A stretch of DNA of 64,000 nt from an uncultured Alphaproteobacteria bacterium (GTDB taxonomy: Bacteria; Pseudomonadota; Alphaproteobacteria; Rhodobacterales; Rhodobacteraceae), in NCBI GenBank assembly GCA_902537235.1, contig CACBAO010000006.1:1-64000 (forward strand). The letters run 5' to 3'. The stretch's first letter is position 1, and the number at the start of each line of letters is the position of its first letter. The position numbers were made by a program, and so were the translations under genes. Positions 1 to 64,000 of this stretch are shown here, piece by piece. Below the pieces are notes generated by a model. It saw only the letters and a list, made by a program, of their open reading frames with translations. It was not told where the DNA came from and did not search any database.

Positions 1-2
1 CG

Positions 3-653
3 TCGGGCCTAGCCTTAACTATTTTTGGGCTGGGAATAGCAGCTCTAATGGGTCACCCTTACACTGGTATAAAATCACCACAAATTTCAACCATTTCAAT
101 TCCTTTTATAAGTGAAATCCCAGTACTCGGAACAATGTTTTTCCAACATGATTTGATAGTTTATCTATCGCTAATATCTGTGCTAGTCATTTGGTACTTT
201 CTTAATCGTATGAGAGCAGGGCTCATCCTCAGATCAGTAGGGGAAGATCATGATGTAGCACATTCATTAGGTTACAGAGTAGTAACTATCCGGTTTTTGG
301 CTATTACTTTTGGTGGAGCGATGGCCGGAGTTGGAGGAGGATATCTATCACTCGTGAGAGTTCCACAATGGACAGAGGGAATGACGGCCGGGGCAGGCTG
401 GATTGCCCTTGCTCTCGTTGTATTTTCGGGATGGAGACCCTTTCGGTTACTTATAGGAGCCTATATTTTCGGCGGTATAACAATTCTTCAGCTAAACTTG
501 CAAGCAATTGGGGTAAATATAAACATTGCGTTATTATCTATGGCTCCATATCTTGCAACGATATTAGCTTTAGTGGTAATATCAATGAGTCGATTCCGCG
601 GGAATAGGGGAGCTCCGGGATGTTTAGGTAGATCGTTTGTGAAGATAACATAA
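3..653 (+). CDS. ABC transporter permease, BMP/nucleoside (PnrD/YufQ-like) family, C-terminal part; truncated by window edge
   Basis: Reading frame is open to the left edge (SGLALTIFGLGIAALMGHPYTG...), multi-TM, ends ...NRGAPGCLGRSF as in this permease family; directly upstream of a BMP-family binding protein. Confidence 0.85.
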   Translation, partial: SGLALTIFGLGIAALMGHPYTGIKSPQISTISIPFISEIPVLGTMFFQHDLIVYLSLISVLVIWYFLNRMRAGLILRSVGEDHDVAHSLGYRVVTIRFLAITFGGAMAGVGGGYLSLVRVPQWTEGMTAGAGWIALALVVFSGWRPFRLLIGAYIFGGITILQLNLQAIGVNINIALLSMAPYLATILALVVISMSRFRGNRGAPGCLGRSFVKIT

Positions 654-677
654 CACTTATTTAAAAATGGAGAGAAT

Positions 678-1760
678 ATGAGACAATTTATGAAATATTT
701 TTCAGCTTCTTTTTTATTCATATCAATGGTGATTACTTCAAGTATCGCTATTGCGGCGGATTATAAAGTAGGCTTTATATATATTGGTCCTCCAGGGGAC
801 CACGGTTGGAATTATCAACATGACGTTGGGAGAAAAGCTGTGGATGAGGCTTTCGGAGATAAAGTAGAAACAGTCTTCCAAGAAAATGTTCCAGAAAGTG
901 CTGACGCTGAACGCGTAATGACCCAAATGGCTCTCTCTGGGGCAGATATGATTTTTGCTACGTCTTTTGGTTACATGGAACCTGTGCTAAATGTTGCAAA
1001 GAAGTTTCCAAAAGTAAAATTTGAACATGCCACTGGATATATGACTGCCGATAATGTTTCAACTTATAGTGCGAGGTTCTATGAAGGCAGAACAGTGGCA
1101 GGCCATATTGCAGGAAAGATGACTAAATCCAACACAATTGGATATGTCGCATCATATCCCATTCCTGAGGTTGTTAGAGGAATAAATTCTGCTTATCTTG
1201 CGGCAAAGAAAGCTAATCCAAATGTGGAATTCAAAGTTATTTGGATTTTCACATGGTATGACCCTGCTAAAGAGGCTGATGCCGCAAAAACCTTAATTTC
1301 CCAAGGTGCAGACGTTATATTACAGCACGTTGATAGTTCTGCTATAATGACCGTTGCAGAAGAAGCGGGAGTGTATGCCTTTGGTCAGGCATCCGATATG
1401 AGTGCCTTTGGCCCTAATGCTCATTTGACGGCTATTATCAATGGATGGGCTCCATATTATGTAAAAAAGGTTAAACAGGGTATGGATGGAACTTGGAAGG
1501 GTGCCGAACAAACCTTCGATGGAATTGGAGCGGGCATGGTCATTATTGGACCTCTTTCCGATAAGATTCCAGAAAGTGTAAAGAAAGAGGCAATGGCAAT
1601 CAGAGATGGTATTGCTTCGGGAGCACTTCATTCCTTTACAGGTCCAATAAATAAGCAAGATGGTTCGCCATGGCTAAAAGCTGGGGAAACAGCTGACATG
1701 GGTACTTTGCTAGGCATGAATTTCTATGTTGAAGGTATTGAGGGTGATATCCCGCAATAA
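678..1760 (+). CDS. BMP family ABC transporter substrate-binding protein (PnrA/Med-like)
   Basis: Signal peptide then YKVGFIYIGPPGDHGWNYQHDVGRK and later SAYLAAKKANPNVEFKVIWIFTWYDPAKEADAAKTLISQGADVILQHVDS; adjacent to permease. Confidence 0.93.
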   Translation: MRQFMKYFSASFLFISMVITSSIAIAADYKVGFIYIGPPGDHGWNYQHDVGRKAVDEAFGDKVETVFQENVPESADAERVMTQMALSGADMIFATSFGYMEPVLNVAKKFPKVKFEHATGYMTADNVSTYSARFYEGRTVAGHIAGKMTKSNTIGYVASYPIPEVVRGINSAYLAAKKANPNVEFKVIWIFTWYDPAKEADAAKTLISQGADVILQHVDSSAIMTVAEEAGVYAFGQASDMSAFGPNAHLTAIINGWAPYYVKKVKQGMDGTWKGAEQTFDGIGAGMVIIGPLSDKIPESVKKEAMAIRDGIASGALHSFTGPINKQDGSPWLKAGETADMGTLLGMNFYVEGIEGDIPQ

Positions 1761-1780
1761 AGTAAATTTGATAGTGGAAA

Positions 1781-1806
1781 AAGGCCCTCTCAAGGGCCTT
1801 TTTTTT
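1781..1806 (+). terminator. Rho-independent terminator
   Basis: AAGGCCCT-CTCA-AGGGCCTT perfect 8-bp stem, 4-nt loop, followed by a T run, just after the BMP binding protein. Confidence 0.9.
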
Positions 1807-1822
1807 GGAGATTTGTTAAAAA

Positions 1823-3109
1823 ATGAAAATATTTAAAGGAAGAATTTTTTCGTTTTTAAGGAAACCAGAAGATATTAATGATACTGGTAGCTACATTTAT
1901 CTAGAAAAGGGAGGAGTAGCATTTGATGATAAGGGGCTAATCATTGACGTTGACGACTATTCCAAACTTAGTAAGAAATATGAGAGTACTGAAACAATAG
2001 ATTTTGGTTCTAAAATAATCTTGCCCGGGTTTATAGATCTACACAATCATTTCCCCCAAACACAGGTAATCGCTTCATATGGAACAAAATTACTTGAATG
2101 GCTGAATAAATATACTTTCCCAAACGAAAGCTTATTTGTTGATGATAAGCATTGTGAAAGAGAGTCAAAAATATTTTTAGATTTATTAAATCATAATGGT
2201 ATTACAACTTCTGTTTCATTTGGATCAGTGCACCCTAATTCAGTAGAATATCTATTTCAGGAAGCGCATAGAAGAAACATGTGTGTTATTGCCGGTAACG
2301 TGTTGATGGATAGAAATGCGCCAGATACAGTTCTAGAGAAAGCCGATAAAAGCTATTTAAGTAGCAAAGAGATAATTAGTAAGTGGCATAATGTCAGCCG
2401 TTGCAAATATGCAATAACACCTAGATTTGCAATAACCTCCACTCCTGAGTTGATGGAAGTTTCTCAAACCTTATGTGCTGAAAATCAATCATGTTATGTG
2501 CAAACGCATTTATCTGAAAATATAGACGAAATTAAAACAACACTGGAACTATTTCCAGATCAAAAAGATTACTTATCTATCTATGACAAATATAAGTTGC
2601 TCTCGAGCAAAACATTATTAGCTCATTCTATACACCTGGAAATGAACGAAATTGAGAGAATGAAAGAAACAAAGTCTATTGCTGTCCATTGCCCAACATC
2701 AAACCTATTTCTTGGAAGTGGGCTATTTAAATTTAAAGAGTTAGAAGAAAAAGGAGTGAGAACCGCAATAGCAACAGATGTAGGAGGCGGTACATCCTTC
2801 TCAATGTTAAGAACGCTGGACGAAGCGTACAAAATTCAGCAATTGGGAAACTATAGCCTAAATCCCCTAGCTTCATACTTTTGGTCAACGATGGGTAATG
2901 CAGAGTGTCTAGGACTTCAGGATCAAATCGGAACAATCAAGACCGGAAACTGTGCTGACTTGATAGTTTTAAATAGTAAAAGTACTCCTTTAATGAGACA
3001 TAGAATGGAAAAATGTAAAACAATTGAAGAAGAACTATTCATCCTTCAGACCTTAGGAGATGATCGAGCAATAGACTCGGTATTTATTGCTGGTAAAAAA
3101 ATTAAATAA
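1823..3109 (+). CDS. guaD: Guanine deaminase (amidohydrolase)
   Basis: PGFIDLHNHFPQTQVIASYGTKLLEWLNKYTFP motif; full-length amidohydrolase; purine-degradation context. Confidence 0.92.
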   Translation: MKIFKGRIFSFLRKPEDINDTGSYIYLEKGGVAFDDKGLIIDVDDYSKLSKKYESTETIDFGSKIILPGFIDLHNHFPQTQVIASYGTKLLEWLNKYTFPNESLFVDDKHCERESKIFLDLLNHNGITTSVSFGSVHPNSVEYLFQEAHRRNMCVIAGNVLMDRNAPDTVLEKADKSYLSSKEIISKWHNVSRCKYAITPRFAITSTPELMEVSQTLCAENQSCYVQTHLSENIDEIKTTLELFPDQKDYLSIYDKYKLLSSKTLLAHSIHLEMNEIERMKETKSIAVHCPTSNLFLGSGLFKFKELEEKGVRTAIATDVGGGTSFSMLRTLDEAYKIQQLGNYSLNPLASYFWSTMGNAECLGLQDQIGTIKTGNCADLIVLNSKSTPLMRHRMEKCKTIEEELFILQTLGDDRAIDSVFIAGKKIK

Positions 3110-3111
3110 CC

Positions 3112-3594
3112 TTACTGCTGATTTTTCAGCCTTATTTCTGCGATTTTGTGTATTTCCTCTATAGCTGTATCAAACTCTGTTTCAACAGTATTTTGTAGCC
3201 TCACCTCAATATTTCTAAATACTTCTTCTTTTTTTAAGCCTGATACAGCGATAATAAAAGGAAATTTGAATTTATTCATGTAGTCTTTGTTTAACATGCT
3301 CAATAGATTATATTCACTTCCAGAAAGATTATCCAGACCAGCTCGGTTTTGTTCTTTCTTTGAATGGGCTGTTAGGTTGTTCTGTTGTCCCTTCTTAATA
3401 CCTAATTCTGGATGTTCTAAAATTAGTTTCATTTTCGATTGATGATCCATCTTGGTTACGTAATCCTTCATTAAGCTCAATATTTCCGAGGGTGACAACG
3501 TATCCAAACGCTGGTGCTCGTATATTGCAAGAGCTATATGAGGTGAATTTTCATACAAGCTGCCATAATGCCTAATGAATTTTTCTTGCTCCAA
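3112..3594 (-). CDS. uraD: 2-oxo-4-hydroxy-4-carboxy-5-ureidoimidazoline (OHCU) decarboxylase
   Basis: ...EHPELGIKKGQ...LTAHSKKEQNRAGLDNLS...LNKDYMNKFKFPFIIAVSG; family-typical motifs and size. Confidence 0.92.
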   Translation of the reverse strand: MEQEKFIRHYGSLYENSPHIALAIYEHQRLDTLSPSEILSLMKDYVTKMDHQSKMKLILEHPELGIKKGQQNNLTAHSKKEQNRAGLDNLSGSEYNLLSMLNKDYMNKFKFPFIIAVSGLKKEEVFRNIEVRLQNTVETEFDTAIEEIHKIAEIRLKNQQ

Positions 3595-3671
3595 AGTTTG
3601 CCTTTTCTTTGGTTGTTTTTTGTCTCGTTATAGTTACCATGTAATATCAAAAAAAAAAAAGCTTTTAGTAA

Positions 3672-4025
3672 ATGACAAGTCTTACCACACATGTTTTAGA
3701 TTTGACGCAGGGGAAACCCGCGGATGCACTTGAAATTAGTTTTTATTCTACGCGTTCAGACACGAAAGAATTGATTGCTAATTTTGTAACCAATTCTGAT
3801 GGAAGATTAAATAAACCAATATTTGATCAGTCTAACATTCGAGAAGGATGGTATGAAATGGTATTTCATGCTGGAAAATATTTGGTGGCAAAACATAAAA
3901 TGAAAGAGACGGATTTATTTTTTGATAATATTTCTATCTGCTTTCAAATTAATGACCTAAAGCAACACTATCATGTCCCTCTGTTACTATCTAAGTTCGG
4001 CTACAGTACCTATCGAGGCAGTTAA
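3672..4025 (+). CDS. uraH: 5-hydroxyisourate hydrolase (transthyretin-like)
   Basis: N-term TTHVLDLTQGKPADALEI and C-term YSTYRGS signature. Confidence 0.95.
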   Translation: MTSLTTHVLDLTQGKPADALEISFYSTRSDTKELIANFVTNSDGRLNKPIFDQSNIREGWYEMVFHAGKYLVAKHKMKETDLFFDNISICFQINDLKQHYHVPLLLSKFGYSTYRGS

Positions 4026-4027
4026 GC

Positions 4028-5263
4028 ATGGATTTTGATTATCTTGAGTGGATAGAATTTATGGTTCGATGGTTTCATGTAATTGCTGGAATTGCATGGA
4101 TAGGATCTAGCTTTTATTTTATTGCGCTCGACCTAAGTCTAAGAAAATCATCCTCATTGCCTAAAGAGGCACACGGAGAGGCTTGGCAAGTTCATGGAGG
4201 TGGTTTTTATAATTTGGTAAAATATCTCGTGGCTCCAAATCATCTACCCGATCACTTAACTTGGTTTAAGTGGGAGGCTTATGCTACATGGATTACCGGT
4301 GCAGCGCTATTCATACTCGTCTACTATCTTGGTGCTGAACTATATCTAATTGATTATGAAAAAATTGAATTATCTAAAACTGCTGCTGTTTTAATATCAA
4401 TAGCAGGTGTTATATTTGGATGGGTGATATACGATCTAATATGCAGATTGCTGGTTGGCAAATCTAATTTAGTATTGTCAATTGTACTATTAATATTTTT
4501 TGCATTTTTGTCTTGGGCATCCTATTCATTACTAAGTTCGAGAGGGGCTTTTATGCAGATGGGAGTAACTCTTGGTACGATAATGGTAGCAAATGTTCTA
4601 ATGGTAATTATTCCAGGTCAGAAAAAAGTAGTAGCACAATTAATCGCCAAGAAGACACCCAGCCCTAAATATGGTATCCGTGCAAAACAAAGATCTCTTC
4701 ACAACAACTATTTGACCCTTCCTGTAATCTTTATAATGATCGGCAATCATTATCCTACCGCCTATGCTACCTCCTATTCTTGGGTGATAATTGTATTGAC
4801 CATAATTATAGGAGGCCTTGTTAGACATTTTTTTAATGAGAGACACGCTGGTAACAAGAGCCCGTATTGGGTTGCAATTCCAATTGTAATCCTATCATGG
4901 GGTTCTCTAATGTTGTCTGAAGTTGACGAACCTAGTTTGGACCAACTATTGCCAGAAAAGCTAAGCCTAATCGAAAGCTCATTTTCAAAAGAATTCAAAG
5001 ATAATATTATGGAGGTGACGGCTTATAAATGTTCCACTTGCCATGTTATGGAGCCATCTTGGGAAGGAATGAAAAAACCTCCTAAAGGGGTTTATTTGAG
5101 CGAATTCAGTCACTTGATTAATAACTATGAAACTATTTATAAGCAGGTTGCAGCGTCAAGGGCGATGCCACCTGGCAATATTACTTTTTTAGAAGACGAA
5201 GAGCGGTTATTGTACGCAAACCTTTTTCATAAGATCGAGGAAATATTAAGAGAAGAGAAGTGA
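4028..5263 (+). CDS. puuD: Urate hydroxylase PuuD, membrane-anchored with C-terminal cytochrome c domain
   Basis: Multi-TM N-terminal domain (WFHVIAGIAWIGSSFYF, GEAWQVHGGGFY), C-terminal haem motif CSTCH; flanked by uraH and allantoinase. Confidence 0.92.
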   Translation: MDFDYLEWIEFMVRWFHVIAGIAWIGSSFYFIALDLSLRKSSSLPKEAHGEAWQVHGGGFYNLVKYLVAPNHLPDHLTWFKWEAYATWITGAALFILVYYLGAELYLIDYEKIELSKTAAVLISIAGVIFGWVIYDLICRLLVGKSNLVLSIVLLIFFAFLSWASYSLLSSRGAFMQMGVTLGTIMVANVLMVIIPGQKKVVAQLIAKKTPSPKYGIRAKQRSLHNNYLTLPVIFIMIGNHYPTAYATSYSWVIIVLTIIIGGLVRHFFNERHAGNKSPYWVAIPIVILSWGSLMLSEVDEPSLDQLLPEKLSLIESSFSKEFKDNIMEVTAYKCSTCHVMEPSWEGMKKPPKGVYLSEFSHLINNYETIYKQVAASRAMPPGNITFLEDEERLLYANLFHKIEEILREEK

Positions 5264-6177
5264 GCAGTATGGAAACGAAACTCAGAGATCTAGAAGGTTA
5301 CCATGGTGAAATTCCTCACTTTAGCTGGCCAGGGGGTAGAAAGTTGGCGGTTCAATTCGTTTTGAACTTAGAAGAAGGTGGTGAAAATTCAATAATCTAT
5401 GGAGATAAGCATTCCGAGACTTTTCTTTCAGAGATCATAGGTGCCGAGCCATTTTTTGGTCAACGACACATGTCCATGGAAAGTTTATATGAATATGGTA
5501 CTAGAGCCGGTGTTTGGCGAATTTTAAAACTATTCAGAGAAAGACAAATCCCGATAACAATTTTCGCTGTAGCACAAGCTTTGGAAGAAAATCCAAGAAT
5601 TGTAGATCAAATTTTGAAAGATAATCATGAGATTTGTTCCCATGGACTAAGATGGATAAACTACAAAGATGTTCCCAGAGCCACTGAAAAAGAGCATATG
5701 CAAAAAGCAATAGAGATTCAAAAAAGAATTTGTGGAGAAAGACCTATGGGTTGGTACACAGGTCGTACCTCAGAGAATACAAGGGATTTGGTTTGTGAAG
5801 AAGGGGGCTTTCTTTATGACTCAGACGACTATAGTGATGACTTACCATTTTGGTCTAAAATGACAAAAAAGCCGCACTTAATTATACCTTACACTCTTGA
5901 TACTAATGACATGAGATTTCTAACCCCGCAAGGATTTCATAATGGCGAGCATTTTTTTAATTATCTTAAGGATAGTTTTGACTGTCTATACGAAGAAAGG
6001 CATGAAGGTTCTAAGATTATGAACATTGGACTTCATTGTCGTATAATTGGAAAACCGGGAAGGTTCCCAGCACTAAAAAAGTTTGTTGATTACATTCAGT
6101 CATTCAGCGATGTCTGGTTTACAACTAGAATAGGAATTGCGAGGCATTGGAGAAAGGTACTACCACATGAAAAATGA
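5260..6177 (+). CDS. puuE: Allantoinase PuuE (polysaccharide-deacetylase fold)
   Basis: EGGENSIIYGDKHSETFLSEIIG, EYGTRAGVWRILKLF, EICSHGLRW; 4-nt overlap with puuD. Confidence 0.93.
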   Translation: MSSMETKLRDLEGYHGEIPHFSWPGGRKLAVQFVLNLEEGGENSIIYGDKHSETFLSEIIGAEPFFGQRHMSMESLYEYGTRAGVWRILKLFRERQIPITIFAVAQALEENPRIVDQILKDNHEICSHGLRWINYKDVPRATEKEHMQKAIEIQKRICGERPMGWYTGRTSENTRDLVCEEGGFLYDSDDYSDDLPFWSKMTKKPHLIIPYTLDTNDMRFLTPQGFHNGEHFFNYLKDSFDCLYEERHEGSKIMNIGLHCRIIGKPGRFPALKKFVDYIQSFSDVWFTTRIGIARHWRKVLPHEK

Positions 6178-7162
6178 AGACAAATTAATAGTATCAAAAA
6201 AGGTTAATTTGGCATCACCGAAAGCAGGGGCAAAAATCATTGATGTGTCTGACGACTTTTTTGCAAAATGTGATCGAATGTTAAATGACACTGATCCCAT
6301 TTTCATTGACGATAAATATGATGATCATGGAAAATGGATGGATGGTTGGGAAAGCCGTAGAAAAAGAGTAGAAGGAAACGACTGGGCTATAATTGGCTTA
6401 GGAGGCAGATGTTCTATAGAGGATGTAGTAATTGATACTAGTCATTTTACTGGTAACTATCCGCCAGCTGCCTCGCTAGATTTCTCATCTAACAATAGTT
6501 ATGAAGCAGGATCTTTGGACTGGCACACACTTCTTGAAAAACAGATTTTGAAAGGAGATCACATAAATGAATATAAGCTCCTAAAAAATCAAAATGTAAC
6601 CTATGTAAGATTAAATATTTTCCCAGATGGAGGTGTAGCGCGGCTTAGACTTTTTGGAGATCTTATTCCCTTTTCTCAGGATCTATCTAAAGACTTAGAA
6701 TTATCTGCTTTAAAAAATGGAGGCAAAATCATTGGGTATAATAACGCACACTATGGCAATGTAAACGCTCTCCTGTCTGAAGGTAGAGGAACTACAATGG
6801 GCGACGGGTGGGAGACTCGGCGTAGGCGTGTCCCTGGAAATGATTTTATAATCATTGAATTAGGAACACCTGGGCTGATTTCGAATGTAGAAATAGATAC
6901 CTGTCACTTCAAGGGTAATTTTCCAGATAGAGCTTCAATTCAAACAATTGATTTAAAAAATGAAAAAGACAAAATAAAAGCATTTGAAGCTTCTAGTAAC
7001 TGGGAATTTTTTTTAGATGAGAAAAAATGCAAACCAGACTTTATTCATAACTTTGGAAAAAATGATTTCTTACACGAAAATACGGTCTCCCACGTGAGAT
7101 TAAACATCTATCCTGATGGGGGAGTTTCGAGATTTCGAATTTTTGGTCAACCAGTAAGCTAA
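6167..7162 (+). CDS. alc: Allantoicase
   Basis: Two allantoicase repeats (GKWMDGWESRRKRVEGNDWAIIGLG ... GDGWETRRRRVPGNDFIIIELG); ATG at 6167 preferred over 6137 (11-nt overlap with puuE). Confidence 0.95.
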   Translation: MKNEDKLIVSKKVNLASPKAGAKIIDVSDDFFAKCDRMLNDTDPIFIDDKYDDHGKWMDGWESRRKRVEGNDWAIIGLGGRCSIEDVVIDTSHFTGNYPPAASLDFSSNNSYEAGSLDWHTLLEKQILKGDHINEYKLLKNQNVTYVRLNIFPDGGVARLRLFGDLIPFSQDLSKDLELSALKNGGKIIGYNNAHYGNVNALLSEGRGTTMGDGWETRRRRVPGNDFIIIELGTPGLISNVEIDTCHFKGNFPDRASIQTIDLKNEKDKIKAFEASSNWEFFLDEKKCKPDFIHNFGKNDFLHENTVSHVRLNIYPDGGVSRFRIFGQPVS

Positions 7163-7163
7163 A

Positions 7164-7679
7164 ATGCATTTAAATTTAGAAAAGCTGACCGTAAGCCAGA
7201 AGTTATTCGAACCTTTTGGTGATGTAATTTCAAAAGGGATGGAAAATAATAAATTTCTGATAAATCAGGGATATTGTGAGAGGTTTGACGAGGTAGCAAC
7301 GGTACAAGTACTTGACAGAAAAGCTAATCCAATCATTTCAATATTTTCTGCTACTCCTAGAGAAAGACCAATAAAAATTGATTATCTGGAGATGCACCCT
7401 CTGGCGTCTCAAGCTTTTATGCCAATACAAAAAATAGATTGGCAAGTAGTCGTGGCAAATGATAAGGACGGATCCCCAGATCTTTCTTCAATTAAGTATT
7501 TCGGAGTGCCAGGTGATGTAGGTATAAATTACAATCCAAAAGTTTGGCATTTTCCACTGCTCGTTAATACTGCTCAAGATTTTTTGGTTATCGATAGATC
7601 ATCAGCATTGGATGCAGGCAAAGAAAATTTAAGAGAGTTTTTTTTTCAAAGCAATGGTAATGAGATTTACATAGAGTGA
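7164..7679 (+). CDS. allA: Ureidoglycolate lyase
   Basis: FEPFGDVI N-term, LEMHPLASQAFMPI, WHFPLLVN...FLVIDR motifs; follows allantoicase. Confidence 0.92.
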   Translation: MHLNLEKLTVSQKLFEPFGDVISKGMENNKFLINQGYCERFDEVATVQVLDRKANPIISIFSATPRERPIKIDYLEMHPLASQAFMPIQKIDWQVVVANDKDGSPDLSSIKYFGVPGDVGINYNPKVWHFPLLVNTAQDFLVIDRSSALDAGKENLREFFFQSNGNEIYIE

Positions 7680-9994
7680 TCATTATGCACCGCAGCTAAA
7701 ATTTTTGAAGGTGTTGCGGGAGCATTTAATAAATCTGCATTTGATGTTTCGCTAGCCATTGAGACGGCATTTTTCAAAGCCAAAAAGTGAGAAATGGATA
7801 GTAATAGAGGGGGCTCACCGACAGCTTTAGATCTAAATATTGTCTTCTCTTCATTGGGAGTATTCTCTAATAGCTTAATATTAAATTCAGGTGGTACATC
7901 TCGGCTTCCAGGTATTTTATACGTTGAGGGGCCAAGAGTTAAAAGTTTGCCTTCTGGATTAAAATATAGTTCTTCACAAGTTAGCCATCCTATACCCTGG
8001 ATGAAACCTCCTTCTATCTGCCCTCTATCAATTAGGGGGTTGAGAGAGCTCCCACAGTCTTGAATGATGTCTGCCCTAAGTATTCGACTTTCTCCTGTAT
8101 CAATATCTATAATTGCTTCCGATACTGCCGCTCCCCACGTGAAATAAAAATAGGGGCTTCCCTTAAATTTTTCCTGATCCCATGAGATTTTTGGTGTTTT
8201 ATAAAAGCCCGTTGATGAAAGAGATATTCTGTTTTCCCAGCAGGAAAATGCTAATTCCTTAAAGGTCATGCTTTTATTTCCGCTCAGTATCAGACCGTTC
8301 TTAAATTCAATAGAAGAGGGTGGCTTTTTAAAAACTTTGCTCGCGTGTTTAAGCATTCTTTGTTTGATAACAGTAGCTGCTTTCCACGCAGCCATACCAT
8401 TAATATCGGAGCCAGACGATGCAGCTGTAGCTGAGGTGTTTGGGACCTCATCGGTATTCGTTCCAGAAATATGTACATAGTCTAAAGGAATGTTGAAACA
8501 TTCTGAGACGACCTGAGCAACTTTGGTAAATAGGCCTTGTCCCATCTCTGTTCCGCCATGATTTAGTCTCACCGAACCATCTGTGTATACATGGACTAAT
8601 GCTCCTGCTTGATTTAAGGATACCTTATTAAAAGATATCCCAAACTTGGCAGGCATGAAGGCAATTCCTTTTCTGTAAGGCTGATTTTTATTAATTTGCG
8701 ACGTGTTAAACCTTTCTACAAGAAGCTTTCTTTTTTCTAGACCTGCGAAAGTTTCCATCTCATCAATTATTTTTTCAATTTTAATATTTTTAACTATTTG
8801 CCCATAGGGTGTTTTAATTCCATTTTTAGCGGAATAATAATTTTCACGTCTAAGTGCATCTAAATCGATTCCGAGAAATCGAGAAACTCTTTCAAGAATA
8901 GTCTCAATTGCAAGCATTCCTTGAGGGCCACCAAAGCCTCTAAACGCTGTGTTAGATACGGTGTTTGTTTTACATATATAGCCTCTTGCGGTAAAATCTT
9001 TAAAAGAGTAACAGTTATCTAAATGGGTCAATGCCCTCGACATTACAGGAGCTGACAGATCGCAGACATTACCTGCATTGCTAAGCAATGTGATATCTAA
9101 TCCCTTAATCTTTCCTTTTTTATTAAAACCTACGGTGTATTTCACTTCAAAGTCATGACGTTTCCCGGATGATGCCATGTCATCTTTGCGATTAAGACGA
9201 AGCTTAACAGGCTTATCCAAAATGTATGCTCCTAGAGCTGCTATGGCGGCGTATATTGTTGACTGGCTTTCTTTACCTCCAAAGCCACCGCCAAGTCTCC
9301 TGACCTTACTAGAGATCTTGGCCGCTGGAATATTTAAAACGTTGGATACACCATGCTGGACTTCAGTTGGATGTTGTGTGCTTGACCAGATTGTGAACTC
9401 AGAGTTTTCATGCGGAATGGCAAGAGCAATATGTGTCTCCAAATAAAAGTGATCTTGACCTCCCATAGAAAATGAACCCATAAGTTTATGGGGTGCCTGC
9501 TTAATCTGTTCGTTTGCCTTACCTCTCTCAAAGTGAATTGGTTTTAAAAAGAAGTTTTTTTTCTTGAACGCTAAATCCAAGTCTAATATCGGTGTTTTAT
9601 CTTTTTTATAGACAATCTTCACTTCATTTACGGCTGCCCTTGCTCTCTCCATTGATGAAGCAACAATGAGCCCGATAGGTTGGCCTACATAAGTCACCTC
9701 TTTTTCTGCAAAGATTGGCTCATCTACAAAAATAGGCGCTATATCATTCCTACCAGGTATGTCTTTTGCTGTAATAACTGTAATGCTTGGATCAAATTTT
9801 TTTGCTTTTTCGGTCTCAATAGAAGTTATCATACCAGATGGTATTTCTGAGAGAATAAGAGCTCCATGCAAAGTATTTTCTGACAATGGAATATCGTCTA
9901 TGTACTCGGCTCTTCCCGTAAGTTGTCTGAAAGACGAATCTTGGTAGTGAGACTTTCCAACTGAAATATTATTTTTGTTATCTAACGCCATCAA
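7667..9994 (-). CDS. xdhB: Xanthine dehydrogenase, molybdopterin-binding (large) subunit
   Basis: RRLGGGFGGKESQ, NTAFRGFGGPQGM, GGTEMGQGL, GEPPLLL motifs; 775 aa. Confidence 0.95.
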   Translation of the reverse strand: MMALDNKNNISVGKSHYQDSSFRQLTGRAEYIDDIPLSENTLHGALILSEIPSGMITSIETEKAKKFDPSITVITAKDIPGRNDIAPIFVDEPIFAEKEVTYVGQPIGLIVASSMERARAAVNEVKIVYKKDKTPILDLDLAFKKKNFFLKPIHFERGKANEQIKQAPHKLMGSFSMGGQDHFYLETHIALAIPHENSEFTIWSSTQHPTEVQHGVSNVLNIPAAKISSKVRRLGGGFGGKESQSTIYAAIAALGAYILDKPVKLRLNRKDDMASSGKRHDFEVKYTVGFNKKGKIKGLDITLLSNAGNVCDLSAPVMSRALTHLDNCYSFKDFTARGYICKTNTVSNTAFRGFGGPQGMLAIETILERVSRFLGIDLDALRRENYYSAKNGIKTPYGQIVKNIKIEKIIDEMETFAGLEKRKLLVERFNTSQINKNQPYRKGIAFMPAKFGISFNKVSLNQAGALVHVYTDGSVRLNHGGTEMGQGLFTKVAQVVSECFNIPLDYVHISGTNTDEVPNTSATAASSGSDINGMAAWKAATVIKQRMLKHASKVFKKPPSSIEFKNGLILSGNKSMTFKELAFSCWENRISLSSTGFYKTPKISWDQEKFKGSPYFYFTWGAAVSEAIIDIDTGESRILRADIIQDCGSSLNPLIDRGQIEGGFIQGIGWLTCEELYFNPEGKLLTLGPSTYKIPGSRDVPPEFNIKLLENTPNEEKTIFRSKAVGEPPLLLSISHFLALKNAVSMASETSNADLLNAPATPSKILAAVHNDHSM

Positions 9995-11409
9995 ATACTC
10001 ATTATCGAATGTTGTTTCTCACCACTTATGGCGGATCTTTGCATTTTTTTTATCAATCCAACCATTGCAGCCGATCGATATTTTGCTGTCCCTCTAAGAT
10101 CACTTATTGGAGAAATATCATGACTTAAAGCAGTTATTAGAGAGTTTTCGTTAAAGCGTAGATTACTATCCTTTAATAATTTACCCGTTTTATCTAATAA
10201 CAAAGGCGTGGGTCCTACGCCCCCAGCAGATAAAATAATATTCTCTATAGTGTAGTTTTTATCCATCTTAAATTTGGCTGCCAGCGATAAAGTTGATATA
10301 TCTTGATCATACCTTTTTGATAGCTTCCAAGAAAAAATTGAATCTTCCTTTTTTGTTTTTGGTACCTTAACCTTGTAAATAAGCTCATTGCGTTTCAGAG
10401 CGTTCTTTCTATATCCCTTAAAAAAATCTTTAATCGGAATAGTTCTTTCTCCTTTTGGACCGAGTAGAGACAATTCAGCCTCCAATACGAAAAATAGGGG
10501 AGCTAGGTCACCAATAGGGCTCGATGTCCCAAGATTCCCTCCAACTGTTGCGGCTGTTCTAATCTGTGGAGAACCAAACCTAATAATTGTATCCAGAAAG
10601 GGGGAGAAAAATTCACGGCATAACTCTTCGAATTTAGACAGTGTAACACAAGCTCCTATTTCAAATGATGAAGTCCTGGTCTTAATTGTAGACATTTCTT
10701 TAATATTATTCAGAAATAATATTTTCTGTTCTTTAAAATTGGAGGTTTCCGCTTCAAGGTTCCAGTCTGTACCTCCAGACAAAACAGTATAATTTTTTTC
10801 CTTTGATATAAATTCAATTAGTTCTTTTTTAGAGTCTGGGTAAATGTAAGTTGTCTTTCCAAAAATTGCGGTCTTTAATTTTGAGCCTTTACTATTTATA
10901 GGCATTGGAAACTTTATTTTTTCTTTGAGAGATTGGATCCCGTTCACTATTGGTCTATACCCTGTACAGCGACATAAGTTTCCAGATAGAGAGTCATGGA
11001 TAACGCTCTCAGAAGGGCTTTTATGTTTTTCTTTTAATGCAAGCGCTGCCATTACAAAGCCAGGTGTGCAAAACCCACATTGCGACGCCGCCTCGGAGTT
11101 TAGTGCTTGAATTAAAGGTTTAGCAGAGCATAATTTGCTAGCACCTTCAATTGTTACTATATTTTTATCAATTATTTGTCCCACCTTTAAAATACAAGAG
11201 TTTACTGGTGCTAAGGATCCTTTTCCATCAAAAATCAATACAGAGCATGCACCACAGTCTCCCTCTGAGCACCCCTCTTTTGTCCCAGTAAATTTACAAT
11301 TATGCCTTAAAAAATTTAGCAAGCTTATATTGCTGTCTATATTACGTGCGTAAACTTTCTTAAAATTTACATAAAAGCTAGGCTCTGATTGTTTATTTTG
11401 CTTTTCCAT
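9991..11409 (-). CDS. xdhA: Xanthine dehydrogenase, FeS/FAD (small) subunit
   Basis: TGTKEGCSEGDCGACSV, QCGFCTPGFVMAA, GNLCRCTGYRPI, then FAD domain; 4-nt overlap with xdhB. Confidence 0.95.
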   Translation of the reverse strand: MEKQNKQSEPSFYVNFKKVYARNIDSNISLLNFLRHNCKFTGTKEGCSEGDCGACSVLIFDGKGSLAPVNSCILKVGQIIDKNIVTIEGASKLCSAKPLIQALNSEAASQCGFCTPGFVMAALALKEKHKSPSESVIHDSLSGNLCRCTGYRPIVNGIQSLKEKIKFPMPINSKGSKLKTAIFGKTTYIYPDSKKELIEFISKEKNYTVLSGGTDWNLEAETSNFKEQKILFLNNIKEMSTIKTRTSSFEIGACVTLSKFEELCREFFSPFLDTIIRFGSPQIRTAATVGGNLGTSSPIGDLAPLFFVLEAELSLLGPKGERTIPIKDFFKGYRKNALKRNELIYKVKVPKTKKEDSIFSWKLSKRYDQDISTLSLAAKFKMDKNYTIENIILSAGGVGPTPLLLDKTGKLLKDSNLRFNENSLITALSHDISPISDLRGTAKYRSAAMVGLIKKMQRSAISGEKQHSIMSI

Positions 11410-11569
11410 TATAAATTATCCGGCTCTACTCGAAGTTTTTATCATACATCATTGTGAGACTTAAAAATATTGTAATTTTTCTGAATCTAAATATGAGTTA
11501 AATTTGGGCTTCATTTATTGTAAAATGACAACAAAGCAATTTTTTTATGGTCAAGGGAGTTTATAGGAA

Positions 11570-12055
11570 ATGCCTAGTTTTGATATTGTTAGTAAATTGG
11601 ATATGCAGGAAGTTGAGAATGCGATTTTTAATGCTAGTAAAGAGATCAACCAGCGATATGATTTTAAAGGTTCGAAGACCGATATTGAGAGAAATCAGAA
11701 CTTGTTAACTGTAGAAACAGAAGATGACTTGAAAGCAAAGCAAGTTAACGAACTTTTAATAGGCCATTTTGTTAAAAGAGGTATAGACCCCAAAGCCCTA
11801 AAAGTTAAATCAACGGAAAGCGCTTCAGGTAATCGAGTAAGGCAAAACTATGATTTGCTGGAGGGGATTGAACAAGACACATCAAAGAAAATTATTTCTT
11901 CTGTCAAGCAGAGTAAGTTAAAAGTGCAGGTAAAAATACAAGGTAATGAGCTTAGGGTTTCAGGGCAAAAGAAAGATAGTCTTCAGGAAGTTATTTCGTT
12001 AGCAAAAAAGCTCGATTTACCTCTTCCTTTACAATTTATAAATTTTAGAGATTAG
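11570..12055 (+). CDS. yajQ: YajQ family nucleotide-binding protein
   Basis: MPSFDIVSKLDMQEVENA...RYDFKGSKTDIER; full-length. Confidence 0.95.
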   Translation: MPSFDIVSKLDMQEVENAIFNASKEINQRYDFKGSKTDIERNQNLLTVETEDDLKAKQVNELLIGHFVKRGIDPKALKVKSTESASGNRVRQNYDLLEGIEQDTSKKIISSVKQSKLKVQVKIQGNELRVSGQKKDSLQEVISLAKKLDLPLPLQFINFRD

Positions 12056-13524
12056 ACCTCGTATAGATCGGAAAACTTTTCATCTAAATAATTCAAAAAG
12101 GGCTCAGGCGTAAAAGCCTTTCCTGTAGCTTTTTTGATCAGGTCAGCAGGTTCGTATAGGCTTCCATGCTGATGTATGTTCTCTGCTAACCAAGTGGTTG
12201 CTAATGACACATCACCTTTCTCAAATCCGTCTGCAAGATCAGGAATATCTTTTTGCATCTTTTCAAATAAACAACCGGCATTTAAGTTACCTAAAGTGTA
12301 GGTTGGAAAATACCCAAATGCACCGATTGACCAATGAACGTCCTGGAGAATTCCATCAGAGGCTTTTCCAACGTTACGGTCAAAATATTCCTTGAATTTT
12401 GCATTCCAGGCCTCAGGCAAATCCGGAACTTCCAAATTTTTTCCAATTACCTCTAATTCGAGCTCAAAGCGAAGCATTATATGTAGATTGTAGTGAACTT
12501 CGTCTGCTTCAGTTCTAATAAAACCGGTTTCAACCTTATTAACCAAACGGTAGAATTCTTCCTCATCTCTAATGCCAAATTCTCCAAAATAGCTTTTCAT
12601 TTTTTTAAACAGCCACCTAGTAAATTGCCTAGATCTTCCAATTTGGTTCTCAAATATCCTAGACTGACTTTCGTGAATGCCTAAAGATACGCCAGAACCG
12701 AGAGGCGAGTGTAAAAATTCTGAAGACACGTTTTGTTCATAGCAAGCGTGTCCCACTTCGTGAATAGTACTGTATAAACAGTTAAATGGGTCCTTATTAT
12801 CGACGCGGGTAGTAATTCGTACATCATCCCCACCACCTGAACAAAAAGGATGCGCTACAATATCAATTCTTCCTCTATCAAAGTCATAGAAGAATGTCTC
12901 TGCTATTTCATGGGCGAGTTTTAATTGTTTTTCAGTATTAAAGTCGCCTTCTAATTCGGGTTTGGAAAGTTTTGCTTCACTTATTCTCTGCCGCAAATCT
13001 AAAAGTCTTGGCTTCAATTGTTCAAAAATACTGGAGGTCTCTTTTTTTGTCATTCCAAATTCGTAATCATTTATTAACCCATCGTATAAATCTCCACTAG
13101 GAGATAGAAGGGATGCCTCTTCTCTCTTTAAATCAATTACCTTCTTTAAGTGAGGTGAAAACTCAGAAAAATCGTTATTTTGTCTAGCTTTTTGCCAGGC
13201 CATTTGAGCTAAGGATGTGGTTGCAGCCAAATCCGATGCGAGTTTGCTTGGTATAGCTTCTGCTCTGTCAAAGGCTCTCTTTATTAGTGTATAAGCTCTT
13301 TCTTGAAAAGGTGTTTTAGGTTTGGCTTGTTCCAATAACTTTCTGACTATTGAATTTTTTTTTCTATCGTGAATAACTTCTTCAAGTGCACCCATCTCCA
13401 TGGCTCGAGAATTTCCACTCTTAGATGGCATCATTGTCTCCTGATCCCAAGCATTTCTACCCGCTACGGATTGGAGTAAACCAGTCGTTCTATTATAATT
13501 GATCAGCTGATCTATGGCTTCCAT
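12052..13524 (-). CDS. Carboxypeptidase M32 (thermostable carboxypeptidase Taq family)
   Basis: HEVGHACYEQN (HExxH-type: STIHEVGHACYEQ), DVRITTR, GIHESQSR, DVHWSIGAFGYFPTYTLGN. Confidence 0.95.
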   Translation of the reverse strand: MEAIDQLINYNRTTGLLQSVAGRNAWDQETMMPSKSGNSRAMEMGALEEVIHDRKKNSIVRKLLEQAKPKTPFQERAYTLIKRAFDRAEAIPSKLASDLAATTSLAQMAWQKARQNNDFSEFSPHLKKVIDLKREEASLLSPSGDLYDGLINDYEFGMTKKETSSIFEQLKPRLLDLRQRISEAKLSKPELEGDFNTEKQLKLAHEIAETFFYDFDRGRIDIVAHPFCSGGGDDVRITTRVDNKDPFNCLYSTIHEVGHACYEQNVSSEFLHSPLGSGVSLGIHESQSRIFENQIGRSRQFTRWLFKKMKSYFGEFGIRDEEEFYRLVNKVETGFIRTEADEVHYNLHIMLRFELELEVIGKNLEVPDLPEAWNAKFKEYFDRNVGKASDGILQDVHWSIGAFGYFPTYTLGNLNAGCLFEKMQKDIPDLADGFEKGDVSLATTWLAENIHQHGSLYEPADLIKKATGKAFTPEPFLNYLDEKFSDLYEV

Positions 13525-13569
13525 AAAGCTCTCTATTTTCTATTAAAATTGTTGTCTATTTCCAAAAAG

Positions 13570-13962
13570 TTAGCTGATCGACATTGCTGACCAATACAAA
13601 TAGAGGATGCTTAATAAACTCGCAACCCAACCTGCAGATCTTAATCCAATAATATTAAATCCGTATGCGATTACATAAACGATACGTGCCCAAAAGAAAA
13701 CTTGAACAGCCAGATTAGTATTTGCACTGCTGGTTTCGGTCATTGCAAGTGCAAGGATTGCTGGACCTATCATCGCGAATGCTGTCACACAATTTAGAAT
13801 AGCACGCTCTAATCGTCCGGTCATACCTGAAAAATTTACGCCTTCTCGACTACTAAACACGGGCATAATTCCAACGTTTGCCAAGCTGGTGAGCTGTTGG
13901 ACAAGGGTAGTTGCTATGATTAGAAGTCCGTAGAGACAGATATAGTACAGTTCAACGCTCAT
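13570..13962 (-). CDS. MAPEG family protein
   Basis: GRLERAILNCVTAFAMIGPAILAL...FFWARIVYVIAYGFNIIGLRSAGW; 130 aa, 4 TM. Confidence 0.85.
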   Translation of the reverse strand: MSVELYYICLYGLLIIATTLVQQLTSLANVGIMPVFSSREGVNFSGMTGRLERAILNCVTAFAMIGPAILALAMTETSSANTNLAVQVFFWARIVYVIAYGFNIIGLRSAGWVASLLSILYLYWSAMSIS

Positions 13963-14041
13963 TTTTCATACCTCGTATTTTTTATATTACTTACTCCAAA
14001 ATAGTTTATTATGAAACTGTTTCAACTACAAAAGATGCACG

Positions 14042-14647
14042 ATGGATGAAATTCAATTAAGAAATCTTTATGGTCCTGCTACTGAGAAAGCATCTGCGAA
14101 GATAATGAAAAGCTTGGATCCACATAGTGTCAGTTTCATAAATGCATCAAATTTTCTGGTCATGGGGACTTTTGACGGTGAAGATATTGATCTCTCACCC
14201 AAGGGTGATCCAAAAGGTTTTGTTAAAGTGATATCTGATGATCGCATCGAAATAGCCGACAGACCTGGAAACAATAGGATTGACGGGCTTCTAAATATTT
14301 CTAAAAACGCAACTGTATCGCTTATATTTTTCATTCCAAAGGTGACAGAAACACTTAGAGTTCAAGGGAAAGCTACGATATCAAATGACCCAAAAGTTCT
14401 TGAAAAACATAAATTAAAATCTAATTTGCCAAAGACAGTTACAGTTATTAAACCAACAAAAGTATTTCTGCATTGCGGCAAAGCACTACTTCGATCAAGT
14501 CTATGGAAGCCTGAAAGCTGGCCTGATACAAGACCCATACCCACGCTTTATGAAATGATTGAAGATCAGACAGGATTAAATTGTGAAATAAAAAAAGAAA
14601 ACGACATTATAGAAATGTATGAACGTGAACTTTACGAAAATAAATAA
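14042..14647 (+). CDS. Pyridoxamine 5'-phosphate oxidase-family FMN-binding protein
   Basis: DLSPKGDPKGFVKV..IEIADRPGNNRIDGLLNI..VSLIFFIP..TLRVQGKATI motifs. Confidence 0.85.
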   Translation: MDEIQLRNLYGPATEKASAKIMKSLDPHSVSFINASNFLVMGTFDGEDIDLSPKGDPKGFVKVISDDRIEIADRPGNNRIDGLLNISKNATVSLIFFIPKVTETLRVQGKATISNDPKVLEKHKLKSNLPKTVTVIKPTKVFLHCGKALLRSSLWKPESWPDTRPIPTLYEMIEDQTGLNCEIKKENDIIEMYERELYENK

Positions 14648-14805
14648 TGAATGCAACTTTTATGAATTATTTTATAAAAACAAAATGTGGACTAGAAAAG
14701 TACGATTTGCTCAAATCACGAAAAGGCATCTACGCAAAAATTAGATTTTATTGGTTCGTCCTCTTCGCATCAATAAGAGACTTAGGCCACAAAAAAAGGA
14801 TTTAA
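14647..14805 (+). CDS. Hypothetical 52-aa small protein (MNATFMNYFIKTKCGLEKYDLLKSRKGIYAKIRFYWFVLFASIRDLGHKKRI)
   Basis: TAATG overlap with upstream stop; below the ORF-track length cut-off. Confidence 0.35.
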   Translation: MNATFMNYFIKTKCGLEKYDLLKSRKGIYAKIRFYWFVLFASIRDLGHKKRI

Positions 14806-14811
14806 AAAAAC

Positions 14812-15450
14812 TTAAGTTAAAGCTGAGTAATCTCCCGTAACCTTTGCACTAATAAGAGCTAATTTTTCACTTCCCCAATATATTTCTTCTTCAAAGACAA
14901 AGGTTGGCACCCCAAATATTCCCATAGATAGCGCGGTATCCATTAAAGAGGTCACACAGTTTTGATTGTTGCTCTTCCAAGATATGAAATCAGTGCTATC
15001 AAGTTGAAATTTGTCGATTAAATTTAAAAGCACCTTTTCATTTTCTATGTCTAGCTCTCTCTTCCAAAACAATTGAAAAGACTCGCGCAAAAAAGGCAAC
15101 AAAGTTTTTCCCGATTTTTCTTTGACCCATAAATGAGCCATAGAAAATAATGAGCTATCCCAAATTTTTTGAGTACCTAAAATTGTTTTCCCTTGTAGAT
15201 TAGCCATCCTTCTGCAATCCATGTAGGAATATTTAACTCTGCGCCACTGATGTGCTGTTCTATTTGAAGAGATTATCTTCCCTTGGTTATTGACCGTTGC
15301 GCTTCCTAAATAGTCAGCAATATCCAGAGTGTATGGCAATATATTCCACTGTAATCCCAGTTGATCAAACATTTTAATTGCAGGGTCTAACGCCAAGTAA
15401 GCGTAGGGACTTTTTATGTCGATGTAAAAGTCAATTGAATTATCAGACAT
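14812..15450 (-). CDS. DsbA-family oxidoreductase / 2-hydroxychromene-2-carboxylate isomerase-like
   Basis: DFYIDIKSPYAYLALDPA; GVFGVPTFVFEEEIYWGSEKL-type C-term (here GIFGVPTFVFEEEIYWGSEK). Confidence 0.85.
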   Translation of the reverse strand: MSDNSIDFYIDIKSPYAYLALDPAIKMFDQLGLQWNILPYTLDIADYLGSATVNNQGKIISSNRTAHQWRRVKYSYMDCRRMANLQGKTILGTQKIWDSSLFSMAHLWVKEKSGKTLLPFLRESFQLFWKRELDIENEKVLLNLIDKFQLDSTDFISWKSNNQNCVTSLMDTALSMGIFGVPTFVFEEEIYWGSEKLALISAKVTGDYSALT

Positions 15451-15514
15451 AAGTAACTCAACCTAAATGACTTTTAAGTGACACCATTTTGATTGATTAA
15501 AAGCTAAAATTCGC

Positions 15515-15880
15515 TCAATCGGTCTTAGCGTATGTTTGTGCTGCGGTTGAGTTAAACTCGAACGCTACTACTTCTTCGTCACCTACTACCCAACCATTGT
15601 GACCAGGTTCAATGACATAAACTTCACCGGGCCCAAAAACCTGTTCTGTACCGTCATTATGCTTGGCAGCCATTTGACCAGAAATCACTGTTCCAACGTG
15701 TTTTGCTTGACAGCTTTCTCCTCCAACCATTGGTTTGACACATGTTTCCCAACTCCAGCCTGGCTGAAGAACGAGCTTTGCAGCTGCTATTCCCCCTAGA
15801 TCACAGACAGATACCTTTGCCTTGTCAGGTGCTCTCACTTCATCCGGAGTATCAAATGATTTTTTCATTACTGTACTCAT
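15515..15880 (-). CDS. Cupin-domain protein
   Basis: LQPGWSWETCVKPMVGGESCQAKHVGTVISGQMAAKHNDGTEQVFGPGEVYVIEPGHNGWVVGDEEVVAFEF. Confidence 0.8.
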   Translation of the reverse strand: MSTVMKKSFDTPDEVRAPDKAKVSVCDLGGIAAAKLVLQPGWSWETCVKPMVGGESCQAKHVGTVISGQMAAKHNDGTEQVFGPGEVYVIEPGHNGWVVGDEEVVAFEFNSTAAQTYAKTD

Positions 15881-15994
15881 CTTTGCTCCTTTTTTAGTTC
15901 AAATGTAAAACTAATAGAAATTATTTTAAAATTAAAGTATAACTATGATCCTTGAAATTAACCAAATACTTTTTATCTCTATGATGGTGGATAA

Positions 15995-17101
15995 ATGAAC
16001 AAAACTACTACAGAAAACTTTTCGAGCGAGATAACGCCGGCTTTTCAGTTCGGCCTCCCCTATATTTTTGCACCGTTAATGGTAATTTCGTGGATATTCG
16101 GGGGATGGACTATACTCCTTGTGCCTATGTTTGGGTACGTAGTGATTACATTTTTTGATGCTTTGATAGGAAAGAAGCTAATTAAGCCAACTGAGAGTAG
16201 TGGTGAACCGGAGGGCCGATATAAATACATTCTTTACGGTTGGGTGCCAGTTCAGTTCTTTTTGATCTTTGGCAGTTTAATGGCAATATTTATGTTTGAC
16301 CATCTCAGTGGTACCGAAGCATTTTTTCTTATGATAGTTCAAGGCATAATATCAGGAGCAGTCGGGATTGTCTTTGCACACGAGCTTATGCACCAAAAAA
16401 CAAGGTTTGAGAGATTTTTATCGGATCTTTTAATGGGGATGTCGCTGTATGGTCATTTTAGAACAGAACATGTTCTCGTCCATCACCGGCACGTTGGAAC
16501 ACGCAAAGATGCGGTCACTGCAAGATATGGGGAAAACTTTTATAAATTTTTTATCCGTGTTATTCCTGAATGTTTTTTGTCCTCTTGGAACACAGAGAAG
16601 GAGCTATTGCAGAAGAAAAACTTGCCTTTTTGGGATTTTCAAAATCCTTTTTTTATTTACTTTGGGCTCATGCTTTTCTTTTTATTGCTAGCCATCCTTG
16701 TCGGCGGAATACTTGGCGCTGTATGTTTTTTTATACAAGCTTTGATCGCAGTATTACACTTGGAGGTCGTAAATTACATTGAGCATTACGGTCTTGTTAG
16801 ACAGAAGCTAGACACTGGCAAATTTGAGCCTACTCGCCCGCATCACAGCTGGAATGCTAACGACCACGCGAGTAATCTTTTGCTAATTAATCTTCAAAAG
16901 CACTCTGATCACCACGCGAGACCAAACAAGAAATATCAACATCTCCAATCATATGATGCAGGCGACGCGCCTCAGTTACCTTTTGGCTATCCTTTGATGG
17001 TGCTTATGAGTTTAATCCCACAATTTTGGATGAAAGTTATGAATCCAAAAGTCTTGGAGTGGAGAAAACGGTTTTATCCAGAAATACAGGAGTGGTCATA
17101 G
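15995..17101 (+). CDS. alkB: Alkane 1-monooxygenase-like membrane diiron enzyme (AlkB family)
   Basis: His boxes HELMHQ, EHVLVHHRH, LQKHSDHH plus NYIEHYGLVRQK; multi-TM. Confidence 0.92.
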   Translation: MNKTTTENFSSEITPAFQFGLPYIFAPLMVISWIFGGWTILLVPMFGYVVITFFDALIGKKLIKPTESSGEPEGRYKYILYGWVPVQFFLIFGSLMAIFMFDHLSGTEAFFLMIVQGIISGAVGIVFAHELMHQKTRFERFLSDLLMGMSLYGHFRTEHVLVHHRHVGTRKDAVTARYGENFYKFFIRVIPECFLSSWNTEKELLQKKNLPFWDFQNPFFIYFGLMLFFLLLAILVGGILGAVCFFIQALIAVLHLEVVNYIEHYGLVRQKLDTGKFEPTRPHHSWNANDHASNLLLINLQKHSDHHARPNKKYQHLQSYDAGDAPQLPFGYPLMVLMSLIPQFWMKVMNPKVLEWRKRFYPEIQEWS

Positions 17102-17110
17102 AGCCAGTAA

Positions 17111-17434
17111 TCAGGTTCCTGGAGGAGAGTAGGCACTAGCAACACTTTTCGCCGTCTTGAGAGCGCTATCTATATCAATCTCGCTTAGCGTTACGAGATC
17201 TTTGATTGCACCGCTAGCATTAACGGCAATGGCCGCGCCTAAAGCAACATCTTCAGATGGAACTTCGAAGGTGACTACGATATCGTATTGACCACGAGTG
17301 AACATCATATCTGTAAGTGTTGCGCCTGCGCTAGTCACAACAGCTTCCATTACTTTTCTTCTTTCAGCATAACTGCTTCCAATCATACCCTTCCATGCTG
17401 ACTCATTATATTTTGCTAAGGCTATTACTTTCAT
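17111..17434 (-). CDS. GYD-domain protein
   Basis: GATLTDMMFTRGQYDIVVTFEVPSEDVALGAAIAVNASGAIK; ~107 aa. Confidence 0.85.
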   Translation of the reverse strand: MKVIALAKYNESAWKGMIGSSYAERRKVMEAVVTSAGATLTDMMFTRGQYDIVVTFEVPSEDVALGAAIAVNASGAIKDLVTLSEIDIDSALKTAKSVASAYSPPGT

Positions 17435-17498
17435 TTTTATCTCCTACATTATTTTTAGTTTTAATATACCACCTATAGATTAATACCTTAATACTTAT

Positions 17499-18173
17499 TC
17501 ACAGTTCCCAATTAATACAGGAAAGACCATTGTCATCTAAATATTCGTTTGTTTTTGAAAATGGTTTTGAATCAAAAAATCCATTTGCAGCTGAATATGG
17601 TGAAGGGTGAGCACTTTTTATAATTAGATTTGCATCCCCGTTTAAAAAGGTCCCTTTTTCCTGGGCTTTTTTTCCCCATAAAATATACACCAAATTTGTT
17701 TTTTCTTTATTTAATAAAAAAAGTACTTTGTCAGTAAAGATTTCCCAGCCCTTATTCTGATGGGATGCTGGTTTACTCTTTTCAACGGTCAATACAGTAT
17801 TTAACAGCAAAACACCTTCTTTCGCCCAATTTTTAAGGCTTCCTGACTTAGGTCGGGCTAAGCCGATATCTGATTTTAACTCTTTGAAGATATTTTCTAG
17901 AGATGGGGGCGGTTGAACACCATCTTTTACGGAGAAACTTAGACCATGTGCTTGTCCCCTCCCATGGTATGGGTCTTGACCTAAAATTACGACCTTTACT
18001 TTTTCAAATGGAGTAAAGTTAAAGGCTGAAAAGATTTCTGATCCTATTGGAAAAATTTCCTTTCCCACCTTTTTTTCCATCTTCAAGAAATCACTTAACT
18101 GTCGCATGTAAGGTTTTTTGAACTCATCAACCAGTCGCTTTCTCCAGCTTTCTTCAATATTGATAGTAGACAA
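17499..18173 (-). CDS. ung: Uracil-DNA glycosylase
   Basis: VILGQDPYHGRGQAHGLSFSV, GVLLLNTVLTVE, SAHPSPYSA. Confidence 0.97.
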   Translation of the reverse strand: MSTINIEESWRKRLVDEFKKPYMRQLSDFLKMEKKVGKEIFPIGSEIFSAFNFTPFEKVKVVILGQDPYHGRGQAHGLSFSVKDGVQPPPSLENIFKELKSDIGLARPKSGSLKNWAKEGVLLLNTVLTVEKSKPASHQNKGWEIFTDKVLFLLNKEKTNLVYILWGKKAQEKGTFLNGDANLIIKSAHPSPYSAANGFFDSKPFSKTNEYLDDNGLSCINWEL

Positions 18174-18255
18174 TTTATGTTCCTTGCTAAACTGAGATGC
18201 AGTTACTAATGTAATAGTTTAGTATAAAAAAAGGTCACAGGGATACCTTATTTTA

Positions 18256-19536
18256 ATGATTGAAAAAGAGCTTTCCGAAAGAATAAACATTGAAGTTGAT
18301 AAACTTTTTGATGATCAAATAAGATTTACTCAAAAGTTAACAAGATTTCCTTCTTTACGTGGCCAAGAGCATACAGCTCAAGATTTTCTCTTTGATGAAT
18401 TGACAAAGCGGAGTTATGCACTTGATAGGTGGACGGTGAATGTGGAAGAAATTAAAGATCACCCAGGATTTTCACCAGTAAAGGTAGATTATTCAAATGC
18501 AATAAATATAGTTGCTACCCATAGACCCAAAACAGAAATAGGAAGATCTCTTATACTTAATGGCCATATTGATGTGGTTCCGGAGGGACCTTATGAAATG
18601 TGGTCACGTAACCCCTTTGACCCAGCAATTGAGGGCGATTGGATGTATGGTAGGGGAGGGGCAGATATGAAAGCGGGCATTGTTGCAAACATATTTGCTA
18701 TGGATGCCATAAGAAACTTAGGTTACCAACCAGCTGCACGTGTCCATATTCAGTCAGTAGTAGAGGAAGAATGCACAGGAAATGGTGCATTAGCATGTTT
18801 GGTAAGAGGATATAATGCCAAAGCTGCAATTATTCCAGAACCGGTAGATGATAAATTGGTTAGAGGAAATGTTGGTGTCCTGTGGTTTAAGGTAAGTATA
18901 AAAGGTTTGCCTGTACATGTAAGAGAAGCGGGTTCTGGTCAAAATGCAATTGAAGCATGCTTTCCCATAATAAAAGCACTAAGAAAACTTGAGGAGGCGT
19001 GGAATGCAGAAAAGACAAATTTTAAATATTATAAAGATACTGAACACCCCATAAATTTTAATGTTGGAAAAATAAAGGGAGGTGACTGGGCTTCCTCTGT
19101 ACCATCTTGGTGTGAGTTTGACTGTCGTATTGCAATTTTTCCTGATTGGGACCCAAAAGAGAAATCATTAGAAATAGAAAAATGTATTAGAGAAGCTTCT
19201 CTGAATGATGCTTTTCTCTCAAATAATCCTCCTCAAATTGAGTGGAATGGATTTTTTGCAAAAGGCTATGTTTTAGAAGAGGGTACGGACGCTGAGAAAG
19301 TATTAGGTGAGGCACATTTTCTTGCTTACGAAGGAGATATGAAGAGCTTTATTAGTCCTGCATACCTGGATGCTAGGGTATTTATGGTATATGGGGATTG
19401 CCCCTGTCTAGTATATGGGCCATATTCAGAAAACATTCATGGTTTCGATGAAAGAGTAAGCTTGAGTTCCGTTAGGAAAATAACAAAGACAATAGCTTTA
19501 TTCATAGCCGACTGGTGTAAACTGGAAAAGATTTAG
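18256..19536 (+). CDS. ArgE/DapE family (M20) deacylase
   Basis: LNGHIDVVPEGP, YGRGGADMKAGI, VEEECTGNGALA. Confidence 0.92.
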   Translation: MIEKELSERINIEVDKLFDDQIRFTQKLTRFPSLRGQEHTAQDFLFDELTKRSYALDRWTVNVEEIKDHPGFSPVKVDYSNAINIVATHRPKTEIGRSLILNGHIDVVPEGPYEMWSRNPFDPAIEGDWMYGRGGADMKAGIVANIFAMDAIRNLGYQPAARVHIQSVVEEECTGNGALACLVRGYNAKAAIIPEPVDDKLVRGNVGVLWFKVSIKGLPVHVREAGSGQNAIEACFPIIKALRKLEEAWNAEKTNFKYYKDTEHPINFNVGKIKGGDWASSVPSWCEFDCRIAIFPDWDPKEKSLEIEKCIREASLNDAFLSNNPPQIEWNGFFAKGYVLEEGTDAEKVLGEAHFLAYEGDMKSFISPAYLDARVFMVYGDCPCLVYGPYSENIHGFDERVSLSSVRKITKTIALFIADWCKLEKI

Positions 19537-19564
19537 TTTTAAAAAATCTTTAAACTCCTATCTA

Positions 19565-20263
19565 CTAATCTGGCATCATGCCCGTTGGTACTGCTTTACT
19601 TTTAATAATAAGCTTTGGCTCTTCTTTAATTCCAACAAGTTCGGGTCTGCAATTCAGATATTCGGATACGCCACTCAAGTTCTCTATTGCATTAAAAAAG
19701 CTCACTATATTGGGCCAATCATCGAAGATAGTGGGCTCAAGGACTCGAATCATTGATAATTGATGGTATACCCCGAAATCACAGTATGAAGGATTCTCGC
19801 CCAGAAAAAATGGGCCTCTCTTGTCGCTTTCTAAATATTTATTAAAATAAAATATCTTTGGCTCAAAACCGGCTAAAATTTGTTTCTTGAGAGCTTCATA
19901 TTCCTCTCCGGTCTTAAAGTTTATTGTCGCATTGAGGGGTTGGAATAGCTCTTGGCTTGACTCAAATACAGCGTCAGCTATTGCTCGATCTTCTTCATTC
20001 GCAGGAAGGGTATTCGCTAATTTAGCTGTATATCGCATTATTGAGCCACTTTGCCAAATTGTGGTTTGGTTATCTATAATAAGAACAGGTAGCTGACCAA
20101 ACCCAATTTCTTTTTTCATTTCCGGCCAAGATTTCTCAAAATATTCCCACGCCATATAGTAGGTGTAGGGAACGTTGCCATAGCATAATTGCATTTGTAT
20201 AGCTTCTGTAAACGCGCGCATTTTAAAATACACGAGATCCAGTTTCGGGAAAGATTTCTCCAT
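19565..20263 (-). CDS. Glutathione S-transferase family protein
   Basis: LDLVYFKMRAFTEAIQMQLCYGNVPYTY...GQLPVLIIDNQTTIWQSGSIMRY; start MEKSF preferred. Confidence 0.85.
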   Translation of the reverse strand: MEKSFPKLDLVYFKMRAFTEAIQMQLCYGNVPYTYYMAWEYFEKSWPEMKKEIGFGQLPVLIIDNQTTIWQSGSIMRYTAKLANTLPANEEDRAIADAVFESSQELFQPLNATINFKTGEEYEALKKQILAGFEPKIFYFNKYLESDKRGPFFLGENPSYCDFGVYHQLSMIRVLEPTIFDDWPNIVSFFNAIENLSGVSEYLNCRPELVGIKEEPKLIIKSKAVPTGMMPD

Positions 20264-20375
20264 GGTGTTTCCTAATTTTAAGTGCAACGCAAACAACGAA
20301 GGAAGCTGTTGCGTTACTAATCAAGTTAATTTAATTATTAGGACTATATCATAAATTATTTGGGGATGGCCCTAT

Positions 20376-20789
20376 TTGTTAATAACAATTATCTTTTCAG
20401 CTATTGAAGCTATTCTTCTTTTTTTAGGGATATTTTCTCCTTTTGCAAGGATACAAGAATTCTGGATTTTTAAGGAGGAGTTTTCAATTCATAGCTTAAT
20501 TATTGCTCTATTTGACCAACAAAATTTCTTGCTTGGTGGAACAATTTTAGTATTTGGTGTTTTGATCCCTCTAATGAGGCTATGTACGAATTTCGTTCCA
20601 ATTACTAGACTGAAAAATTTAAATTTACATAAATTGGCTATGGTTGACATATTCCTAATAAGCTTTCTTCTCTTTTCCTCACAATTGTCCTTTTTCTTCG
20701 AGGTCAGTCTACTGAAAGGGTTTTATTTTTTGTTTGCAGCATTGGTTGTAAGTTACGTAAATCACTGGACTATGAAGAGTATGAAATAA
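20376..20789 (+). CDS. PqiA-like (paraquat-inducible protein A family) membrane protein, short form
   Basis: 4-TM pattern; LGIFSPFARI...W.FKEEFSIHSLIIAL, FGVLIPLMRL resembles a half PqiA domain. Confidence 0.6.
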   Translation: MLITIIFSAIEAILLFLGIFSPFARIQEFWIFKEEFSIHSLIIALFDQQNFLLGGTILVFGVLIPLMRLCTNFVPITRLKNLNLHKLAMVDIFLISFLLFSSQLSFFFEVSLLKGFYFLFAALVVSYVNHWTMKSMK

Positions 20790-21190
20790 TGTCAGAAAAT
20801 GAATTACTTATTGAAAGAGAAAAGTTACTTGGTCGATTGGTAGAAATAAACTGGTATTTTATGGCAAAAAAATATTTAACAACCATTCTCAAAAGAAAAC
20901 AATTTTTAACGATTTTGGAGAAACAAATCACCCAAGACGCAAATGCTTCAAATGTCATTTTTGTAGAAGAGGATGGATATGTGTATATTTGCATGATATT
21001 CAGGGCTAAAAGTATAGTTAAAAAAGTGGTAATCGATGTCTTGGATGAAAACCGAAAACCCGTTCAGCCAAATTTGCAAGCAGGAAATGTCTACATTTAT
21101 GGAGCTTCTGGAACTATCTTTCAACCAAAAGTAAAAAATGGTCATCCAGATATTATTGATAGTGAAAAATATGGTGATTTTGATTCTTAG
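20789..21190 (+). CDS. Hypothetical protein, translationally coupled to PqiA-like gene
   Basis: 133-aa ORF; ATG overlaps upstream TAA (TAATG). Confidence 0.6.
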   Translation: MSENELLIEREKLLGRLVEINWYFMAKKYLTTILKRKQFLTILEKQITQDANASNVIFVEEDGYVYICMIFRAKSIVKKVVIDVLDENRKPVQPNLQAGNVYIYGASGTIFQPKVKNGHPDIIDSEKYGDFDS

Positions 21191-21225
21191 TATAATATCA
21201 ATACTATCTTATTGAGATATTCACA

Positions 21226-22110
21226 TTAACGGGCGATTTTTAGTGCCTTTTTGCCTAAATGAATTGTTACAGGTAATTCCCCTAAGTATTCTCCATCTCC
21301 AGAGACAATCGAGCTCCACTTATCTGAGGTGAGACTTTCTATTTTTACGCTCGGAACGTGAGTATTTGTCACTGCATGATGGAATATATGCCTTCCAGTA
21401 AAGACCATAATTAATAATTTTACGGCTTGAAGTCGACTAAGTTTTTTTGCAAACAATAAGTTTAATTTGTCTCGGAACTTTTTTGCATCGGGAGCAATAT
21501 ACATCCCACCGCCGGTATATTCTGAAGCAGCCCCTGCTAATATAATATTGTTCATCTCCATTTTTTGGGACTCAGTGGTAACAACATATTTATGTGATTT
21601 TAAGTTAATGAAGCTTATTAATGCGGCGGATGCATATAATAGTGGCCCTTTAAGAATAGGAATCTGTGAAGCACGAAATGAAGCCTCACTTAATAATCCA
21701 ACCCCAGCATTCGTAAGCGAGATCCGGTTATTATCCGAAAAGACAACGTTTAAATATCTAACTGACTTAAAGTTGCGACCCCTTATTGCATCAATAGCCT
21801 TTTCCAGTGTATTGAGATCAAGAGATCTAGCAAAGTCATTGCCTCTTCCAAACGGAAGAAGGGCCATATTAGAAGCGTAATCTATTGCTTTTTGGGCAAT
21901 TGTATTAGTAAAGCCATCACCTCCACAGGCTACGACTAAATATTTCTTCAACATAAACTCCTGCGCCTTTTTACCAGCATCTTCTAAGGACTGTGAAAAA
22001 ATTATTTCTGGTTTGGTGCTTGGATCTATATTTTCAATTATACGGATTTTTTTTTTCTTAGATAGCTTTCCTGATATTGGATTCACTATGTAAACAATAT
22101 TTTTTCTCAT
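21226..22110 (-). CDS. Diacylglycerol/lipid kinase family protein (DagK/YegS-like)
   Basis: YIVNPISGK, VVACGGDGFTNTIAQ, LALLPFGRGNDFARSL (here ALLPFGRGNDFARSL). Confidence 0.92.
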   Translation of the reverse strand: MRKNIVYIVNPISGKLSKKKKIRIIENIDPSTKPEIIFSQSLEDAGKKAQEFMLKKYLVVACGGDGFTNTIAQKAIDYASNMALLPFGRGNDFARSLDLNTLEKAIDAIRGRNFKSVRYLNVVFSDNNRISLTNAGVGLLSEASFRASQIPILKGPLLYASAALISFINLKSHKYVVTTESQKMEMNNIILAGAASEYTGGGMYIAPDAKKFRDKLNLLFAKKLSRLQAVKLLIMVFTGRHIFHHAVTNTHVPSVKIESLTSDKWSSIVSGDGEYLGELPVTIHLGKKALKIAR

Positions 22111-22237
22111 GGGTTCTCAGAAGTATAACTTTAACTGGTACAGTGTAGAGTTTAAACAGAGCGGTCGTAAACAACAAACAATTATACAAACCGCAATTTG
22201 TACTTTACTAGTAGTTAAACTAGCCACCAAAATTATA

Positions 22238-23125
22238 ATGATTAAATTACTAAATAAGCGATGGAATGGAATAGCAATTGTATTATTGTCGTCATTCTTT
22301 TTTGCCTTCGTTCCAACGTCGGCAAAAATTGCTTTGGATAGTGGCGTATCTCTAATGGTTTTGCTAATGTCCAGATGTCTTATAGGTTTGATAATTCTAG
22401 CTCCTTTGACATACGGTCTGCGGGAACCCATTTTTGTAGATAGAGGCAATATCCCTACTTTGATATTTGTCAGTATCATTTCAGTTTGCTTAATCGCATG
22501 TACCTACCACGCTATCGAGTACATTAGTATCGCTCTTGTTTTAATGATCATTTATCTGTTTCCCATCGGGGTAGCACTAATTACAACTTTTAAAGGAGAG
22601 GAACATTTATCACGAACTCAATGGTTTAGTATCATAGGTGTTCTATTAGGTCTTGGCATCCTAATTTTAGATGAATCATCAGAGACGAGCCTCTACGGTA
22701 TATTTATCAGTGTTATAGGCCTCTTATTATTTATTGCATTTATATACTTCACGGGGAAGTTAGTGAATGAGATAGGCTCTGTTACGATAAACTTACAGTT
22801 GAGTTTTTTCAGTGTGATTGTGTTAATAATATATATCTTATTTGTACCTGTGGATCTTTCGTTTCCTACCAAAAACTATGGTTGGCTAGGAATTCTAGGT
22901 AATGGCATATTTTATGTCTTAAGTTATGTTCTCTTTTTTATTGGCTCCAGAGCTATCGGTATCACAACCGCCTCCGTTTTAGCATTAACAGAACCTCTTT
23001 TTGCAACGATTATAGCACTTTTAATTCTTAGCCAGTATTTGTCGTTACAGGAATTTTCTGGTTTTATTGTAACACTTTGTTTTCTGTCTTTATTCTTGAT
23101 ATTTGCACACAAAGAAGATGGATAA
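22238..23125 (+). CDS. DMT (EamA) family transporter
   Basis: 10-TM EamA pattern; ATG at 22238 (MIKLLNKRWNGIAIV) preferred over 22109. Confidence 0.85.
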   Translation: MIKLLNKRWNGIAIVLLSSFFFAFVPTSAKIALDSGVSLMVLLMSRCLIGLIILAPLTYGLREPIFVDRGNIPTLIFVSIISVCLIACTYHAIEYISIALVLMIIYLFPIGVALITTFKGEEHLSRTQWFSIIGVLLGLGILILDESSETSLYGIFISVIGLLLFIAFIYFTGKLVNEIGSVTINLQLSFFSVIVLIIYILFVPVDLSFPTKNYGWLGILGNGIFYVLSYVLFFIGSRAIGITTASVLALTEPLFATIIALLILSQYLSLQEFSGFIVTLCFLSLFLIFAHKEDG

Positions 23126-23156
23126 AAAATTATTTTTAATTTAGCCAGAGAGAATT

Positions 23157-23843
23157 ATGTTATATCGTAATCAACCACTAGAAATCCTAATTTACGCACA
23201 CCTTATGGAAATTAGTCTTAAAAAAAATTTAATGGTGAAAATGCTCGACCAAGTTCCAAACCTCGGGTGGACATGGAATGCTTTACATGAAGGCGCAAAA
23301 ACTGCCAAAAAAGCAAAAAATTCCGATAAAAAAGAATTACAGGATCTTTTTGACAATAAAATTTCAAATATCATCAGTACCTTCAATGATAAATTAGATG
23401 AGGATATGTATGTAATATTTAATACCGAAAACAATAAAGATCTGGGAACCACTGATACTGTAAAGACGCTTATTTTATCAAGGTTAAAAGCATCTGAAAA
23501 TTACAAGAGTATCATCAAAACGTCTTTGTTTTTTATGGCGCAGCCAAGAAATGCCTATGATGCATTTATCCAAGTAATGAAAACATGTAATAAAATTTGG
23601 GAAATAGCAGGCGACACATCAAGCGGAGGAACATTTTACTCAAAAAGACTTATCTTGTCGGGAGTATATTCTTCCACTTTAGCGCACTGGCTTGCAAAGG
23701 AGACCCGAACTGTTGGAGAGTCGGAGTATTTTTTGGACCGAAGGCTCGATGACGTCAAAAATATTGGTAAACTATCTAAACAATCGATTGAAGTATTTGA
23801 GAAAACTAAACGTGAGCTAGGATCAATTCTTACAAAAAAGTAG
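23157..23843 (+). CDS. COQ9 family protein (ubiquinone biosynthesis)
   Basis: IWEIAGDTSSGGTFYSKRLILSGVYSSTLAHWL...EYFLDRRLDDVKNIGKL matches COQ9 C-terminal signature. Confidence 0.85.
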   Translation: MLYRNQPLEILIYAHLMEISLKKNLMVKMLDQVPNLGWTWNALHEGAKTAKKAKNSDKKELQDLFDNKISNIISTFNDKLDEDMYVIFNTENNKDLGTTDTVKTLILSRLKASENYKSIIKTSLFFMAQPRNAYDAFIQVMKTCNKIWEIAGDTSSGGTFYSKRLILSGVYSSTLAHWLAKETRTVGESEYFLDRRLDDVKNIGKLSKQSIEVFEKTKRELGSILTKK

Positions 23844-23892
23844 AGATGAGACCTAGTTCTCAACCTAAAAATTATAGTCATGTAGAAAATAA

Positions 23893-24675
23893 ATGAGCGA
23901 AAAAATCAGAATATTCTCCTACTTACCAAATCCAAGGGTATGGAAGTCTCTAATCACGGGTAGACTTGTTGGTGTAAAAGTGAAGGTCTTAGGAGATAAA
24001 CCAAAAAATTTAGTTAACTGGTTATGGGACTTTGATGCGGAGAAGTTAAGTAATTTAGAACTTGATGACATAAAGCACTTTGAAAGACAGGGGAAAAGGG
24101 GCTTTAAGGGTAGTCTCTACAAAACGGATAGCTTTCTTGAGAAGCATCCATTTGGTACGGTGCCCGCTGGTTACAATAGCGATGGCTCAATAGGTATCTT
24201 TGAGTCGAATAGTATTATGCGCGCTGTGGCTCGTAGTTCAACTAACACCACGCTTTATGGAAATAATGATCCGTATTTACAATCCCGAATAGACAGTTTT
24301 CTCGATGCAAATCTCGTCTTTTCAAGAGAATTTCAGGTATATGTCTTAGAATTAAAGTCATTAAATGATCAGTTCTATAACAGAATGAAAGCAGCCTATT
24401 CATTCTATATGGGTGGTATAGAAAATGCTCTTTCAACAGGAAAGTTTATCTCTGGATCCTATTTGACGATAGCTGATATATCTTTTGTCTGTGACGTGGC
24501 GCAATTTTTGAGAGAACGAGATCGACGGACCATTATTAATGAACAAGGATATGAGCTTATATCAAAAAATTTTGAGGAAGATTTTCCAAAGTCGCGTAAA
24601 CACTTAATGAGTTTATACAATAAAGATGATTTTCAAAAATTCATGAAAGGCTATCTCGATGGGATCTTGACTTGA
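23893..24675 (+). CDS. Glutathione S-transferase family protein
   Basis: GTVPAGYNSDGSIGIFESNSIMRAVARS; C-term GST fold TIADISFVCDV. Confidence 0.8.
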   Translation: MSEKIRIFSYLPNPRVWKSLITGRLVGVKVKVLGDKPKNLVNWLWDFDAEKLSNLELDDIKHFERQGKRGFKGSLYKTDSFLEKHPFGTVPAGYNSDGSIGIFESNSIMRAVARSSTNTTLYGNNDPYLQSRIDSFLDANLVFSREFQVYVLELKSLNDQFYNRMKAAYSFYMGGIENALSTGKFISGSYLTIADISFVCDVAQFLRERDRRTIINEQGYELISKNFEEDFPKSRKHLMSLYNKDDFQKFMKGYLDGILT

Positions 24676-24690
24676 CATTTTATATTAAGA

Positions 24691-25917
24691 TTAAGTTACT
24701 TCTGAATAGACCAGCTTCTCTTTTATAGGTAGGTGAATAAGAGCAGCAAAAACTGCAAGAGCTGCATCAAGAAGCCAAACAGTAGTATAATCTCCTGTAA
24801 CACTGAAAAAGTATCCTCCAAGATATGCCCCAAGAAAGCCACCAATCTGATGCGAAAAGAGAGCAAAGCCAAAAAGTGTTGCCATGAATTGCGGACCAAA
24901 CATTTTTCCCACCAACCCAGCAGTTGCCGGAATAACAGAAAAATAGGTTAGCCCTAAGGCGGCAGAAAACAAAATAACGGATATTAGGTCTTTAGGTGAT
25001 GCAAGAAATAAAAGCACAATTATGCATCGAGCAAAATACGTATAAGCAAGAAAAATTCGCATGCTCCTTTTTGATATATACCAACCAGCAAATATACTTC
25101 CTACAATATTGAAAAGACCAATAAGGCCTAACGACCAGCCAGAGACTGTCGGTGGTAACCCACAAACCTGAATTACACCTGGCATATGGGTAGCTATAAA
25201 GGCAACATGAAATCCACAAACAAAGAAACCTAAAACCAAATAAATATAGCTTGGAGTATTGAAGGCGATTCTCAGTGTCTGTGACAAGCTTTTTGTTTGA
25301 ACACCACTAGTCTGTTTCGTATCTGTCCTTGATCTAAGAGTGAAAGAAAAAGGCAATACCAATAATAAAACTGTGCATAAAAATAAAATACACAAAATCC
25401 AACCAAAATTTACAATTATGAATCCCGCGAGTGGAGCTAAAATTAGTTGCCCCAAGGATTGACCAGCGTTTACCAAACCAAATGCCATTCCAACTTTATT
25501 TTGGGGAATAAGTCTATTTACTGAGGCAAGCACTACAGGAAGTCCAGCGACACCTAATCCGATAGAAGAAATAACACCTAGTGAAATCGATAAAGTGAAT
25601 GCCGTAGTGGAATAAGGTATTAAGATAATACCTGAAAGACCCAGTAAAATACCCACAGTCAAAGTTTTACCAGACCCATATTTGTCCGCTATCATTCCAG
25701 CAAATGGCGATATAGCGCCTACCACTAGCTGTCCAAGCGCAAATGCGAAACTGATTTGTAGATAATTTAGCGTTTGAGATTGATTAATACCCTCAATGGT
25801 AAGTGAAAGTGAGTTTCTGCTCCCAAACATTGCTGCAACTAGACATGATGCTGCTACAACGATTAGTAAAAATTTTTTATCTTTTTTTTGCTCTTTCGAG
25901 AAAGCTGGCGATGACAT
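24691..25917 (-). CDS. MFS transporter
   Basis: 12-TM; SPFAGMIADKYGSGKTL, VNAGQSLGQL motifs. Confidence 0.9.
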   Translation of the reverse strand: MSSPAFSKEQKKDKKFLLIVVAASCLVAAMFGSRNSLSLTIEGINQSQTLNYLQISFAFALGQLVVGAISPFAGMIADKYGSGKTLTVGILLGLSGIILIPYSTTAFTLSISLGVISSIGLGVAGLPVVLASVNRLIPQNKVGMAFGLVNAGQSLGQLILAPLAGFIIVNFGWILCILFLCTVLLLVLPFSFTLRSRTDTKQTSGVQTKSLSQTLRIAFNTPSYIYLVLGFFVCGFHVAFIATHMPGVIQVCGLPPTVSGWSLGLIGLFNIVGSIFAGWYISKRSMRIFLAYTYFARCIIVLLFLASPKDLISVILFSAALGLTYFSVIPATAGLVGKMFGPQFMATLFGFALFSHQIGGFLGAYLGGYFFSVTGDYTTVWLLDAALAVFAALIHLPIKEKLVYSEVT

Positions 25918-26054
25918 TATAAATTCCTTCTTAAGTTCTCGATTAGAACTAAAAAAACGCGTTGTAAAGGAAAATTAATAATACCTCTAATTTAAGTGAT
26001 TTTTCTTTAGTCTCAATGTGTTAAGGTAATAACGTTACTAAAAATGGAGGATAT

Positions 26055-27512
26055 GTGTACCATCGGCTTGAAGATGATCGGCCAAAAGACGAATGTGGTG
26101 TCTTTGGGATATATGGGCACGATGATGCAGCTGCAATAACGACGCTTGGATTACACGCCCTCCAGCACAGAGGGCAGGAGTCCGCGGGAATTGTTACGTT
26201 TGATAAAAACCATTTCCATGCAGAAAGAAGAATAGGCTTAGTAAGCGAACATTTTACGAAACAAAGCGTTATAGATAGGCTTTCTGGAAACACAGCGATT
26301 GGCCATGTTCGTTATTCAACCACTGGAGGTACGGTTCTTAGAAATGTGCAACCACTCTTTGCTGATCTTACAGTTGGAGGTTTTGCAATAGCTCATAATG
26401 GAAACCTTACAAACGGCCTCACGTTACGACATGAGTTGAAAAAAGAAGGTGCCATTTTTCAATCGACATCGGACACAGAAACAATCCTTCAACTGGTAGC
26501 CCGATCAAAAAAAGGTAATACAATTTCAAGATTTATCGATGCACTTTCTCAGATCGAAGGTGCCTACGCTTTAGTTGCATTAACAAACAAAAAATTAATA
26601 GGAGTAAGAGATCCTTTGGGGATTAGGCCACTGGTGCTTGGTCAATTAGACGGAAACTATATACTGACTTCAGAAACCTGCGCTTTAGACATTATTGGCG
26701 CAAAGTTCATTAGAGAGGTGGAAAATGGCGAGATTGTAGTAATAACTGATAATACTATCGAGAGTATTAAACCCTTTCCACAAGTCAAACCAAGGCCATG
26801 CATTTTCGAGTATATTTATTTCTCAAGGCCTGACAGTATCGTAGGAGGATTAAGTGTTTATCAATGTCGGAAGGCCTTTGGTAAAGAACTGGCTAAAGAA
26901 TCTTTTGTCCAAGCTGACATGGTTATCCCGGTTCCAGATAGCGGGGTGCCAGCTGCAATAGGTTATGCAGAACAGTCTGAGATACCATTTGAAACTGGGA
27001 TTATTAGAAACCACTATGTTGGCCGAACATTTATCGAACCCCAGCAGTCTATAAGAGCATTCTCGGTCAAGCTAAAGCATAACGCGAATAAGATTTTAGT
27101 TGATGGAAAGAAGGTAATATTAGTTGATGACTCACTGGTTAGAGGTACTACATCAATAAAAATTGTTAGAATGATGCGGGATGCAGGAGCCCACGAGGTA
27201 CACATGCGCATAGCTGCACCGCCCATAAAGTATCCAGATTATTATGGGATTGACACGCCTGTAAAAGAAAATTTACTAGCGGCAAATAACGAGCTTAATG
27301 AAATAAGGGATATGTTAGACGTTGATAGTATAGCCTACTTATCGATTGATGGCTTATACCGTGCAATGGGTCATAAAGATGGAAGAGATCCCAAAAGCCC
27401 GAGTTACACGGATCACTGTTTTACGGGTGATTATCCAACTACCCTAATGGATCAAAGTGGAGAAGAAAATATCAGACAACTATCACTACTTTTTGAAACT
27501 GAAAAAGAATAA
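26055..27512 (+). CDS. purF: Amidophosphoribosyltransferase
   Basis: DECGVFGIYGHDDAA, LQHRGQESAGI, IGHVRYSTTG, VILVDDSLVRGTTS; GTG start at 26055. Confidence 0.97.
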   Translation: MYHRLEDDRPKDECGVFGIYGHDDAAAITTLGLHALQHRGQESAGIVTFDKNHFHAERRIGLVSEHFTKQSVIDRLSGNTAIGHVRYSTTGGTVLRNVQPLFADLTVGGFAIAHNGNLTNGLTLRHELKKEGAIFQSTSDTETILQLVARSKKGNTISRFIDALSQIEGAYALVALTNKKLIGVRDPLGIRPLVLGQLDGNYILTSETCALDIIGAKFIREVENGEIVVITDNTIESIKPFPQVKPRPCIFEYIYFSRPDSIVGGLSVYQCRKAFGKELAKESFVQADMVIPVPDSGVPAAIGYAEQSEIPFETGIIRNHYVGRTFIEPQQSIRAFSVKLKHNANKILVDGKKVILVDDSLVRGTTSIKIVRMMRDAGAHEVHMRIAAPPIKYPDYYGIDTPVKENLLAANNELNEIRDMLDVDSIAYLSIDGLYRAMGHKDGRDPKSPSYTDHCFTGDYPTTLMDQSGEENIRQLSLLFETEKE

Positions 27513-27520
27513 GTAAGTTT

Positions 27521-28159
27521 TTATCTTACAACTGTAAAGGTTGCATCGTTTTCTAGACTATTATCTCTCACAATTCGAGTTGGACCTAACTTTGATACGC
27601 AAAAATCGATGACTTTTGACGCATTTGCGTAATAAATATTTTGTGACGAAATTTTACTCTTTTTTGATGTTTGTAAGTTAAAAATCATAGCAGTTTTTGT
27701 GTAAGACCAGCATTCAGATAGGCAACTAAATAGATACTGTTCCCATAATGAAACGTTTGTTGTTGTAGCTAGGTTATAAGTACCAGAAATAGTTAAAAAG
27801 TCCTTTTTTGATGATGGCTTGCTATCGATTTTGAATCTATGATTCTCCTTCGAAAACTTACTACGACAATATTTTATAAAATTTGAATTAATATCAAATC
27901 CTTCATAGTTAAACTTAATTTTATTATGGTTCCTATTTAGATAATCAGCGAAGGAACCGTATCCACAACCTATATCAGCAATTTCCAAGACAATATCGTT
28001 TCTCGAAATTTTCTGAATTTCCTTGAGGATCAGATCAAATCGTTTTTCTTGACGCGCAGTTGAAGCCCAAAAAACTCCTTTAGCTGTAGGCCCAAACTTT
28101 TCAAACCTTTTTGAGTATTGAGAATTAATTTCAGTTTCTAATAATGCCCAGCTTTTCAT
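27521..28159 (-). CDS. SAM-dependent class I methyltransferase
   Basis: EIADIGCGYGSFADYL motif I; FEGFDIN-like motif II (YEGFDINSNFI). Confidence 0.75.
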   Translation of the reverse strand: MKSWALLETEINSQYSKRFEKFGPTAKGVFWASTARQEKRFDLILKEIQKISRNDIVLEIADIGCGYGSFADYLNRNHNKIKFNYEGFDINSNFIKYCRSKFSKENHRFKIDSKPSSKKDFLTISGTYNLATTTNVSLWEQYLFSCLSECWSYTKTAMIFNLQTSKKSKISSQNIYYANASKVIDFCVSKLGPTRIVRDNSLENDATFTVVR

Positions 28160-28280
28160 TTTTTAGTACAATCAAATTACAATTCACTTAATCATGTAGT
28201 ATATTCAAATCGCCTGAGGAAAATCCTCTGCTACTAATTTAAACATAAAGAGAAGAATAGGAATATTAAAGATGGGCACG

Positions 28281-29273
28281 AGTATGATGAAAGCAATAAC
28301 CTATAGTGAATTCGGTATATCTACTGATGTTTTAAAATTAAAAGAACTACCAATTCCAAAACCAGGTAAAGGGGAGGTGCAAGTTTCCCTCCAATTCTCT
28401 GGTTCCAACCCATCAGATGCAAAGTCAAGAGCAGGAAATCGTCCTGGAGTTACTAAACCACAGTTTGAGCAGATCGTTCCAAACTCCGATGGCTCTGGGG
28501 TTATCAGTGCTGTTGGAGAAGGCGTTCAGGAAAGTCGAATTGGACAAAGAGTGTGGATTTGGAACGGTCAATGGCAACGACCAAACGGAACTGCAGCAGA
28601 GTATATTACGGTTCCAAGTACTCAAGCTGTCGAAATGCCAGGTGATATGTCTTTTGAAACGGGTGCTTGTTTGGGAATTCCTGGACTAACTGCTTCGTAT
28701 TGCACTTTGGGAGATGGACCAGTTAAAGGGAAAACAGTGTTTGTATCTGGAGGAGCGGGGGCAGTAGGACATACGTGCATACAATTGGCCAAGTGGTCTG
28801 GTGCAAATGTAATCGCCTCTGGATCTGAAAACGGGTTCGAACACATTAGAGATGCGGGTGCAGACCATGTATTTGATTATAGAGATCCCAATTTATCCAA
28901 AAAGATTTTAGACATATGTCCTGCAGGAGTTGACCGAGCTATAGAAGTGGAATTTGGGGAGAATGTAAATCTCTTGCACAAGATTGTCAGACAAAATGGA
29001 GAGATTTCTCTGTATGGGGGTGCAAAAAATATGAACCCTACATTTCCTTTTGGACCCTACCTTTTCAAGGCTTTAAAGATTAATATTGCACTGATTTATA
29101 TTTTGCCTAAGCAAGACAGAGATATTGCTATACAAGCGTTACATGATGCTCATTCAGACGGTGCTCTTAATATGGCGGTTGGTGGTGTTTTTAACCTTGA
29201 GGAATGTGCATTATCTCATGATGCTACATTAACTCCTGGCAGAAAGGGTAGTGTTCTTATAAAATTAAAATAG
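28281..29273 (+). CDS. NADPH:quinone reductase / zinc-type alcohol dehydrogenase family
   Basis: MKAITYSEFG..., VFVSGGAGAVGHTCIQLAKWSGANVIASG; upstream ATG at 28272 also possible. Confidence 0.9.
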   Translation, partial: SMMKAITYSEFGISTDVLKLKELPIPKPGKGEVQVSLQFSGSNPSDAKSRAGNRPGVTKPQFEQIVPNSDGSGVISAVGEGVQESRIGQRVWIWNGQWQRPNGTAAEYITVPSTQAVEMPGDMSFETGACLGIPGLTASYCTLGDGPVKGKTVFVSGGAGAVGHTCIQLAKWSGANVIASGSENGFEHIRDAGADHVFDYRDPNLSKKILDICPAGVDRAIEVEFGENVNLLHKIVRQNGEISLYGGAKNMNPTFPFGPYLFKALKINIALIYILPKQDRDIAIQALHDAHSDGALNMAVGGVFNLEECALSHDATLTPGRKGSVLIKLK

Positions 29274-29290
29274 TTTATTTAGTTCTATAG

Positions 29291-29323
29291 GCAGACGGAT
29301 AGACATAAAGTCCTCCCGTCTGC
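29291..29323. terminator. Possible bidirectional hairpin between convergent genes
   Basis: GCAGACGG ... CCGTCTGC 8-bp perfect stem, 17-nt loop; no strong T run. Confidence 0.35.
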
Positions 29324-29333
29324 GAAATCGCTT

Positions 29334-29954
29334 TTAAATATGCATCAACATTCGCGAAGATTTAAGCGCTCCTAAATCGTTAGCTTTTTCAACTAGAGCG
29401 GCAAAATCAGGGTTTTGTGACATTGCGTCTACTGATGTCCCCCAATGTTCTAGCGAGTTAAATCGATAAACCACGCCCATCATCTCATGGTCTGAGGCCA
29501 ACATAGGCACACCAACTCCCATTGAAACATCAAGACTTTTTGTAAGCGCATCCATTTCAGGTGCAAGTTCAAGAGCCTTCGAAAGATTTTTTCGAGGCAT
29601 GTGATACATGCGTTGAACAAGGATTGGTCTCGGAGGATTGGTAGGAGCCCCGTAAGCCATCCTAAAAAGGTTCGGACCTCTTAGTTCTCCTGCGGGGCTC
29701 GCAGAGCGTTCATCCATGAGTGCAGCCATGTCAGAGTCTCCAGAAAAACTTTGGAAAGCTGTCGCGCCCTTTGAAAATGACTCATACATACTCATAAGGA
29801 CTAAATCACCAACACCCTGCCCAACAATCACTTTCCACAAGCGAGTTGTTGCTCCATGCTTGGCAAGTATTTCGCTTCCTCTCTTAAATCTGAGCTCAGC
29901 TAATTTTTCTTTACCTACGTCAGGTGTTACTTCTCTAATAGATACTACGTTCAT
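29334..29954 (-). CDS. Hypothetical protein, apparent tandem dimeric alpha-beta-barrel (ABM/NIPSNAP-like) fold
   Basis: Two similar halves: LVLMSMYESFSKGATAFQSFSGDSDMAALMDE / MGVVYRFNSLEHWGTSVDAMSQNPDFAALVEK. Confidence 0.65.
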   Translation of the reverse strand: MNVVSIREVTPDVGKEKLAELRFKRGSEILAKHGATTRLWKVIVGQGVGDLVLMSMYESFSKGATAFQSFSGDSDMAALMDERSASPAGELRGPNLFRMAYGAPTNPPRPILVQRMYHMPRKNLSKALELAPEMDALTKSLDVSMGVGVPMLASDHEMMGVVYRFNSLEHWGTSVDAMSQNPDFAALVEKANDLGALKSSRMLMHI

Positions 29955-30086
29955 TGGTCCCTCCTTTTTTTTAGTTCAAATTTTGCACTATTATAGCAAT
30001 TAATTTTTAAAAAAATATGACAAAAACTTCTTATAAAAAAAAAAAATGATAAAATATTTTCGAACATGTTAGAAAATTTGTCATAA

Positions 30087-30605
30087 ATGAAAAAAACCCT
30101 CATTATATATTCCACTACAGATGGGCAAACAAAAAGGATTTGTGACCGAATAATTGATTTCTCAAAGAGAAAATCGGACATAACTCTATGTGGAATAGAA
30201 AACGCTCCCCAGATTGATTTGGCTCAATACTCAAAAATAGTGATTGGAGCCAGCATTAGATATGGAAAACATAATCCGCTAGTATATGAGTTTGTTAAAG
30301 TAAACAGAGATGAGCTACAAAAAAAATCCACTGCGTTTTTCACAGTAAATGTTGTTGCTAGAAAAAAGGAAAAAAACCAACCAAATACTAATCCCTATAT
30401 GAAAAAATTCTTGGAATTATCGGGGTGGCAACCAGATAAATTAGCAGTTTTTGCAGGAAGGATTGACTATCCTAGTTATAGGCTTTTAGATCGCCTAATT
30501 ATTCGATTTATTATGCTTATAACAAAAGGTCCAACAGATACAAGCCAGACGTATGAGTTTACTGACTGGAACAAAGTTGCAAATTTTGCGAAGGAAGTTT
30601 TATAA
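30087..30605 (+). CDS. hemG: Flavodoxin-family protoporphyrinogen oxidase HemG-like
   Basis: LIIYSTTDGQTKRICDRI, IVIGASIRYGKHNPLVYEFVK, FFTVNVVARK, FAGRIDYPSYRLLDRLIIRFIM. Confidence 0.88.
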   Translation: MKKTLIIYSTTDGQTKRICDRIIDFSKRKSDITLCGIENAPQIDLAQYSKIVIGASIRYGKHNPLVYEFVKVNRDELQKKSTAFFTVNVVARKKEKNQPNTNPYMKKFLELSGWQPDKLAVFAGRIDYPSYRLLDRLIIRFIMLITKGPTDTSQTYEFTDWNKVANFAKEVL

Positions 30606-30615
30606 CTTTAAAAGT

Positions 30616-30639
30616 GGGAGAGGGCTGTTACCCCCTCCC
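30616..30639. terminator. Bidirectional terminator between convergent hemG-like and hsp20
   Basis: GGGAGAGGG-CTGTTA-CCCCCTCCC stem (one A:C mismatch). Confidence 0.55.
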
Positions 30640-30647
30640 TGTTAATT

Positions 30648-31097
30648 TTATTTAATTTTTATAAGACGTGGTTTCTTTTCTTCTGGAACTACTCTCTCTA
30701 GTTCTATTGAGAGCATTCCGTCTTTTAAAGCCCCGTCTTTAACGATTATATCGTCGGCTAAAGTGAATTTACGAGTAAAATTTCTGGAAGCGATACCTCG
30801 ATAGACTTTATTATCGCTTTCTTCAACTGTTTTCATTGATTTGATTGTCAAAACGCCGTCCGCTAGTTCAACGTCAATATCAGATTTACTGTAGCCGGCT
30901 AATGCCATTTCAATTGTGTACTTATAGTCATCCTGTTGTACGATGTTATAATGGGGAAACCCTAAGTTAGTGTCACTCTGGTGCGCTGCGTAGTCCCAAA
31001 GGCGATCAAACGTCTTATCAAAACCAACGGCAAAGGGTGAAAATGTATTAGTGTCAAATGCCTGTAAGGCACTTCTTAGTGTGCTTAAACTATTCAT
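30648..31097 (-). CDS. Hsp20 family small heat shock protein (IbpA-like)
   Basis: FPHYNIVQQDDYKYTIEMALAGYSKSDIDVELADGVLTI...YRGIASRNFTRKFTLADDI; internal ATG MNSLSTLRSAL preferred. Confidence 0.93.
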   Translation of the reverse strand: MNSLSTLRSALQAFDTNTFSPFAVGFDKTFDRLWDYAAHQSDTNLGFPHYNIVQQDDYKYTIEMALAGYSKSDIDVELADGVLTIKSMKTVEESDNKVYRGIASRNFTRKFTLADDIIVKDGALKDGMLSIELERVVPEEKKPRLIKIK

Positions 31098-31168
31098 TAT
31101 TATCTCCTTTATTAAGCAAGATTTATGTGAGTAGACCCTATTAGGCATCTACCTGAGATACATGGGGA

Positions 31169-31201
31169 CAAAAAAAAAAATTACAAGATGTATGCTTGTA
31201 A
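31169..31201 (-). terminator. Rho-independent terminator downstream of TPR cyclase
   Basis: Minus strand: TACAAG-CATACAT-CTTGTA stem followed by A then a long T run. Confidence 0.6.
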
Positions 31202-31212
31202 AAAGTGTATTT

Positions 31213-33078
31213 TTATTTTTCCCTTAGCCCATAAGGTTTGAGGGTAGATATTAACTCGTTAAGATATGTTTTATCACGCGCAGTAATATATTCTTTATGA
31301 ATAATTTCACCAGTTTTACCCTTTCCGTCGATGGCTTTATGTAGCTCGAACATTTTTTTTGCTTTCTTCTTACTTCCCTTCAACTCATACAGATAAGCAA
31401 GTTGCAAATATAATGTTTGGTCAACCCCACTCCAATTATGCTTTTCATTTAATTTCGTAAGAGCGAAGCTCTCAGATTTCTCATATTGTTTATTTTCAAT
31501 TAAAGCGTGATTGTACATATAAAATATCCATGCCGCATGATGGGGATTCGACAACATTATTTTTTCATAGTTTTCTATTGCTTCTCCTAGATTACCACAG
31601 GAGTGAATAACTATATTGGCTGTGGCTAAATCTGAAAGATCTTTTACTTCCTTTATCAATGTGGGTATTCTACTACAGGCTTTGTCATACTTTTTTAAAA
31701 ATAATTCGATCATGCCTGCTAAAGTTTTAGGCGTTGCCCAATTAGGAAACTCATCAATTGTATTTAATGCAATAGAATAGGCTATTTCCATATCTCTTTT
31801 GGGATCATCAGACATTCTCATAGTGACTTTTCTCCAATGAACCCATGCCATCATAAAATTTAATCGTCGGTGGTTTGGATCTAGCTCTATGGCCTTTTTC
31901 CATAGCCTTTCGGCTTTTTCACTTCCCTCCACCGTTTTAAGGCCAAAAGCAGCCCATGCATTGAGAAAATGTCTATACGCTTCTGGGTTAGTGAAATAAT
32001 TTTTCTGGGTTAACTGTGATCCGCTTGTCTTAACTCTCATGTGCTCCAAAATGGCTATACTTATCTTTTCTTGAACAGGAAAAAGTTCCTTTAACTCCTT
32101 AAAGTCAAAAAGTTTTGACCATACAACCTCACTCTTTTTGAGATCAGTCATTTGTAAGGAAACGCGATAGGCTCCTTCAGCACCCTGAACATCTCCTCTT
32201 AAAAGATATTGAATGCCATAGTTTTCTAATATCTCGCTATCAGAATAATTTTTCTCCTGAACATATTTACCAGTGCTAGAGGAAGATACCAATATTGAGT
32301 CATTAATTGATAAGGTAGAGATAATATTACTTGTTATTCCAAATCCTATGAAGTCATTATCAGATTTCCCAGTTTGATTTTCAAATGGAATGACCAAAAC
32401 TGAGGGTTTATCCGTTGGCATGTTTTGAATTTTGCTTACTAGTTTTGTATCTGATTGGAAATAAAAAATAATTCCAATAACTACTACTGCGAATACGGAG
32501 GCTACAAGACCTAAATTTCGTAGTATCGGATTTGAAGATGTTCTTAGAGTTCGTTTTTGCGATTTACTTAAAAGAATATCATAGGCGTAAAATTCATTTT
32601 CTTTGACTTTTTGTAAACCAAGATCATTGAAGGATAAATTTACTTTTCCTTTAACTAAATCAAATATTGACTTGGAAATCGTTACTCCTGAAGGTTGAGC
32701 CAAGGCCTCTAGTCTCGCTGCAATATTAACGCCATCTCCAAGAAGATTTCGCTTCTCTTTTATTACGTCACCCATATGTATTCCAACTCGAAATTGCAAC
32801 TTAATTGGAAGATTATTCTGAGAGTAAAATTCTCTTAGACGTCCTTGAAATTCAGATGCGCATTCAACAGCTGATACGGCGCTAGGGAATTCGGCAAAGA
32901 AAGAGTCGCCACCAGAATTAAAGAGACGCCCTTCATATTTTTTGAACAGATCTTTAAGAATATTTTCGCATGCTCGAAGAGTTTTTACTGACTCATTCTC
33001 ATTTTTTTCCATATGCTTGCTATAACCAACGACATCAGTGGCAAAAATAACTGCTATTTTTCTATTTATGGTGTTAAT
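31213..33078 (-). CDS. Class III adenylate/guanylate cyclase with TM segment, TolB-like domain and TPR region; N-terminal start unclear
   Basis: Frame upstream of the ATG at 33012 encodes INRKIAVIFATDVVGYSKH, the conserved N-terminal catalytic motif; then LFNSGGDSFFAEFPSAVSAVECA, LLGDGVNIAARLEALA, TM, PSVLVIPFENQTGKSDNDFIGFGI, TPRs. No ATG/GTG/TTG in frame between 33012 and the upstream stop (33118-33120). Confidence 0.8.
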   Translation of the reverse strand: MNTINRKIAVIFATDVVGYSKHMEKNENESVKTLRACENILKDLFKKYEGRLFNSGGDSFFAEFPSAVSAVECASEFQGRLREFYSQNNLPIKLQFRVGIHMGDVIKEKRNLLGDGVNIAARLEALAQPSGVTISKSIFDLVKGKVNLSFNDLGLQKVKENEFYAYDILLSKSQKRTLRTSSNPILRNLGLVASVFAVVVIGIIFYFQSDTKLVSKIQNMPTDKPSVLVIPFENQTGKSDNDFIGFGITSNIISTLSINDSILVSSSSTGKYVQEKNYSDSEILENYGIQYLLRGDVQGAEGAYRVSLQMTDLKKSEVVWSKLFDFKELKELFPVQEKISIAILEHMRVKTSGSQLTQKNYFTNPEAYRHFLNAWAAFGLKTVEGSEKAERLWKKAIELDPNHRRLNFMMAWVHWRKVTMRMSDDPKRDMEIAYSIALNTIDEFPNWATPKTLAGMIELFLKKYDKACSRIPTLIKEVKDLSDLATANIVIHSCGNLGEAIENYEKIMLSNPHHAAWIFYMYNHALIENKQYEKSESFALTKLNEKHNWSGVDQTLYLQLAYLYELKGSKKKAKKMFELHKAIDGKGKTGEIIHKEYITARDKTYLNELISTLKPYGLREK

Positions 33079-33212
33079 GATTTTGCTCTCATAGAAGTTT
33101 ATATAAAGAACTATTAATCAAATATATCGCAAATGGCTAATTTGTGTATAGTAAACTTGTCCGCTAAGCGGTTCTAAGTAGCAAAATTATTAACAAAAAT
33201 GGAGTAGGCGCA

Positions 33213-35294
33213 TTGATTGCTGTAATAAGCTATTTTGATAGTAATCCAGAGCCTTTAAATTGTGAGAGCGTTGTAGCAGAAAACACTGCAACCTCTCGTG
33301 ATGGTTTTTATTTTGTGCCTTTGAATAAAGATGACGTGCCCTTGGGAACTCAAATAATTTTAAAAGAAGAACCAATAGAGGGCCTGAAGAAATATTTGTC
33401 GAATAAAAACTTTCAGGGTATTGGACCAAAGAATGCTGATACCATAGCGCAGAATATTGGGATGACAATTATCAAGTATTTACATGAGCGCAATGTAAAC
33501 ATACTTGAAGAAAAAACGTCAAAGAAACTTTCCGAAGCTTTATTGGGAGGATGGGATCTAGATTATGAAAACTCGGGGTTTGAAATATTATTTTCACAAA
33601 TTGGCTTTTCATATATGCAAAAGAAATTTGTTAAAGAAGAGTTTGGGAATAAGTTTTTTGCGGAAATACATAAAGATCCATATATGTTGCTTCAAAGAAT
33701 TCCTAGGCTCAGCTTTGATAAGATAGAGAGTATTATTTCCATTTTTGGAATTGAAGTTTCTTTAGATCAAAAAATAGTTGCCGCTACGAGACATGCACTG
33801 ATGCAAAGTGAAGCCGAACGCGGCAATACCTGTGGGCCTTTAGAGAGGGTTTTACTGAGAACTCAAGAAATAACAAAAAATGACATTGAAACAATTCAAA
33901 CGGCTATTAACAGCCATGAGCATTTATTTAATAATTTTAAAGTGCAAGATAAAAATTTTTTAGAAACCATAGAAGCATGTGAACGAGACAACGATATTGC
34001 TCAACAGATCTGTTTGATAAAAGATAATTTCAAACCAATAAAGGGCAAGCAGTTTTCGGCTAACAAAAATGCCACTAATCCTTTGTCAGAAGAACAAGTG
34101 CAAGCAATCCAAAATTCATTAGAAGCAGGAGTTTCGATTATTACTGGTGGCCCAGGAACAGGTAAAACAAGAATTATAGAAGGCCTCGCTCAAGTTTTAG
34201 TCAACGGCTTTAGAAAGACAATTCGTATCTGTGCTCCCACAGGACGAGCGGCAAAACGAATAGCAGAAAATCAAGCATTAAAAAAATTTCAACCTTCGAC
34301 AATTCACATGCTAAAAGCGATGATAGATTCATCAGCTAAAGATATTGAGTTTGATACTTTGATTGTGGATGAATCCTCCATGATCGATATAAATTTATTC
34401 AATGATTTGGTCAAAATGCTACCTTTAGGGTCACAACTTATTTTAATTGGAGACGTTGACCAACTACCTCCTGTCGGCGCAGGGCAACCATTTTTAGATT
34501 TAATAAGATCAAAAAAAATTGTTGTTAGCAGATTATCAAAGCAATTTCGACAAGGCAGTGATAGCGTGATCCCAAAAGTAGCTAGAGCAATAAATAAAGG
34601 CGAGTTAATAGAATTCTCTTCAGATTTTTCTAGCTCAGGCTTTTCATTTGTAGAGGTTGACAAGGGTCAAGTTGTCGAAAAAATTATTGAAGTAGTTGAT
34701 TTTTTTACCGGGAATAAAAACGGCAGTATAGATTTTGACAAAACACAAATTCTTTCCCCAATGCGCCGTTATTCAAGTGGTCTTATAAATTTAAATTCAA
34801 TTATGCAAAAAAAATATAACCCTAATGGCGAAAAGGTTTTTTCAAAAATAGAGGGTGAAAAAGAAATAAAATTTTGTGCAGGTGATAAGGTGATATGTAC
34901 ACAAAATGATTATGATATTGATGTTAGAAATGGCGATATTGGTTACGTTGTAAATAAAGTTGGAAAAAATATTAGAGTGGAGTTTGATGGAGAAATGAAA
35001 CTCTTTCATAACAATAAAATAGATTATTTAGATTTAGCGTATGCTATAACGGTTCATAAGAGTCAAGGTTCTGAGTACCCAAACGTCGTGATGCCAATAG
35101 TGGACGATCATCGCATAATGCTTACGAGAAAATTGATATATACGGCAATCACAAGAGGGAAGCAGAATGTCTGCTTAATTGGGAGCAAAAGAGTATTACG
35201 AGAAGCACTTAAAAAGGTGTTTCTGAATTTACGGTATTCTAATCTCAATCAAAAAATTGAAAACGCTAACATAAATTTATTTCACCAAAATTAG
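33213..35294 (+). CDS. RecD2-like ATP-dependent DNA helicase (superfamily 1)
   Basis: ITGGPGTGKTRIIEGL Walker A, LIVDESSMID, LIGDVDQLPPVGAG, KQFRQ, AITVHKSQGSEYPNV, YTAITRGK; N-term helix-hairpin region FQGIGPKNADTIA; TTG start. Confidence 0.88.
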   Translation: MIAVISYFDSNPEPLNCESVVAENTATSRDGFYFVPLNKDDVPLGTQIILKEEPIEGLKKYLSNKNFQGIGPKNADTIAQNIGMTIIKYLHERNVNILEEKTSKKLSEALLGGWDLDYENSGFEILFSQIGFSYMQKKFVKEEFGNKFFAEIHKDPYMLLQRIPRLSFDKIESIISIFGIEVSLDQKIVAATRHALMQSEAERGNTCGPLERVLLRTQEITKNDIETIQTAINSHEHLFNNFKVQDKNFLETIEACERDNDIAQQICLIKDNFKPIKGKQFSANKNATNPLSEEQVQAIQNSLEAGVSIITGGPGTGKTRIIEGLAQVLVNGFRKTIRICAPTGRAAKRIAENQALKKFQPSTIHMLKAMIDSSAKDIEFDTLIVDESSMIDINLFNDLVKMLPLGSQLILIGDVDQLPPVGAGQPFLDLIRSKKIVVSRLSKQFRQGSDSVIPKVARAINKGELIEFSSDFSSSGFSFVEVDKGQVVEKIIEVVDFFTGNKNGSIDFDKTQILSPMRRYSSGLINLNSIMQKKYNPNGEKVFSKIEGEKEIKFCAGDKVICTQNDYDIDVRNGDIGYVVNKVGKNIRVEFDGEMKLFHNNKIDYLDLAYAITVHKSQGSEYPNVVMPIVDDHRIMLTRKLIYTAITRGKQNVCLIGSKRVLREALKKVFLNLRYSNLNQKIENANINLFHQN

Positions 35295-35329
35295 GTTAGT
35301 AAGATACTTATTTTACAAAAAGGAAAAAT

Positions 35330-36370
35330 TTGATGATCATCAAAGCACCCATAAAATTAATTGGTAACAACGGATCACCTTACACACGAAAGATGGTCGC
35401 CTTATTAAGGTATAAACATATCCCGTATAAAATTATCTGGGGAGAGCCAGACGAATATTTAGACCGGATCAATATCCAAAAACCTAAACCAGTTTTACAC
35501 CCAACCTTCTTATTCGAAAATTTTGAAAAGCAAACCATAGCCGTTACCGACTCCACCCCCATCATTAGAAAGCTAGAGAGCAAATTCACGAGCCGCAGCA
35601 CCATTCCCTCAAACTCAGTTTTGAGATTTTTAAACTATTTGCTTGAAGATTATGGTGATGAGTGGGGAACGAAATTTATGTTTCATTACCGATGGCATGA
35701 TGACAAGGACATTGACAATGCAGGGACGTTGTTACCCCTTTATGCAAACTCCACTCTTACAAACGAGGAACTTAGTTATAAAAAAGAAAAAATAGCACAG
35801 CGCCAACTTGGAAGGGTTTGGGTTGTAGGATCGAACAAAAAAACAGCGCCTCTTATAGACCAATGTTTCAAAAAAATTATAAGCATTTTAGAGGATCATT
35901 TCATTAACTTCCCCTTTTTGCTTGGATCCCGTCCATCTTCTGCAGATTTTGCTTTCTTTGGACAATTAAGCCAATTGGTAGGATTTGATCCTACACCTCG
36001 TTCTATAATAGAGAAAAACTCAATGCGCACTATGGCTTGGGTAGGAAAAACAGAAGACCTTTCTGGATTAGAACCCGATAGCGAAGATTGGATCAGTGAT
36101 TCAAAGCTTCCTGAAACCATTAAAAGAATTTTTTGTGAAGTTGGAAAGACATATGTCCCAACTATGCTAAAGAACGAAGAAGCTTTTAATAGTGGTGAAG
36201 AAAAATGGAGTGCAGAAATTTTAGGTCGTGAGTGGGAACAAAGAACATTTCCCTATCAAGTAAAATGTTTAAAATGGATTCGTGAAGAGTTCAGAAGTCT
36301 TGGTGACAAACATCAAACAAAAGTACTTAACTTACTCAAAGATACAGACTGTGAAAGGATCTTGAATTAA
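35330..36370 (+). CDS. Glutathione S-transferase family protein (long form)
   Basis: LIGNNGSPYTRKMVALLRYKHIPYKIIWG N-term thioredoxin fold; C-term PSSADFAFFGQL. Confidence 0.8.
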   Translation: MMIIKAPIKLIGNNGSPYTRKMVALLRYKHIPYKIIWGEPDEYLDRINIQKPKPVLHPTFLFENFEKQTIAVTDSTPIIRKLESKFTSRSTIPSNSVLRFLNYLLEDYGDEWGTKFMFHYRWHDDKDIDNAGTLLPLYANSTLTNEELSYKKEKIAQRQLGRVWVVGSNKKTAPLIDQCFKKIISILEDHFINFPFLLGSRPSSADFAFFGQLSQLVGFDPTPRSIIEKNSMRTMAWVGKTEDLSGLEPDSEDWISDSKLPETIKRIFCEVGKTYVPTMLKNEEAFNSGEEKWSAEILGREWEQRTFPYQVKCLKWIREEFRSLGDKHQTKVLNLLKDTDCERILN

Positions 36371-36393
36371 ATAAATGCCCTTATTTTGTAAAG

Positions 36394-37227
36394 TCATTTA
36401 TCTGTCCTTAGATTCAAGATTATTTTCTTTGTGGTAGGTATTATCTTCTCATATACGTGAGAAAGAATTTCAATCCTATCAAAAATAGTTGGGTTATTTA
36501 ATAAGTATTCCCTCAGATTTTCTCCAAAAACCTGTCTTAATTGTGTTCCTATATTAATTTTGCAAATGGCAGTATTTTTTGCTAACCAATGAAGTTGGGT
36601 GGTCTTTATACCGGACCCGCCATGAATAACGAGTGGGCACTTTACAAATTTTTCAATTTGAGAGACTAGTTTGGTATCGACTTCTGTTGCCTTCTCCTGT
36701 TCGAGATGAGTGTTTCCAACAGAAATTGCTAAAGCATCTACCTGCGTAGCTGCATAAAATTTTTGTGCAAGTTTCGGTTCAGTAAACTTAGATTTTATCC
36801 CTTGATCGTAACCAACAACTCCCAGCTCTGCCTCTACAGATGCTCCATAATTTTTTGCAAGCTCCACGGCTTTGCATGTCATATCAATATTTTCGTTAAG
36901 TTCCATGTTTGACCCATCAAACATAATTGATGAAAAGCCATTATCTAGAGCTCTTTCGCACTCTTTTAAATTAGTAGAGTGGTCCAATAGAGTTACGATA
37001 TTAATTGATGCATCTTCTGCAAGTTTTTTTAACATCGGCCCCATTATTTCTATAGGAGTGTTTTCGCGGCAATTTGGTCCAACTTGCAAGATAATTGGGC
37101 AGTTAATTTCTTCTGCTGCCTTTACATAATATTTTGCATCTTCCCATCCCAGTATAACTAAACCTGCAAGTGCGTACCTCTTGCTTCTAGCAACATGAAG
37201 CTCTTGGCTAAGTGTAGATAAGGTCAT
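36394..37227 (-). CDS. Class II aldolase (fructose-bisphosphate/ketose-bisphosphate family; IolJ-like)
   Basis: VTLLDHST, GSNMELNENID, VEAELGVVG, SVGNTH, VIHGGSGI ligand and active-site motifs. Confidence 0.88.
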   Translation of the reverse strand: MTLSTLSQELHVARSKRYALAGLVILGWEDAKYYVKAAEEINCPIILQVGPNCRENTPIEIMGPMLKKLAEDASINIVTLLDHSTNLKECERALDNGFSSIMFDGSNMELNENIDMTCKAVELAKNYGASVEAELGVVGYDQGIKSKFTEPKLAQKFYAATQVDALAISVGNTHLEQEKATEVDTKLVSQIEKFVKCPLVIHGGSGIKTTQLHWLAKNTAICKINIGTQLRQVFGENLREYLLNNPTIFDRIEILSHVYEKIIPTTKKIILNLRTDK

Positions 37228-38063
37228 TTAAATTTGGCTATCATATCTTTAATGCCAGGTATAGTTTCGACTTGCCAGCTATATTCAGGTTGAAAATATT
37301 GAACTAAAGATCTCTGAGATTTACCGGCTAAAATTGTGAAATAGTACATCTGATAACCTGGAGCGACCACACAAGGATGATACCCCTTATCAATTACAAA
37401 AGTTGATCCATCCACTATATGATGCGCATCTCCAACCTTTTTATTTTCTCCTTGCAATAATTGAAGAGCAAATCCTTCCTTAGGATCGAATCTAAAGTTG
37501 TAGACTTCATCATGGTGTGTTTCACCATCTCTATCAGTATCGTGTTTGTGGGGTGGAAACCCTGACCATCCACCTTTACCGACAGTAAAAAGCTCAGAAA
37601 CTAATAGGCGACCAACTTTTCCATTTTGTTTTTGTCCTAAGATATGTTTAATTTTTCTATGAGTTTTGGTGTCGTCAGACCCATATTGAACTACATCCAC
37701 GTCTTCTCCCATAATATAGAATGGCCGTAATTGCTCTGAATACTTGGCTCCCGCAATAAAAATTTCCGCTTGGTCACAGGCACATTTTATTTTTGCGGTT
37801 AAACCCGTTGGCACATATACCCCCTCAGGCTCTCCGTCCCAAACGTTATTCATCCGATTACCTATTAAACGTTCGTCCAAAGAATAGACATTCACAATAA
37901 TACTCCCTGTCACAGGGACAATGCAGCTCTCATACTCTTTTAATTCGTATACAAATTCTTCATCTCTATTTAAAGTAACCCTATTGAAAAAAGCGTATGG
38001 AACTTTTGCATCGTTTATATCAATTATGGGTCTATTATCATTGTCATGGGGCGGTATGTGCAA
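37224..38063 (-). CDS. IolB-like cupin isomerase (divergent second copy)
   Basis: SGFPPHKHDTDRDGETHHDEVYNFRFDPKEGFALQ...IDKGYHPCVVAPGYQMYYFTILAG parallels IolB. Confidence 0.82.
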   Translation of the reverse strand: MHIPPHDNDNRPIIDINDAKVPYAFFNRVTLNRDEEFVYELKEYESCIVPVTGSIIVNVYSLDERLIGNRMNNVWDGEPEGVYVPTGLTAKIKCACDQAEIFIAGAKYSEQLRPFYIMGEDVDVVQYGSDDTKTHRKIKHILGQKQNGKVGRLLVSELFTVGKGGWSGFPPHKHDTDRDGETHHDEVYNFRFDPKEGFALQLLQGENKKVGDAHHIVDGSTFVIDKGYHPCVVAPGYQMYYFTILAGKSQRSLVQYFQPEYSWQVETIPGIKDMIAKFK

Positions 38064-38072
38064 TTTATACTC

Positions 38073-39044
38073 CTAATGTGTCTCGATAAATTCAATTAGC
38101 TGGTTAAGATTGGGCATTGCCGATGCGCATCCTTCTTTCGAAACGACAATAGCTGCAGACGCGTTACCTCTTTTTATAGCTGATTCTAAACTTAATCCAT
38201 TTGAGAGTGAGCAAAGAATTGTACCTAAGAACGCATCACCAGCGCCGTATGGTTTCTTTGCTTTCACTTTAAACACGGTATATGACTCCGTTTCACCATC
38301 TAAAATAATGTCACAACCATCAGCTCCTTTTTTGAATAACACTATTTGGTTTGGATTAAAATTAGCACTGACCTTTCGTAAATCCGTTTGTTCAAACATT
38401 ATTTCAAACTCTTCTCTATTGCCAACACACATATCAGCTATTTTTGCAACTCCTCGAAGTTCAGCGGATGCCAATGATATTGAAGTCCAAGCATTTGCTC
38501 TGTAATCAACGTCGAATATAACTGGGCATTTTGCATTTTTTGATTTTTCGATAAGTAGGTTTATTGTCGATCTCGATGGTTCATCTGAAAGCGCAGTTCC
38601 AGTGATCACAATGCCGGCATAATTCTCTAGATTTAAGTTATCAATATTTTGTTTATCTATCAAAAGATCAGCGGCATTATTACGATAGATAACGACCTTT
38701 GGCTCTTCTCTTATCTCTGCTATTGCAAGTGATGTACGAGCATTATTATTTTGAGACTTGGTTACTAGTGAAGTATCTACTTTATGCTCTTCTAATTTTT
38801 TCCAAACAAAATCACCAATTTCATCGTCTGAGACCACGGTTATAATTTGAGAACGACCTCCGAGTTTGGAAATAGAAACAGCAATGTTTGCAGCAGATCC
38901 CCCCAAATCAGAGATAAATGTACCGGCTTCACTCGTTTGTTTATTGGCTGGTTTAGGGTAAAGGTCCATTCCAGCTCTTCCTACAATTACAAATTTACCC
39001 TTTGCCATTCGTTGTTTTAATTTTATGGGTAATTCGATGGTCAT
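38073..39044 (-). CDS. PfkB/ribokinase-family sugar kinase
   Basis: GRAGMDLYPKP..., DLGGSAANIAVSISKLGG, KPYGAGDAFLGTIL. Confidence 0.9.
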   Translation of the reverse strand: MTIELPIKLKQRMAKGKFVIVGRAGMDLYPKPANKQTSEAGTFISDLGGSAANIAVSISKLGGRSQIITVVSDDEIGDFVWKKLEEHKVDTSLVTKSQNNNARTSLAIAEIREEPKVVIYRNNAADLLIDKQNIDNLNLENYAGIVITGTALSDEPSRSTINLLIEKSKNAKCPVIFDVDYRANAWTSISLASAELRGVAKIADMCVGNREEFEIMFEQTDLRKVSANFNPNQIVLFKKGADGCDIILDGETESYTVFKVKAKKPYGAGDAFLGTILCSLSNGLSLESAIKRGNASAAIVVSKEGCASAMPNLNQLIEFIETH

Positions 39045-39049
39045 TAAAC

Positions 39050-39955
39050 TTAGGCAACTATCTTAAAATCATATTCTTCTAAGCAGGAAACTAAGGTATT
39101 GAAACCCTTTTTTGCGTACTCAAATGGATTGGCTTTCAGAGGATCTTGCTCTGCTTCAATCACTATCCAACCTTTGTATCTAATATCTTTAAGCCGTTTG
39201 ATAAATTTTCGATAATCAATGCAACCATCTCCTGGCACTGTAAACACGCCATCCAATACACAGTCTAAAAAGCTATCTTTACTTTTATCCACATTCTTGA
39301 AAACGTCCTTTCTAATATCTTTTGTATGAATATGATTTATTCTATCCCCATAATTAGAAATAATTTTATCATAATCACCGTCGGCAAATAGAAGATGTCC
39401 TGTGTCTAGAAGAAGACCAACTGAGTCTCTAGTGCTATTCATTAATTGCTCGATCTCATTTTGTGTTTCTACGGCTGTACCCATATGGTGATGAAAGGTC
39501 AATGGTACGCCTTTGTCTAAGCAATAATCGGCTAGATCACCTAAATCTTGGCCGTATTGCTTAATATCAAATTCGGATAATCTCGGCCTCGAATTCAAGG
39601 GTTTATTCTTTTTGTTTTGAACTGTATTGAACGTTTCACCATAAACTAAAACGCTCGCACCAACTTCGGCAAATAAATTTAAAGTTTCATCTAGTTTAAT
39701 TTTTTCGTCTTTTAGATTGTTATTTAGCATTGTGCCAGAATACCAACCGGAAATAAGCTTTAATTCATGCTCTTCTAAAACTTCTTTAAGGCTAGAAGGG
39801 GTCTTTGGAAATTTTCCACCCAGCTCAGTACCTGAAAATCCGGCCAATCGTGTTTCTTTTAAGCATGTTTCTAAACTCGTATCACCTCCAAGTTCAGGTA
39901 AATCATCATTAGTCCATGAGATTGGTGACATACCAAGCTTTACCTCCATATACAA
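39050..39955 (-). CDS. iolE: Myo-inosose-2 dehydratase (xylose isomerase-like TIM barrel)
   Basis: GMSPISWTNDDLPELGGDTSLETCL, TGTELGGKFP-like, HHHMGTAVET, GLLLDTGHLLFADGD, HIHTKDIR. Confidence 0.93.
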   Translation of the reverse strand: MYMEVKLGMSPISWTNDDLPELGGDTSLETCLKETRLAGFSGTELGGKFPKTPSSLKEVLEEHELKLISGWYSGTMLNNNLKDEKIKLDETLNLFAEVGASVLVYGETFNTVQNKKNKPLNSRPRLSEFDIKQYGQDLGDLADYCLDKGVPLTFHHHMGTAVETQNEIEQLMNSTRDSVGLLLDTGHLLFADGDYDKIISNYGDRINHIHTKDIRKDVFKNVDKSKDSFLDCVLDGVFTVPGDGCIDYRKFIKRLKDIRYKGWIVIEAEQDPLKANPFEYAKKGFNTLVSCLEEYDFKIVA

Positions 39956-39975
39956 CTCACTTTCTTTAAAACAAT

Positions 39976-40776
39976 CTATTTATTCACTATCCAATCATGA
40001 TTTGGATCGTTTTTAAACTTCCAAACTCTCTTGGGACCTGCCATTACATTTAAATAATAACTTTTATACCCATGTGGGACACCAACTGGATGATAGCCAG
40101 CCGGAACTAGTACGACACTTTTATCAGAGGGCGACATGGATTCATTAATACTCAAATCGTCCGTGTATACGCGTTGGGTTACGTATCCTTGCGAAGGATC
40201 TATTCTATGATAGTACGTTTCTTCAAGATAGGACTCTGTTGGTAAATTGTCCTGATCATGTTTGTGAGGTGGATAGGAGGACCAGTTTCCTGATGGAGTA
40301 ATAACCTCAACTACTAATAAGCTATCAGCTGGCTCAGTTTCTGGAAGTATGTTGCAAACATATCTAGTGTTGGAACCTTCCCCCCTTTTTTCTTTTTCCA
40401 TTTTCTCTGGTATAATTACGCGAAATTCCTGATCCTGAGTTAAGCCGGGTGCGGTGCAATAAGCAAACTCACAATCTGTAAGTGTATTTATTTCAAAGCT
40501 TTGATTGGCTGGACAGTAAAACGCAAAAGGTGCCTCGTTATCAAAAACTGAACTTCTGCCTTTAAAGTTCCCAACTTCTTCTCCATTTAAAAAAAAGTTT
40601 ATTTCTCCACTTAATAACACAACGCAGACCTCTCGTGAGTCACCATTTCTAGAGAACTTATTTCCTTTAAAAGCTTTATAAACCTCTAATCCAACATATT
40701 TCCAGCCAGCACTCGAAGGAGTGATGTTATGTAATCTCATAGATTTCAAATCTGGATTAATTAGGAGCTTGCTCAC
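39976..40776 (-). CDS. iolB: 5-deoxy-glucuronate isomerase
   Basis: SSYPPHKHDQDNLPTESYLEETYYHRIDPSQGYVTQRVYTDD, VPAGYHPVGVPHGYKSYYLNVMAGPKRVWKF. Confidence 0.96.
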   Translation of the reverse strand: MSKLLINPDLKSMRLHNITPSSAGWKYVGLEVYKAFKGNKFSRNGDSREVCVVLLSGEINFFLNGEEVGNFKGRSSVFDNEAPFAFYCPANQSFEINTLTDCEFAYCTAPGLTQDQEFRVIIPEKMEKEKRGEGSNTRYVCNILPETEPADSLLVVEVITPSGNWSSYPPHKHDQDNLPTESYLEETYYHRIDPSQGYVTQRVYTDDLSINESMSPSDKSVVLVPAGYHPVGVPHGYKSYYLNVMAGPKRVWKFKNDPNHDWIVNK

Positions 40777-42623
40777 TATTTGGATCCTTTGTCTTGTATT
40801 GCTCTAGCCACTAAATACTTCTTTGAAAGATCTGACTTGCTATTATCGATGAAGGTTTCTGGAATCGCCACATCCCACCAAGCACCTCCTTCCTCAGTAC
40901 TTATATTTGGATCTGTATCTATCACTATAACATTAACGCCCTTTTTTGAAATTGCGCTTTTAACCTCTCTCTCCAATTCAGTTATGTCGGAAACATGGGT
41001 GGCTTCAGCTCCCATAGATTTTGCATGAGAAACGTAATCAATTTCTATCTGATTCTCGAATTTAGAGTCTGAAAACAGGTTGTTAAACTCAGTCCCCCCA
41101 GAAGCTTTTTGTAAGCGATTAATACAACCATAACCTCTATTATTTGTAAGGATGAGAGTCATTGAAACGCCCATCATTGCGGCGGTAGCGAGTTCCGAAT
41201 TCATCATTAGGTAAGAGCCATCGCCTGCAAAAATTACATTTGGTCTATTAGGTGCAGCGAGATTTACTCCAATACCAGCTGAAACCTCATATCCCATACA
41301 AGAATACCCATATTCCATATGATACGTATCTTGATCTAAAACTCTCCAGAGTTTATGTAGTTCTCCCGGCATTGACCCTGCTGCGCCTATTACGACTGTG
41401 TTTTCTGGCACACTTCGGTTTACTGCTCCGATTACTTGACTGTCGGCAGGTAGACTATTCATTAAACTAGTAGAAGTTACTTTGTCTACGTCTTTTGTCC
41501 AATTTGACTTTGCTTGGGAATAATGCGCGATATAGTCTGCACTAACCTTATAATTTATGCTTAGCTCTCTCAGCAATTGGAGTGTCTCCTTAGCATCCCC
41601 CAGAACAGGTATGGACTTGTGTTTAGTTAGATCATGTGCCTGAACATTTATGGAATATACCGGAGCTTTTATTAGTCCGTTGGAGCCTGTAGTAAAATCT
41701 TGCAAGCGACTTCCTACGGAAATAACGAGATCTGCACCTGATATAATTGCATTGGCTGAACTAGAACCTGTCACTCCGATAGATCCAAGGTTCTGCTCAT
41801 CTTTTTCTACTAAGACTGATTTTCCAGCTTGTGTTGCCACTAGTGGTATTTTAGTTAAATCTAAAAATTTCTTTAGTTCGTTTTGCGCATCGCTATATTT
41901 TACTCCTCCACCAGCGATTACTACAGGTTTTTTTGACTTTTTTAGTGAGTTAGCCAACCTCTCTATCTCTCTTCGGTCTGGTTGAATTCTTCTGACATTC
42001 CAGTGAACAATTTCAAAAAAAGATTCTGGATAATTATAGGCTTCGGCTTGGACATCTTGACAAAACGCAAGAGTAACAGGGCCAGCCATAGCTGGGTCAG
42101 TAAGAATAGACATGGCTTTTGGTAACGCATTGAGTAATTGTTCGGGCCTAGTTATTCGATCAAAATATCTGCTGACCGGTCTGAAGCAATCATTGGCAGA
42201 TACAGTTCCGTCTTCAAAATCTTCAACCTGTTGAAGTACTGGGTCAGGGCGTCTGTCAGCAAAGATATCACCTGGTAGTAAAAGAATTGGTAGCCTATTA
42301 ACGTGAGCTAATGCCGCTGCTGTTACTAGGTTGGTTGCTCCAGGACCAATAGATGATGTGACGGCCATAAACCTTCTCCTTCGCATCTCTTTTGTATATG
42401 CTAATGCCGCATGGGCCATGCCTTGCTCGTTATGCCCTCTATAAGTCGGAAGTTCGGATTTATGCTTTTCTAAAGCCTCACCTATGCCAGCAACGTTACC
42501 GTGACCAAATATTCCCCACACACCTTTGAAAGCCATTTCAAACGATCCATCAAATTGTTCAATCTTCTGGGCAATCATCCACTTTACCAGAGCCTGCGCT
42601 GCAGTTAATTTAACTGTTTTCAT
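40776..42623 (-). CDS. iolD: 3D-(3,5/4)-trihydroxycyclohexane-1,2-dione acylhydrolase (ThDP-dependent)
   Basis: GVWGIFGHGNVAGIGEAL, HNEQGMAHAALAY, SSIGPGATNLVTAAA, FAGDGSYLMMNSEL; start MKTVKLTAAQALVKW preferred. Confidence 0.95.
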   Translation of the reverse strand: MKTVKLTAAQALVKWMIAQKIEQFDGSFEMAFKGVWGIFGHGNVAGIGEALEKHKSELPTYRGHNEQGMAHAALAYTKEMRRRRFMAVTSSIGPGATNLVTAAALAHVNRLPILLLPGDIFADRRPDPVLQQVEDFEDGTVSANDCFRPVSRYFDRITRPEQLLNALPKAMSILTDPAMAGPVTLAFCQDVQAEAYNYPESFFEIVHWNVRRIQPDRREIERLANSLKKSKKPVVIAGGGVKYSDAQNELKKFLDLTKIPLVATQAGKSVLVEKDEQNLGSIGVTGSSSANAIISGADLVISVGSRLQDFTTGSNGLIKAPVYSINVQAHDLTKHKSIPVLGDAKETLQLLRELSINYKVSADYIAHYSQAKSNWTKDVDKVTSTSLMNSLPADSQVIGAVNRSVPENTVVIGAAGSMPGELHKLWRVLDQDTYHMEYGYSCMGYEVSAGIGVNLAAPNRPNVIFAGDGSYLMMNSELATAAMMGVSMTLILTNNRGYGCINRLQKASGGTEFNNLFSDSKFENQIEIDYVSHAKSMGAEATHVSDITELEREVKSAISKKGVNVIVIDTDPNISTEEGGAWWDVAIPETFIDNSKSDLSKKYLVARAIQDKGSK

Positions 42624-42625
42624 TT

Positions 42626-44533
42626 TTAATTTTTCCTCTTCCATAACTTGATAAGCTTAGTAAATTTATTAAACATCTCATCCTTTGCTTGTTGATTAGT
42701 TATTTTATTTCCAAACCACTTTCTGGCTGTTTCAAAAAATATCGACCGTCCCACTGCAAACCCCTTTACGTGTTTATAATTTTTACATAGATCAAAAACT
42801 GAAGCCAATTTATCTGAGGGCGCATCCATGCCCAAAACGATTATTCCTTGGGCATATGGATCAAACTGCTGTATAATATTATTGGCTTTTGACCAAAACT
42901 CGACATTTTCAATAGGCTCTAGTTTCCACCAATCGGGATAAATATTATCTTCATACAATTTCTGCATAAGAGATAGGATCTGCTCAGGAGAGCAAGCTTT
43001 GTCATTTCTTTTTGTAATAATCTCCAATAATAGTTCATGGTTAGTAAGCCTACACGCTTGCGCTAATTGACTTAAAAGTTTTACTTGATGTTCATAGATG
43101 TCTTTTGGATCATCATTTCTTAAGGGTGCCAAGACTTTCACACAATGATTAACTGGCCAGTTTGCCAGTCGTGATCCTATATCAGGCTCCTCAGTTAATT
43201 CTAAAGGAAATACACCTGCCTTTTCAATTGGTCTACCAATCCATATGTCATGATCAGACGCGGCATGCAAAGAGCTTTCTGCATATTCTTCATCTAAAAG
43301 GATACCTACATTTTCATGCTCAGTTTTTTGCGCCTCCAAGCAGGCCTCTAATGCCATTGATTTGAAAACAGCGATATCCTCTTTTTGTTTTTCATTTTCC
43401 TCTGCTAGCTTTTTAAATTGCACTCTGTGATCTATTGCCAAAGTAAAAAGGTTATCAAAACTCTTTCTTCGATTTGTACTCCAATGCAGTTGTTCAAGAA
43501 ATGTATCTTGTCTTAAAGAAAAGTGCTGGCTACCATTTTTGAGGTAGTGTTCTAACTCTATTTTAGATGGATAAGCTGGTGCACATCCATGTCGAGAGAC
43601 TGCTAAAGCACCACATGCATTGGCATACTTCGCGCATAATTCCAACGACTGATCATTTAACCAACCATATAAAAAACCTGCCATAAAGCCATCACCAGCA
43701 CCCAGGACATTAAATATCTCAATTTTATTAACTTTTACAGAAATACCTGAATCCCAGTTAATTATAGCATTGGGGAAAACGGTGCACCCCATGGCGCCCC
43801 TTTTACAGACTATTATAGCTTGCGTTAGTTCACGACAGATTCGAAGCGCCTTTAATGTGTCTTGAGTTCCTCCAGCTATATGCCATTCTTCTTCCGTTCC
43901 TACAATAAGATCACAGTGGCTTATGATTTTTTGAACATGACTTGTTACGACCTTACTTTCTTCGAACCTGCTCTCACCATCACCATGACCGCCTAGGGAC
44001 CAGAGGTTCGGACGATAATCAATATCAAACCCGACAAGCACATTATTATTTTTTGCATAGTTAATTGCTTGGAACGAAGCTTCTGATACTTGCTTCGAGC
44101 TAAAGTGGGTACCGGTTACAACAACACATTTTGAGCGTTTAATAAAATCTGGATCAATTTCATTCTTTGTTAGGCCCATATCAGCACAATTCTCACGGTA
44201 AAATAATAGAGGGAATTGTTCCTTATCGCGAATTCCTAAAATAGCGAGAGCGGACAAACGTTTCTTATCAATAATAATTCCCTCTGTGTTTACACCCTCT
44301 CTAGTTAATTGCTCAGTAATAAATCGCCCGAAATGCTCATCACCTACTCTTGTAATGACTGCAGATCTCAAACCTAATCTTGACGCTCCGATGCTAATGT
44401 TAGTAGGACTACCCCCAATGTATTTTTGGAACGACGTCATGTCTTCCAGTCGTCCTCCAACTTGCCCTCCATATAAATCTACTGAAGATCGTCCAATTGT
44501 TATTACATCAAGATCATTTTTTTGATTAACCAT
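42626..44533 (-). CDS. iolC: Bifunctional IolC: 5-dehydro-2-deoxygluconokinase fused to C-terminal DUF2090 (aldolase-like) domain
   Basis: N-term PfkB (DVITIGRSSVDLYGGQVGGRLEDM, GAGDGFMAGFLYG) and C-term RVQFKKLAEENEKQ..., GIVLGMDAPSDKL.., GFAVGRSIF. Confidence 0.92.
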   Translation of the reverse strand: MVNQKNDLDVITIGRSSVDLYGGQVGGRLEDMTSFQKYIGGSPTNISIGASRLGLRSAVITRVGDEHFGRFITEQLTREGVNTEGIIIDKKRLSALAILGIRDKEQFPLLFYRENCADMGLTKNEIDPDFIKRSKCVVVTGTHFSSKQVSEASFQAINYAKNNNVLVGFDIDYRPNLWSLGGHGDGESRFEESKVVTSHVQKIISHCDLIVGTEEEWHIAGGTQDTLKALRICRELTQAIIVCKRGAMGCTVFPNAIINWDSGISVKVNKIEIFNVLGAGDGFMAGFLYGWLNDQSLELCAKYANACGALAVSRHGCAPAYPSKIELEHYLKNGSQHFSLRQDTFLEQLHWSTNRRKSFDNLFTLAIDHRVQFKKLAEENEKQKEDIAVFKSMALEACLEAQKTEHENVGILLDEEYAESSLHAASDHDIWIGRPIEKAGVFPLELTEEPDIGSRLANWPVNHCVKVLAPLRNDDPKDIYEHQVKLLSQLAQACRLTNHELLLEIITKRNDKACSPEQILSLMQKLYEDNIYPDWWKLEPIENVEFWSKANNIIQQFDPYAQGIIVLGMDAPSDKLASVFDLCKNYKHVKGFAVGRSIFFETARKWFGNKITNQQAKDEMFNKFTKLIKLWKRKN

Positions 44534-44584
44534 TTTACTTTTAAGCCTTTCAAAAAGCTGATGTTTTCTCCTTTTAAATCACTG

Positions 44585-45349
44585 CTATCTTCCGGAGAAT
44601 TCTGTTTCAAGTTTCTCTAACTCTGCACCACCTGCCATCAAGGGTCTAAGGTTATTCATATCAATTTCGTCTCTTGATCCCTCGGCCAAAACTTTTCCTC
44701 TGTTCAGAAAAGCAAAACGATCTCCCAAAAGCTTAGCATGCATATCATTATGGGTTATGAATATTATGGCTATGTCACCTAACTCTTTTACTTTTTTTAT
44801 AGTTCTTAAAACTTCTAACTGCTGTTTTTGTCCGAGGGCCGAAGTTGGCTCATCCAGAATAAGAACATTGGCTCCAAAATAAATAGCTCTAGCGATCGCT
44901 AGTGTCTGTCTTTGACCGCCTGACATAGTTCCTATCGGTTGTGTTGGGTCCGCTACATCAATACCCAGTTTCGCCATTTCCTTTTTTGTGATGGTATTCA
45001 TCAGAGGCATATTTAAAAATAAGCCTTTGGTAATCTCTCTACCTAGAAAGAAATTTCTAGTCACACTCATCAAAGGTTGTAACGCCAAGTCCTGATAAAC
45101 TGTACCGATACCAGCAGACACAGCCTGTCTTGGTGACTTAAAATTCACTGGCTCACCGCTCAGCAGTATTTCGCCCTCACTAGGCATGTGGACCCCAGAT
45201 AACAGTTTTATTAGTGTTGATTTACCTGCACCATTATCACCCAATAAAGCCGTTATCTCACCCTTAAAAACCTTAAATGATATATCCTTCAGCGCTATTA
45301 TGTTACCAAAAAACTTCGATACACCCCTAAATTCAATTGATGGGATCAT
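44585..45349 (-). CDS. Sugar ABC transporter ATP-binding protein
   Basis: LLGDNGAGKSTLIKLLSG, TMSGGQRQTLAIARA, LILDEPTSALG. Confidence 0.95.
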   Translation of the reverse strand: MIPSIEFRGVSKFFGNIIALKDISFKVFKGEITALLGDNGAGKSTLIKLLSGVHMPSEGEILLSGEPVNFKSPRQAVSAGIGTVYQDLALQPLMSVTRNFFLGREITKGLFLNMPLMNTITKKEMAKLGIDVADPTQPIGTMSGGQRQTLAIARAIYFGANVLILDEPTSALGQKQQLEVLRTIKKVKELGDIAIIFITHNDMHAKLLGDRFAFLNRGKVLAEGSRDEIDMNNLRPLMAGGAELEKLETEFSGR

Positions 45350-45356
45350 AGTCTCT

Positions 45357-46415
45357 TTAGCCTTTCACTATCCTGTCTCTCAAAAATTGGTTTAAAAGAG
45401 CAGATCCTAAAATTAGCATTCCTAGCATCACCCTAAAAAGGTTATTGTCGATAAAAGGTACAAAGTTTATTCCTCGGCTTGCGATTGCAAAAATTAATGC
45501 CCCAAGAACTGCTCCAACGACAGAGCCGTAACCGCCGGTTAATGCACAGCCGCCAATAACCGCCGCTGCAATTGCATGTAGTTCACGAAAATCTCCTGCT
45601 TTGGGATCTGATGCACCAGATGTCATTACGGTTAAAATACCTAAGAGACAGGCAAGAGAGGTCGAGATCATAAATAAGCTAATTTTCACCCTTGCTACTG
45701 GAACACCAACAGCTCTTGCAGCCACTGGGTCACCTCCAGACGCATAGATCCAATTTCCATATGGTGTTCGATTGGTAATGAAAGCAACTATGAATACAAG
45801 AATGATAAAGTAATAAACTTCGGCATCGAAGGGAACCCCAAAAGCCTTGTCGAATGCGAAAATGTTATCAATCAGTGTAGGATCCTCTCCACCTCCTGGG
45901 GGTGGTTTTAGATTTGCCTTCACAGATAATCTAGATTGATTGAAAAACGTTTGGCTTAGAAAAACTGCGAACCCTCTACTAGCAAACCAAAATGCCAGAG
46001 TTACGATAAAGCTGGGAAGTCCCGTTCTAACAACAATTACTCCAATGATAAATCCTAAAAAAGCCAGCTCTATAAAGGTTAAAATGATCGCCAACTCAAT
46101 AGGCACTCCAAATAAAAGAAAAATGGCAAAGCTATGTCCAGCTAAAGCAATATTTGCTCCCATGCTGAGATCAAACTCTCCTGCTATCATCAAAAGAGAG
46201 GCACCGATAGCTAAGATGCCCACAAACGCTGCTAGCTCAACCCATGCCTGGATTCCAATTGGATTTAGCCACATTGCTCCAAAGGTGCCACTGATTGAGG
46301 TAAGCGTCATAAAAGTAATGACAATTATTATTAAACCAAAAACAGACCCTAACTCTGGTCTAGATATAGATCTTCTGATTAATCCGATATCTCGTATGCG
46401 TTCATCAGATGCCAT
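45357..46415 (-). CDS. Sugar ABC transporter permease (RbsC/XylH-like)
   Basis: Multi-TM; GEFDLSMGANIALAG, GLPSFIVTLA, AIAAAVIGGCALTGGYGSVVGAVLGALIF. Confidence 0.94.
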   Translation of the reverse strand: MASDERIRDIGLIRRSISRPELGSVFGLIIIVITFMTLTSISGTFGAMWLNPIGIQAWVELAAFVGILAIGASLLMIAGEFDLSMGANIALAGHSFAIFLLFGVPIELAIILTFIELAFLGFIIGVIVVRTGLPSFIVTLAFWFASRGFAVFLSQTFFNQSRLSVKANLKPPPGGGEDPTLIDNIFAFDKAFGVPFDAEVYYFIILVFIVAFITNRTPYGNWIYASGGDPVAARAVGVPVARVKISLFMISTSLACLLGILTVMTSGASDPKAGDFRELHAIAAAVIGGCALTGGYGSVVGAVLGALIFAIASRGINFVPFIDNNLFRVMLGMLILGSALLNQFLRDRIVKG

Positions 46416-46433
46416 TTGTCCCCCTAAAATAAA

Positions 46434-46460
46434 TCTGGCAAATCGCCATGATTTGCCAGA
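46434..46460 (-). promoter_or_regulatory. Intercistronic stem-loop between ABC binding-protein and permease genes
   Basis: TCTGGCAAATC-GCCAT-GATTTGCCAGA, 11-bp perfect stem, 5-nt loop. Confidence 0.75.
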
Positions 46461-46489
46461 CCGTTATAAATAAGAAAGAGGTATACTTC

Positions 46490-47416
46490 TTATCTTTCTT
46501 TTCCTGCTAGTTTCTTCACTAATTCAACATTTCCCTTTGTCACAAAACCTGGACCTGAGTTAATTGAATTACCTGGAAGAGTACCATTTCTATGATTTAG
46601 GTGTAGTACTACCACTGGTACATAGCCTTGCAAAAATTGCTGCTGGTCGATGGCGTAGTTAACTGTACCGTCAATTATTCCATCCACAATTGCTGGTCCG
46701 AGGTCAAAACAACCTAAAACGACTTTTCCAGCTTTACCCATTTCCTTAAGAGCAGCTATAGTTGGATCACAACCAGTAGGACCAACGGCCATTATAGCTC
46801 CTGTATCTGGATTGGAAGACATATGTGCGATAACGGTGTTTTTGATATCATCGAAATCTGATGAAACCTCAACCATATTTAGCTTCTCACCCATACCGTC
46901 AGCAAAACCTTGGCATCTATCTTTAAGAGCTGTATTCATTGGCTCGTGGTTAAAGCAAACTGAGTTCTTTCCACCCAACCCTTTGCTTTTTTCGCCGCCA
47001 CCTAGACCAGCTTCATATTCAGGTTGTCCAACGTGCATTACAGCACCTAAGCTTTTTGAAACGCCGGCTCCAGAATTCATTGATATAACTGGAATTCCTG
47101 CTGCAACAGCTGCCTTAATTGGTCCACCTAAAATATCTGGTGCAGGTATTGACACGACAATACCATCTGGCTTCTGAGCAATAGCAGCTTCAATCAAAGA
47201 TGCCATTTCGTTTAAGTCTCCAGTTGGTGGGTTTCTGTATTGAACATCTGCACCGGTGTCTGCCTTTGCAGCCTCAACTCCATTTCTAACAACTCCCCAA
47301 AAGGCGTCTGTATCAGATCCGTGAGTTACCACGATTATGTTTGCTTTATGATCTGCACCAAAAGAAACACCAGTTGATAGAACTAGCGCTATCAATGTAA
47401 CTAATAATTTTTTCAT
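46490..47416 (-). CDS. Sugar ABC transporter substrate-binding protein (periplasmic binding protein type 1)
   Basis: Signal peptide; IIVVTHGSDTDAFWGVVRNGVEAAKADTGADVQY. Confidence 0.93.
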   Translation of the reverse strand: MKKLLVTLIALVLSTGVSFGADHKANIIVVTHGSDTDAFWGVVRNGVEAAKADTGADVQYRNPPTGDLNEMASLIEAAIAQKPDGIVVSIPAPDILGGPIKAAVAAGIPVISMNSGAGVSKSLGAVMHVGQPEYEAGLGGGEKSKGLGGKNSVCFNHEPMNTALKDRCQGFADGMGEKLNMVEVSSDFDDIKNTVIAHMSSNPDTGAIMAVGPTGCDPTIAALKEMGKAGKVVLGCFDLGPAIVDGIIDGTVNYAIDQQQFLQGYVPVVVLHLNHRNGTLPGNSINSGPGFVTKGNVELVKKLAGKER

Positions 47417-47623
47417 GAATAATTTTCCTCCATTTATATTTAAAGAGACAAGAATCTTGGAGAATCCAGTCCCTCGAACAGTTAAATATTAAATTAACGC
47501 AAAATCAATATCAAAAGTGGTGCTTATAAAAGAAATGTAATAAAATTTTGACACAAGATTGGAAACAAATGTTTTTGGAGCGCACTAAAAAATAATTATT
47601 AGTCATTTGCTTAGGAGAGTCAT

Positions 47624-48748
47624 ATGAAAGGTATTGGTGTAGGAGTTATCGGTACGGGGTTTATGGGGAAAGCCCATTCAGTTGCCTACAGTGGATCTGC
47701 TTCAGTTTTTGGAACAGGATTGAGGCCAAGACTAGAGATAGTTTGTGACTTGAGCCCCAAGAGAGCCAGCCAAAGAGCAACAGACCTTGGCTTTTCACGG
47801 TATACAAGTAGCTGGCAAGACGTCGTTAACGATCCAGAAGTAAAACTAGTTTCTGTTTGCACACCGAACGACACGCATGCCGATATTGCGATTGCAGCTT
47901 TAAAGTTGGGAAAAAGTGTGTGGTGTGAAAAACCTATGTCTAGTAATCTCCCCGATAGCAAGAAAATGCTTGCAGCATCTAAGAAGAGCAAAGGCAAAAC
48001 AATTATTGGTTACAACTATACAAAAAATCCAGCAGTATTACATGCACGAGAGTTAATAGAAACTGGTGTCATTGGCGACGTTGCCGGTTTTTTCTGTCGT
48101 TATGATGTTGATAATGAGGCCGATAAAAAAAGACCATGGTCGTGGCGTATGTCGAGAAAAGCGTCTGGTACTGGTGCAAATGGAGATATATTGAGTCACG
48201 TTATAAGCGTGGCGCACTTTTTAGTTGGATCGACAATATCTAAAGTAGTAGGGGATATAAATATTGTACACCTAAAAAGAAAGGATCCAACTAATAGAAA
48301 ACAAACTAAGACCGTTGATAACGATGACATGATCTCTGCTCTTATTCATTTCCAAAATGGGGTACATGGGCATATCGGTGCCAGTCGCGTTACTTGGGGT
48401 AAAAAATGTGGACTTACATGGGAGGTACATGGAACCGAGGGCACCATAATATTTGATCAGGAAAGACTAAACGAGATCAAACTATTTACACGACAAAAAA
48501 AGAAAAGCACCGATGGCTTTAGAACAATTTTAACGGGTCCTGATCATCCTTTTTATAAATCCTTTCTGCCTAATGGAGGTCACAGTTTAGGATTTATGGA
48601 TGTCAAGATGTGTGAACTACAGATGCTCCTGTTCGCAATAGAGCACGATACTGAGACTTGGCCCAATTTTGAATCAGGATATGAAATAGAAAAAGTAATG
48701 GACGCTGTAGATAGATCAGCACTTAGTGGAAAGTGGATTAAGATTTAG
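47624..48748 (+). CDS. Gfo/Idh/MocA family oxidoreductase
   Basis: GVGVIGTGFMGKAHSVAY, SVCTPNDTHADIAIAALKLGKSVWCEKPM. Confidence 0.93.
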   Translation: MKGIGVGVIGTGFMGKAHSVAYSGSASVFGTGLRPRLEIVCDLSPKRASQRATDLGFSRYTSSWQDVVNDPEVKLVSVCTPNDTHADIAIAALKLGKSVWCEKPMSSNLPDSKKMLAASKKSKGKTIIGYNYTKNPAVLHARELIETGVIGDVAGFFCRYDVDNEADKKRPWSWRMSRKASGTGANGDILSHVISVAHFLVGSTISKVVGDINIVHLKRKDPTNRKQTKTVDNDDMISALIHFQNGVHGHIGASRVTWGKKCGLTWEVHGTEGTIIFDQERLNEIKLFTRQKKKSTDGFRTILTGPDHPFYKSFLPNGGHSLGFMDVKMCELQMLLFAIEHDTETWPNFESGYEIEKVMDAVDRSALSGKWIKI

Positions 48749-48754
48749 TTAACA

Positions 48755-49750
48755 TCAGCTCAAATAAACTGTTCTACCTGTTTTAGCAGATTTAAGAGCA
48801 TTTTCGGCTAAGTACAGTGCGTAATAACCATCATAACTGTCAGGTTTAGGCATTGACCGTTTTTTTATACAGTCAACAAAGTAGTCGATTTGATTTTTGT
48901 AAGCGTCTATGTACCTTGTCATAAAAAAGTGGTGCAACCTATCTTTAGTTGTTCCAGCTTCCTTTGCTAGTTCTATCTCCGAGAGAGTGGGATTGTTAAC
49001 TTTTAAACTTCCTTTCGACCCATGAACCTCGACTCTTTGATCATAACCATATGTCGCCCTTCGTGAGTTAATTATTGAAATCTGCTTTCCAGAAATGGTT
49101 CTCATTAAAATAGTGGCAGTATCGTAATCACCGGCTTGCTCAATTTTTTTGCTTACAAAATTGGATCCTAAAGCGGTGATAGAATGTATTTTCTCATCAG
49201 CTAAGAAGACAGCCATATCGAGATCATGGATAGCCATATCTTTAAATATACCACCAGATTGTTTAATATATTCAATTGTTGGCGGATTTGGGTCTCTTGA
49301 TGTTATGGTGATTTGCTCAATAACCCCAATCTCTTTTTTGGTTAAATGTGCTTTCAATTTTGCGAAATGAGGGTCAAATCTTCTATTAAACCCGAGCATT
49401 ACTTGAGATTTGGATTCGCTAACTAATTGAACGAGTTTCTTAACTTTTCTTAAATTTAGATCAAGAGGTTTTTCGCAGAACACAGCTTTTTTAGTATAAA
49501 GAAATCTTTTTATAAGATCGACATGTGTATCAGTGGGAGTGCAGATAAGAATACCCTTAATTTGATCATTATTAGTAATGTCATCAAGTGACATTTGTTG
49601 ACACGAATACCTTTTTTGAAGTCTATTAATTTCATTATTTATTGGATCGTGTATAGCAGCAAGCTCAGCGTTGGAGTTTGCTTGAATTGTATCAGCGTGA
49701 ACTTTACCAATTCTGCCCATTCCCAAAATTGCAAATTTTATTCGCATCAT
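48755..49750 (-). CDS. iolG: Inositol 2-dehydrogenase-like Gfo/Idh/MocA oxidoreductase
   Basis: FAILGMGRIGKVHADTI, CTPTDTHVDLI, FCEKPLDL, GFNRRFDPHFAKLK, FKDMAIHDLDMA. Confidence 0.9.
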   Translation of the reverse strand: MMRIKFAILGMGRIGKVHADTIQANSNAELAAIHDPINNEINRLQKRYSCQQMSLDDITNNDQIKGILICTPTDTHVDLIKRFLYTKKAVFCEKPLDLNLRKVKKLVQLVSESKSQVMLGFNRRFDPHFAKLKAHLTKKEIGVIEQITITSRDPNPPTIEYIKQSGGIFKDMAIHDLDMAVFLADEKIHSITALGSNFVSKKIEQAGDYDTATILMRTISGKQISIINSRRATYGYDQRVEVHGSKGSLKVNNPTLSEIELAKEAGTTKDRLHHFFMTRYIDAYKNQIDYFVDCIKKRSMPKPDSYDGYYALYLAENALKSAKTGRTVYLS

Positions 49751-49765
49751 ATTATCAAAAGCTCT

Positions 49766-50950
49766 TTACGAAGATTGTCGAATATCAAGTAAATTCAATT
49801 CTTCAAAGACAAAAGTTGGTTCTTTTTCAGCTTTTAATGACTCAATGATAATCATAGCTTGGGTTTTTGGCGCCATTCCGTCTATGGGAGGATCCAGATC
49901 TAAATTAGTTGGAAATGAATAGCCCTCCGAACTTGCCCCCACAACATTTTCGATTAGCCTGAAAGGCATCTTTTTTTTCATAACTAATTCTAATAACCGA
50001 GGGTATAGTGTCTTAGCCATAGTTTTCCTATCAATGGTTTCCATTGCTCTTCCAAATGCTGATGATATTTGGAGTAGATTGGCCATTCTTTTTACTGATT
50101 TAGTTTTATTATTTCCTGCTCCATGCATAACAGCAGGATTAAAGAACACAGCATCTCCCTTTGTCATTTCAATCTGAACAGCATTTTTATCGAAGAATTT
50201 TTGATACTTCTCATTAGAAAAGTCAATATAGCCCCTTCTATATAATTGGGAGTACGGTAGTAAGAGCGTAGGCCCACTTTCAATACTCATGTCGCAGTGC
50301 GCAATTGCGCCTTGAAGTGTAAGGTAAGGTGACATTGCATGTACATGTAGAGGCCAACTGGCAGATTGTTCACCTGACATAAATCCTAAGTGATAGTCTC
50401 TATGAGCATTTTGAGCTTTTCCACCAGGATTCACTCTATTGACTTGTGCCGTTACTTGGTAATTGGGGCCAAGCCAAGCTTCTGAAGCTAACGCGATGGC
50501 TTCTGAGCAATAGTAATCTATAAAGTTTTGTGGGTCCTTCATACAGTGCTTTTGGAGTGAATTCCATATTCTATCGTTCGCTCCTGGTTTAGCAAAGTGA
50601 TCGCCTACATTCCCATTTAATTTTTCAGAGTTTATTATTTCTTCAAAATTAGTCGTTGCTATGTCGACCACAGAAGTATTTTCAATAGCATTTGAAATCG
50701 CAATTATTCCCGCACCGCTTTCGAATACGCTAGACCACTCAGTTAGTAATTCCTGTTTTCTCTCAAATAAATTTGCACAGTCTCTGACTAACTGCCCAGA
50801 ATAAATTGGAATATTATTCTTAATTTCTATAGCAAGCGGCGCATCAGCTTTTGTTGTTTCTCGGTTAACAATTTTTTCAAAAGTTTGAAAATTCTCATGT
50901 TCCTCATTGGAGGGAATTTTTTTTTCTAAATCAGTAATTCCATCTTTCAT
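49766..50950 (-). CDS. Phytanoyl-CoA dioxygenase (PhyH) family protein
   Basis: NAHRDYHLGF (HxD), GPTLLLPYSQLYRRG, GDAVFFNPAVMHGAGNN. Confidence 0.8.
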   Translation of the reverse strand: MKDGITDLEKKIPSNEEHENFQTFEKIVNRETTKADAPLAIEIKNNIPIYSGQLVRDCANLFERKQELLTEWSSVFESGAGIIAISNAIENTSVVDIATTNFEEIINSEKLNGNVGDHFAKPGANDRIWNSLQKHCMKDPQNFIDYYCSEAIALASEAWLGPNYQVTAQVNRVNPGGKAQNAHRDYHLGFMSGEQSASWPLHVHAMSPYLTLQGAIAHCDMSIESGPTLLLPYSQLYRRGYIDFSNEKYQKFFDKNAVQIEMTKGDAVFFNPAVMHGAGNNKTKSVKRMANLLQISSAFGRAMETIDRKTMAKTLYPRLLELVMKKKMPFRLIENVVGASSEGYSFPTNLDLDPPIDGMAPKTQAMIIIESLKAEKEPTFVFEELNLLDIRQSS

Positions 50951-51021
50951 GTCTTAATCTCCAAGTGCTAATGTATCCAATTTTAATCTTTTTTTTGAGA
51001 ACGAAAACTAAATTTTTAATC

Positions 51022-51059
51022 AGATAGGAAGATTAATAATAGATAGGAAGATTAATAAT
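51022..51059. repeat. Perfect tandem duplication, 19 bp x 2 (AGATAGGAAGATTAATAAT)
   Basis: Direct reading of the intergenic sequence. Confidence 0.95.
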
Positions 51060-51088
51060 TCTCAAAACATTAACCAGCTAAGCCGTTG

Positions 51089-52318
51089 TCAAATCGCTCC
51101 GGAGTCCCTAAGTGCCTCTATTTGTTCATTATTCAATCCAAGCATTTCTTTTAAAATAGCTATATTATCTTCTCCAAGCTTTGGTGCTCTTCTAATTTCG
51201 GTTTCGGCCATATTCGAAAGCTTTATTGGATTGCCAAAGACTTTAACAACCTCGTTTAGTACAGGCATATCAAGAATCATTTTGCGGTCTATTAATTGAG
51301 GATCAGAAACAACTTCACCAATTCCCTTGATTGGGCTTAACGGAACTTTATCGGCAAGCATAGTTTCAAGCTCGGCCTTAGTGTATCTGGAAAACCATCC
51401 ATTAATGAGAGGCTTTATGCGTCTGTCATACACTTCCTTATTAAAACGCTTGTGCATTGTATCAATTTCAGGATCTGACGCCAAATCATCACAATTAAAA
51501 ACTTTGAGCGTTTCTCGCCACTGTTTATCATTATATCCCCCAAAAAATACGAACCCATCCTTACAGGAAAATTGTTCATATGGTCGGACAAAAGCGTGAT
51601 CATTTCCTGTAGGGGTGGCCTCTACACCATCGACAGAATAACGAAGAAGCGCGCTTTCGGTTAAACATAGAGTGGAGTCAACCTGAGCTACATCAACTAA
51701 TTGCCCTATTCCTGTTTTTTCTGCCTCTCTAAGCGCCACAATAGTCCCTATTGTGCCAAAAAAACAGGCTGCCAAATCTCCAATGATGGTGCCCACTCTT
51801 ACCGGCGGCCTGTCAGGATAACCATTCATAGACCAAAGACCACTTTCAGCCTGTCCAGTGTTATCAAAACTTGGTCTTGACGACTTTGGTCCCGTCTGAC
51901 CAAAACCACTTATTGAAGTATATACAAGTGCGGGGTTTTCTTTTTTAAGATCTTCATACCCCAACCCTAGACCATTCATTGCTCCAGGGCGAAAATTCTC
52001 AATTAAAATATCTGCCTTTTTTACCAATTGCTTTAAGGTTTTTTTGCCCTCTACAGTTTTTAGATTCAAGGTCATGCCCAACTTATTTCTATTATACTGA
52101 GCAAAGAAAGCACTTTCTTTATCGGTTTTTGTGAAAGGCGGAAAGTTCCTCGTGTAATCAGGGTCTCCCGGGTTTTCAATTTTTATAACCGTAGCTCCTA
52201 AATCTGCTAGGATCATGGCGCTGTAGGGACCAGCGACTACTCGAGTTATATCGAGTACAACTACACCTTCAAGAGGTAGTCGAGTATTATCAGATTTTTT
52301 GTCCCTACTTGCTTCCAT
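51089..52318 (-). CDS. CaiB/BaiF family CoA transferase
   Basis: GVVVLDITRVVAGPYSAMILADLGATVIKIENPGDPDYTRNFPP, NRNKLGMTLNLKTVEGK, LIENFRPGAMNGLGLGYE. Confidence 0.95.
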   Translation of the reverse strand: MEASRDKKSDNTRLPLEGVVVLDITRVVAGPYSAMILADLGATVIKIENPGDPDYTRNFPPFTKTDKESAFFAQYNRNKLGMTLNLKTVEGKKTLKQLVKKADILIENFRPGAMNGLGLGYEDLKKENPALVYTSISGFGQTGPKSSRPSFDNTGQAESGLWSMNGYPDRPPVRVGTIIGDLAACFFGTIGTIVALREAEKTGIGQLVDVAQVDSTLCLTESALLRYSVDGVEATPTGNDHAFVRPYEQFSCKDGFVFFGGYNDKQWRETLKVFNCDDLASDPEIDTMHKRFNKEVYDRRIKPLINGWFSRYTKAELETMLADKVPLSPIKGIGEVVSDPQLIDRKMILDMPVLNEVVKVFGNPIKLSNMAETEIRRAPKLGEDNIAILKEMLGLNNEQIEALRDSGAI

Positions 52319-52346
52319 AAATAAAATTTTTCAATTGAATTAAATT

Positions 52347-52778
52347 TTATGCATAGATCTTATCACTTAATCCATATATCAGAATAGCATTCAGTATGGT
52401 GAAGCCAGCAGGTGCGATATATGCTTCAGCTGTATATTTTACACCATCTAATTTAGCAGCTTCAGAAAACTTTACTGTAACATAACCGAAGTATGTAAAA
52501 ATCAAACTTTGTAAAAAACCAAATACAAAGATGGGCCATGTTCCCTGAGGGCCATTTTCCCGAAATAATATATATATTGAAACAAGAACTAGAGCAGCTA
52601 TCAAAGAGCCGGCAAGCCTAGTTGGTAATATTGCGGAGTGGTGTATACCATACTGGTCGCAAAACTTTTCTGATGTAAACAGCGCTTGGTAGGCGTAATA
52701 TGCTCCCCCTATTAAGTTAAGTATGAAAAGGATTAAGAATACTGGGCCATTAAATGCGTCGATCATTTTTTCCTCCAA
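52347..52778 (-). CDS. Hypothetical 4-TM membrane protein
   Basis: 143-aa ORF with alternating hydrophobic segments. Confidence 0.6.
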   Translation of the reverse strand: MEEKMIDAFNGPVFLILFILNLIGGAYYAYQALFTSEKFCDQYGIHHSAILPTRLAGSLIAALVLVSIYILFRENGPQGTWPIFVFGFLQSLIFTYFGYVTVKFSEAAKLDGVKYTAEAYIAPAGFTILNAILIYGLSDKIYA

Positions 52779-52971
52779 AATTTATTTATTAGAGCGTAAC
52801 ACGAGTAGTTCAAAAATGCTACGACGGTAGCAAAATATTGGGTCTTGAATGGGTGAAAATTAATTGGATTAACTTTGAAATAAAAAAATACTTCGATTAC
52901 TATCAGGTGATTACTAGATATTAAAAATGAGCCTTTAGGGCTCGAACAAATTTAGTGTGGAGAAACTATAA

Positions 52972-53379
52972 GTGTTTGATACAAAAATAGCCATAGTACT
53001 TTTATCATCTCTGAAGACTTGGCAAAAACTGAATGTGACGTCATTCTTGACAAGTGGTATCATTGGTCAATCGACCTCTTTAATTGGTGAAAAATATACT
53101 GATGCATCAAACTATGAATATCTTGCATTAAATAGACAACCAGTGGTTGTTTTAGAAGCTGATTTATCAGTTTTAAAAAAAATCCATAACAGAATTTTGG
53201 GAAGATCTCTAATCTGTTCTATCTATATAGAGGACATGTTTTCGACAGGGCATGATGAGGCTAATCGGGGTACAGTTAAAAATTACTCTAGTGAGGATCT
53301 TCCGTTAGTGGGCATAGCTCTTAGAGAAGAGAAAAAAATAGTCGACAAAGTTACAAAGGGTGCGAAGCTACATTCGTAA
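52972..53379 (+). CDS. DUF2000 family protein
   Basis: KIAIVLLSSLKTWQKLNVTSFLTSGI, DASNYEYLALNRQPVVVLEA, YIEDMFSTGHDEANR; GTG start. Confidence 0.8.
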   Translation: MFDTKIAIVLLSSLKTWQKLNVTSFLTSGIIGQSTSLIGEKYTDASNYEYLALNRQPVVVLEADLSVLKKIHNRILGRSLICSIYIEDMFSTGHDEANRGTVKNYSSEDLPLVGIALREEKKIVDKVTKGAKLHS

Positions 53380-53461
53380 TGAGTTAAGGATCATTTAAAT
53401 AACCGAATTAGACCGTAACTTAAACAAACATTAGTCACATGTTTTAAAGGAAAAAAAACTT

Positions 53462-53662
53462 ATGCAGTGGGAATATTATGTGAAGGATTTTAAGTTTGAT
53501 GAAAGTCAAATAGAAGATGGATTTCCAAATAAATTGGAGCATGACGATTTGGCTCATCTGGGAAATGCTGGGTGGGAATTAATAAATATTGTTTCCTATC
53601 GATCAAGCGACAATGAACTCTGTTTAAGGTATTACTACAAAAAAGCTAAAATGACGAATTAA
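53462..53662 (+). CDS. Hypothetical small protein (DUF4177-like)
   Basis: MQWEYYVKDF...LAHLGNAGWELINIVSYRS...RYYYKK pattern. Confidence 0.55.
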   Translation: MQWEYYVKDFKFDESQIEDGFPNKLEHDDLAHLGNAGWELINIVSYRSSDNELCLRYYYKKAKMTN

Positions 53663-53803
53663 ATAAAAAAATCGAAGGAATAGCTGTAATTTGCGTCTTT
53701 GATTTTTCTTTATTAGACGAAATATTTCTAACGGCACAGTCCACCAACTTTTTCACAAAAATTTTATCCTTGTCAAAGCAAAATAGAACCCTATTTGAAG
53801 ATC

Positions 53804-53917
53804 ATGATTTTATTTTTAACAACTCTGCTCACAATCACGCTTGTTCTAGACTATGGATTTAGAAACCAAATAAATCCACGGCGCGTGAGAATTGATAAAA
53901 AAAAGAAGTCAAATTAA
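53804..53917 (+). CDS. Possible 37-aa single-TM small protein (MILFLTTLLTITLVLDYGFRNQINPRRVRIDKKKKSN)
   Basis: Short ORF with hydrophobic N-term and basic C-term in an otherwise empty interval. Confidence 0.3.
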   Translation: MILFLTTLLTITLVLDYGFRNQINPRRVRIDKKKKSN

Positions 53918-53989
53918 GACACAAAAAGACTTTAATCGTTATGGGTTAGGCTACTTACAACTCATTTAATATCGATTTTTGGAGATATC

Positions 53990-54202
53990 ATGGATGACAA
54001 AGACGTTAAAGAAGCCGCTTTAAAACAAGCGCAGGAGGCTTATGGAATGTTTTTAAGTTTCATGAAGTGGGTTGCCTATATTTTTATTGTTATGGTAATC
54101 ATTTTGGCTTTCTTCAATTTTTTTGATGATCCAACAGGTAGCAAACATTTACCGGAAGAGATTTCTGACCAATATGATCCCAGCGGATTATCCAAGAAAT
54201 AA
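53990..54202 (+). CDS. Small single-TM protein, possibly aa3-type cytochrome oxidase subunit IV-like
   Basis: AYGMFLSFMKWVAYIFIVMVIILAFFNFF; weak family assignment. Confidence 0.45.
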   Translation: MDDKDVKEAALKQAQEAYGMFLSFMKWVAYIFIVMVIILAFFNFFDDPTGSKHLPEEISDQYDPSGLSKK

Positions 54203-54363
54203 TATTCCATCTTCGTCCGGGCTGATTTAAATAGCTGTGCGAGTGAATAATTGAAAAGCATTTTTTACAAAATTCTTGATGAAAATTAGCCTAAATTGGC
54301 TTTATTAACTATTAAATGAATTGTGAACTGCTTCTTTTCCTTGCAAAAAACTATATTAAAGAA

Positions 54364-54765
54364 ATGGTAAGGCTGTTTCAAATATTCACGCTGATTTCCC
54401 TGTTGGTCTCGTGCGATGTTGGAGCCTCTCCCCAGTCATTGAATGTTTCTTCCACATCTTCTGATCACGGTACACTTGTACTTGGTCGTTCCACTGGAAT
54501 ACCGGGCATGTTTGGCCGTTTTACAGTTATTTTGAATGGTAAAGTTTTGGGGATGCTAGGAGAAAATCAGATTATCAAGAAAAGGTTAATCCGAGGTCGG
54601 TACACGCTAACTATCAGGGACGATGTGGAATATCGTAAAATTCTAGGAACGAAAGTAAGATTTTCAATTAATTCCGGCCAGATTGAGTTTTTAATAGTTA
54701 ATCTTGAGAAAAAAGCGTTTGATTCGCGATATAGAATTGTTGTCAAAAAGGTAAAAAGAGATTAG
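54364..54765 (+). CDS. Putative small lipoprotein
   Basis: N-term MVRLFQIFTLISLLVSC lipobox; beta-rich PEGA-like remainder; 24-nt gap to the downstream cyclase. Confidence 0.55.
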   Translation: MVRLFQIFTLISLLVSCDVGASPQSLNVSSTSSDHGTLVLGRSTGIPGMFGRFTVILNGKVLGMLGENQIIKKRLIRGRYTLTIRDDVEYRKILGTKVRFSINSGQIEFLIVNLEKKAFDSRYRIVVKKVKRD

Positions 54766-54789
54766 GCAGGATCTAAGGATTGATAAATT

Positions 54790-56346
54790 ATGAAATTTAA
54801 ACCTATACCTCATGACGTCGAGAAAGATAAAAGCTACTTTTGGTGCAGTTGTGGAAAGAGTAAAAATCAGCCTTTCTGCGATGGTAGTCATGCAGGTAGT
54901 GAATTTGCACCCTTAAAATATGTAGCGGAGGAAACAGAGACGAAATATTTCTGCACATGTAAAAAGACAAAAAACAAACCTTTCTGTGATGGTAGTCACA
55001 ATAAACTAAATCAAAGTCTCAATGATGAAGATCTCTTTTCTGCACTAGTACACCCTGACAAGAAAAAAATAGAGGTAGGTGTAGATGAAACAATACTCAC
55101 AGCATCAATAAGAAATAATATATCTCACTTAAGTGCTTGCGGAGGTACTGGAAAATGCTCGACTTGCAGAGTTGAAATTACAGAAGGATTAGAAAATTGT
55201 TCTCCAAGATCAGATGCTGAGAAAAAACTATCGAATAAGCTTTCCTTTCCCGAAAATATAAGACTTGCCTGCCAAACCACAATAAGCGGACCTGTTTCGT
55301 ACAGAAGACTTCTCCTCGACAAGAGGGATTTGAGTAATTCAAATAAATTGTCTGATACGAAACTAGAGTCTGTTGGTACTATAAGAAATTTGACGGTGAT
55401 GTTTTGCGATATAAAGGGTTTTACCCCTTTTTCTGAGGCGCTTGCTGCTTATGATGTGATATTCATTTTAAATAGATACATCTCTATAATGCGCGAAATC
55501 ATTATTAAAAATGGTGGAGAGATAAATAATTATATTGGTGATGCAATTTTGGCTATCTTTGGTCTCAAAGACTCAAGACAACAGACACTCAGAGCAGCAA
55601 ATACAGCATTAGAAATGCTAAAAGCTATGGACGAATTTAAGGATTATCTATCTCAAGCTTACGGGAGAGATTTTGATATACGAATAGGTGTTCATTACGG
55701 TGAAGCCATTCTAGGTTCTGTTGGTTTTGGCGAAGACAAAAAATTTACCATAATTGGAGACACTGTAAATATTGCCAGTAGAATTGAAGCTATAAATAAA
55801 GAGGCGGGAACACGTTTTCTTATTTCCGATGTTGCTTATGAAAGAATTAAAGATGCTGTTGATGTAAGAAATTTTGTGCGATTAAAATTAAGAGGATCCA
55901 GCAATTTAATCACCCTGCATGAGGTTAGCGGTCTAAATAAAGATAAGCTAATAGATCACTCTGATATTAAAATAAAAGAGATTGATGGCAATACTTGGAT
56001 AAGGACTTTGCCCATTAGCGAGCTCGATGTCGGCGAAAAGAAAAAGTTTGAATATGATGGAAAAGAATTTCTTCTTATAAATCAGGAAGGCATCTTTGCT
56101 ATCGAGAATATATGTCCTCACATGAATTTACCATTGGACATAGGTCAGATAACAGATGAGGGAACTATTTTATGTCCTTATCATAATAGTGAGTTTTGTT
56201 TTAGATCAGGTGAAGTGAGAAAATGGGTTGGATTACAACCTAAAGAAGTTGAAAGAGACTGTGAGCCACTTACGGTTATTTCCACTCTGGAAGCAGATAG
56301 TTATATCTGGATTCAGAAACTTAAAGGCAGGGGACGATATAGGTAA
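54790..56346 (+). CDS. Multi-domain FeS nucleotide cyclase: CDGSH x2, [2Fe-2S] ferredoxin, class III cyclase, Rieske
   Basis: CSCGKSKNQPFCDGSH (aa 19-34), CTCKKTKNKPFCDGSH (aa 55-70), C117-x5-C123-x2-C126...C161 ferredoxin motif, LTVMFCDIKGFT / NNYIGDAILAIFG / IIGDTVNIASRIE cyclase motifs, C442-x-H444-x17-C462-x2-H465 Rieske motif; one uninterrupted ORF. Confidence 0.93.
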   Translation: MKFKPIPHDVEKDKSYFWCSCGKSKNQPFCDGSHAGSEFAPLKYVAEETETKYFCTCKKTKNKPFCDGSHNKLNQSLNDEDLFSALVHPDKKKIEVGVDETILTASIRNNISHLSACGGTGKCSTCRVEITEGLENCSPRSDAEKKLSNKLSFPENIRLACQTTISGPVSYRRLLLDKRDLSNSNKLSDTKLESVGTIRNLTVMFCDIKGFTPFSEALAAYDVIFILNRYISIMREIIIKNGGEINNYIGDAILAIFGLKDSRQQTLRAANTALEMLKAMDEFKDYLSQAYGRDFDIRIGVHYGEAILGSVGFGEDKKFTIIGDTVNIASRIEAINKEAGTRFLISDVAYERIKDAVDVRNFVRLKLRGSSNLITLHEVSGLNKDKLIDHSDIKIKEIDGNTWIRTLPISELDVGEKKKFEYDGKEFLLINQEGIFAIENICPHMNLPLDIGQITDEGTILCPYHNSEFCFRSGEVRKWVGLQPKEVERDCEPLTVISTLEADSYIWIQKLKGRGRYR

Positions 56347-56351
56347 ACACA

Positions 56352-57149
56352 TTGGTAGATTATATTAAAAAAGATAGGATAGCATTTATCACACTTAATC
56401 GACCTGAAGCTAAGAATGCAATAGATCCTCCAACACACAAAAGGCTATGGGAAATTTGGGAAGATTTTGAAAGTGATAATAGTGTTGACATAGCCATACT
56501 TACAGGTAATGGAGATGCCTTTTGTGCAGGAGCAGATTTAAAAAGCTACATGTCCCGATGGCCTAATGCGAACCCAGAAAAAGTTCGTAAGAATATAGCT
56601 GATGGATTAGGAGGATTGACCAGAGGACTTCATCGCTTGAAAAAGCCTACCATAGCGGCTGTCAACGGATGGGCATTAGCAGGAGGATTTGAAACGGCGC
56701 TGGCCTGTGATATTCGTATTGCATCTGAGTATGCTAAGTTTGGGTCTTTCGAGGCTAGGAGAGGATTTCATCATGGTGATGGGGGGATACCAAGGCTAAT
56801 TAATTCTGCCGGGCTCAGTGTCGCTATGCAGATGCTACTCACTGCTGAACCAATTGACGCGAATAGGGCTTTTCAATGGAATTTGGTCAGTGAAGTAGTG
56901 CCTCATGAATCATTGATGGAAAGAGCAGAATTGATTGCACGTCAAATATTGCGAAATGATCAAGTTGCTGTACGTTCGGCCAAAGAGACCATTCTGGATA
57001 TGATCGGAAGAAACTTAGATGATCAGCTTCGCGTTGAGGCAATTAACGGTTACAGTGTTGCCACGAGAAAAGAAGTGCTTTCTCGATTGCAAGAGTTTTA
57101 CGAAAAATCAGATAAAGGAAGACACGGTAAGAATTCTACTCAACTCTAA
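56352..57149 (+). CDS. Enoyl-CoA hydratase/isomerase family protein
   Basis: AFITLNRPEAKNAID, AILTGNGDAFCAGADLKSY, AAVNGWALAGGFETALACDIRIASEYAKFG; TTG start. Confidence 0.94.
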   Translation: MVDYIKKDRIAFITLNRPEAKNAIDPPTHKRLWEIWEDFESDNSVDIAILTGNGDAFCAGADLKSYMSRWPNANPEKVRKNIADGLGGLTRGLHRLKKPTIAAVNGWALAGGFETALACDIRIASEYAKFGSFEARRGFHHGDGGIPRLINSAGLSVAMQMLLTAEPIDANRAFQWNLVSEVVPHESLMERAELIARQILRNDQVAVRSAKETILDMIGRNLDDQLRVEAINGYSVATRKEVLSRLQEFYEKSDKGRHGKNSTQL

Positions 57150-57275
57150 TCAATGGTATATGTGCGGCGCAACAATGCCTTCGTGTCTCGATTAAATAGT
57201 TTTTTTTGTAAACTTATTGAATACAGTTTCCATATTAAGCATACTAATGTCTGGTTCTTTATTAGGGAGGAAAAA

Positions 57276-58805
57276 ATGAAATTTTTAAGAGATACCTTTA
57301 TAATGTCCATAGTTTTTATTTTATCTCCATTTATTGCACTCGCAGATAAATCGGATGATACGCTTGTAATAGCGTTTACAAGAGAAATAACCAACTTGGA
57401 CTATAATTATGGTACAAAAACTGAGTACATAATTCTAGGTGATATGATTGACGATTCTTTATTTTATGTCGAACCAGAAAACTTGTCTTATGCTCCATCC
57501 TTGGCATCAGATTTCAAAATCGTTAATGAAACTACGATCGACGTAAATTTAAAACAAGGAGTGAAGTTTCATGACGGCTCAGAAATGACAGCTGATGATG
57601 TAGTCTACACTTTTAACTTTATAAACAAAAACGATAAGAACAGACGTCATTCAAAAGTTTCAGGATGGTTGGATAGTATAGAACGGACTGGAAAATATTC
57701 TGTGAGGTTCAACTTAAAAACTCCCTATGCTAACTTTTTCAATGATTGCTATCGAATTAAGATAAGAAAAAAGGGGATTATGGGTACTGAGGGTAACTGG
57801 ATAGATGATGCACAAGCGACATCGAATACAGGCCTTGGACCGTATAAGGTAATATCTTTTGAGCCAGGAGTAGAAGTTGTGCTTGAAAGAAATGAAGAGT
57901 ATTTCAATGGACCGAAAGGTAAACCAGCAATCAAAAATTTAATCATAAGATCCATACCTGATATGGGTACCCAGCAGGCTGAGTTGATGAGTGGTGGTAT
58001 TCATTGGATGTACAATGTTAAAAAAGATATTGGTGAAGCAATGGCTAAGACGGGTAAAGCAGATTATCAGCTTGGACCTAGTTTAAGAGTAGGGTTTCTA
58101 GTCTTGGATGCTGGAGGATATTCTGGAGAGGGTAATCCAATTACAAAGCTAGAAGTAAGAAGAGCGATGAACCATGCAATAAACAGAAATAGCATTGCGA
58201 CGAATCTTATTGGAGGCCCCGCTAAAGCTATTCATACCGCGTGTAACCCAGTGGTATTTGGGTGTTTCCAAGATGTTATGAAATATGAATATAATCCTGA
58301 GAAGGCCAAAGAATTGCTAGTGCAAGCTGGTTATCCAAATGGTTTTGACTTAGAACTTTATTCATATAGGGACAAAGAAGCGGCCTTAGCTATGGTAGAC
58401 GATCTTGCGAAAGTTGGAATAAACGTGTCTTTGAAACATGGGAAACTAGCTGTTCTGAATAAAGCCCGTAAAGCAAGACAGATAAGAGCTTACTTTGGAA
58501 CGTGGGGATCTTCCGCTTCTCCAGATACTGCAACAATTTCCAACATCCATTGGAGAAATCCTGAGAAGGGTGATAGAAACCTTAGTGGAGATCCGAAAGT
58601 TAATGAGCTCATGCTTGGAGGCGAGCAAACTTTAGACAAAGAGGAAAGAAAACGACTTTATGCTGAAGGTTTAAAATTGATTGCTGAACAAGCATATTGG
58701 GTTCCACTTTGGTCGTATTCCGAAGGGGTTTTATCGAGCAAAGATATTAACTTTGTTCAAGATCCTGACGGATATCCAAGAATTTGGAAAACCACTTGGA
58801 AATAA
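57276..58805 (+). CDS. Peptide/nickel-type ABC transporter substrate-binding protein
   Basis: ATG at 57276 preceded by AGGGAGG; signal peptide; VKFHDGSEMTADDVVYTFNFI, GLGPYKVISFEPG. Confidence 0.94.
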   Translation: MKFLRDTFIMSIVFILSPFIALADKSDDTLVIAFTREITNLDYNYGTKTEYIILGDMIDDSLFYVEPENLSYAPSLASDFKIVNETTIDVNLKQGVKFHDGSEMTADDVVYTFNFINKNDKNRRHSKVSGWLDSIERTGKYSVRFNLKTPYANFFNDCYRIKIRKKGIMGTEGNWIDDAQATSNTGLGPYKVISFEPGVEVVLERNEEYFNGPKGKPAIKNLIIRSIPDMGTQQAELMSGGIHWMYNVKKDIGEAMAKTGKADYQLGPSLRVGFLVLDAGGYSGEGNPITKLEVRRAMNHAINRNSIATNLIGGPAKAIHTACNPVVFGCFQDVMKYEYNPEKAKELLVQAGYPNGFDLELYSYRDKEAALAMVDDLAKVGINVSLKHGKLAVLNKARKARQIRAYFGTWGSSASPDTATISNIHWRNPEKGDRNLSGDPKVNELMLGGEQTLDKEERKRLYAEGLKLIAEQAYWVPLWSYSEGVLSSKDINFVQDPDGYPRIWKTTWK

Positions 58806-58858
58806 AAACTTTTTGGCTTGGCGATAAATTATGACTTTCTTCAAAGTGAACAACTGAA

Positions 58859-59773
58859 ATGTTAAAATTTGTCGCCGGGCGGTTTTTAGTATCTTTAGCT
58901 GTCGCGTTCACAATCTCTTTCGTAACATTTTTTTTTCTTAATATTTTTACTGATCCTGCTCAAGCTGTTGCAGGAGAAGAAGCATTGTTTGAAGAAATTG
59001 AGCAGATAAGAACACAGTATGGCTTTGATCGACCGATCCTCACTAGATATTTTGAATGGTTGGGGGGAATTTTTACGGGAGATTTTGGAGTAAGCTATTA
59101 CTGGAATAAACCTGTCGGTACGCTTTTATTAGAAAGAGCACCACAGACAATAAAGCTTGCTTTGATGTCCGTAAGTGTGACCATTATGGTTGCTATCCCC
59201 TTAGGAATATTCGCTGCATTAAACCCAAATTCAATAATAGATCGTTTTGCGTTAAGCGTAGCTGTTTCTGCTCAAGCTATCCCTAATTTTTGGTTAGGGC
59301 TTATTCTTATTATTATTTTTTCCGTAACCTTTCAAATATTCCCAGTTTCAGGAGATAAAACATATTACCATTTTATTTTGCCATCAATTGTTCTTGGCAC
59401 TAGTTCCGTTCCTCCTGTGATGCGATTAATGCGGACGGGTTTACTTGATGTAATTAACTCTGATTATATTAGAACAGCCCGTTCGATTGGATTTTCCGGT
59501 TGGAGGTTGGTCACAAAGCATGCTTTAAGAAATGCTGTTTTACCAGTAATAAGTGTAGTTGCTGTGCAGCTTGGACACAAATTTGGAGGTTCACTAATAA
59601 CTGAGTCTGTTTTCGCAATAAATGGACTGGGACGATTAGCATTACTATCTATTTTAGGAGCTGATATCCCAACTGTTCAAATTTTAATTTTTGTTTTTGC
59701 CATTACTTTTATAGTTTTTAACCTTTTGTCTGACATTTTAAATGCATATTTAGATCCTAGGTTACGGTTATGA
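58859..59773 (+). CDS. ABC transporter permease (DppB-like)
   Basis: FVAGRFLVSLAVAFTISFVTFF, RTARSIGFSGWRLVTKHALRNAVLPVISV. Confidence 0.95.
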   Translation: MLKFVAGRFLVSLAVAFTISFVTFFFLNIFTDPAQAVAGEEALFEEIEQIRTQYGFDRPILTRYFEWLGGIFTGDFGVSYYWNKPVGTLLLERAPQTIKLALMSVSVTIMVAIPLGIFAALNPNSIIDRFALSVAVSAQAIPNFWLGLILIIIFSVTFQIFPVSGDKTYYHFILPSIVLGTSSVPPVMRLMRTGLLDVINSDYIRTARSIGFSGWRLVTKHALRNAVLPVISVVAVQLGHKFGGSLITESVFAINGLGRLALLSILGADIPTVQILIFVFAITFIVFNLLSDILNAYLDPRLRL

Positions 59774-60693
59774 TTTTGAAATATATATTTAGACATACAA
59801 ATCCTGATTTTCTGAATAGAGATTTTGAAAAGCTGACGCCTAAAGATATAATGTTCAGAAAAGCCATTTATCATTCGGGTTTTAAATTTGGCTTACTTCT
59901 TCTATCTACAATAACGTTTATAGGAGTTTTTGTTCCCTTTTTTGTCGATATGTCTCCATATGATCAAGATATTTCAAAGCGCCTACTACCACCAGTTTGG
60001 TCAGAGGGCGGTTCTTGGCAGTATATTTTTGGAACTGATGGAAATGGAAGAGACTATTTAGCGCGGATAATTTATGGAACAAGGGTCTCTCTAACAATCG
60101 GTATTGGTGCGGCGACCGTTGGAATGTTGATTGGTGTCACATTGGGAGTAATAGCAGGATACTTTGGTGGTATTGTTGATCAAGTTGTAAGCTACATTCT
60201 TACTTGTCAACTAGCGTTGCCAGGAATTTTATTTTTGCTAACAATAATCTCTATTGTTGGGTCCTCACTAACAGTGGTTATTTTAGTTATTGGTGTCTTA
60301 CATTGGACTCTTTTCTTAGTTGTTACTAGAGCTGCGACTCAAAGAATAAGAAACCTCGATTACATAACAGCAGCAAACGCTATTGGAGCAAGGAAAACGA
60401 ATATAATATTTACCGATATATTACCGAATGTCTTAAATCAAATTATTGTAATTTTTACACTTGAGGTTGGCGTTGCAATTTTAGCAGAAGCAACTATTTC
60501 CTTTTTAGGTTTAGGGATTCAACCGCCTACTCCATCTTGGGGTGTATTAATAGCTGAAGGTAAAGAAGCAATATTTTTTCAACCTTGGCTTATTATTCTT
60601 CCAGGTATAGCTCTTTTCCTTTTAGTTATTTCAATCAATATGTTGGGAGATGGCCTGAGAGATATTACTGATCCTAATACTAATATTGAATAA
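59770..60693 (+). CDS. ABC transporter permease (DppC-like)
   Basis: FGTDGNGRDYLARIIYGTRVSLTIG, EATISFLGLGIQPPTPSWGVLIAEGK. Confidence 0.95.
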   Translation: MILKYIFRHTNPDFLNRDFEKLTPKDIMFRKAIYHSGFKFGLLLLSTITFIGVFVPFFVDMSPYDQDISKRLLPPVWSEGGSWQYIFGTDGNGRDYLARIIYGTRVSLTIGIGAATVGMLIGVTLGVIAGYFGGIVDQVVSYILTCQLALPGILFLLTIISIVGSSLTVVILVIGVLHWTLFLVVTRAATQRIRNLDYITAANAIGARKTNIIFTDILPNVLNQIIVIFTLEVGVAILAEATISFLGLGIQPPTPSWGVLIAEGKEAIFFQPWLIILPGIALFLLVISINMLGDGLRDITDPNTNIE

Positions 60694-60696
60694 ATA

Positions 60697-62301
60697 ATGG
60701 AAACGACACTTCTTGAAATAAAAAATCTAAACATTTCATTTAATGTTAGTAAAAATATTGTAAATACTGTGGATAATTTTAGTTTGACGCTCAAAGAGAA
60801 AGAGACAATTGGTATTGTCGGAGAGTCTGGAAGTGGTAAAACAATTTCTATGTTAGGTCTTACAAGACTTCTACCTAAACAAGCTTTCGTAGACAAAGGA
60901 TCGATCCTTTTCAAGGGAAGAGATATTTCTAATATATCAAATAAAGAATTTTATCAAAAAATTAGCGGAAAAAAAATTTCAATGATCTTTCAGGAGCCTA
61001 TGACTGCCCTGAATCCAGTGTATACCATTGGAAGACAATTGATATCAACCTATTTATTCCATAATGATGTGTCAAGAAATAGTGCTTACAATAGGGCAAT
61101 TGAATTTTTAGATAAAGTTCAACTAACAAATGTTAAAGAGCGAATGGCTCAATATCCTCATCAACTTTCAGGTGGCCAAAGACAAAGGGTTATGATTGCG
61201 ATGGCATTGATAAATAGCCCTGAATTACTAATTGCTGATGAACCAACCACTGCCTTAGACGTTACTGTCCAAAAAGAGATTGTTGGGTTAATTCAGAAAT
61301 TAATTGAAAACCTTGGAATGGCCATGATCTTCATTTCCCATGATCTAGGTTTAGTATCAAAAACCTGTGAAGATATAATTGTGATGGAAAAGGGATTAAT
61401 ATTAGAAAGTGGTAAAGCAAAAGACGTCTTAACTCGACCTAAGGAAAATTACACAAAAAACCTCTTAAAATGTTTATGGAGTTTAGATGTTGATCATAAA
61501 AAAATTAATGAGTATAGGACCTTACTACTTGACGTCAAGGATATTTCTAAATCTTATCAACTCCCTGGAAGTATTCTAAAACCTAAAAAAGTTATAAATG
61601 CGGTCAGAAATGTTTCTTTTGAAATTTTTAAAGGGGAAACATTGGCGATAGTGGGTGAATCAGGTTCAGGCAAGTCTACGGTTGCAAAGATTATTAACGG
61701 CCTTACCAAAATGGACTCGGGAGACGTTTTGCTAGAAGGTAAAAAAATCGATAGTTATTCTCCATTAGAAAGAGCATTGCGTATTCAGCCTGTTTTTCAA
61801 GATCCCTATTCGACGCTAAATCCTAACCACACAATTGGTTTTATTGTTAGAAGGCCCCTTTTGCTAAATACGTCTCTGTCTTACGATGAAATAGAAACGA
61901 AAGTGGCAAAAACATTGGACTTGGTTGGTTTATCTAAAAATTTTATTAATAGATTTCCGAGCCAACTATCAGGAGGTCAGAGGCAGAGGGTCGCAATCGC
62001 CCGTGCAATAATTCTGGAACCTAAAATACTTATTTGTGATGAGCCGACTTCATCTTTGGACGTAACAATTCAATCTCAAATTTTGGATCTTCTCAATGAA
62101 CTTAAAGCACGGTTAAAAATAACTATTGTTCTTATAAGCCATAATATTTCCGTGGTGAAGTTCCTGTCTGATAGGGTCTTGGTAATGAATAATGGAGAAA
62201 TTCTGGAGAGTGGTAATACACTTAATATTATAAATAAGCCAAAAAATAATTATACGAAGAAATTAATGTCAGCTATTTTTACTGTTAAGAAAAAAGTGTG
62301 A
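60697..62301 (+). CDS. ABC transporter ATP-binding protein, two fused NBDs (DppD-DppF-like)
   Basis: Two Walker A motifs (GESGSGKTIS, GESGSGKSTV), two LSGGQRQRV signatures. Confidence 0.95.
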   Translation: METTLLEIKNLNISFNVSKNIVNTVDNFSLTLKEKETIGIVGESGSGKTISMLGLTRLLPKQAFVDKGSILFKGRDISNISNKEFYQKISGKKISMIFQEPMTALNPVYTIGRQLISTYLFHNDVSRNSAYNRAIEFLDKVQLTNVKERMAQYPHQLSGGQRQRVMIAMALINSPELLIADEPTTALDVTVQKEIVGLIQKLIENLGMAMIFISHDLGLVSKTCEDIIVMEKGLILESGKAKDVLTRPKENYTKNLLKCLWSLDVDHKKINEYRTLLLDVKDISKSYQLPGSILKPKKVINAVRNVSFEIFKGETLAIVGESGSGKSTVAKIINGLTKMDSGDVLLEGKKIDSYSPLERALRIQPVFQDPYSTLNPNHTIGFIVRRPLLLNTSLSYDEIETKVAKTLDLVGLSKNFINRFPSQLSGGQRQRVAIARAIILEPKILICDEPTSSLDVTIQSQILDLLNELKARLKITIVLISHNISVVKFLSDRVLVMNNGEILESGNTLNIINKPKNNYTKKLMSAIFTVKKKV

Positions 62302-62330
62302 ACCATAAGATGAAAGAAGTTGTTTAAATT

Positions 62331-63077
62331 ATGAATTCAAAAAACGATTTATATGTTTATAGGCCCAAAATAAAATCTCTTAAAACATCAGATCCAACTC
62401 ATTTTCTCTTTATTGGAAATAGTTATTTATACTACGGTGATGGCGTGCATAATCACGTTAAAAGAATGGCAAGATTAGATAAAGGGTTTCACTCAAAAAA
62501 AAATGCTTTTATGTCAATTACTATAAGCAATGGTGGGCTTCATGAGCACTCTTTAGAAAGTTATTTGACCCCAGGAAAGCTTCATATAAACGAGCCATTT
62601 AATATTGTTATACTTCAAGAAGGGAGTGCTCTTGGATGGGATGGGAATAGAGAAAGTTTGTTTAAAAATACTGTATCTGATTATGTAAGAAAAATTCGGG
62701 AAGCAGGAGGAGAACCAGTTCTTTACATGACCCCTGCATATGTCAAACCCCATGAGCTGGCAAACGAAGGAATGACAGATAGATTAAATAGAATTTATAC
62801 TGAAACCGCTAATGAACATGATCTTTTAGTAATTCCCGTAGGACTTGCTTTTGCTGAGGCATATAAAGAGAAAAACGATATTGAGCTTCACAAAGATTTT
62901 GATGGAACCCATCCCAGCCTACTAGGATCCATTCTAGCTTCATGTACGGTATATGCATCGATTTTTGGAAATCCAATTGGCAATCAATACAATTATTTTG
63001 GAAAGATTAGTAGGGACGATTTAGATTTTATCCAGACGATTGCTTTTGAAACCGTGAGAAAATATGTTTCCTTATAA
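62331..63077 (+). CDS. SGNH/GDSL hydrolase-like protein linked to the peptide ABC importer
   Basis: FLFIGNSYLYYGDGV (block I-like), VILQEGSA, KDFDGTHPSLLGS (catalytic D-x2-H-like). Confidence 0.65.
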   Translation: MNSKNDLYVYRPKIKSLKTSDPTHFLFIGNSYLYYGDGVHNHVKRMARLDKGFHSKKNAFMSITISNGGLHEHSLESYLTPGKLHINEPFNIVILQEGSALGWDGNRESLFKNTVSDYVRKIREAGGEPVLYMTPAYVKPHELANEGMTDRLNRIYTETANEHDLLVIPVGLAFAEAYKEKNDIELHKDFDGTHPSLLGSILASCTVYASIFGNPIGNQYNYFGKISRDDLDFIQTIAFETVRKYVSL

Positions 63078-63322
63078 AGCCCAATAGCATCTTACATTTG
63101 AAAAATCTAATTACTAATGTTTATAAATACCTTGGCTTTTATTCAATAGTGGTTGGAAATCCTTAGCTCTTAAAGTCAATTCCAAAAGGGAGAGTGAATG
63201 ATAATTGTATTAATTGGAATTCGATTTAGCTAAAAGTCCCTATTGCACACTTCTCTTTAGGCCTTTGTTATTTTGCAAAGAGGTTATTAGATAATCTCCC
63301 TATCAAAAAATACTTACATTGC

Positions 63323-63940
63323 TTATTTTTTGACCGAGCCACCTGGATCAAACCCGAGAATTGTCGGGCTCCCTAATTCTTTTATTAGCTGTGAAAAACG
63401 TATGCCCTTATTGGAAGGACGTGTTTCTCTAATTTTCTTTACTTCAGGTATTTGGGTCCAGTCTCTGTCAGGGTCATGAATAGAATTCACAACTGTTATA
63501 CCATCCGGTAAATTTGGCTCCTTATCTTTTGGATAATCGACCATATTTATCGCTATCGCCGGGTCCATTGATGTATCAATGTCTGTTACGCAGTGACCCC
63601 CAATAAACATAAATCTTCGGTCATTATAGACAGGAAAATCAACTCCCAATAATGAATAGCACGTAACGCAGTAAACCCTTATCGATTGCCCACCCTCCCG
63701 AAGTAAAAAGGGTTTCATATTTGCCTTTCCTTTAACTTTTAAAATATCAGATGGAACGTATATGGTATGCTGCAATTCTTCACCTTTTTGTCCTCCTTTA
63801 AATTCGGCCCATTTGACCGCTTGCCGACAATCTTGGCAGCCACAAAGGAAAGAACCGAGAGCCTTGTTAGCAACAACAATTATCTCGCATTTACCACAAT
63901 AACATTTAATTTTGCCTATTAGAGCTCTCCAAAAGATCAA
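63323..63940 (-). CDS. GFA (glutathione-dependent formaldehyde-activating) family protein
   Basis: CYCGKCEI...FLCGCQDCRQA...VYCVTCYSLLGV cysteine motifs. Confidence 0.8.
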   Translation of the reverse strand: MIFWRALIGKIKCYCGKCEIIVVANKALGSFLCGCQDCRQAVKWAEFKGGQKGEELQHTIYVPSDILKVKGKANMKPFLLREGGQSIRVYCVTCYSLLGVDFPVYNDRRFMFIGGHCVTDIDTSMDPAIAINMVDYPKDKEPNLPDGITVVNSIHDPDRDWTQIPEVKKIRETRPSNKGIRFSQLIKELGSPTILGFDPGGSVKK

Positions 63941-64000
63941 CTTTTATTTAAGTATGAAGCGATTTGTGAATAGATCAATAGTTTTAAATTTTTTTAGGGT

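Follow-up and report, generated by a model that had tools for sequence, protein, structure and literature searches.

A soluble class III cyclase-domain protein with CDGSH, ferredoxin and Rieske modules in marine Alphaproteobacteria and SAR324

Domain architecture and catalytic site

The window, a 64,000-nucleotide stretch of contig CACBAO010000006.1 (assembly GCA_902537235.1) from an uncultured alphaproteobacterium, encodes a protein of 518 residues in one reading frame that is free of internal stops, as the original prediction had it. The proposed succession of five modules also stands, since Pfam matches that all exceed their gathering scores, together with matches to sequences of known structure in the PDB, place two CDGSH motifs, an adrenodoxin-type ferredoxin (Fer2), a class III cyclase domain and a Rieske domain in this order, with the full set of cluster ligands and core catalytic residues in place. 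The gene, of which orthologues exist, and its features are as follows:

54790..56346, plus strand: whole gene, 518 aa plus stop (ATG at 54790, stop at 56344-56346)
54775..54779, plus strand: possible ribosome-binding site AAGGA, 10 bases 5' of the ATG, proposed from the sequence
54790..55011, plus strand: CISD3-like double-CDGSH unit, aa 1-74 (Pfam PF09360 in two stretches; 3tbn over aa 4-72)
54844..54891, plus strand: CDGSH motif 1, aa 19-34 (ligands C19, C21, C30, H34)
54952..54999, plus strand: CDGSH motif 2, aa 55-70 (ligands C55, C57, C66, H70)
55042..55305, plus strand: Fer2 domain, aa 85-172 (Pfam; ligands C117, C123, C126 and C161 in the pattern C-x5-C-x2-C ... C)
55306..55380, plus strand: ferredoxin-to-cyclase linker of fixed length, aa 173-197
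55381..55938, plus strand: class III cyclase catalytic domain, aa 198-383 (PF00211; alignments to CyaB and Cya2; invariance)
55987..56319, plus strand: Rieske domain, aa 400-510 (Pfam PF00355; ligands C442, H444, C462, H465)

A hydropathy scan revealed no membrane helix (best 19-residue mean 1.13), and an Rfam search found no match near the gene and hence no RNA element. An AlphaFold model built from a 16-sequence input (pLDDT 74.7, pTM 0.45) is not reliable for the relative placement of the domains, and a domain arrangement read from it was dropped on account of the low pTM; in Foldseek, the catalytic domain of the model matches CyaB, Cya2 and CyaC.

The N-terminal region gives a zf-CDGSH match in two stretches (E=1.3e-17), and PDB sequence searches align aa 4-72 to the double-CDGSH protein 3tbn (1.5e-21) and aa 5-70 to human CISD3 (6avj). 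Each of the two motifs is a complete 3Cys-1His set, as in double-motif CDGSH (NEET) proteins, and judged by these alignments they are a single CISD3-like unit rather than two unrelated modules. CISD3/Miner2 and the bacterial double-CDGSH proteins (3tbn, 6avj) likewise have two C-x-C-x2-[ST]-x3-P-x-C-D-G-S-H motifs per chain, but they stand alone, whereas the unit described here is fused to a cyclase. The genome also holds a separate small CDGSH frame of 72 aa (L101; G000:C5:98595-98696, minus strand). In a survey of CDGSH architectures, the partner domains named are Fer4_19, Glu_synthase, Ferritin-like and Rieske, and the word cyclase is absent from its text (PMC5859297). The original prediction knew of no description of this module order, and in the literature that we searched, with partial coverage, we likewise found no described fusion of a CDGSH or Rieske domain with a cyclase; such fusions may already be listed, undescribed, in domain-architecture databases.

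The resemblance to CISD3 admits a reading in which the protein is mainly a sensor of NO, or of light plus NO, because Miner2/CISD3, in its reduced state, takes up NO in a reversible manner and gives it off on illumination. Reversible NO binding by reduced mitoNEET and Miner2 is documented (PMC9490426), and double-CDGSH proteins, CISD3 among them, head the structural matches to aa 4-72. We nevertheless hold this reading to be very unlikely, as NO-related genes are absent beside the gene in the neighbourhoods examined, and the Rieske and ferredoxin domains would be superfluous.

The Fer2 match is above cut-off (2.1e-10, aa 89-165) with adrenodoxin/ISC-type cysteine spacing, and its ligands are invariant in 16 sequences. 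The Rieske domain (1e-14, aa 403-479) shows the C-x-H ... C-x2-H pattern; aa 401-484 align to Rieske ferredoxin components, including 8jng and 3gce, in a PDB sequence search, and the top NCBIfam Rieske match is HcaC. It resembles such components (HcaC, carbazole dioxygenase ferredoxin) in its C-x-H-x17-C-x2-H motif and in lacking the extra disulfide cysteines of the bc1 type, yet in dioxygenases these are separate small electron carriers, whereas here the Rieske is the C-terminal domain of a cyclase. The cluster ligands are conserved among the orthologues and the intermediate forms. Counted by ligands, the protein is predicted to carry four [2Fe-2S] clusters, the maximum originally proposed, a figure that understated the family, as six are predicted in 10 relatives.

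The catalytic domain matches Guanylate_cyc (PF00211; 1.9e-25, aa 198-371, 90 bits against a cut-off of 21.9), and aa 199-383 align to CyaB (3r5g), Cya2 (2w01) and CyaC in a PDB sequence search. From these alignments we assigned D207 and D251 to metal binding, N247 and T320 to the base site, and N327 and R331 to the transition state; apart from N247, every one of these residues is unchanged in 16 sequences that comprise orthologues and intermediates. Homology above cut-off, the two metal aspartates and the Asn/Arg pair place the domain in class III. The base-selecting position is occupied by lysine in adenylyl cyclases and by glutamate in guanylyl cyclases (PMC4215837). Alignment to CyaB shows that the adenine-selecting lysine is replaced by Asn247 throughout the CDGSH-bearing clade, so that T320 is present without the lysine that, paired with an Asp or Thr, recognises adenine in ATP-specific adenylyl cyclases, and the glutamate of a class III guanylyl cyclase is likewise missing; for this reason we speak of a nucleotidyl rather than an adenylyl cyclase. 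The lysine is found in every relative examined that has a six-helix membrane anchor (6TM) and in the simpler soluble proteins L047 and L048, while asparagine is already present in L066 and L067. As a separate observation, five soluble Fer2-cyclases (L092, L093, L096, L098, L099) that belong to a different family within the phylum read SDVAGD at the base site, where DK[FY][IV]GD stands elsewhere.

The product may thus be cAMP or cGMP, between which the sequence alone cannot tell, and Asn247 could also be a sign of altered or low activity. Rv1900c may offer a precedent as an active cyclase with asparagine at the base site. The substitution of the adenine-selecting lysine in the entire clade would also suit a catalytic domain that is no longer a normal cyclase, in a protein that acts as an electron-transfer or Fe-S scaffold in metabolism. 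We consider such a role quite unlikely, given that both metal aspartates, the Asn/Arg pair and the threonine are invariant and that the cyclase is the most constrained of the large domains.

Distribution, selection and simpler relatives

To find orthologues, GTDB species genomes were scanned with six peptide patterns, which yielded 22 loci, either full-length or contig-edge copies, with identity down to 59%. The 22 sequences are distinct, 59-96% identical, and come from independent assemblies, namely single-cell genomes and MAGs labelled as marine Alphaproteobacteria, SAR324 and one 'Deltaproteobacteria' bin. The gene is present in 14 of 22 genomes of the window's genus, many of them incomplete, and in 3 of 52 genomes of the SAR324 phylum; besides the window's own genome, a single full-length match was found in 387 sampled genomes of the class, and none of 399 sampled genomes from the phylum contained it. 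Viral contigs held no relatives, and we rejected a viral or phage origin on that ground. The occurrence of the gene in both SAR324 and Alphaproteobacteria implies transfer at some point.

An architecture this rare, with one full-length match in 387 genomes of the class apart from the window's genome, might be an artefact of chimeric assembly or a functionless fusion that arose recently by chance, but 22 distinct sequences from independent assemblies and two lineages speak against it. So does selection: in no domain does dN/dS against close relatives come near 1 (most comparisons give about 0.02-0.10), indicating purifying selection on each, and the orthologues form one well-supported clade. 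We therefore rejected this explanation, whose probability we regard as negligible.

The number of CDGSH motifs varies, with four (two tandem units) in 10 of the 22 distinct orthologue sequences and two in the other 12; Pfam recovers four stretches in L024 and L038. The copy identities and periods fit separate duplications or repeated homogenisation: in L011 the DNA of the two units is 98% identical and the period is 100 aa, in two close relatives of the window the copies are 90-91% identical and the period is 82 aa, and in the SAR324 group identity is 72-77%. In L041, an upstream unit is decayed, with three stops. We dropped an attempt to read a contraction from four motifs to two off mosaic sites, since a 5' part resembling copy A and a 3' part resembling copy B is expected under either history.

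The open ocean is often low in iron. The variable number of CDGSH units would suit a role in capacity or titration, and the hosts live in waters where low iron is often met, both of which agree with a protein that reports Fe-S supply or damage rather than electron flow, its labile CDGSH and Rieske clusters being lost under iron limitation or oxidative stress so that the apo or holo state sets activity. We regard this alternative as unlikely, because ferredoxin and Rieske domains as a rule hold stable clusters that carry electrons and because CyaC, the closest studied relative, is a redox sensor.

Simpler proteins share the core. Soluble Fer2-cyclases with neither CDGSH nor Rieske are represented by L048 and by proteins of about 310 aa elsewhere in the phylum, and Fer2-cyclase-Rieske proteins without CDGSH by L047/P0002, L066, L067 and L072, as well as by L091 on inspection by eye. 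Among these, L048, L047/P0002, L066, L067 and L091 resemble the core of the window protein and differ in lacking CDGSH, L048 also in lacking the Rieske, and L047 and L048 in retaining the lysine. In a maximum-likelihood tree built on the Fer2-cyclase core, the CDGSH form is a single clade (100/99) whose sister is L066, a Fer2-cyclase-Rieske protein from SAR324 (100/98), and the 6TM-Fer2-cyclases make up a separate clade (100/100); the order of some deep branches, which are long, is uncertain. An earlier tree was concordant once the contig-edge copy L014 was removed, and L014 was rejected as a natural CDGSH-less form within the genus, its match ending at the contig edge. On the simplest reading of the tree, the Rieske would have joined first and CDGSH afterwards.

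Comparison with CyaC-type cyclases and gene neighbourhood

The nearest known kind is represented by Sinorhizobium meliloti CyaC (PMC10463352) and by the class IIIb cyclases of the 6TM diheme-ferredoxin type (PMC4821796, cluster 1, for example Q132R4). Ferredoxin-bearing class IIIb enzymes with cytochrome b-like anchors constitute a recognised cluster (PMC4821796), and CyaC is reported to respond, by way of its hemes, to the redox state of the quinones (PMC10463352). As in these enzymes, the ferredoxin of the window protein lies directly N-terminal of the class III cyclase domain, and identity to CyaC-type relatives over aa 85-380 is 31-38%. The spacing from the first to the fourth ferredoxin cysteine is identical at 44, and that from the last cysteine to the first catalytic aspartate is nearly so: 46 residues (C161 to D207) in every soluble CDGSH- or Rieske-bearing form measured, L047, L066 and L067 included, and in L048, against 42-43 in 6TM members with a placeable motif. 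This near-constancy argues for a joint between ferredoxin and catalytic domain that the window protein shares with CyaC-type enzymes. The window protein differs in lacking the anchor of six helices and four heme histidines, being soluble with CDGSH at its N-terminus, in adding that CDGSH unit and a C-terminal Rieske, and in having asparagine for the base-site lysine, and it falls outside the 6TM clade. The soluble CDGSH and Rieske domains stand in place of the membrane heme domain. The coupling to redox, O2 or NO status suggested in the original prediction gains support from this core, homologous and with near-constant spacing to quinone-responsive CyaC-type cyclases.

Comparison of neighbourhoods revealed no partner, reductase or effector gene conserved beside the gene across lineages; the neighbourhood is kept within the genus only and is different in other lineages, and a conserved partner was rejected. 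Even within the genus, gene content just downstream varies (window 56352-62301 versus L024 7797-8642), in that the window and L025 have an enoyl-CoA hydratase and an ABC transporter set of the peptide type, and most other relatives a UbiE-like methyltransferase. At L039 (4531-9074) and L040 (1423-4901), the orthologue lies on the same strand and with short gaps between genes read from sequence as guaB (IMP dehydrogenase) and guaA (GMP synthase), a suggestive placement that would suit the use of GTP but is not general. In one sub-lineage (L033 3250-4941 and L028 3262-4941), a 6TM-type Fer2-cyclase paralogue is located about 1 kb upstream of the orthologue, with an RcnB-like gene on the other strand between them.

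The host genome (G000; 1.92 Mb, about 80% complete) contains 20 class III cyclase-domain matches, an unusually dense set for so small a genome, but only four cNMP-binding matches. The window itself encodes a second cyclase-domain protein (31213-33012, minus strand; 599 aa), in which an N-terminal partial cyclase domain (profile positions 30-171) precedes TPR repeats, and many of the weaker cyclase matches of the genome are of similar length.

A model for Fe-S control and its significance

We favour, with moderate confidence, a model in which [2Fe-2S] clusters set the activity of a soluble class III (IIIb-like) nucleotidyl cyclase that resides in the cytosol, probably as a homodimer, and that probably turns the redox or iron-sulfur state of the cell into a cyclic-nucleotide signal; by analogy, the protein would correspond to the CyaC-type diheme-ferredoxin cyclases, but in a cytosolic form devoid of heme. 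The N-terminal CDGSH unit or units and the C-terminal Rieske would exchange electrons with soluble redox carriers and hand their redox state to the ferredoxin, which, via the linker of fixed length, would move the dimeric cyclase from a less active to a more active form or back; CRP-like regulators would then respond to the cyclic nucleotide. The gene, its domains, ligands and catalytic residues, their conservation and selection, and the homology and spacing to the CyaC-type core are seen directly in the sequences; within this model we infer cluster occupancy, dimerisation, potentials, electron path, direction of control and the choice between cAMP and cGMP. It draws on the redox response of CyaC and on mitoNEET, which has a potential of about -30 mV at pH 7.4, takes electrons from FMNH2 and delivers them to O2 or ubiquinone, and in its reduced form binds NO reversibly (PMC9490426). 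Signalling downstream is plausible given the cyclase-domain and cNMP-binding matches of the host genome, whose four cNMP-binding proteins are possible receivers of the signal, while the lack of a conserved reductase or effector neighbour, the asparagine at the adenine-selecting site and the low pTM of the predicted structure count against the model.

A broader proposal, which we advance only as an improbable speculation, is that of a family of soluble cyclases with four to six clusters of three types, whose graded response to redox or NO is tuned as CDGSH units are gained and lost, and in which the lost lysine confers GTP or dual specificity, placing cGMP or both nucleotides under Fe-S control in marine Alphaproteobacteria and SAR324.

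Redox control of ferredoxin-linked class III cyclases is already known, and the soluble form flanked by CDGSH and Rieske domains is not a new category. Redox-controlled cyclases that are anchored in the membrane by a heme domain are known; a soluble form with as many as six [2Fe-2S] clusters, of three types, would be a new route from the redox or Fe-S status of the cytosol to second messengers. It also joins to a signalling enzyme the CDGSH units that are best known from stand-alone proteins and from mitochondria. As a soluble single chain it should be easier to work with than CyaC, and the natural series from Fer2-cyclase through the addition of Rieske, then two and then four CDGSH motifs makes the contribution of each module directly testable.
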